Below the pieces are notes generated by a model. The model did no database searches. It worked only from the letters and a program-made list of their open reading frames with translations, and was not told where the DNA came from. Position numbers and translations under genes: made by a program. Below, piece by piece: positions 1-27,646 of a stretch of DNA of 27,646 bases. This DNA comes from a virus, in the IMG/VR virus record IMGVR_UViG_3300035698_008439, positions 1 to 27,646 of that record; one strand, written 5' to 3'. The number at the start of each line of letters is the position of its first letter. Position 1 is the stretch's first letter.

Positions 1-2100
1 AGCGGTATCGTGTATATTATTTGAAACCTCAGCTATGTTATCAAAGCTTCCATCAATACTAAAAACCTTTAGCTCGGCATCAGCTCCATTATTCCCAAAT
101 GCAACGAGATAATGCGTTGCTGAGATTTGAACCATGGAATTATAATCAGCATTAAAATTATGTTGAAGATTATCTATCGATGCTATATTGTCACCATCGG
201 CATCAAAACTAAATGTTCTTATGAAGCCATTGGATGAAGATCCATTATATGCTATTATCGCATGGGTGGGATCAATTACAATAAGAGATGCACCCTCACC
301 ATAACTATCATAAATATTACTATTTTTAACTGCAATATTCTCATAGCTTCCATCTATTGTAAAAGTTTCAATAGTTGCATAAGAACCTGTTGATCCGCCT
401 CTATGTGTTCCTATAAAAAGTGTTGCTGAAATCATTGCCAGACTATCCCATATTCCATAGACTGAATCAAATTCTACCGGTGTTGCAATTTCTGAAATAA
501 CCGAATCAGTGATTAAGAATGTTTTCAACCAGCCATCTTCACCATTCCCAGCATACATTAATATTGCATGAGTTGAATCAATTAAAACAAATGAATTATA
601 CGAATTAGATAATGTATGATTAAGTGTTTTTATTTCAGTTACAACGATTCCAGCAGCAGGAGTTTCCTCTTGATAACCAACTATATTATATTCATCTTTT
701 GTGTAATCTCTTTTAATAGATCTCACTTTGAAATCTTCATCATAAACTGTTACAATATCGGATGCATGGATATCAAATGACTCTAAATTATCTAATATTA
801 ATGTAAGCTCTTTGGTAACTCCGAAAATATCAGCATAAATTCCTTTAGTAATTTCCGTAGTTATATCACAATTCCCAGATAATTGTTGATAAGTAGATCC
901 GAAAGGAACGTTAATAATATTAGTTTCATAAAATCCAATTCCGGTTGTTATTATATGGGTTTGAATTTCTTCCTCAAGATTTCTTAAATTAAATCCTCCA
1001 CTATCGGTACAGATAATAGTAGCTCTATTAATCAATAAAAGATCTTTAATGATAGGTAAAAAACTTATTTCATCTGTTAATTCATCATCTTTAGTTAAGA
1101 TATTTCCATTGAAAGGTTTCTCGCAATCCTTGCCGAAAAAATAAGATGGGTTTGTATGTGAACCTGTCATATCAATAGTAACATCTTTTATCGATCCAAA
1201 ATCATAAGAAAAAGTCTGGGTGTATCCGCTGATCTGACTTGATAATAGTACACTCCAATAATATATCCCAGCATATTTTAATGTCTCATTAATCTCTTTG
1301 AACCAGTCGGCATAAGAATCTTCATAATCTGCAATAGGTTCTCCTGATTCCCAAGTGGCATATTCAGAAAATCCATGACCTGGAAAAAATCTATAAATCT
1401 TGGCAAAAGCATATCCAGTTTGATTTATATCAGTTATAAATAACCCCCATGTTACATATAAAATAGTAGCTCCAGCATCAGGAGAATAAAATCCATAACC
1501 TTCTTTATCTAAAGGGAAAACAGGAGTAGCACCTTCAATGTGGACAGGTGTATAAGCTCCATATTGATGTAGTTTTATTTTGACGACCTCAATTGGATCG
1601 GATGAATCAGGTCTGATAATATTATCTAAATAGCTAAAAAAACTATAATTAATTTTCAATCCTATCTGTACCCAGAAATTATAAAAATAATCAAAATCTT
1701 GAGAATTTCCGAAACCGCCATATAATTTTGGTGTAGTAATATCAGAATAGACATTTAATAGTTCAACATAATCATAGCAGAATATTTCTATCGTTCCATC
1801 TTTTTTGTTATAATAACATTGTGAGACATCAATATATCCATGAAATTTTGTGACACCATCCAGGATTAAGTCAACATGATAACATGAAATAGTTTTATCA
1901 ATAATATGTAATCCATCCTTAATATCAGTATGGACATAGCTTGCATTTAAGAAGGCTTTATAAGTTGCTCTTCTGGGAGATAAAATACCAAATGAATCAT
2001 TAAATAAATAAGATTCTGAAATATCTACATCGAAGATCGGAGAGACTGTTTTAGTTCCCTGACTCATTGAATTTCCATAATAATAAACCGACCAGCCCAT
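1..2100 (-). CDS. Tail-tip/baseplate-type protein with C-terminal propeller-like repeats (partial, 3' end outside window)
   Basis: The frame is open for 700 codons from the ATG at 2100 to the window edge, so the C-terminus is missing. Its ATG overlaps the TAA of the tape measure gene (TAATG), implying translational coupling. The place right after the tape measure is where distal tail and tail-hub proteins lie. The N-terminal ~110 residues include ILDGVTKFHGYID and GTIEIFCYDYVELL, which look like a beta-rich hub domain. From about residue 492 there are four repeats of about 50 residues with the pattern S-h-x-x-I-x-x-T-H-x-h-h-x-Y-x-G, then G-x-h-x-T-F-x-I-D. They resemble beta-propeller blades; more may follow outside the window. 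I infer a tail-tip structural protein whose repeats contact the cell surface or other tail proteins. The structural role is fairly sure; the exact role (distal tail, hub or fibre) is not. Confidence 0.8.
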   Translation of the reverse strand, partial: MGWSVYYYGNSMSQGTKTVSPIFDVDISESYLFNDSFGILSPRRATYKAFLNASYVHTDIKDGLHIIDKTISCYHVDLILDGVTKFHGYIDVSQCYYNKKDGTIEIFCYDYVELLNVYSDITTPKLYGGFGNSQDFDYFYNFWVQIGLKINYSFFSYLDNIIRPDSSDPIEVVKIKLHQYGAYTPVHIEGATPVFPLDKEGYGFYSPDAGATILYVTWGLFITDINQTGYAFAKIYRFFPGHGFSEYATWESGEPIADYEDSYADWFKEINETLKYAGIYYWSVLLSSQISGYTQTFSYDFGSIKDVTIDMTGSHTNPSYFFGKDCEKPFNGNILTKDDELTDEISFLPIIKDLLLINRATIICTDSGGFNLRNLEEEIQTHIITTGIGFYETNIINVPFGSTYQQLSGNCDITTEITKGIYADIFGVTKELTLILDNLESFDIHASDIVTVYDEDFKVRSIKRDYTKDEYNIVGYQEETPAAGIVVTEIKTLNHTLSNSYNSFVLIDSTHAILMYAGNGEDGWLKTFLITDSVISEIATPVEFDSVYGIWDSLAMISATLFIGTHRGGSTGSYATIETFTIDGSYENIAVKNSNIYDSYGEGASLIVIDPTHAIIAYNGSSSNGFIRTFSFDADGDNIASIDNLQHNFNADYNSMVQISATHYLVAFGNNGADAELKVFSIDGSFDNIAEVSNNIHDTA

Positions 2101-4652
2101 TAAAATTCTCCCATTTGTTTCTTTCCTCTTTTATTGGCTTGTCTAATTGCAATATCCCCAATTTGTGTTTGCGTTTCATATAGAGTTGATATGATCTTAT
2201 TTAAAAGTCCATTTTGTGATCTTAATAGATTATCACGTTCTGATACTTGACCGATTGATCTTACATCAACTTCTTCCCCACCACCTGCATAGAAACCAAC
2301 TGAATCCATAGGAAGATTTGAAGGGATTTGATAACCCGAAACACCCGTAGCAAATTCTGGAGCTTGATAACTTGCAAAAGGATTGCCGCCATTACCGATC
2401 ATTGCTGGAAGAGGAAGTCCTCCGAATCCTAAACTTGCTCCACCGGTAGCTCCACCAAAGATCGCTTTGATAGCCATTAAGATTCCCTTACTTAATAGTT
2501 GTTTAATTAGATATTGAAAGAATCTCTTGGCTTCTAATCTTGCACCCATGAAGACATCCGCTAATTGATCTGCTAACGATGATGCTATAAGGTTTCCTAT
2601 TTCCCTTAACCCTTGTTCCATCATTGACATCGTATCTTTTCCGCTTTTATTAAATTTCTTCATTCCCTTAGTAGCTTGTTCAATAGATTTCCCAATACTA
2701 TCCCAGATGTTTTTTGTAGTTGTTCCTAATCGATTATCTTCACCACCCCCGGGAACTATTTCACCGGTTGCAGCTTGACCAGGTTTTGTGGCATCTTTTA
2801 CTTTTTTAAGAGCAATCGCAACTGCCCTTAATTCTATTGCTAAATTATGTGCTTTTATTATACCTATACCAAATTCTTCATGCAGTTGTTTACTTATTTC
2901 ATTAGTTGATTGGGATATATCAAAATATTCGACTAATGCTAACATCGCCCCATCTGTTTTTTTAGTATAGTCACTTAATGCTTTTGAGTTTTTTCTTTGT
3001 TCACTATTAACCGACCTTAAAGCTTCCATAAGATCGTCTTTTAATAATTTAATGTGTGTTCGTAATACTCCTTGTTGAGTTTTAAATACATTCGATTTTT
3101 CTAATTCACCTAATTGTCTTTGATAATTTGCTAATTCTATTTTAATATTTTCTACATCACCTTTTGCATTTCTTAATCTTTTACTAGATGATTCTACTGC
3201 TTTACCATATTTATAATAAGCATCAATAGTCTCGTTTATTGCTTTTTTGTGTTTTGATCTAATCCATTGAAGCTCTGCCTGGTATAACTCTTTTACCCTA
3301 CCAGTATTAATTGCAATAGCTTTACCATATTTATTGACTTCACTAATTGCACCTGGAACTATCTCAGCTATTTTCGCAATTGCTATATTTAACTTTTCTT
3401 GCTCATCTTTACTTAATTCCACTTTTGTTTTTAAAGTTTCATATTCAGTTACATAATTATCTAATTCTATACCTTTTTCTTCAAATCTTTTTAACTCTCT
3501 TGAAAGTTTTGCTAAATTTTCACTTGGGAGAGTAAACAGTTTGGATAGTTTATCTGCAAGCACACTGCCAATGGTTCTTACAAAGGCATCCAATTTCTTC
3601 ATTATGATTCCGATTTGTTCAGAAAAAGCAGCTAGTTGTTTATCAGCAACTTCTTGAGCTGTTCCACCAGAATTTCTTAATTGTTTAGAGAATTCCTCAA
3701 GCCCTTCTGCACCCTGGTATACAAGCTCTGTCATACCCGTAATAGCTCTTGCACCAAATATCATCTTTAATGCCATATTTCTTTCTTCTTCACTTACTTT
3801 GTTTAATTTAGGTGCGAGTTCACCTAAAATTGCTTTAAAGGATTTCATTTTGCCTGTTGCTTTATCATATACATCTACATATTTATCTATAGACTTTCTG
3901 ACTTCTGAAGTTGGTGCAGATAAATTTATTAATGCTCTTCTTAATGATGTACCAGCCATAGAGCCCTTAATACCAACATTTGCCATTAATCCTATGACCG
4001 CTACAGTGTCTTCAAGACTATTATTAGTATTTCTTGCAATACCAGAAACATAGCTCATCGTTTCACCAAGTTGGTCAAGTGTCATATTAGCTGAAATAAA
4101 CCCTTTTACCAACACATCTACAACTTTCCCACTTTCCGTAAATGGGATTTTGAATCCCTTCATTGTATCAACTAATATCTCTGAAGATTTACCCATCTCC
4201 ATAACACCAGCTTTTGCAAGTAATGCAGTGGATCCAAATGATTGCATCTGTTGTGTTGCACTTAGACCTGCTGATCCTAAGAAATAGAAAGCTTTAGCCG
4301 CTTTATCTGCTGCTACATTAAGACTAATAGATGTTTGTTCTGCCATTTTTGACATTTTATTGAATTGATCTTCTGTAACTTTCGATACAGCCGTTGATTG
4401 TCTCATCGACTGATCAAACTTAGCAAACCGTGCAACACTTACAGCAGACATGGCAGCAACAGTAACGCCAATACCAGTAATAACCTTTCCCACTTTTTTG
4501 AACGCTGCGGAGTTACCCATCATTTTAGCTTGGACATGATTAGAGAATTGTGTTACTTGTGCAGAAGCCTTTCTTAATCCTACAGTCAGTCCAGACGTAT
4601 TAGCCGTTACAATTGCAACTAATCTACCTGCGCTTATTCCTGGTAATGCCAT
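2100..4652 (-). CDS. Tail tape measure protein (850 aa)
   Basis: This is the largest complete gene here and has the TP901/PhageMin_Tail type tape measure core: residues ~76-330 include FDQSMRQSTAVSKV, AAKAFYFLGSAGLSA and LLAKAGVMEMG, followed by helical coiled-coil-like sequence (~380-600). Hydrophobic stretches lie at ~56-75 and in the glycine-rich region ~720-770, as is usual in proteins that may also form a DNA channel in the host membrane. In this family length sets tail length; at about 0.15 nm per residue, 850 residues suggest a tail near 125 nm. A GGAG ribosome binding site lies about 8 bases before the ATG. The gene follows the tail assembly chaperone locus and overlaps the tail-tip gene by one base, the standard siphovirus order. 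Confidence 0.95.
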   Translation of the reverse strand: MALPGISAGRLVAIVTANTSGLTVGLRKASAQVTQFSNHVQAKMMGNSAAFKKVGKVITGIGVTVAAMSAVSVARFAKFDQSMRQSTAVSKVTEDQFNKMSKMAEQTSISLNVAADKAAKAFYFLGSAGLSATQQMQSFGSTALLAKAGVMEMGKSSEILVDTMKGFKIPFTESGKVVDVLVKGFISANMTLDQLGETMSYVSGIARNTNNSLEDTVAVIGLMANVGIKGSMAGTSLRRALINLSAPTSEVRKSIDKYVDVYDKATGKMKSFKAILGELAPKLNKVSEEERNMALKMIFGARAITGMTELVYQGAEGLEEFSKQLRNSGGTAQEVADKQLAAFSEQIGIIMKKLDAFVRTIGSVLADKLSKLFTLPSENLAKLSRELKRFEEKGIELDNYVTEYETLKTKVELSKDEQEKLNIAIAKIAEIVPGAISEVNKYGKAIAINTGRVKELYQAELQWIRSKHKKAINETIDAYYKYGKAVESSSKRLRNAKGDVENIKIELANYQRQLGELEKSNVFKTQQGVLRTHIKLLKDDLMEALRSVNSEQRKNSKALSDYTKKTDGAMLALVEYFDISQSTNEISKQLHEEFGIGIIKAHNLAIELRAVAIALKKVKDATKPGQAATGEIVPGGGEDNRLGTTTKNIWDSIGKSIEQATKGMKKFNKSGKDTMSMMEQGLREIGNLIASSLADQLADVFMGARLEAKRFFQYLIKQLLSKGILMAIKAIFGGATGGASLGFGGLPLPAMIGNGGNPFASYQAPEFATGVSGYQIPSNLPMDSVGFYAGGGEEVDVRSIGQVSERDNLLRSQNGLLNKIISTLYETQTQIGDIAIRQANKRGKKQMGEF

Positions 4653-4894
4653 TATTTAATCTCCAATACTCTTTGTTTTTTAAAGAACTTAGAAGGATTC
4701 GGACATCCGGCTTTATACCAAGCATCCATCTCATTCTTAGTTACCTTAAATGATGGGAAGTTTTTTATAGCTTTTAATGGATCTTTATTAGGTTTACTCG
4801 GTTCTTTAATTTTAAAGTAACTGAATAAAACCTTCTTGATTATGGTTAGAGAAACATCAGCTGATAAAATATCCTTCCGCCATTCTCCTATTTC
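4652..4894 (-). other. 80-codon open continuation after an in-frame TAA in the chaperone extension
   Basis: Downstream of the TAA at 4895-4897 the same reading frame as the chaperone extension stays open for 80 codons, then ends in a TAA overlapping the tape measure ATG (TAATG). It has no ATG, GTG or TTG with a ribosome binding site near its beginning; the first in-frame ATG is some 25 codons from the end. The translation is protein-like (EIGEWRKDILSADVSL at the start, AWYKAGCPNPSKFF near the end). With it the extension would be about 118 residues, near the size of lambda gpT (144 aa). It is either the broken or mis-sequenced second half of the T domain or is reached by stop-codon readthrough. 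No function can be given to it alone. Confidence 0.55.
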
Positions 4895-5331
4895 TTAGAT
4901 AGCTTCAAAGAAATCATCAAGATCCATCCTCCCTATTATCTCGTAACTCCAGCCATATTCTCTGGCAAGAATTCCGAATAACTTCTTCCACTCTATTGGT
5001 TTTTCTACTTTCCCGGCTCTTCTGTTTCTTCAGTTAATCCCTCAGGTTCGGGAAATATCTTTGATGCATTTGCTAATGCTGTAAATATAGACATATTTTT
5101 ATCTGGATCTATATCAATTGCATTTAGCATTTCCTCTCTAGTTAAATTATTGTCTTGGCAGACCAAAATCAATAATAGATTAATTTGACCTTTAATGTCT
5201 TGAGTCTTTTTTTCATATACTGTTCCTATCTTGCTAATTGATACACCAAAAAACTTTTCCAATTCAATCCATGTTTTGGTTAAGATCTTATTACTAATCT
5301 CGATTCCTTTACATACTTTAATCATTTTCAT
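4895..5331 (-). CDS. Tail assembly chaperone, -1 frameshift product (gpGT-like)
   Basis: Ribosomes that slip -1 on GGGAAAG (5014-5008) replace the immediate TAG with 37 more codons, giving a ~145-residue product. The added segment begins VEKPIEWKKLFGILAREYGW and ends at TAA 4895-4897. It has the look of known second-frame chaperone domains: a conserved Trp, then G-x-L-A-x-x-Y-G-W and an acidic helix. In lambda the G/GT pair binds the tape measure and tail tube proteins before assembly and is absent from the virion. Position between tail tube and tape measure genes supports the same role. What is seen: heptamer, alternative frame, motif. What is inferred: that slippage occurs. The TAA that ends it early is odd and is treated as a finding. 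Confidence 0.75.
5005..5331 (-). CDS. Tail assembly chaperone, short form (gpG-like, 108 aa)
   Basis: An ATG at 5331 preceded by AAGGAG opens a 108-codon gene ending in TAG at 5005-5007. It lies just before the tape measure and after the tail tube gene, the standard place of the tail chaperone. The protein is mostly alpha-helical in appearance (GIEISNKILTKTWIELEKFF; NNLTREEMLNAIDIDPDKNM) with an acidic tail ending EEPGK, and the last two sense codons lie in the slippery sequence GGGAAAG. Its likely role is to keep the tape measure protein soluble and bring tail tube subunits to it in the cytoplasm. The start overlaps the preceding 48-codon gene by 14 bases. Sequence similarity alone is weak; the context and slip site carry the call. 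Confidence 0.82.
   Translation of the reverse strand: MKMIKVCKGIEISNKILTKTWIELEKFFGVSISKIGTVYEKKTQDIKGQINLLLILVCQDNNLTREEMLNAIDIDPDKNMSIFTALANASKIFPEPEGLTEETEEPGK
5008..5014 (-). other. Slippery heptamer GGGAAAG for -1 programmed frameshift
   Basis: On the minus strand the codons read CCG GGA AAG TAG. The heptamer G-GGA-AAG fits X-XXY-YYZ and is identical to the slip site of the lambda G/T genes. Both tRNAs can re-pair at GGG AAA after a one-base backward slip, and the next zero-frame codon is a stop, which favours pausing. The new frame continues 37 codons with chaperone-like sequence. Confidence 0.85.
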
Positions 5332-5464
5332 TTTTACTCTCCTTGTTTATTTTGTTTAAGATCATTTCTGCTCCTGCGATAAATGCAGTATGTGACTCAG
5401 CATAAATATTATTATCTACAAATTTTGTTGCCATTTCTTCTAATTCTTCATCACTAATTTTCAT
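5318..5464 (-). CDS. Small phage protein, unknown function (48 aa)
   Basis: This short gene opens with ATG at 5464, eight bases after AAGGAG, and ends with TAA at 5318-5320, overlapping the chaperone start by 14 bases. The protein begins MKISDEELEEMATKFVDN and has an acidic helix followed by HTAFIAGAEMILNKI; short phage proteins with an xFIAGAEx segment are common but of unknown role. Its own ribosome binding site, the tight overlap and the sensible amino acid make-up support a real gene. The place between tail tube and chaperone genes may suggest a minor tail assembly role, but that is a guess. Confidence 0.72.
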   Translation of the reverse strand: MKISDEELEEMATKFVDNNIYAESHTAFIAGAEMILNKINKESKNEND

Positions 5465-5484
5465 TTTACTCTCCTTGTATTATT

Positions 5485-5515
5485 GGGAGGCAGGAACAAG
5501 GCAAACCTACCTCCC
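5485..5515 (-). promoter_or_regulatory. Intergenic RNA hairpin after the tail tube gene
   Basis: In the minus-strand transcript GGGAGGTAGG (5515-5506) pairs with CCTGCCTCCC (5494-5485) around an 11-base loop: ten pairs including one G-U wobble. The wobble would be a C-A mismatch in the plus-strand RNA, so the structure belongs to the leftward transcript. No U-run follows, so it is not a classic terminator. It sits between the abundant tail tube gene and genes needed in small amounts and may stabilise the upstream mRNA or attenuate reading. Confidence 0.6.
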
Positions 5516-5523
5516 TATTGGTT

Positions 5524-6075
5524 CTATAGTACTTGACGTGCTACAAAACCGATTTGATCTCCAGCATCTCTTGTATCTACTGCCAGAGCTTTAAATTCAA
5601 TATCCTGCAATGTTACATCTTCCTCTTTAAATGGTAATGTCCAATTACATGAAGGATAACAGGAATATAAAATTATAATAACCTTATTACTTGTTCCTGG
5701 TATTGTATGTTCAAATCTCAATGAAGTTGTATTAACTGTCTTTGATCCACCGAACTTCATTATATCAAAACTTCCAGATCCTTCTACATAAGAAGTTGGA
5801 TCATAAGCTGGCCAAGATGAAGAACTTAATGCTGAATCCGTAACTCCTAATGCGATCTTGAAATTAGCTGTTGAGATCTCAGCTATTGTTGCTTTCAAGC
5901 TTGCTGACTCTCCAAATCTGAAAACCTTGATTGTTCCCAAGGATAATTGAGACTTATATTCTTTCAATTCTCCAACATAATTAAATTCGACATCGCCTTT
6001 AAGTGATCCTACATTGACATTATTCAGATATAGATCACCACCACCAAGTGTAAGATTTCCTAATTCTGCGCCCAT
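5524..6075 (-). CDS. Major tail tube protein (183 aa)
   Basis: The ATG at 6075 follows AGGAGG closely. The N-terminus (GNLTLGGGDLYLNNVNVG, then LKGDVEFNY) is the pattern of tail tube subunits in this sort of siphovirus: G-x-G-x-h-Y-h-N-x-x-x-V-G-x-L-x-G-x-V-x-F. The rest is beta-rich, as expected for the tube fold that stacks in hexameric rings around the tape measure. The length is normal for the family. It lies between the connector/modification genes and the tail chaperone, and is followed by a stable hairpin (5485-5515), which fits a highly expressed structural gene. The C-terminus has two cysteines (YSCYPSCNW) of unknown importance. Confidence 0.88.
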   Translation of the reverse strand: MGAELGNLTLGGGDLYLNNVNVGSLKGDVEFNYVGELKEYKSQLSLGTIKVFRFGESASLKATIAEISTANFKIALGVTDSALSSSSWPAYDPTSYVEGSGSFDIMKFGGSKTVNTTSLRFEHTIPGTSNKVIIILYSCYPSCNWTLPFKEEDVTLQDIEFKALAVDTRDAGDQIGFVARQVL

Positions 6076-6083
6076 TGTTCCTC

Positions 6084-6968
6084 CTATTTAATTGCTAAAG
6101 AAAAGACTTCATCATATCTTTTTGTAATCTCAACTATATTATGATGATTCTCAGCAAACTTTCTTCCATTAATTGATAAGATCTTTTGTAAACTCTTATC
6201 ATTCATCAGTAATTTTATTTTTTTGATAACATCGATTATTTCTCTTTTAATGAAAAGAACGTTCTCTCCGTCTGTTAAGTTTTCTCCATGATAACCAACC
6301 TTGGTTGAAATCACGGGAACTCCGCAAGCCAATGCCTCCATTGTGACATTAGAACATCCTTCTGCCATAGATGGTAATATTAAGCAGTCTATGCGATTAT
6401 AAAAATCAAGGCTCATTCTATCATGTGGTATCTGAGAATGCCCGTATAAACATTCAATATGATCGGTTATTGGTAATAAGGTCAACATCGCTTGATCATA
6501 TAATAACCACCCTTTATAATCAAGACCTCTTCCATAAATATTTCCAGCAAATCCCAAAGTAAATCTTCTTTCTTTTTTCGGATAAGGTTTGAAGACTTCA
6601 AGATCTAATCCATTTGGAATTTGAAACGCATTATCATTAACTTTAACAGCTACATCATAAAGTTGTTTATTTGTTGAGATAATCGCTGCACAATCAGCTA
6701 AAGGATTATCATATCGAGTACTTGGATTCTCATCATTTATTAACATTCCACCCATCCTACATACCACCTTACTTTTATCTTTAATTTGTTTTAAACTATC
6801 AACATTCTGTATTAGGGCCAGATCAAAAAAGTTTACGAGATCTTCATCCAGTTCACATCCCGGAATCCTTTGAACTCTAACAAATCGATGATCTGAATTC
6901 TCAGTCATATCCTTCAGAGCAAATGCCCAGCTCCAATCTTTACAATTCTCATAACTTAATATATTCAT
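6084..6968 (-). CDS. GT4-family glycosyltransferase (294 aa)
   Basis: The C-terminal half is a clear GT-B fold sugar transferase domain: FTLGFAGNIYGRGLDYKG (residues ~136-153) and RIDCLILPSMAEGCSNVTME followed by ALACGVPVIST (~192-222), with the E-x7-E pair at E203 and E211 that binds the nucleotide-sugar. The N-terminal Rossmann half is compact (NILSYENCKDW at the start, IPNGLDLEVFKP at the domain boundary). I place the start at ATG 6968, which overlaps the TGA of the preceding gene (ATGA), rather than the upstream TTG at 6977. Sugar donor and acceptor cannot be read from sequence. It sits in the tail module with a methyltransferase gene, so targets may be virion proteins or host surface sugars. 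Family call is secure; role is inference. Confidence 0.92.
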   Translation of the reverse strand: MNILSYENCKDWSWAFALKDMTENSDHRFVRVQRIPGCELDEDLVNFFDLALIQNVDSLKQIKDKSKVVCRMGGMLINDENPSTRYDNPLADCAAIISTNKQLYDVAVKVNDNAFQIPNGLDLEVFKPYPKKERRFTLGFAGNIYGRGLDYKGWLLYDQAMLTLLPITDHIECLYGHSQIPHDRMSLDFYNRIDCLILPSMAEGCSNVTMEALACGVPVISTKVGYHGENLTDGENVLFIKREIIDVIKKIKLLMNDKSLQKILSINGRKFAENHHNIVEITKRYDEVFSLAIK

Positions 6969-7243
6969 CTCGCCCAATCCGTTAATGTTCTATGGCTTGC
7001 AAATAATGTTACCACCTTTGGGATATCCTCATTCCTGATTAATAATTGAAAACATCTTGGATTCTGAGCAATTATAAGGTCAGCATTTTCTTTGACAATC
7101 ATATCGGCTACCATCTCTTGAGAAAGTCCTGATGTTAAGATCTGAATATGATCAAAGATCGAATGCTTCCTGATTCGATTGAATCGGTTATTATACGCCC
7201 AGCCTTCGACATCACTAATCCAAAGTATTTTTTTTATAGACAA
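6965..7243 (-). CDS. Stand-alone N-terminal Rossmann half of a GT-B glycosyltransferase (about 92 aa)
   Basis: The protein reads KKILWISDVEGWAYNNRF early, then ADLIIAQNPRCFQLL and IPKVVTLFASHRTL, and stops. This resembles the first domain of GT4-type enzymes, and is similar in pattern to the N-terminus of the next gene, which reads DLALIQNVDSL and KSKVVCRMGG at matching places. The catalytic nucleotide-sugar domain is absent, so it cannot be a complete transferase. Start choice: TTG at 7243 has AAGGGA at good distance and gives the expected short N-terminus; ATG at 7261 is possible but has a poorer site. The gene overlaps the methyltransferase 3' end and overlaps the next gene by ATGA. It may be a duplication remnant or a partner subunit. 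Confidence 0.65.
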   Translation of the reverse strand: MSIKKILWISDVEGWAYNNRFNRIRKHSIFDHIQILTSGLSQEMVADMIVKENADLIIAQNPRCFQLLIRNEDIPKVVTLFASHRTLTDWAR

Positions 7244-7823
7244 GATAAATCCCTTTCTCATATCTTTGATAGTTGAGTTCAATCTGTTTACTGATCAATT
7301 CAAGTTCTTTGAATTCCTCGAGGATCTGCTCTTCGGTTCTAATTACAACATGAGCAGGTTTCGGCTTTGATCTAAGAGGAAGATAGAAGAAAAGAAGTCC
7401 ACCAGGTTTTAATATCCTGATAAGTTCTTTCTGTCCTTGAATAAAATGATCATCATTGAGTGCATGATCGAGAACTTCCCAAGAAAAGACTACCCCCATA
7501 GAATTTTCCTGTAGTTCTGTATCAGAAAAATCCTTATCGAATGACCATAATCCTTCCGGTAATTTACCAATATTACCAAATTCATTAATTAGTAAATCTA
7601 CTATTACTCTATCTTTTCCATAAGGAAATAATGCCAACGCTCCGCCCATTACTCCTGCTCCAATATCACATACTGATTCGATATTTTTAAAGGCTCCAAA
7701 GTGCTTCCGGCATACTTTCTTAACTTCAAACATTTCAAATCGATGTCTTAATTTCTCCAGATAGAATTCATCATCGTGAGATGTCATGTATCGGAGTGCA
7801 AATTCACGAGTCCAGTTTTTCAT
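7215..7823 (-). CDS. Class I SAM-dependent methyltransferase (202 aa)
   Basis: Motif I is ESVCDIGAGVMGGALALFP (residues ~49-67, D53 and the glycines contacting SAM), an acidic residue ending strand beta-2 is D76, and the post-motif region FSWEVLDHALNDD followed by LIRILKPGGLLFFYLP (~113-149) is typical of the Methyltransf_11 group. ATG at 7823 is chosen because GGAG lies just upstream; longer forms from 7844 lack a site. The 3' end overlaps the glycosyltransferase-like gene. The acceptor is unknown. Linked glycosyltransferases suggest methylation of a sugar or a modified protein, but small-molecule or DNA targets are not excluded (no N-P-P-Y/W motif of DNA adenine enzymes is present). Confidence 0.88.
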   Translation of the reverse strand: MKNWTREFALRYMTSHDDEFYLEKLRHRFEMFEVKKVCRKHFGAFKNIESVCDIGAGVMGGALALFPYGKDRVIVDLLINEFGNIGKLPEGLWSFDKDFSDTELQENSMGVVFSWEVLDHALNDDHFIQGQKELIRILKPGGLLFFYLPLRSKPKPAHVVIRTEEQILEEFKELELISKQIELNYQRYEKGIYLVYKKNTLD

Positions 7824-8064
7824 ATCGTCTCCTTGCTTCATCATGAAACTTTATAAATTCATCGGTTGGGATAATGGCAATACTTAACTTCCCTTTTCTT
7901 TCAGTTTTGACTTCAAAGAGATCTCCTGGAAGATTATCAAATAATCGACAATAACCAGAAATCCATTGAGCTAATCCTTTGATAGTTGACCAAAAGATCA
8001 TATCATCAATGAGATCTCTTACTTTACTCATATCAACATTAAGCGAAACTTCACATTTAGCCAT
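7804..8064 (-). CDS. Hypothetical protein (86 aa)
   Basis: I do not recognise this protein. It begins MAKCEVSLNVDMSKVRDLID, has a central aromatic stretch (FWSTIKGLAQWISGYCRLF) that could be an amphipathic helix, and ends with a charged helix containing EARRRYEKL. The ATG at 8064 follows AAGGAA closely, and the 3' end overlaps the methyltransferase start by 20 bases. It is the first gene after the tail terminator-like gene, so it could be either a small tail protein or part of the modification cassette. Confidence 0.75.
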   Translation of the reverse strand: MAKCEVSLNVDMSKVRDLIDDMIFWSTIKGLAQWISGYCRLFDNLPGDLFEVKTERKGKLSIAIIPTDEFIKFHDEARRRYEKLDS

Positions 8065-8066
8065 CT

Positions 8067-8462
8067 TTATTCCTTAGCCAATATAATTTGATATTGATCT
8101 TGTCGATAATAACATTGAAGTCCATCGTCCCAAAGTTCAGCTCCAGAATTGATGAATTTAATCAAAAGGATCCTTTCATCTGCAGTTGCTGGGGAAGTCA
8201 AATGCAAAATGGAATAAACTGCATTTCCCATTGCTTCATAGTTATCTCCCCATAGGGTAACTGCGAGAAATCGATCTTGACGAAGTTCTGACGGTCTCAG
8301 GGAGCCGATAAACTTAAAACTGACAAGAGATGGAGCAATGTCTTTTTTATATGGGAAATCCATATAAATCTTATAATCAGGAGTAGTTCCTCCGGTTAAT
8401 CCTTTGAGGGTAATGTCTGCTCTTAATAATTTACCTATAATATGTCCAATCGTATAAGCCAT
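8067..8462 (-). CDS. Tail terminator/tail completion-like protein (131 aa)
   Basis: The protein is alpha/beta with an N-terminal helix (GHIIGKLLRADITLKGL), a strand followed by a proline bend (IYMDFPYKKDIAPS), and RFLAVTLWGDNYEAMGNAVY. This layout and size match tail terminator proteins that cap the tail tube and join it to the head (DUF3168-like), though the match is by pattern only. It follows the gp10-like gene and precedes the tail tube gene, the usual place of the terminator in siphoviruses. The ATG overlaps the upstream TAA (TAATG) and has GGGAG before it. Confidence 0.65.
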   Translation of the reverse strand: MAYTIGHIIGKLLRADITLKGLTGGTTPDYKIYMDFPYKKDIAPSLVSFKFIGSLRPSELRQDRFLAVTLWGDNYEAMGNAVYSILHLTSPATADERILLIKFINSGAELWDDGLQCYYRQDQYQIILAKE

Positions 8463-8854
8463 TATAATCTCCCGATTGCGATCATTAATCTTGCTTTAAA
8501 TATTGGTTGAATATGAACCAGTGCTGGAAATAAGAAAGGTCTTGCCCTCATTTTAGATGTTCCAAATTCTTGATGAAAGGCATAATCTTCACCTGCGGCA
8601 ATAACTCCGGTAACTCTATTGATGCTAATTTCGGTCATCTTTGGAAAAATCGATTTAGTAAGATTACTAGTCCGATTCTGATATCGTAAAGATGATCTGG
8701 TACTATCATTAATAATTACCTCATGATTAGATTTGGCATGGTTAACTCCATCAACGAGTGATGATTCAACTGCATCCGCAATCTTACCAAGCCAGACGAT
8801 CTTTGCTCTGTTGAGATTCATGATGATCTCTTCAGCACCGATTACATAATTCAT
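8462..8854 (-). CDS. HK97 gp10-like head-tail connector/tail completion protein (130 aa)
   Basis: The C-terminal motif YAFHQEFGTSKMRARPFLFP is the signature of the HK97 gp10-like family (Y-A-x-x-x-E-F-G-T-x-x-M-x-A-x-P-F-h-x-P). The N-terminal half is helical (KIADAVESSLVDGVNHAKS). These proteins act in the neck, joining the finished tail to the head. The start at 8854 forms TAATG with the gene before; an internal ATG at 8821 with GAAGAG upstream is a possible alternative. Neighbours fit the order stopper-like, this gene, terminator, tube. Confidence 0.9.
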   Translation of the reverse strand: MNYVIGAEEIIMNLNRAKIVWLGKIADAVESSLVDGVNHAKSNHEVIINDSTRSSLRYQNRTSNLTKSIFPKMTEISINRVTGVIAAGEDYAFHQEFGTSKMRARPFLFPALVHIQPIFKARLMIAIGRL

Positions 8855-9366
8855 TATAGTTTTGCTTCATCCTTCTTAGAAGCTTTCAAGATCTTGATTT
8901 CTTTTTCAAGTTTTGAGATCTCAGTTTTGAATTCTCCAATCTCTTTGATCAGGATATCGGAATTAGGATTGGCTTCTTCATAAAGATCAACTTCTGACTG
9001 GAGAGCTTCTTCTGTTAATGCTCTTTCAAAACGAGTTCTTACGATAGCGGGTAATCTCAAAGGATGTTTATTCCCACCCTTTTCATCGATCTCAGTCTTT
9101 ATAGGTAGACGATAGATCTCCACAAATTGATTTTGTTTATTCAGAGCTTCAAGGATAATTACTCCCTGTCCTCTGATTGATAAGAACTCTTGCTCTTTGA
9201 TCAGACCTTGAAGTTTTTCAATGCGATCCGGGAATCCCAATTTCTTACCAAGAGGCTTATCGGATTTGTTCAATTCAAGAAATAACTGAAGAGCTTTCGC
9301 ATATTCTCTTGCGACTCTGAACTTCTCAGCTTTCTTCATTTTTTCATCATATTTATTTTTGTTCAT
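8854..9366 (-). CDS. Hypothetical connector-region protein with C-terminal coiled coil (170 aa)
   Basis: I do not recognise the family. The N-terminal ~50 residues form lysine-rich helices (AEKFRVAREYAKALQLFLEL) like a single TPR hairpin; the middle holds RGQGVIILEALNKQNQFVEI and PLRLPAIVRTRFERALTEE; residues ~138-163 look like a coiled coil (IGEFKTEISKLEKEIKILKA). Two ATGs are adjacent; the second at 9366 has better spacing from GGAGG. The gene lies between the stopper-like and gp10-like genes and is probably a virion neck or assembly protein. Confidence 0.75.
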   Translation of the reverse strand: MNKNKYDEKMKKAEKFRVAREYAKALQLFLELNKSDKPLGKKLGFPDRIEKLQGLIKEQEFLSIRGQGVIILEALNKQNQFVEIYRLPIKTEIDEKGGNKHPLRLPAIVRTRFERALTEEALQSEVDLYEEANPNSDILIKEIGEFKTEISKLEKEIKILKASKKDEAKL

Positions 9367-9376
9367 CATTCCTCCG

Positions 9377-9736
9377 TTAGGAACTACTTTTATTTATTTC
9401 ACATAATACTTCTTGATGATCTTCATAAGGTAAGATCTTTTTTATATAACAAGTTTCAGATGTATCGGTTCTCGTTATCCTATCTCCAATATAAATATTT
9501 ATTGAATAAGGTAAGAAAACTCGAATATCAAAATGTTGATCGATCCCAGCAGCCTCAACTCCGCCCTTAGTTCCCACGTGATATGGTTGCCAATCTCCAG
9601 AAAATGATCGAGTTGTATCCCACGTTCTGATTGGTGGGATAGCAAGACTTATTATCGGAGAATTGATATTCATGACAACTGCCCAGTCCGATATGATGAG
9701 AGTAGTGTCTGTAATCATCTGGCTAATTAAGGTCAT
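9377..9736 (-). CDS. Probable head closure (stopper)-like protein (119 aa)
   Basis: The protein is beta-rich with short strands, QPYHVGTKGG in the middle, then IYIGDRITRTDTSETCYIKK and ILPYEDHQEVLCEIN. The order G-D-R-I, Y-x-I/V, I-x-P-x-x-D-H-x-E is what small beta-barrel head-tail joining or stopper proteins show. The start overlaps the preceding gene by ATGA. Placement after the gpW-like gene and before the gp10-like gene supports a neck role, where it would hold packaged DNA in the head. The family assignment is by pattern and position, not by a definite motif. Confidence 0.6.
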   Translation of the reverse strand: MTLISQMITDTTLIISDWAVVMNINSPIISLAIPPIRTWDTTRSFSGDWQPYHVGTKGGVEAAGIDQHFDIRVFLPYSINIYIGDRITRTDTSETCYIKKILPYEDHQEVLCEINKSSS

Positions 9737-9960
9737 GATCTTTCTCCAAGTTCATTCGAATCGAATCCTTCAAAAGTAATAATATCAATTTCAACATCAC
9801 CTTTCTTGATATAATCATCTCTAAGGAGTCTTAGTTCCTTAAGCCATCTTGACCATGTTACTGTTTTTTGTCCCATCTTATAATCAGGTTTCGGGTTCTC
9901 AATAGCATCTAAGATCTTTACATCGATGGCTGCGATCATTTCTGCTGAGGTAGTAGCCAT
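9733..9960 (-). CDS. gpW-like head-tail joining protein (75 aa)
   Basis: A short protein with helix-strand-helix appearance: MIAAIDVKILDAIENPK, then the basic strand YKMGQKTVTW and the helix SRWLKELRLLRDDYIKK. This is the layout of gpW and similar short head-completion proteins found after capsid genes. AGGAG lies seven bases upstream of the ATG at 9960. It ends in an overlap with the stopper-like gene. It would sit at the portal vertex to stabilise packaged DNA and make the tail docking site. Confidence 0.65.
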   Translation of the reverse strand: MATTSAEMIAAIDVKILDAIENPKPDYKMGQKTVTWSRWLKELRLLRDDYIKKGDVEIDIITFEGFDSNELGERS

Positions 9961-9982
9961 AATTATCTCCTAGTCATCTCCT

Positions 9983-10966
9983 TTATCTCTCTACAACAAT
10001 TTTAATCCAATCAATTTCAAGCGTGCCATCAGCAGCACCATTCTTAATTGCTAAGATTGGAGAAAGTTCTTCGGCTGTTGGAAAAAGTGTTGCACTAACT
10101 AATGCTGTCTGTACCGCTACTCCATTATGATACCAAGTTACTGTATCAACTCCATCAAAATAAAGTCCGAGGGTTAAATAAATTCCAGCTACAGGTACGC
10201 CTGAAAGTCCAGCATCAACAAAGTTAGCACCAGCTTTTTGATAGTTACAATCTATTGCATTGGGATCACCTTCCCATACTACAAAACCTACAAAATCTTT
10301 ATCAGCTAAACTATCTCCGGTATCAACTATAAAATCTGCAGCGGCAGAAGTTTCTTCTGCAAGTCCGAATACTATATTTGCAGCATTGGTAATTGAAGAG
10401 TATGCAACCCTGAACTCAACCCAAGATTTATTACCTGAATCTTTTACATATTCAATATAGGTTTCAGTACCTATTTGTCCAAGCTGAAAATAGACTTCGT
10501 TATTAGTGGCTGTTTCTGGCGTAAGTTGAACTTGTCCACCAATCGATCCAGCGGCAGCCAAGACATCATACGTTGCATCACCTAATGCTGTCCATCCTCC
10601 ACCGACACCACTTGCCAATGGTAATGAAACGCTTATAAAGTCTTCAAAGAATGAAAATGCTCCTGACGGATTGGGATAGGCAAGATTAGGACAGTTAGCC
10701 CAAAATCCGCTTACTGGTGCTAATTCAAGTCGTGTACCATTCCAAGATTGTTGAACATCGCCAGCAGTAGGATCACCAAATAATAGTTCACAATCATCAT
10801 TTACTTTAATAATTCCACCATTAATGTTATCAGCATCAATATTTGCTACATTTGTTATATCTACTTCTCCATTTGATCCATCTATCTGGTAGCCGGAATA
10901 TGGAGTCCATGCCAGACCTATTAAGATAATCAAGGCAATGGACAATATCATAAATATCTTTTTCAT
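9983..10966 (-). CDS. Secreted or surface lectin-like (concanavalin A-like) phage protein (327 aa)
   Basis: The N-terminus is a textbook signal peptide: MKKIF, a hydrophobic core IALIILIGLA, and a likely cleavage after GLA. Residues ~25-95 are Asn/Asp/Gly-rich (EVDITNVANIDADNINGG), fibre-like. From ~100 the segment starting SFFEDF begins a jelly-roll domain (DFVGFVVWEGDPNAIDCNYQ, LGLYFDGVDTVTWYHNGV, and TLEIDWIKIVV at the end) like the concanavalin A-like proteins many phages carry near head genes. Of two adjacent ATGs the second (10966) is better spaced from AAGGAG. The domain suggests sugar binding or capsid decoration; the signal peptide argues for export to the cell surface. Which applies is not decided by sequence. 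Confidence 0.75.
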   Translation of the reverse strand: MKKIFMILSIALIILIGLAWTPYSGYQIDGSNGEVDITNVANIDADNINGGIIKVNDDCELLFGDPTAGDVQQSWNGTRLELAPVSGFWANCPNLAYPNPSGAFSFFEDFISVSLPLASGVGGGWTALGDATYDVLAAAGSIGGQVQLTPETATNNEVYFQLGQIGTETYIEYVKDSGNKSWVEFRVAYSSITNAANIVFGLAEETSAAADFIVDTGDSLADKDFVGFVVWEGDPNAIDCNYQKAGANFVDAGLSGVPVAGIYLTLGLYFDGVDTVTWYHNGVAVQTALVSATLFPTAEELSPILAIKNGAADGTLEIDWIKIVVER

Positions 10967-10991
10967 CATTTCTCCTTTTTTCTTTAATTAA

Positions 10992-11026
10992 GAGGATCCC
11001 TTCTAAAATTAATAGAAAGGATCCTC
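10992..11026 (-). terminator. Hairpin after the major capsid gene (partial terminator or mRNA stabiliser)
   Basis: In the leftward transcript GAGGATCCTTTCT (11026-11014) pairs with AGAAGGGATCCTC (11004-10992) around a short AT loop; thirteen pairs including one G-U wobble, plus one extra A-T pair. The wobble becomes a C-A mismatch on the other strand, so the hairpin is of the minus-strand RNA. It is followed by TTAATTAAAG rather than a long U-run, so termination is probably incomplete. It starts ten bases after the capsid stop codon and ends just before the next gene's ribosome binding site. Confidence 0.65.
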
Positions 11027-11035
11027 AGATCAATT

Positions 11036-12103
11036 CTATCCAGTTCCAAGAGACTTAACAACGTGAGTGAAATCAAGAGCACGACATTGACCATCGAAAC
11101 GAATTTTGAATGATGCTTCAATATCTTGATTCCAGTTACCATCATTATCACCTTTCTTCCTGGTTTGAACTTGAAGAGGAGTGATCTCTTTCCAAATGAA
11201 CTGACGTTTGAAATCTCCCAGATACCAACGAACTGAACTATCAGCATCAAGATAAGGAGAAGATAGAACTTTATATTTATTCTGGAATGGATTGTTCTCG
11301 GCATTTGCTGCACCAACCATAACAGAGTTCCCGATTAATCTATGAGCAATAGTATCAAGAGCCATAGGAACCAAAAGAATATTTGGATTAACCACAATGG
11401 TTCTACCATCTTCATCAACCATCTTTCCGAAGAGAACTTTAGCTGCATCAAGATCAGTAAAATCTCCGAGAGCATTTGAGATTTGATTCGAGTTAAAGTG
11501 AGGATCGGTTGTAGAAGTTGAATACATTGCTGCACGATCTCCAGAAGGATACCAAGCGTAATAATCAGCTAAATCAAGAATAGTTTTGATAACGATCTCT
11601 TCTTGAAGTTCGGCTGCTGCTCGACCATAAGATCTTGCTGTCAACATGATGAGTCCGGTTTTATCAAATTTCAATGATTCTTCCGATATATCCAGGATCT
11701 CTCCATATTTCTCATGACCAGCAGTAACATATTTCTCTTGAATATCACCAGTATGAGGATAATTTTCAAGTTCTTTTACTTTCTTCATATTACTTTTGAG
11801 AATTGAGCCGGGAATGTTCTCATCAGCAACATTTGATTTGTAACGGGTAGTTAATTGGGTTACAAGTCCTGCTCGGGCTGTATATGCGGCAGTTACAACT
11901 TTAGCAAGAATAGTTCCCATGATGATTGGGAAGGCAGCAGAAGAAACCGCCTCATTCAATCCTTTGATACTGAGATCATCAGGAGTAAGGATAGCATCAT
12001 CCCCTTCCATCATTCCCATTATTCTCTTTGTGAACCTTTCGGTTCTAAGTTGATCATTCGATCCAGAGGATTCGAAGATTCTTTTCAATTGTTCAGTTTT
12101 CAT
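11036..12103 (-). CDS. Major capsid protein, HK97 fold (355 aa)
   Basis: The size, position after protease/scaffold and decoration genes, and motifs such as LTARSYGRAAAELQEEIV (long helix), MVDEDGRTIVVNPNILLVP and YKVLSSPYLD, plus the late segment WNQDIEASFKIRFD, all match HK97-fold major capsid proteins of the group related to Mu gpT. Ribosome binding site AAGGAGG lies best for the second of two adjacent ATGs (12103). There is no long delta domain, agreeing with a separate scaffold. The N-terminal ~60 residues may be the flexible arm. A stable hairpin follows the stop, fitting very high expression. Confidence 0.93.
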   Translation of the reverse strand: MKTEQLKRIFESSGSNDQLRTERFTKRIMGMMEGDDAILTPDDLSIKGLNEAVSSAAFPIIMGTILAKVVTAAYTARAGLVTQLTTRYKSNVADENIPGSILKSNMKKVKELENYPHTGDIQEKYVTAGHEKYGEILDISEESLKFDKTGLIMLTARSYGRAAAELQEEIVIKTILDLADYYAWYPSGDRAAMYSTSTTDPHFNSNQISNALGDFTDLDAAKVLFGKMVDEDGRTIVVNPNILLVPMALDTIAHRLIGNSVMVGAANAENNPFQNKYKVLSSPYLDADSSVRWYLGDFKRQFIWKEITPLQVQTRKKGDNDGNWNQDIEASFKIRFDGQCRALDFTHVVKSLGTG

Positions 12104-12113
12104 CATATCCTCC

Positions 12114-12608
12114 TTATGCTACGTTCATCAGAGCAGGTTGTACGAGAGCCTGAACTTCAGTTACCGCAGTTGTCGTAGTTTTGGTTTTGATACATTTTGC
12201 AATGATTGAGGTATCACCTTCAACTATTGCCTGATCATCAGCGTTTGGATCTGCTGAGTAAATTTCGATATTATCTCCAATGTGAATTGCTGCACCAGTC
12301 TTCTGATCCAGTATAAAGGTTCCATTATATCCTACTGCTATTTTCTCATCATTATCACCCGATGGAGAAGGCTGTAAGGCTATACCAAGTAACTGAGCTG
12401 CCATAGTTACACGATTATCGGCTGCACTTCCAGCATCTACTAAATCTGTAGCAGGAATCCCATATCCGAGGGTAATAGTCGCATCATCGGAAACATCGGC
12501 GGCGATTGCTATAAAAACAAAATCCCCCATTTCGATAACATGATCATGATCAATATCTATCATAGCAACCTTATGATCATTATGTAATATACGATTTTTA
12601 TTTGACAT
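12114..12608 (-). CDS. Capsid decoration/cement-like protein (164 aa)
   Basis: The protein is beta-rich. It holds VIEMGDFVFIAIAADVSDD near the start, AAQLLGIALQ, and VGYNGTFILDQKTGAAIHIG in the middle, a pattern of short capsid-associated proteins (DUF2190 and similar) that lie directly before or after the major capsid gene. The ATG at 12608 has AAGGAGG at about seven bases. It probably binds the outside of the mature shell and reinforces it. The call rests on pattern and on its place directly upstream of the capsid gene; the family name is tentative. Confidence 0.72.
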   Translation of the reverse strand: MSNKNRILHNDHKVAMIDIDHDHVIEMGDFVFIAIAADVSDDATITLGYGIPATDLVDAGSAADNRVTMAAQLLGIALQPSPSGDNDEKIAVGYNGTFILDQKTGAAIHIGDNIEIYSADPNADDQAIVEGDTSIIAKCIKTKTTTTAVTEVQALVQPALMNVA

Positions 12609-12628
12609 TATCTTCCTCCTTCTTCACT

Positions 12629-13057
12629 TTATTGGCTGACAGCTTCGGCAAGAGCTTGATCAGAGGATTCGTCATTATCATCGTCATCATCTGAATCAAT
12701 TTTCTTTTCCTCTCCAAAATTCTTTACTCCGCCATCAGTTTTGCCAATTTTTCTACGATCTTCAATCATTTCCTTGATTGACTTTAAATGAGATGCTTGA
12801 TCAGAATCATCTATTGCATTCAAAGATTCAAGGAATATTGGTGTCACAAGTGTATCTGAGATTTTGGCTTCTTTGAGGATGGTTAATACTTTCGCCTTTC
12901 TCTCATTCACTTTTTCTTTTACTTCAAATTCATCAAGATCCTCTTTGAGTTTCTTAACTTCATCGTCACGGGAATCTTTTCCTTCTTTCAATATTGATTC
13001 ATGAATATCAGGACGAGCAATTTTGAGCTCTGGTAATGTTAGATTTTTTAAATCCAT
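12629..13057 (-). CDS. Nested scaffold protein from an internal start (142 aa)
   Basis: Inside the protease gene, codon 170 is ATG at 13057, preceded by GAGGAGG (13072-13066) with eight bases between, as good a ribosome binding site as any in the window. Translation from here gives MDLKNLTLPELKIARPD followed by the coiled-coil, acidic scaffold domain without the protease. Lambda C/Nu3 and several other phages make scaffold in excess in just this way. The ribosome binding site sequence also encodes Glu codons, so it could be chance, but position exactly at the domain boundary argues for function. Confidence 0.62.
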   Translation of the reverse strand: MDLKNLTLPELKIARPDIHESILKEGKDSRDDEVKKLKEDLDEFEVKEKVNERKAKVLTILKEAKISDTLVTPIFLESLNAIDDSDQASHLKSIKEMIEDRRKIGKTDGGVKNFGEEKKIDSDDDDDNDESSDQALAEAVSQ

Positions 13058-13564
13058 GTTATTTTCCTCCTCTTCTTTTATTTCTTCAATGGATTCGAAT
13101 AATGAAGATGTAGTTGCCGGATTGGTAACAATATCAACACTATTCACTTTGGTTAACTCTTCAATAATATCAATCCCATTTTCAATATGATATTTTCCTC
13201 TTGCTGAAATAGAATTTCCAACGATATCAGGCATTTGTTCAACAATTGCAAGCATCTTCTGGCTCATTTCACCTCCATCATTTAAGATGTGAAGATTACC
13301 AAAGACTTTCTTACCTTCATTGACTACTCCCCGGTAAATCCCAATGAGATCTCGGACTCCTCGAGTCTTTCCTGAAAGATCGTGATCTGCGTAGCATTTT
13401 GCTCCTTCTAATAGATTAACGGACTTGGCAAGGCAGTTCTCGGTATATTCTCTTTTATTTGCTGAGATTGAGGATAAAAGAGCAACTCGATTGATAACCA
13501 TTTTCTCTTTATCAATCTGTACCTCTGTTAAGTTACCGATAATTGAAATCGTTCCATTTTTCAT
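12629..13564 (-). CDS. Prohead protease fused to scaffold domain (311 aa)
   Basis: Residues 1-165 look like a herpes-assemblin type prohead serine protease: CYADHDLSG supplies the likely catalytic His61, GIYRGVV follows, DIVGNSISARG holds the probable nucleophile (Ser118 or Ser120), and NSVDIVTNPATT ends the domain. Residues ~170-311 are charged and helical (EVKKLKEDLDEFEVKEKVNE) with a very acidic end (DSDDDDDNDESSDQALAEA), typical of scaffold. In such phages the protease domain clips scaffold and itself after shell assembly. The start forms TAATG with the membrane protein gene before it. An internal start at codon 170 would give scaffold alone (see separate entry). Confidence 0.87.
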   Translation of the reverse strand: MKNGTISIIGNLTEVQIDKEKMVINRVALLSSISANKREYTENCLAKSVNLLEGAKCYADHDLSGKTRGVRDLIGIYRGVVNEGKKVFGNLHILNDGGEMSQKMLAIVEQMPDIVGNSISARGKYHIENGIDIIEELTKVNSVDIVTNPATTSSLFESIEEIKEEEENNMDLKNLTLPELKIARPDIHESILKEGKDSRDDEVKKLKEDLDEFEVKEKVNERKAKVLTILKEAKISDTLVTPIFLESLNAIDDSDQASHLKSIKEMIEDRRKIGKTDGGVKNFGEEKKIDSDDDDDNDESSDQALAEAVSQ

Positions 13565-13770
13565 TATATCTCCCTTGGTTTATTTTTATAAATTGAATAT
13601 ATCAATAAAGCACCACTAACCGTAAATAAGGAAAGATTAATATAAGTAAATGATTCCCAATAATTAATTCCATGTATCTCAGGAAGATAAGTCATTCTAA
13701 ATATCCCAAAGATAGTCCCTAGGAAACAAAGACTTGTAATTATAATACTAATTAGTTTCAAATACTTCAT
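13564..13770 (-). CDS. Small membrane protein with two transmembrane segments (68 aa)
   Basis: The sequence has two hydrophobic helices, LISIIITSLCFLGTIFGIF (~6-24) and INLSLFTVSGALLIYSIY (~45-62), with a basic C-terminus (KNKPREI). AAGGAG lies before the ATG at 13770 and the end overlaps the protease gene (TAATG). A membrane protein inside a head module is unusual; size and two helices would suit a holin or a superinfection-exclusion protein, but nothing specific supports either. Confidence 0.7.
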   Translation of the reverse strand: MKYLKLISIIITSLCFLGTIFGIFRMTYLPEIHGINYWESFTYINLSLFTVSGALLIYSIYKNKPREI

Positions 13771-13779
13771 TATCTCTCC

Positions 13780-14748
13780 TTATGCCGCTTGATCAATCAA
13801 TTTCTCTTTTGCGACTCTCATTTCCCACCAGCACATACAATGAGGATGAGCAGGGATTCCACCAACATCATCTTTACTATAATAATTCCCATTATTACCG
13901 GCACATATTGGACAAGGATTACCACTTCCAACTCTCCAGATATATCCATCGATCCATGGTTTAGTAGCACCATATCGAAGAGCACCTTCTGTATAAGCTC
14001 GATTGATTTCTGTTCGAGCGAGTCTCATTGCGTTCTTATAAGATGATCGATACATTCCTTGACCAGGATGATATCCTCTTGCTGCCTTGGATAATACTAA
14101 TCTCCCATCTTTTCTGACTCTTCTATATAATCGATTCTTTTCTTGAAGAAAATCTTTTATTGATCCTGCTAATCTATCAGAAGACCATCCTTCGAGAACT
14201 CCCATTTGAATTGCCTGGCGAATAGCTCTTCCTGCTTCATAAGTAACATGCCAGATTCTACTTGAGAGCATATCTCCTGAGAAGGGATATCTTAAAAGGA
14301 ATTCCATTGCATCCTTATTGATCTTTCCCCACATAGATTTTGAATAAGTTGATAGATCTCTACTATATTTTGATATTGAACCATCTACATTTATCTGAGA
14401 TGATCCTAAGTTAAACTTACCAGAAAATAGCCCATCTTTAGTTAATTGATCAAGAGTCTTTATCTGATCACCTATCCCACCATTGATCGAATCATTGAGG
14501 AAAGAATTGAATCTTCCATTCAAAGCAATCCTGAGGATCTGCATTTCTTTCTTGATCGAATCATATAATAAATTTAATCGATAAGGAGGAATCGTCCCTT
14601 TTATCGAATAACGTTCCATCTGATTTATAATATTATTTGAACTCATCTGAAAGAGATCATAAATCTCCTTGAGTCGAGTTTCCATGTGTGCTTCCCAAGA
14701 TCTCCTTGCCTCTAAAAGTGCTTGTTGAATTATATCTTGAGCTGCCAT
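13780..14748 (-). CDS. Minor head protein of MuF/SPP1 gp7 family (322 aa)
   Basis: The C-terminal domain has AMRLARTEINRAYTEGALRY, then YIWRVGSGNPCPICAGN and PAHPHCMCWWEM, the signature of the Phage Mu F-like domain. Cys279, Cys282, His301, His303, Cys304 and Cys306 would bind zinc. The N-terminal part is helical. Proteins of this family attach to the portal in small numbers and in SPP1 help DNA ejection. The gene usually lies just downstream of the portal; here two orphan genes and a zinc-ribbon mini-gene come in between. The start forms TAATG with the 72-residue gene. Confidence 0.92.
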   Translation of the reverse strand: MAAQDIIQQALLEARRSWEAHMETRLKEIYDLFQMSSNNIINQMERYSIKGTIPPYRLNLLYDSIKKEMQILRIALNGRFNSFLNDSINGGIGDQIKTLDQLTKDGLFSGKFNLGSSQINVDGSISKYSRDLSTYSKSMWGKINKDAMEFLLRYPFSGDMLSSRIWHVTYEAGRAIRQAIQMGVLEGWSSDRLAGSIKDFLQEKNRLYRRVRKDGRLVLSKAARGYHPGQGMYRSSYKNAMRLARTEINRAYTEGALRYGATKPWIDGYIWRVGSGNPCPICAGNNGNYYSKDDVGGIPAHPHCMCWWEMRVAKEKLIDQAA

Positions 14749-14966
14749 TAATTAACCCCATAGTTAATTATTCTATTATTTTCAAAATCCATCAGAAAAC
14801 ATCTACATCCACCAAAGTTCAAAGGACTCTCGTAAGTCTTTTGTTTACAATCAATAGCTTTATCTTTTTTCAAGATACTACTTACACTATTAATCAGAGA
14901 TAAGCTATTAGGCAAGACTTTTACTAGCTTAAATACTAAATTTACTATAAAGTTAAATAGTTTCAT
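14748..14966 (-). CDS. Hypothetical protein (72 aa)
   Basis: Not recognised. The N-terminus is a hydrophobic/amphipathic helix (MKLFNFIVNLVFKLVKVLP); the C-terminal half has three cysteines within 17 residues (AIDCKQKT, FGGCRCFLMDF). It overlaps both neighbours by TAATG, so it is translated with them. It lies between the 209-residue orphan and the MuF gene. Confidence 0.65.
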   Translation of the reverse strand: MKLFNFIVNLVFKLVKVLPNSLSLINSVSSILKKDKAIDCKQKTYESPLNFGGCRCFLMDFENNRIINYGVN

Positions 14967-15595
14967 TATATTTTTACCCTTCTACCGTTTATAGTTGGAT
15001 ATCCACCATGTAGTCCAGGAACGTGAACACAAACATCTTCCGTTTCTTTGGTTTCAATATCAATTTGCCCATGATTTATAATGGTAATACCCGAGTTATT
15101 ATTTGTATATTTTTCTAATTCATCTTTGTTCTCTTCTTGAGTTTTTATCAGTTCATCAAGACGTGATTGCTCAACATTTGTATACAAATCAAGTTCATAT
15201 TCTTCTCTCTCTTTTTTTGTTGCATATTCACCAACCAGAAAATACTGTACCGCCTTTACCATTAATTTGCCTTCTTTTGTTTTATGTTGTCGGATTACCG
15301 GATATGTCCCAAAAAATAATGCTTTTAGCTTTTCCTTTCCTCCAAATAACTTTTCAATATATTCTGCAATAATAATTGAGTGTGCCAAAAGAGAATTAAT
15401 TTGTGGTGATATATTTGTTAGCAATGCTTCTTCAATTTCTTCCATCACTTTTTTATTAATTACCTTATAGTGTCGATAAAGGCTTCCCTCATTTACCAGA
15501 TTAGCTTTTACCTTATCAATATTTCCATTACCAAGTTCTAATATGAACCCAAATTTTACATAATCTGTTCTCTTGAATAATTCAAAATTCTCCAT
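14966..15595 (-). CDS. Hypothetical head-module protein (209 aa)
   Basis: Not recognised. The start at 15595 is preferred because GGGAG lies just before it; the frame runs further up to 15619 without a site. The protein has a helical middle (KVMEEIEEALLTNISPQINS, EYIEKLFGGKEKLKALFFGT), a charged helix (SRLDELIKTQEENKDELEKY), then an Asn/Gly-rich turn and a C-terminal stretch VPGLHGGYPTINGRRVKI. It lies between the portal and MuF genes, so a portal-linked or internal head role is possible. Base composition is somewhat more AT-rich than in terminase or portal genes, so a later insertion is conceivable. Confidence 0.72.
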   Translation of the reverse strand: MENFELFKRTDYVKFGFILELGNGNIDKVKANLVNEGSLYRHYKVINKKVMEEIEEALLTNISPQINSLLAHSIIIAEYIEKLFGGKEKLKALFFGTYPVIRQHKTKEGKLMVKAVQYFLVGEYATKKEREEYELDLYTNVEQSRLDELIKTQEENKDELEKYTNNNSGITIINHGQIDIETKETEDVCVHVPGLHGGYPTINGRRVKI

Positions 15596-15596
15596 C

Positions 15597-15734
15597 TTAC
15601 TCTCCCTTGTTTTTTTCATTTGAGACTTGCTTCTTAATAATATTTTTAACTACTTCACCTTTCTTACAGTACCAGGATAGATTCTTTTTTTGAATCATAT
15701 CTTCACCACAAATCGGACATTTATGATTACTCAT
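15597..15734 (-). CDS. Zinc-ribbon mini-protein (45 aa)
   Basis: ATG at 15734 overlaps the end of the portal gene by eight bases; the stop TAA is just before the next gene's ATG (TAAG-ATG). The protein starts MSNHKCPICGEDMIQKKN and has WYCKKGEVVKN: Cys6-x2-Cys9 and Cys23, three of the four ligands expected of a rubredoxin-like ribbon, the fourth missing or supplied elsewhere. Role unknown. The tight fit between two genes and the knuckle C-P-I-C-G support a real gene. Confidence 0.65.
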   Translation of the reverse strand: MSNHKCPICGEDMIQKKNLSWYCKKGEVVKNIIKKQVSNEKNKGE

Positions 15735-17187
15735 CGTCATGATTATGATCCTCTTCCTCAGGCATTGCCATCTCCATTTCCTCTTGAGTCTCTCTGATTA
15801 TTTGTTTAGATTCCTCTTCATAGTCATTACCAAGTAGAGTAGATGCTTTTCTTTTACTTATTAATTTGTTCCCATTCTGGAGTATCAATGCCTTGGTATC
15901 CTTATCAATATCACGATGGATGAGAACTGGAAACTCGATTGAACATTTACCAGTTACCAGTGTCAATTCCTCTTTCACAATAACTTCTTTTTTGATAGAA
16001 TCATAGTCCTCGGTTTTCTTCATATATTTATCGGGAAGAGTTCCATTCTTAACTCCCTCCATAATCACTCGTTTATATAGTTCTTTAAATTCATGACTAA
16101 AGAAATCTTGCCAAGCTTCGAATGTTCTTACTGCAGGAGATTCTGAAACCATTGTACTTGAATAATTTGCATTACTCGCATCTCCCGTTACCATATATTC
16201 TGCAAGATTAGTTCCGGCAACGATCATCAAGAGGATTGCTCTTCCATCATGTTGAGTATCTGCGGCACTGAGATTAAGACTTGCAAACTTATAATCCATT
16301 CCTTTGGATCCGATAATTGAACCAGATTTCGGCATCTTTTTATTATATCCATCAGATCCTCCCGATGTAGATTTCTTTGTAGTATCAGTAAATTGATCCT
16401 TGAAGGTAGTCGGCGTTCCAGAACCAGTTGGAGTTGCTATCAGATTAAAGATAGATCTGATTTTATTCAGATTCTTTCTATCATTCAACCAATCAGTATA
16501 ATCGAGTATATATTTAATAATCCCGATGAGGAAGGATAAGCCTCTCTTAACATCGGAGTCTACCATTATCTTGGTATGAATCATTTTATCTGCGGGAATC
16601 ACCTCAGTCTGTTTTTCTCCCGCCTTATTAAAATATTCTCTATGATAGTTGATTACCTCTTCAATATCATTATCACTCGTTTCGATTCCATGAGTTATTT
16701 CAGTATTATCAGATGTGATCTGACTTGGACGATAGAATCTGGTAATTGGAGGATCATTCTCTTTTACTCCGTCAAATAATCTGAGGAATGTTTCCCCTTC
16801 AATAAAGTCCTTTCTTACCCATTCCTTAACTCTGAGATCCATCTTGTTAGATTCCCAGAAGTTATCCCAATATTCCTTAATCTTTTCATCATCCGCATCT
16901 GGTATGATCTTGAAACTCCTTCCTATGATAAAATTGATTAATGTATTGATCACTCCTCTCGCTATGGGAGAAGTATAATAAAGGGCTTGTGCTCTCTTTC
17001 TAAGTCCTTGCATCTGGACATCACTATATTCGACATCGGGATCAAGTCCGAGAGTATACCATTCTCCTTCATCAGGATCTTTAGCAAACTCTGGCATAGA
17101 TTCGAGAACTTTCATTTGCATCTTGAGTCCTTTATTCTTTAGTGCCAACTCAAGACTTTTATTCCTTATCCCATCAAATAAACTCAT
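15727..17187 (-). CDS. Portal protein (486 aa)
   Basis: Following the large terminase by an ATGA overlap, this protein has the layout of a siphovirus portal: RAQALYYTSPIARGVINTLI and FIIGRSFKIIPDADD near the N-terminus, WVRKDFIEGETFLRLFDGV and FYRPSQI in the stem/wing region, a central helix near KYILDYTDWLNDRKN, and the late AEYMVTGDASNANYSSTMVS segment. Twelve copies would form the ring through which DNA enters. The C-terminus is acidic with His (EEEDHNHDDE), unlike the usual basic clip end, probably disordered. Size is typical. Confidence 0.92.
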   Translation of the reverse strand: MSLFDGIRNKSLELALKNKGLKMQMKVLESMPEFAKDPDEGEWYTLGLDPDVEYSDVQMQGLRKRAQALYYTSPIARGVINTLINFIIGRSFKIIPDADDEKIKEYWDNFWESNKMDLRVKEWVRKDFIEGETFLRLFDGVKENDPPITRFYRPSQITSDNTEITHGIETSDNDIEEVINYHREYFNKAGEKQTEVIPADKMIHTKIMVDSDVKRGLSFLIGIIKYILDYTDWLNDRKNLNKIRSIFNLIATPTGSGTPTTFKDQFTDTTKKSTSGGSDGYNKKMPKSGSIIGSKGMDYKFASLNLSAADTQHDGRAILLMIVAGTNLAEYMVTGDASNANYSSTMVSESPAVRTFEAWQDFFSHEFKELYKRVIMEGVKNGTLPDKYMKKTEDYDSIKKEVIVKEELTLVTGKCSIEFPVLIHRDIDKDTKALILQNGNKLISKRKASTLLGNDYEEESKQIIRETQEEMEMAMPEEEDHNHDDE

Positions 17188-18698
17188 ATCTCATAGTCTC
17201 CTATTACTTCAGGCATATTATCTCCGGCGGTTACTGGATAGAACGATAATGCTAAGGCATCTGACTTATCGGGAGATCTTCCAATTGCCTTCTTGATCAG
17301 TTTCTTTTTCTCAATTTGAATTTTACCAGTTGAAGTTACATCCCAATGGATCTCAGTTAGTTCTTGTGCAAGTTCATCATCAGGTGGGAGCATCAGATTG
17401 AATCCAAATGCAGGATCAAGAGCATCCCTGATTGCCCAGCATAGATAAGCTCTCATATTAGCGAACCCATGTTCTCCGGATAGATCTGAAAGTCCTTCGG
17501 CTGAATAAGATGCTTTACCTCCAATGATATTTGGTACTTCATCTTCAATCATTCTTGAATAAATTGCTGCACCTTCTCCAATTGTATCGATTGCTCCTCC
17601 ATAGATATTCTTGAGGATATTTTTAACTCGACCAGCAATCCTCATGTGAATCAAATGATCTTTCTTGATATTGAATGTTTCAATCTCTTTGACTACATTA
17701 TACATACGATGAACACAGATTGTATTGTCTCGTCCCATTCCCGCAACATCAACTCCAATGAAAGTAGGATGTGATTCTAGTTTAACTGATTCATTCCATT
17801 TTAACCATCTCTCATTTGCTTGTTCAATCCATATATAAGGAACTAAAACATTCTCAGATTCTCTTGGGAATTCAGCAAGTACTTTAACAAGGAATAGATC
17901 TGAGGGTCGATAACATTTATCTTCCCAGAAGAAATCATGCATAGTTTTATCATATTCATCGGCATCGATTGGAACTGACCATCCAGCTTTTCCGATCTTT
18001 TCATTGAGCCATTCATAATCAACTTGTCCTGGAATTAATATCTTCTTAGCTCTAACATTAACAGCATTGAATGAATTCAACTTAAATCTTTGATATGCGG
18101 GATCTCTTGTTGATCTGAATGCCTCTCCGATTGTTCTTATCGGATTGAAGATCAATAATAGTTTTGAATCACCTTGAAGTATTCCTTCTATTGCATCACA
18201 AGTCTCTTTAACGAGTCCTGAGGCTTCGGTAGCGATAACCATTATATATTCAGAGTGATAACCTGACCACGCTTCCATATTCTTATCTTCCGCCTTGAAT
18301 CCAAGAAGATAATGTTCTTCAGTTCCGGGAACCTTGATCCTTTGAGTTTGTAATTCTCCTCCAATTGGGACTTTAGAATTACGATACATCTTTGAGATTT
18401 CAGCCATCATGATATTAAATACTTGTCTTCCCGTTGGAGCAGTTAGAATTGTTTTCGATTTATATCTTAAAACGAAGTTACAAAGACCGGCAGCGGCAGC
18501 AAGATAATCTTTTCCTCTTGCGTTACCTGAACGAACTGAGATCCTCCTATTATGTTGAATAGATCTGAGTATCTCCCTTTGTTTGAAATCGAGCCTGATA
18601 CCTAATCCTTCTTTACAGAATAAATTCCATCCGTCAGGATGATTCTGCCATCTTTCGATCACATCAAAATCAGTTCTAAGTTTCATTACTGGGATCAT
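17184..18698 (-). CDS. terL: Terminase large subunit (504 aa)
   Basis: The ATPase half has RSGNARGKDYLAAAAG (Walker A-type loop, residues 56-71, K63), YIMVIATEASGL (Walker B region, catalytic Glu158) and LLLIFNP (coupling motif). The nuclease half is RNase H-like: FIGVDVAGMGRDNT (D317, D324), GAIDTIGEG (D371) and KSDALALSF (D480). It packages DNA through the portal and cuts the concatemer. In Walker B the usual Asp before Glu is Thr157 (IATEA instead of IADEA), which is unusual. A GAGGA site lies before ATG 18698; the start overlaps terS by 23 bases. Confidence 0.95.
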   Translation of the reverse strand: MIPVMKLRTDFDVIERWQNHPDGWNLFCKEGLGIRLDFKQREILRSIQHNRRISVRSGNARGKDYLAAAAGLCNFVLRYKSKTILTAPTGRQVFNIMMAEISKMYRNSKVPIGGELQTQRIKVPGTEEHYLLGFKAEDKNMEAWSGYHSEYIMVIATEASGLVKETCDAIEGILQGDSKLLLIFNPIRTIGEAFRSTRDPAYQRFKLNSFNAVNVRAKKILIPGQVDYEWLNEKIGKAGWSVPIDADEYDKTMHDFFWEDKCYRPSDLFLVKVLAEFPRESENVLVPYIWIEQANERWLKWNESVKLESHPTFIGVDVAGMGRDNTICVHRMYNVVKEIETFNIKKDHLIHMRIAGRVKNILKNIYGGAIDTIGEGAAIYSRMIEDEVPNIIGGKASYSAEGLSDLSGEHGFANMRAYLCWAIRDALDPAFGFNLMLPPDDELAQELTEIHWDVTSTGKIQIEKKKLIKKAIGRSPDKSDALALSFYPVTAGDNMPEVIGDYEI

Positions 18699-19299
18699 TC
18701 GATTCCTCTTTTCTTTTTACCAGATCAAGGAGTGATGTGAATCCTCCGAGATCTAATCCATCAGAATACATATTGTAATATTTGGCTAACATCTCATCTG
18801 CCTTCAATCTACTTGGGAACTTAACTTTGATTGTATCAGAAGGGAGTATCATGGGATTACCAAGATCATCTACTATCATGGATCCATTCTTTTGTTCCAC
18901 CTCGATTGATTCCATGAGGCAGGTAATATCGTCAGGCATATCATTAATATTCTTTATCTGTCCATTCTCATCATGTAAGTCTTTCATGTTAAAAGTTGCA
19001 GCTTTATTTAATCTATTGAGTATCTTTAAAATTTCAATACTGTTCTTATGAATGAGTAATTTAGCGATTGCCTCAATTTTATCCTCAACAGAATGATACA
19101 TCATAAAGCCTTGTGTACCTATTGAGCTACCCTTCAATTTCGAACAATCTCTTGATCTACTGTATGCTCCTTTCATTGAGAAGTCTTTGAGATATTCCAG
19201 GATAAACATTTGTTCCCTCATCTTCAATCCATCGAGTATATCAAATATTTCTTTTTGCAATGATTTCAACTCTTCCTTGAAGACTTTTTCCTCAATCAC
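18676..19299 (-). CDS. terS: Terminase small subunit (207 aa)
   Basis: Start is GTG at 19299, with GAGGAG five bases before it. The N-terminal part is helical with MREQMFILEYLKDFSMKGAY, the pattern of small terminase helix-turn-helix domains (x-x-F-x-x-E-Y-L/V-x-D-x-x-x-x-x-A-Y), followed by a weakly conserved DNA-binding region. The middle holds DITCLMESIEVEQKNG and IKVKFPSRLKADEMLAKYYN, typical of the oligomerisation part in terminase_2-type proteins. It recognises the packaging site, brings TerL to it, and is the first gene of the leftward unit, 30 bases from the predicted promoter. Confidence 0.9.
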   Translation of the reverse strand: MIEEKVFKEELKSLQKEIFDILDGLKMREQMFILEYLKDFSMKGAYSRSRDCSKLKGSSIGTQGFMMYHSVEDKIEAIAKLLIHKNSIEILKILNRLNKAATFNMKDLHDENGQIKNINDMPDDITCLMESIEVEQKNGSMIVDDLGNPMILPSDTIKVKFPSRLKADEMLAKYYNMYSDGLDLGGFTSLLDLVKRKEESNDPSNET

Positions 19300-19326
19300 A
19301 ATTACTCCTCTTTTATTCCTGAAGAC

Positions 19327-19355
19327 AATTTAATAAATTATGTCTATAACGTCAA
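19327..19355 (-). promoter_or_regulatory. Predicted sigma70-type promoter of the terminase/late unit
   Basis: On the minus strand TTGACG (19355-19350) is separated by 17 bases from TAAATT (19332-19327), five of six and four of six consensus matches. The start of transcription would fall near 19320, leaving a leader of about 20 bases before the terS GTG. A second TTGAC copy lies just upstream (19361-19357), so an alternative -35 or an operator half-site is possible. Confidence 0.5.
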
Positions 19356-19373
19356 AGTCAAACATTTTTGACA
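19350..19373. promoter_or_regulatory. Operator-like inverted repeat between divergent -35 elements
   Basis: GTCAAA (19351-19356) is repeated directly at 19357-19362, and the second copy forms a perfect inverted repeat with TTTGAC (19367-19372) across four bases. The inverted repeat overlaps the -35 regions of the leftward terS promoter and of a candidate rightward promoter (TTGACA at 19368, TAAATC at 19392, 18-base spacer). A dimeric regulator binding here could switch between early and late units. Confidence 0.4.
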
Positions 19374-19492
19374 GTCCGTTTTCGTTTCCTCTAAATCTTT
19401 AAAAAGAATAAAATGGAGATTTTTCTTTTTATACTTTTTTCTTTAATATATAAGAAGATATAGTTACTTAGATGTAAATGTAGATGTATATA

Positions 19493-19734
19493 GGGGTAAA
19501 GCAATGTATGAGTGGTTGTCAGTCTTTCTTGCTTCTATAACTCTTTATTATAATGTTCTTTGAGTGTCAAGCCTAGGGCTTAGATAGAATTTTTGACCTG
19601 TATTAGGTCTGGGGTTCAATATATTGATACTAAATAGTTTATAAACATTATTGGGATTGTTTATTTCAAGGGGTAGAATAATGTATTGACAAAATATCTA
19701 TTAATATTTAGTTTGTTTTTGTGAGTTGAGGGGT
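19493..19734 (+). repeat. Four GGGGT[A/T] elements at 118/59/60-base spacing
   Basis: GGGGT occurs at 19493, 19611, 19670 and 19730, all on the plus strand, in otherwise G-poor DNA; the steps are 118 (2x59), 59 and 60 bases. The first and third copies match further (GGGGTA then AATGTAT at the same offset: 14 of 20 positions). The second shares an ATTGA-AC-AAATA block with the third. They may be binding sites for terminase, a replication initiator or a regulator. Confidence 0.55.
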
Positions 19735-19744
19735 AGGAGTTTAT

Positions 19745-19785
19745 TCCAGTATTCTCTTGCTCTTTGGCTTGCAAAAAATACTGGA
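19745..19785 (+). promoter_or_regulatory. Hairpin sequestering the HNH gene ribosome binding site
   Basis: TCCAGTATT (19745-19753) pairs perfectly with AATACTGGA (19777-19785). The right arm takes in the first three bases of the GGAGG ribosome binding site (19783-19787) of the HNH gene, whose ATG is at 19793. The 23-base loop holds a small inner TTGC/GCAA pairing. Translation of the endonuclease would be low unless the hairpin is opened or the transcript starts inside it. Confidence 0.6.
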
Positions 19786-19792
19786 GGTTATT

Positions 19793-20446
19793 ATGAAAAG
19801 ACAAATGATAAGACGTACTGAAAAACGATACCAGAGACAGCCAAAAAAGATAGTCTATAGAAGATACCTTGATGAAATATGGAAACCAATAAAAGGCTTT
19901 GAAAAACTATATTCTATATCTAATTTTGGAAGGTTAAAGTCACTTGAAAGATCTGGTATTACTATTAATGGTATTAGACATTATCGGAAAGAAATTATTA
20001 AGAAGTTATTCGTTGGTACTCAGGGTTACTATAAATGTACACTATATAAAGATTCCAAGTATTCTACTGTTAAAATACATATACTTGTATGGGATCATTT
20101 CGGAGATAGTCCTCGTAATGGACATGAATTACATGTAGATCATATTGATGAAAATAAACTAAATAACCATATTGATAATTTGCAGTTACTTACACCAAGA
20201 GAAAATACATCTAAATATTATGGAACTAAGAAACACACTAGTAAATACACCGGAGTTTGTTTAAAAAAAGGTATCAATAAGTTTAGTTCCAGTATATCAG
20301 TAAAGGGTAAAAAAAAACACTTAGGATATTTCAAATCTGAATACAGAGCACATTTGGCATATCATAAAGCTATTAAGAAATATGATATAGATAACTCTGA
20401 AAATATACCTACCATCAAATCAAAACCAGATGATGAAATGTTATGA
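19793..20446 (+). CDS. HNH homing-type endonuclease with NUMOD4 and AP2 domains (217 aa)
   Basis: Domains in order: NUMOD4 (residues ~28-52, EIWKPIKGFEKLYSISNFGR), HNH nuclease (~111-140, HELHVDHIDENKLNNHIDNL with H117, N121, H126 and N129 as the likely core), and an AP2 DNA-binding domain (~150-193, SKYTGVCLKKG, HLGYFKSEYRAHLAYHKAI). This order is typical of free-standing phage homing endonucleases that nick a specific target and spread their own gene. The ATG at 19793 with GGAGG is chosen over an upstream TTG at 19757. It is the first rightward gene, facing away from terS; some HNH proteins near terminases help cos cleavage, but the NUMOD4/AP2 make-up favours the selfish role. Confidence 0.93.
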   Translation: MKRQMIRRTEKRYQRQPKKIVYRRYLDEIWKPIKGFEKLYSISNFGRLKSLERSGITINGIRHYRKEIIKKLFVGTQGYYKCTLYKDSKYSTVKIHILVWDHFGDSPRNGHELHVDHIDENKLNNHIDNLQLLTPRENTSKYYGTKKHTSKYTGVCLKKGINKFSSSISVKGKKKHLGYFKSEYRAHLAYHKAIKKYDIDNSENIPTIKSKPDDEML

Positions 20447-20531
20447 TTTATTTTATCCGATTTAACCAACTGAAATAATAAGGACTTATTGAAACCCATG
20501 AAAAAAAAGTTTATGAATAAAAAGGTTTATC

Positions 20532-20563
20532 TTGACATTATATCAAGTGTCAATTTCTTTTGA
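20532..20563. promoter_or_regulatory. TTGACA/TGTCAA inverted repeat before the small-gene operon
   Basis: TTGACA (20532-20537) and TGTCAA (20548-20553) form a perfect inverted repeat with a 10-base spacer; a third TTGAC follows at 20559-20563. The half-site is the same as in the divergent control region. TTGACA could serve as a -35 box, but no convincing -10 lies 16-18 bases downstream, so an operator or an activator-dependent promoter is more likely. Confidence 0.4.
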
Positions 20564-20596
20564 CCCAAGAGAGTGAAAGAAGAATAAAAGAAAGGA

Positions 20597-20640
20597 ATGA
20601 TGAATCAAATTAAATGGAGGGTCAGATGAATCAAATTAAA
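20597..20640 (+). repeat. Leader mini-ORF and duplicated start region
   Basis: GATGAATCAAATTAAA occurs at 20599-20614 and again at 20625-20640, 26 bases apart. The first copy opens a ten-codon reading frame (MMNQIKWRVR) whose TGA overlaps the ATG of the real gene at 20626. The intervening DNA carries GGAGGG, the ribosome binding site of the real gene. It looks like a short tandem duplication that made an upstream leader, possibly coupling translation. Confidence 0.5.
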
Positions 20641-20814
20641 AAGTATTTCAAAGGTCAACAAATCAAGTATGTCGAGAACATCAATTACTATCACAATTTC
20701 GGAGGAGAAGTTCACACTGCAACAATTACAGAATATAATGATTACTTTATCAAATTGAGTGACGGCAACACATTATATAATAGCCATCAAATCATTGCAA
20801 TTAGATTTTGCTAA
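20626..20814 (+). CDS. Small hypothetical protein (62 aa)
   Basis: Start ATG 20626 is five bases after GGAGGG; an in-frame ATG at 20614 lacks a site. The protein starts MNQIKKYFKGQQIKYVENI and holds EVHTATITEYNDYFIKLSDG, then SHQIIAIRFC. The beta-rich SH3-like pattern (K-G-Q-x-I-x-Y, then T-I-x-E-x-x-D-x-F-I-K-L-S-D-G) suggests a small barrel that might bind nucleic acid or protein, but no family can be named. Confidence 0.75.
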   Translation: MNQIKKYFKGQQIKYVENINYYHNFGGEVHTATITEYNDYFIKLSDGNTLYNSHQIIAIRFC

Positions 20815-20825
20815 GGAGGGTCAAG

Positions 20826-20930
20826 ATGAAAGATTATTGCTTTATTAGAGATTCATTTGGAACGGAGAAAACAATCAAACAAATTATCCTTGAAGATTTC
20901 AGTGATGCGGATAGAAGGAGTGTAATATGA
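20826..20930 (+). CDS. Small hypothetical protein (34 aa)
   Basis: AAGGAGGG lies five bases before the ATG at 20826, and the TGA overlaps the next ATG (ATGA). The product starts MKDYCFIRDSFGTEK and continues with an acidic helix IKQIILEDFSD. It is too short for family assignment; the strong site and overlap support translation. Confidence 0.55.
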   Translation: MKDYCFIRDSFGTEKTIKQIILEDFSDADRRSVI

Positions 20931-21253
20931 GCAAGAGAACAGATAACCTAAGTAATACCTATACTGACTTTAAACATTTATTTAACGGATTTTTTCATTC
21001 TGTCTTGTGGAAAATCTTAATAGACGAAGTACATAAAAATAAAGTAATTGCGTTTTATCCATGTATTGAGTCAGGATTCATTCGTCTTGGTATTATAATT
21101 GCTAATGAACCTGGATATATTGCAACACTAGCAACAATGGATATTCCATATAAAGAAGCATCTAAAGCCTGTGTCAATCTTAGTATAAGATTATTTAAAT
21201 ATGATGAAATTGCCTATGATAAAATAATATCTTCATCCATGTTTCATAAATAA
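20927..21253 (+). CDS. Hypothetical protein (108 aa)
   Basis: Not recognised. GGAG lies eight bases upstream. The protein has FKHLFNGFFHSVLWKILIDE near the start, then KVIAFYPCIESGFIRLGIII and YIATLATMDIPYKEASKACV, an alpha/beta sequence of moderate hydrophobicity without a clear membrane helix. It starts by ATGA overlap with the 34-codon gene and belongs to the rightward run of small genes. Confidence 0.75.
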   Translation: MSKRTDNLSNTYTDFKHLFNGFFHSVLWKILIDEVHKNKVIAFYPCIESGFIRLGIIIANEPGYIATLATMDIPYKEASKACVNLSIRLFKYDEIAYDKIISSSMFHK

Positions 21254-21269
21254 TTTCAGGAGGATAATT

Positions 21270-21449
21270 ATGAAAATCGAGATAGGCACTGAGATCAACA
21301 TAAACCAATTCAAGCAATTAGTCAGATCATTCTTTAGAGAGAATCCAGATAAAGGTAAGCATCATTTAACTACTCATGTAATGTTACATTCCAATCTTGA
21401 TTATGATGCATTTTGTATCTGGCGTAAATTAAATAGGAGTTTTAGATGA
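21270..21449 (+). CDS. Small hypothetical protein (59 aa)
   Basis: AGGAGG is seven bases before the ATG at 21270 and the TGA overlaps the next gene (ATGA). The product is a basic protein: MKIEIGTEININQFKQLVRS, then RENPDKGKHHLTTHVMLHSN and FCIWRKLNRSFR. No family is recognised. Strong site and coupled stop support a real gene. Confidence 0.65.
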   Translation: MKIEIGTEININQFKQLVRSFFRENPDKGKHHLTTHVMLHSNLDYDAFCIWRKLNRSFR

Positions 21450-21853
21450 GTGCGATTAAAAAGAACTGCTCTGCTTGCAATATTATTGCAAATTATCCAT
21501 CTAAATGTATGCTTGAATCTGGAGATGAAAACGTATACACGATGTATCATAAATTCTTATCCGTTGGCACTACTAGCATAGACAAAGAAGCGGCTCGTAA
21601 TTTTGCACATGATTATGCTAAACAAATACTTGAAATATGGGAAAAAGACAACAATAACTCAATAGCTAAAACCATAAACCTAGCATATCAATTTGATTAT
21701 ATTGATGATCATAAGATTGAGGTTGCAGTTTCAGCAAGTATCAATCATGAAGGTAAAACTCAAATAATAACAGTTGCCTCTAAAAAAGCAGCAAACGCAT
21801 TTTTGAATGATCTGAATAAAATTGCTAATAAGCATATAAGGAAATTAATATGA
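21446..21853 (+). CDS. Hypothetical protein with N-terminal cysteine cluster (135 aa)
   Basis: Not recognised. The N-terminus has CSACNIIANYPSKC (Cys8, Cys11, Cys21), which may bind metal. The rest is helical with ARNFAHDYAKQILEIWEK and a C-terminal KIEVAVSASINHEGKTQIIT segment, then a basic helix. Start overlaps the 59-residue gene and the end overlaps the next (ATGA both times), so all three are translated together. Confidence 0.75.
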   Translation: MSAIKKNCSACNIIANYPSKCMLESGDENVYTMYHKFLSVGTTSIDKEAARNFAHDYAKQILEIWEKDNNNSIAKTINLAYQFDYIDDHKIEVAVSASINHEGKTQIITVASKKAANAFLNDLNKIANKHIRKLI

Positions 21854-22017
21854 GTAAAACAAGAACCGCATCTCAAAAATCAAAGAATATGAAGAGAAGC
21901 AAGAGATTCAAAGAATCCGGAGGAGAAGGCAAAAGTAGTTATGCCATGAAAATCAAAGCTCAGAAGGGCGGAAGATTCTCAATGAGAAGTCCTTTTTATT
22001 TTAGCGGAGGAAAATAA
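21850..22017 (+). CDS. Small very basic protein (55 aa)
   Basis: The ATG at 21850 overlaps the stop of the gene before it (ATGA), and the TAA shares its last A with the next ATG. About a third of the residues are Lys or Arg (for example SKTRTASQKSKNMKRSKRFK), with Gly and Ser and nearly no acidic residues (GGRFSMRSPFYFSGGK at the end). This suggests a disordered nucleic-acid-binding or host-factor-binding protein. No family is recognised. Confidence 0.65.
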   Translation: MSKTRTASQKSKNMKRSKRFKESGGEGKSSYAMKIKAQKGGRFSMRSPFYFSGGK

Positions 22018-22280
22018 TGAAAGCAATCATTGGTAATAAAATCAAGAAAGACGGCAAGATCAATAAGATCAATATTATTATTGAAATTGATGACCCTGAG
22101 ATGATAGAAGAGATCCTTAAAAAGAATTCAATCAGATTATATACCGAATATGAAATGAGCACGGCGAAAAAAGTTATCAAGAGAGCTATTGAGGTAGCAA
22201 ATATTATCACCACGGGAAACCTTGTTCATAAACTCCCAAATCTTAAAAGTATCCTTAACGTAGGAAAGAGGATCTTATGA
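22017..22280 (+). CDS. Hypothetical protein (87 aa)
   Basis: Not recognised. It starts by TAATG overlap; a GGAGG site lies just before. The product has KINIIIEIDDPEMIEEIL, then YEMSTAKKVIKRAIEVANII and a C-terminal basic part. Mixed alpha/beta, no cysteine and no membrane segment. The end overlaps the next gene by ATGA. Confidence 0.7.
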   Translation: MKAIIGNKIKKDGKINKINIIIEIDDPEMIEEILKKNSIRLYTEYEMSTAKKVIKRAIEVANIITTGNLVHKLPNLKSILNVGKRIL

Positions 22281-22639
22281 ACATTTATGTAATATTAGGA
22301 ATTGGATTCAGTCTTTTCATTATAGTTCTTATAATACTTACAATCAAGGGTATCAAGATCGAGAGGAAAAGACGATATAAACTTATTAAGAAACAAGCAA
22401 ATCTTGAATTTGATAACTTAAAAAAACACTATATTAGATTTAATGCGAATGGAAGTTGTAAAATTAATTGTCCTTTCAAAATTAAGAAAGTCGGCATTGG
22501 TTCAATGGAATGCTTTAAATGTAATCATCATCAAAATCACGGAAAAGATGATCACGGAGAATGGTTAATCTGTCCGGCATATAAAAGACATCTAAATGAA
22601 AATTTGGATCATATCAATCAAAATATTCAAAAAATATAA
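22277..22639 (+). CDS. Membrane-anchored cysteine/histidine-rich protein (120 aa)
   Basis: The N-terminus is a membrane helix (VILGIGFSLFIIVLIILTI, ~5-23) followed by a strongly basic stretch (KIERKRRYKLIKKQ), which places the rest in the cytoplasm. The C-terminal half has Cys61-x3-Cys65, Cys79-x2-Cys82, His84, His85, His88 and Cys99 (SCKINCPF, MECFKCNHHQNH, LICPAY), a probable zinc site. Function unknown; a membrane-tethered zinc protein could act in host takeover or exclusion. Confidence 0.75.
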   Translation: MNIYVILGIGFSLFIIVLIILTIKGIKIERKRRYKLIKKQANLEFDNLKKHYIRFNANGSCKINCPFKIKKVGIGSMECFKCNHHQNHGKDDHGEWLICPAYKRHLNENLDHINQNIQKI

Positions 22640-22648
22640 GGAGATATT

Positions 22649-23116
22649 ATGAAAAAAGAAGATTTGAAAGTTGTGATAGATCTACATCTGAAATGGCTAA
22701 ATCATGATATTAATGGTAATCGTGCTAATCTACGTGATGTTGATCTACGTCGTGCTGATCTACGTGATGTTAATCTATGTGGCGCTGATCTACGTCGTGC
22801 TGATCTACGTGATGTTGATCTACGTCGTGCTGATCTACGTGGCGCTGATCTACGTCGTGCTGATCTACGTCGTGCTGATCTACGTGGCGCTGATCTCGAT
22901 TTCGGTTGCTTTCCTTTATGGTGCGGATCGTTCAATATTAAAGTTGGTGATAGATTTATATTTCAATTATTATTTCACCTATTGAAATTGGATTACGTTG
23001 GTAAAAATCCACTAATCAAAAGAATGATGAAAATGGAATCATTGATAAAATTAGCAAATAAATCTCATCTAATAGATAATCATAAGGTTAAAAAAATACA
23101 AGGAGAAGTAAAATGA
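22649..23116 (+). CDS. Pentapeptide-repeat protein (155 aa)
   Basis: After an N-terminal helix ([15 protein letters not shown]) come twelve pentapeptides of A[D/N]LRx type ([15 protein letters not shown]), which fold as a right-handed square helix. A C-terminal domain begins [12 protein letters not shown], then [13 protein letters not shown]; phage pentapeptide proteins with this N- and C-terminal pair are common, function unknown. Some pentapeptide proteins mimic DNA and block gyrase; here the repeat surface is Arg-rich rather than acidic, so DNA mimicry is unlikely. AAGGAG precedes the ATG. The end overlaps ssb by ATGA. Confidence 0.88.
22721..22900 (+). repeat. Twelve-unit 15-base tandem repeat encoding the pentapeptides
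   Basis: Twelve units of 15 bases follow one another without interruption, most reading GATCTACGT plus CGTGCT, GATGTT or GGCGCT. The units are nearly identical at DNA level, including third positions, so they arose by recent duplication or are kept alike by slippage or conversion. Copy number is likely to vary among relatives. Confidence 0.93.
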
Positions 23117-23511
23117 GTGCTAAAGAACTTCGTTTTCCAAATGTCAACTCTACTATATTAAGTGGAAGATTAACAAGAGATCCAGAGCTCAAACATTTAC
23201 AGAATGGAACAGCTGTTATGAATATCGATCTTGCTTTCAATCGTAACTTTAAAAAAAATGATGAATGGGAGAAGGTTACCAGTTATATCCAGGTTGTCGT
23301 ATGGGCTGAAAAAGCTGAGAGTGCTGCAAAATATCTTTCAAAAGGAAGTCCTGTTTTGGTAGAAGGATCTCTTGAAATGGAAACGTATCAGAATAAAGAT
23401 AACCAGACAATCTACAAGATGAAATTGGTTGCATTCAAAATTAATAATCTCGAACGTGAAAGTCGAGATAGTGATTATTTTGAAAACATAGACAAAGAAG
23501 ATCAATTATAA
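23113..23511 (+). CDS. ssb: Single-stranded DNA-binding protein (132 aa)
   Basis: The OB-fold is clear: [20 protein letters not shown], then [13 protein letters not shown], the segment [20 protein letters not shown] and [15 protein letters not shown], in the order of bacterial SSB. It coats single-stranded DNA during replication and recombination and may hand it to the ERF annealing protein further on. The C-terminus is acidic but short ([10 protein letters not shown]) and lacks the D-D-x-P-F tip that binds host repair proteins. It overlaps the pentapeptide gene by ATGA. Confidence 0.94.
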
Positions 23512-23729
23512 TGATGCGTCCTGATCTTTTCATCAAGAGGATTATCCATATCGAACCTTATATCGATCTGATTCTTTCCGAAAATCCAAACCCTGATTTT
23601 AAGGGCTGGAGATTCTGGGATTATATGAACAAAAGAATCAGTAATCCTTTTGATGATCAGATCACCGCAAGAAATGAATTAATAAATAATAAAGTAATTT
23701 GGAGGGAGTTTGCGATTAGTAAGAATTGA
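23511..23729 (+). CDS. Hypothetical protein (72 aa)
   Basis: Not recognised. It starts by TAATG overlap with ssb, so it is coupled to it; two ATGs are adjacent. The product has LFIKRIIHIEPYIDLILSEN, then FKGWRFWDYMNKRISNPF, an aromatic-rich stretch, and a basic C-terminal helix. The tie to ssb hints at DNA metabolism but nothing in the sequence shows it. Confidence 0.7.
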   Translation: MMRPDLFIKRIIHIEPYIDLILSENPNPDFKGWRFWDYMNKRISNPFDDQITARNELINNKVIWREFAISKN

Positions 23730-23785
23730 CCCTCGTGCTGATCGCTTGACCCGGCTCCCTCCCATATTTTGAAAAGGAGAGTAAT

Positions 23786-24148
23786 ATGAAAGAAGAACTT
23801 AAAAAGCTTTTAGAGAAAATCAATAAAGGTGTTGATTTTTCTATTAAAGAATTATCAGACGTTGATAAACAAATATTAAGATGGGGAATTTGGCAAAATG
23901 TACTTGAAATTATCGCAGGTTTTATTGTTCTGATACCAGGTAAAATTTTAATAAAGATTGGGTTATTATGGGAACGACCTACTGATTATTATAGCGACGG
24001 ACTTAATTGGTACATGCTAGCGGGTATTATTATTGCCGTTATTGGAAGTATAATCATTTGGGTAGGCATCTATTGGTTAGCTCGTGTGCTAATAGCACCT
24101 AAAACATATTTAATCTCAAGAATGAGATCATTAGTTAAAGGAGAGTAA
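23786..24148 (+). CDS. Membrane protein with two transmembrane segments (120 aa)
   Basis: The first ~30 residues are a charged helix (ELKKLLEKINKGVDFSIKEL). Two membrane helices follow, VLEIIAGFIVLIPGKILIKI (~39-58) and MLAGIIIAVIGSIIIWVGIY (~76-95), with a basic end (SRMRSLVKGE). AAAGGAGAG lies before the ATG. The layout would fit a holin or exclusion protein, but the gene stands between ssb and recombination genes and no lysin is near. Function unknown. Confidence 0.75.
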   Translation: MKEELKKLLEKINKGVDFSIKELSDVDKQILRWGIWQNVLEIIAGFIVLIPGKILIKIGLLWERPTDYYSDGLNWYMLAGIIIAVIGSIIIWVGIYWLARVLIAPKTYLISRMRSLVKGE

Positions 24149-24149
24149 T

Positions 24150-24494
24150 ATGGAAAAGATACATGATTTTGGTAAACTCGGAAAATGGAGTGAAGAAACA
24201 TTAATAGCACAAATATCTTCTGAGTTTAATTTATTTGAGTATAGTTTCTTTGATGGTAGGAGTGTCAGAGTTCCATTGATCGAGGAACGTTACGAACAGT
24301 TAACAAAAAAAAATAGTTATAATTTAAATAAAAGGAAAATGAACGATGGTGATATTGTATCTATTTTTGAAAAAATCAAGTATAGAAATGATCTTTCTGA
24401 TGATTTGCAAAAATATCGCAAAACATTAAAAAAAATTGATGATAAATTAGTTGAAAAAGCTAAGGAGAAGGATAATGAAAATACTAAGTCTTGA
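24150..24494 (+). CDS. Hypothetical protein (114 aa)
   Basis: Not recognised. AAGGAGAG precedes the ATG. The product starts MEKIHDFGKLGKWSEETLIA, has a middle RSVRVPLIEERYEQLTKKNS and a highly charged C-terminal helix rich in Lys and Asp. The 3' end overlaps the ATPase gene by 20 bases, and the ATPase's ribosome binding site lies within it. Confidence 0.72.
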   Translation: MEKIHDFGKLGKWSEETLIAQISSEFNLFEYSFFDGRSVRVPLIEERYEQLTKKNSYNLNKRKMNDGDIVSIFEKIKYRNDLSDDLQKYRKTLKKIDDKLVEKAKEKDNENTKS

Positions 24495-25764
24495 AATCAA
24501 GAACATCGGGAAGATCAAAGAGGAACTGATTGAGATCAATAAATCAGTAAATCTATTTTATGGAGAAATCCTTCAAGGAAAAACAACAATTTTGAATGCA
24601 ATCAAATTATGTTTCGGAGGATCATTTTCGAAAGATCTGATCCATCATGGAGAAAAAAGTGCGAGTGTCAAACTGAAATTTGATAACGGTTCAATATCAA
24701 GATCTTTCTATCTTGCAAAGGATGGGACGATTAAAGATAGACCGATTGAGTTTATTGATGATGGAGAGATTGTGAAGAAACCAACGGATGCAATAAAGAA
24801 TTTGATCAATCCTTTCCTATTAGATCAGAACTTCCTTATCGATAAAACTAATACGGATAAGATTAAGTATTTTATTGATCTCCTGGATATCGATACTTCT
24901 GATATTGATAAGGCGAAAAAGATTTTAACAGAACAAGCCGTAGATTTAAGGTCAGATATTAAAGCTGCTGGTGATAAGGTATTGGAAGTTGTGGAAGAAC
25001 CTGAAAGTGAAGAAAAACTTAATCAAGAAAAATCTCAAATTGAATCCAGAATGAAAATAGTAGATGATTTTAATATTGAGGAAAAGAAAAAAGACACATC
25101 AAGGCAAGATATTGAAGATAAAATTGAAAGACTTCAAAAGGAAATCAGAGAAAAATCTACAAAATTAATGGATATGCCTTATGCTAATTATAAACAATAT
25201 TATTCAGAGGATGAAGAAGATATAAAAAGAATCTCTATTGAATTATCAGAAGTAAAGGTTGATAAAGTTCTCTATGATGTTTATATAGAAGATAAAAAGA
25301 AAGCTGATCTTAAAGCCTCAAATCAATCCCTACTCGAAGCAAATATCAAGAGCCAGAAGAAATTTAAGAAAGATAAGATCAAATTACTTGCGAAGATTTC
25401 AATGGATTGTAAAATCAAAGATCTTCAATTCGATGAAGCTGGTAATATCCTTTATCAAGAAACCGCAATTGATATGCTCTCAACTTCTCAGCTTATGAAT
25501 CTTAGTTCTGAGTGCTCTTCACTTTATCCTGAAGGAATAGGAATCGAATTGATTGATCACGCTGAATCATTGGGATTTGCGTCCCCAGGCTCATCAAGAG
25601 AAGCTATCTCAATCTATATTAATCGTGCAAAGAGAGGAAAGAAAACTATCCTCGCAACTATCGTTGGTCAGAAACCAGCCGAGATATTGGAAGATGTCGG
25701 AGTATTTGTCGTTAAAGAGGGATCTATCGAATCAGATGAAAAAGATCCAGAAGAAATGTTATAA
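24475..25764 (+). CDS. RecF/SMC-like ABC ATPase of the recombination module (429 aa)
   Basis: The N-terminus is KILSLEIKNIGKIKEELIEI, then NLFYGEILQGKTTILNAIKL (Walker A G30-x4-G-K-T37). A charged helical middle (~140-300) would form a coiled-coil arm (QDIEDKIERLQKEIREKSTK). The C-terminal part has LSTSQ (335-339, signature-like) and GIELIDHAESL (Walker B, D361, E364). This is a single-chain, short-arm ABC ATPase like those phages carry next to recombinases. The start ATG 24475 after AAGGAG is better than TTG 24451. It probably helps end processing or loading for the ERF protein. The Walker B is weaker than usual (H between D and the acidic residue). Confidence 0.85.
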   Translation: MKILSLEIKNIGKIKEELIEINKSVNLFYGEILQGKTTILNAIKLCFGGSFSKDLIHHGEKSASVKLKFDNGSISRSFYLAKDGTIKDRPIEFIDDGEIVKKPTDAIKNLINPFLLDQNFLIDKTNTDKIKYFIDLLDIDTSDIDKAKKILTEQAVDLRSDIKAAGDKVLEVVEEPESEEKLNQEKSQIESRMKIVDDFNIEEKKKDTSRQDIEDKIERLQKEIREKSTKLMDMPYANYKQYYSEDEEDIKRISIELSEVKVDKVLYDVYIEDKKKADLKASNQSLLEANIKSQKKFKKDKIKLLAKISMDCKIKDLQFDEAGNILYQETAIDMLSTSQLMNLSSECSSLYPEGIGIELIDHAESLGFASPGSSREAISIYINRAKRGKKTILATIVGQKPAEILEDVGVFVVKEGSIESDEKDPEEML

Positions 25765-25773
25765 GGAGAAAAG

Positions 25774-25893
25774 ATGAAAGATTCCAATTATCTCAGCAAT
25801 AAAATAATTGATTGGATTCCTTACTACGGTCTTGAATTTGATCAAGATGCCGAAATCGTCCAAGAAGATTTTGACAATATTAATGTTGAATAA
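25774..25893 (+). CDS. Small acidic protein (39 aa)
   Basis: AAGGAG lies eight bases before the ATG at 25774. The product is acidic (LEFDQDAEIVQEDFDNINVE at the end) with IIDWIPYYG in the middle. It fits exactly between the ATPase and ERF genes. Such short acidic proteins can bind partners or mimic DNA; no family is recognised. Confidence 0.65.
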   Translation: MKDSNYLSNKIIDWIPYYGLEFDQDAEIVQEDFDNINVE

Positions 25894-25909
25894 AAACAAG
25901 GAGAATAAA

Positions 25910-27034
25910 ATGCCGAATACGAAAAATATTTATCAAAGACTTGCAATCGTTAAAACCAAGATAGATAAGTTTATCAAAACTGAAAAGAATGAATTTGCAA
26001 AATTTACATATACTCATTTAAGTGATATTCTGGAAAAGATTAATATTACTTGTGAAGAAAATGGGTTGTTATTTAATATTGGGTCTTATATGATTGACAC
26101 TGAAAAATCAAGTCTTGATATTGGAATTATTTATAGTGTTAATGCCGTGTTGATTAATCTTGATAAACCGGAAGAACAAATCAAATATTCATTTGATATT
26201 CCTAAAGATGATGCTGGTGCTGGAACCAAAATGAAGCAAATCCAATCTGTTGGATCTACCATCACTTATGGAACTAGATATATTTATGGTGTTGTATTTT
26301 CTCTTCAATTTGAAGATGATGCAGATGCGGGAAAATCTGGAGCCGGACAAAAGAAAAAGAAAGTTAATCCTGGAACTCCAAAAGGTAAATTTGATCGAGA
26401 ACAGATCATTCCTTTCGGACAATATGCCCCAGGAAAGGGAGAGGAAAAGAAATGGAAAGAATTGAGCGATAAATATCTCAAAACTGCTCTTGATAGTATC
26501 GAAGGAGGATACGTCGCTTTCATTAAAGCAGAAATGAAAATCAGAAAAGATGAACCTGCTGCACTTCCAAAAAAAGAAATAACAAAACCGGATATTGCAA
26601 CAAAAGAATCAGTTAAAGAGAAAGAAGAAGAGATCAAGAAAACTACTCCGAAACCCATCAAAAAAGATATCTCCAAGAAAGAAATTGAAACTGAAAAAAC
26701 GCCATCAGATGAAGAGAATGAAATCGGTGATGGTCTCAGAGAGGAGATTATCAAACAGGTTGAAGAAATGACAAAGAACAAAGATATGGGAAAGGTTTCA
26801 AGAGATGCATGGATTAAGAAAGCAACCACCTTGAATGATCCGATCAAATTCCATATCTTCTACTGGAAAGTTTGCACCGCAACCATCATCTGTAAAGCAA
26901 GTGCTGCAAATCTTATTAATATAGAGACCAAGAAAGAATATTTCAAAGTGATCAAAGATCCGAAAACAACAAAAGATGATCTTGAGCCAATCATGGATAC
27001 TTGCCGTGAAGCATTGGATAAATCAGATAAGTAA
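25910..27034 (+). CDS. erf: ERF-family single-strand annealing recombinase with extra C-terminal domains (374 aa)
   Basis: Residues ~6-140 are an ERF domain: NEFAKFTYTHLSDILEKINI, GLLFNIGSY, then MKQIQSVGSTITYGTRYIYG and SLQFEDDADAG. ERF proteins anneal complementary strands for recombination and for joining genome ends. Residues ~162-212 read REQIIPFGQYAPGKGE, then WKELSDKYLKTAL and are like the small P-F-G-x-Y-K-G domain (DUF3820-type) found in nucleic-acid proteins. A Lys/Glu-rich linker (220-270) and a helical domain (~270-374) follow. ATG 25910 with AAGGAG is chosen; upstream codons lack a site and overlap the acidic gene. The length exceeds simple ERF proteins (about 200-250 residues). 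Confidence 0.88.
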   Translation: MPNTKNIYQRLAIVKTKIDKFIKTEKNEFAKFTYTHLSDILEKINITCEENGLLFNIGSYMIDTEKSSLDIGIIYSVNAVLINLDKPEEQIKYSFDIPKDDAGAGTKMKQIQSVGSTITYGTRYIYGVVFSLQFEDDADAGKSGAGQKKKKVNPGTPKGKFDREQIIPFGQYAPGKGEEKKWKELSDKYLKTALDSIEGGYVAFIKAEMKIRKDEPAALPKKEITKPDIATKESVKEKEEEIKKTTPKPIKKDISKKEIETEKTPSDEENEIGDGLREEIIKQVEEMTKNKDMGKVSRDAWIKKATTLNDPIKFHIFYWKVCTATIICKASAANLINIETKKEYFKVIKDPKTTKDDLEPIMDTCREALDKSDK

Positions 27035-27040
27035 AAATCG

Positions 27041-27367
27041 ATGAAAAAGATATTAGGATTCTACAGAAAGATCAAATGGATCAAGGGTGGTGATAATAGC
27101 AAGCATGACGCTCAAGAGGAAAAGATCTCTAAATTGATCAGGGAACATGAAAAAGCGAATCCTGATGACTCTGTTTGGAGCGTGGTTAGCCATATCGGAC
27201 AGCATGTATTTGCTCAACCTCGTTCCGAAGTTAAACCGATGACAATATTAGAATATGACCGTTACTGTAGATCTAAAAATATGTTTCCGTGGGATGTTCC
27301 TGAAGGTCATTTTGTCCATCATGGGTGCGGTGGTTATAGCTTACAAAGAAAATATCAAAGGGGTTAA
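27041..27367 (+). CDS. Hypothetical protein (108 aa)
   Basis: Not recognised. The product begins MKKILGFYRKIKWIKGGDNS and contains HDAQEEKISKLIREHEKANP, a VWSVVSHIGQHVFAQP segment and a C-terminal His/Gly-rich stretch (GHFVHHGCGGYSLQRKYQRG). The ribosome binding site is weak, so expression may depend on the ERF gene six bases before. The end of the C-terminus could bind metal. Function unknown. Confidence 0.68.
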   Translation: MKKILGFYRKIKWIKGGDNSKHDAQEEKISKLIREHEKANPDDSVWSVVSHIGQHVFAQPRSEVKPMTILEYDRYCRSKNMFPWDVPEGHFVHHGCGGYSLQRKYQRG

Positions 27368-27368
27368 T

Positions 27369-27646
27369 ATGGGTGATAATAATATAGAAGGAACTTTATA
27401 TATCAATGGAGAGAAAATAGGAACCGCTATTAAAGATATTGAATTTATTGATACATCATTTTCAGAGGAAGTGGTTATTCCAAATAAAATTAGCATCACT
27501 TTTAATAACATAAAAATTCATGGTAAAGCATTAAAAAGATTGTTTAAACTACCAAGAAAGAAAAAGAAACAAATTATGGGAACTAGAAGTGCTATAAATA
27601 AACTAGAGAAATTAATAACTCTTGGATTACCCTTCACCATGAAACA
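27369..27646 (+). CDS. Hypothetical protein (partial, cut by window end)
   Basis: An ATG at 27369 directly after the TAA of the previous gene opens a frame that has no stop up to the window edge (92 codons). The start region contains GTLYINGEKIGTAIKDIEFI, a beta pattern, followed by VVIPNKISITFNN and a basic helix with PRKKKKQ. No family can be named. Confidence 0.65.
   Translation, partial: MGDNNIEGTLYINGEKIGTAIKDIEFIDTSFSEEVVIPNKISITFNNIKIHGKALKRLFKLPRKKKKQIMGTRSAINKLEKLITLGLPFTMK

Follow-up and report, generated by a model that had tools for sequence, protein, structure and literature searches.

The window analyzed here, the whole 27,646 bases of the IMG/VR viral contig IMGVR_UViG_3300035698_008439, very probably encodes an ordinary lambda-type G-T tail assembly chaperone pair whose T domain has been broken by a recent nonsense change or by a base error in the contig. 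We found that the T frame, which is interrupted by an in-frame TAA and then stays open up to the tape measure gene, is homologous on both sides of the TAA to the T of two related viral contigs, where T is one uninterrupted ORF that lies at -1 relative to G and reaches the tape measure start. We class the G-T of the window as a broken or mis-sequenced copy of a lambda-type G-T chaperone, not an intact member. The two relatives are IMGVR_UViG_3300033153_011566 (L003), found via the tape measure protein (49% identity over the first 350 residues), and IMGVR_UViG_3300033141_001751 (L018), found via a tail-protein alignment (48%).

Organization of the tail region

Tail and head genes are carried on the minus strand of the window, in a gene map that is tight except for a gap at T. 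The features considered here are the following.

5524-6075, minus strand: major tail protein, Ig-type (phrog_2175, E 3e-8; phrog_807, E 0.002)
5005-5331, minus strand: ORF G, tail assembly chaperone (gpG-like), 108 aa, ending in TAG; assigned by position and weak similarity
5008-5014, minus strand: slippery heptamer G GGA AAG (X XXY YYZ), putative -1 frameshift site, read from the sequence
4935-4982, minus strand: predicted RNA stem-loop 3' of the slip site (fold of 4925-5012, -18.2 kcal/mol)
4898-5017, minus strand: first part of the T domain, in the -1 frame (AGKVEKPIEWKKLFGILAREYGWSYEIIGRMDLDDFFEAI); homologous to the T of L003 and L018
4895-4897, minus strand: in-frame TAA within the T domain, aligned to AAC (Asn) in L003 and CGA (Arg) in L018
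4652-4894, minus strand: second part of the T domain, 80 open codons to the TAA at 4654-4652; homologous to the T of L003 and L018
2100-4652, minus strand: tape measure protein (PHROG tape measure families, best E 1e-71; Pfam PhageMin_Tail, E 1.6e-42)

The major tail protein is 42-48% identical to its counterparts in the two relatives, and all three contigs share the gene order, which in both L003 and L018 runs glycosyltransferase, major tail protein, G, T and tape measure. In the window, head-tail genes and the major tail protein gene are separated by a minus-strand region (6084-7844) that encodes a glycosyltransferase and a methyltransferase, together with a short ORF similar to the N-terminal half of a glycosyltransferase; in both relatives, too, the glycosyltransferase adjoins the major tail protein. 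Elsewhere in the window, among the early genes, a plus-strand ORF at 22649-23116 encodes a pentapeptide-repeat-like protein with ADLR/DLRR repeats.

ORF G, flanked by the major tail protein and tape measure genes, is weakly similar (23%) to the G ORF at the equivalent position in L003. As expected of a G-T pair, two overlapping frames are present in this interval; ORF G closes with the codons CCG GGA AAG TAG, so that the heptamer lies just before the G stop, and the second ORF is in the -1 frame. GGGAAAG is also the slippery heptamer of lambda. The predicted fold of 4925-5012 (88 nt) is more stable than its shuffles (z -3.0 against 200 shuffles), and its stem-loop begins about 25 nt past the heptamer, farther than is usual for a frameshift stimulator. 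A separate 48-codon ORF (MKISDEELEEMATKFVDNN...) at 5318-5464 on the minus strand overlaps the G start, and a second copy of its ribosome-binding leader, AAGGAGAGTAAAA..ATGAAAAT, precedes G (28 nt, 93%).

This arrangement resembles the lambda G/GT system, which uses a -1 frameshift, in the order of major tail protein, G, -1 T and tape measure, and in a T frame that ends at the tape measure start (reviewed in PMC5009743). Unlike lambda, the window has an internal TAA in T, and neither G nor T gave a significant match to a known chaperone family in Pfam or PHROGs. A weak match of T to phrog_2176 (E 0.02) was set aside; one Nankokuvirus region was inspected and did not look relevant.

The T domain continues across the internal TAA

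Following G in the -1 frame, translation would meet stops at TAA 4897-4895 and TAA 4654-4652, with 80 sense codons between them, and the second of these overlaps the ATG of the tape measure gene (TAATG). The preliminary description had given the same positions, the same number of open codons and the same junction, all of which are exact. An open stretch of 80 codons is expected in 0.09% of first-order Markov sequences with the composition of the region and in 0.25% of those with the composition of the whole minus strand, and the remaining two frames of the stretch are closed many times. It had also been proposed that the stretch has no start codon of its own, and this holds: no ATG, GTG or TTG lies near its beginning, so that a separate gene after the stop was rejected, and the only in-frame ATG (in ...KNEMDAW...) is about 27 codons from the end, too late for a useful separate start. 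An ATG behind an AGGAG at about 4882 was considered and rejected, being out of frame and opening only 8 codons, and a second frameshift near the stop was likewise discarded, since the other frames do not stay open there.

That these 80 codons are, or were, coding sequence is supported far more strongly by homology than by the open frame itself. Taken alone, the post-stop stretch matches the T of L003 at 39% identity (E 1.5e-16, shuffle z 23.4) and the T of L018 at 29% (E 6e-8, shuffle z 8.9), while its other two frames and its reverse complement give a shuffle z of about 0; the earlier impression that it reads like protein is borne out. The pre-stop part is likewise homologous to the T of L003 (E 5e-6) and of L018 (E 5e-4). 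When T from either relative was searched against the window with tblastn, a single alignment ran across the stop (E 4e-19 for L003 and 5e-8 for L018), and L003 T is 32-36% identical to the window on both sides of it. In a three-sequence alignment of the read-through T with the T of L003 and L018, the TAA falls between two conserved parts of a single T domain. Both relatives have a sense codon at this position, AAC in L003 and CGA in L018, and their T ORFs continue without a stop. The preliminary description had named relatives that share the stop, with unrelated DNA downstream, as a refuting result; such relatives were sought, and those found are instead open at this point and homologous downstream. 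Read through from the slip site, T is about 121 residues long, which we take to be roughly the length of lambda gpT. Together, these findings uphold the suggestion that the T domain of a G-T frameshift chaperone has been interrupted.

The relatives also share the -1 relation between G and T. In L003, the overlap contains the slip motif A AAA AAC, read in the G frame. The G-T overlap of L018 (L018:6010-6106) lacks a canonical heptamer, and a GTG start overlaps its G stop (GTGA); so either coupling or a different shift may give rise to T in L018.

A structure prediction with Gln at the stop, as had been suggested, was made with AlphaFold2 on the three-sequence alignment, with residue 41 set to Gln. 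The resulting T model is mostly helical, at low to moderate confidence (mean pLDDT 65), and its helix 33-49 spans the stop position; it agrees with a single T domain, as weak evidence.

Sequence after the stop lacks clear decay

If the interruption were old and the remaining codons unused, the post-stop segment might be expected to have drifted. Its alignment scores are 137 against L003 and 79 against L018, compared with 123 between L003 and L018; the score to L003 exceeds that between the relatives and so no decay is visible. For the pre-stop part, the like-for-like scores are 51 and 45 against 78, and judged by these alignments the sequence after the stop has not clearly decayed in comparison with that before it. 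In a simulation of neutral drift, 24 random changes lowered the score from 123 to 86 and left only one third of frames open, and 6% of single changes in the post-stop codons create a stop. Taken with the lack of clear decay, the simulation suggests that the interruption is recent, or is not real, or that the segment is still translated.

Among the genes with matches in the L003 or L018 contig, T alone has an internal stop (leaving aside the stops in one 55-residue alignment, which involves a spurious ORF lying out of frame within the tape measure gene). Searches of viral_contigs with G and T protein patterns and with a degenerate DNA pattern across the stop gave no close copy of the T region; T had no close relative among annotated phages, and alignments of the tape measure and tail proteins gave no close relative in genome_contigs. 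As these searches yielded no near-identical copy of the region, the ancestral codon in the lineage of the window was not seen.

Origin of the internal TAA

We propose that ribosomes translate G (5331-5005), that a minority of them would shift by -1 on GGGAAAG into the T frame, that this frame originally reached TAA 4654-4652 at the start of the tape measure gene, and that TAA 4897-4895 probably arose recently and interrupted it. The chance that the TAA is real, a nonsense change carried by the virus or prophage that was sampled, is about even. If so, the G-T fusion would stop after about 40 T residues, and the virus would probably be defective or impaired in tail assembly unless the host suppresses the stop; in lambda, the G-T fusion is required for tail assembly (PMC5009743 and references there).

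The other form of the same explanation, to which we give somewhat less than an even chance, is that base calling or assembly introduced the TAA in error and that T is intact in the virus. The lambda requirement just cited favors it, as do the source of the sequence, an IMG/VR viral contig, and the fact that no other copy confirms the base in the searches made; so do the singular position of T as the one broken shared gene and the undecayed state of the post-stop frame. On the other hand, single-base errors are uncommon in an assembled consensus, and the contig otherwise shows no sign of error, with its other shared genes intact and its genes tightly packed.

It is improbable that T is functional in a shortened form that truly ends at this stop, with the downstream 80 codons an unneeded remnant. 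The stretch before the stop, about 40 residues of T with its GW motif, is indeed intact. However, the downstream part is as conserved with respect to L003 as the relatives are among themselves, and the modeled helix crosses the stop position (mean pLDDT 65). A T ended at this TAA would also be the shortest among the relatives examined, in all of which T runs on to the tape measure gene: apart from L003 and L018, the T-like frame, assigned by position and frame, is uninterrupted to the tape measure start in each of seven more distant relatives (L005, L009, L010, L012, L013, L014 and L015).

The preliminary description had offered three options for the TAA. Of these, everything seen is compatible with a nonsense change or a sequencing error, whereas programmed readthrough after a programmed frameshift is without positive evidence and is unlikely, with several observations against it. 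It would require that UAA be read through after the -1 frameshift so that a small fraction of G-T ribosomes make full-length T, and we give this little credence. Constraint after the stop counts against our preferred explanation, as readthrough products would likewise predict it; the frame beyond the stop does remain open and conserved, in register with the frame before it. However, UAA is reported to be the least leaky stop in bacteria, the one with the least readthrough (PMC5289835). Here it is followed by G and by no significant RNA structure, the predicted folds after it being not significantly better than shuffles (z -0.5 for 63 nt and -1.6 for 123 nt). The stop is conserved in neither of the two homologous relatives, and readthrough stacked on frameshifting would be expected to yield very little product. 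Our literature searches returned the standard lambda account (PMC5009743) and no precedent for readthrough in T. A double-recoded chaperone with three nested products (G, G plus short T, and G plus full T) in fixed ratios is correspondingly hard to credit.

Finally, a TAA read as sense in the virus or host, by a variant genetic code or a suppressor tRNA, would account for one in-frame TAA inside an otherwise conserved domain but is already close to refuted, as TAA ends 21 of the 37 genes and is therefore a stop in the window, the contig has no tRNA gene, and internal stops are absent from all other shared genes.

Implications

Readthrough in T, if it were true, would add a second recoding step to one of the best-known frameshift systems. 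With an ordinary G-T pair broken by a nonsense change or a base error as the preferred explanation, the value of the finding as things stand is modest. It illustrates how new biology can be mimicked when a single codon of a metagenomic contig is wrong or mutated, and it puts on record, in uncultivated phages, a divergent family of G-T chaperones whose T domain is long.
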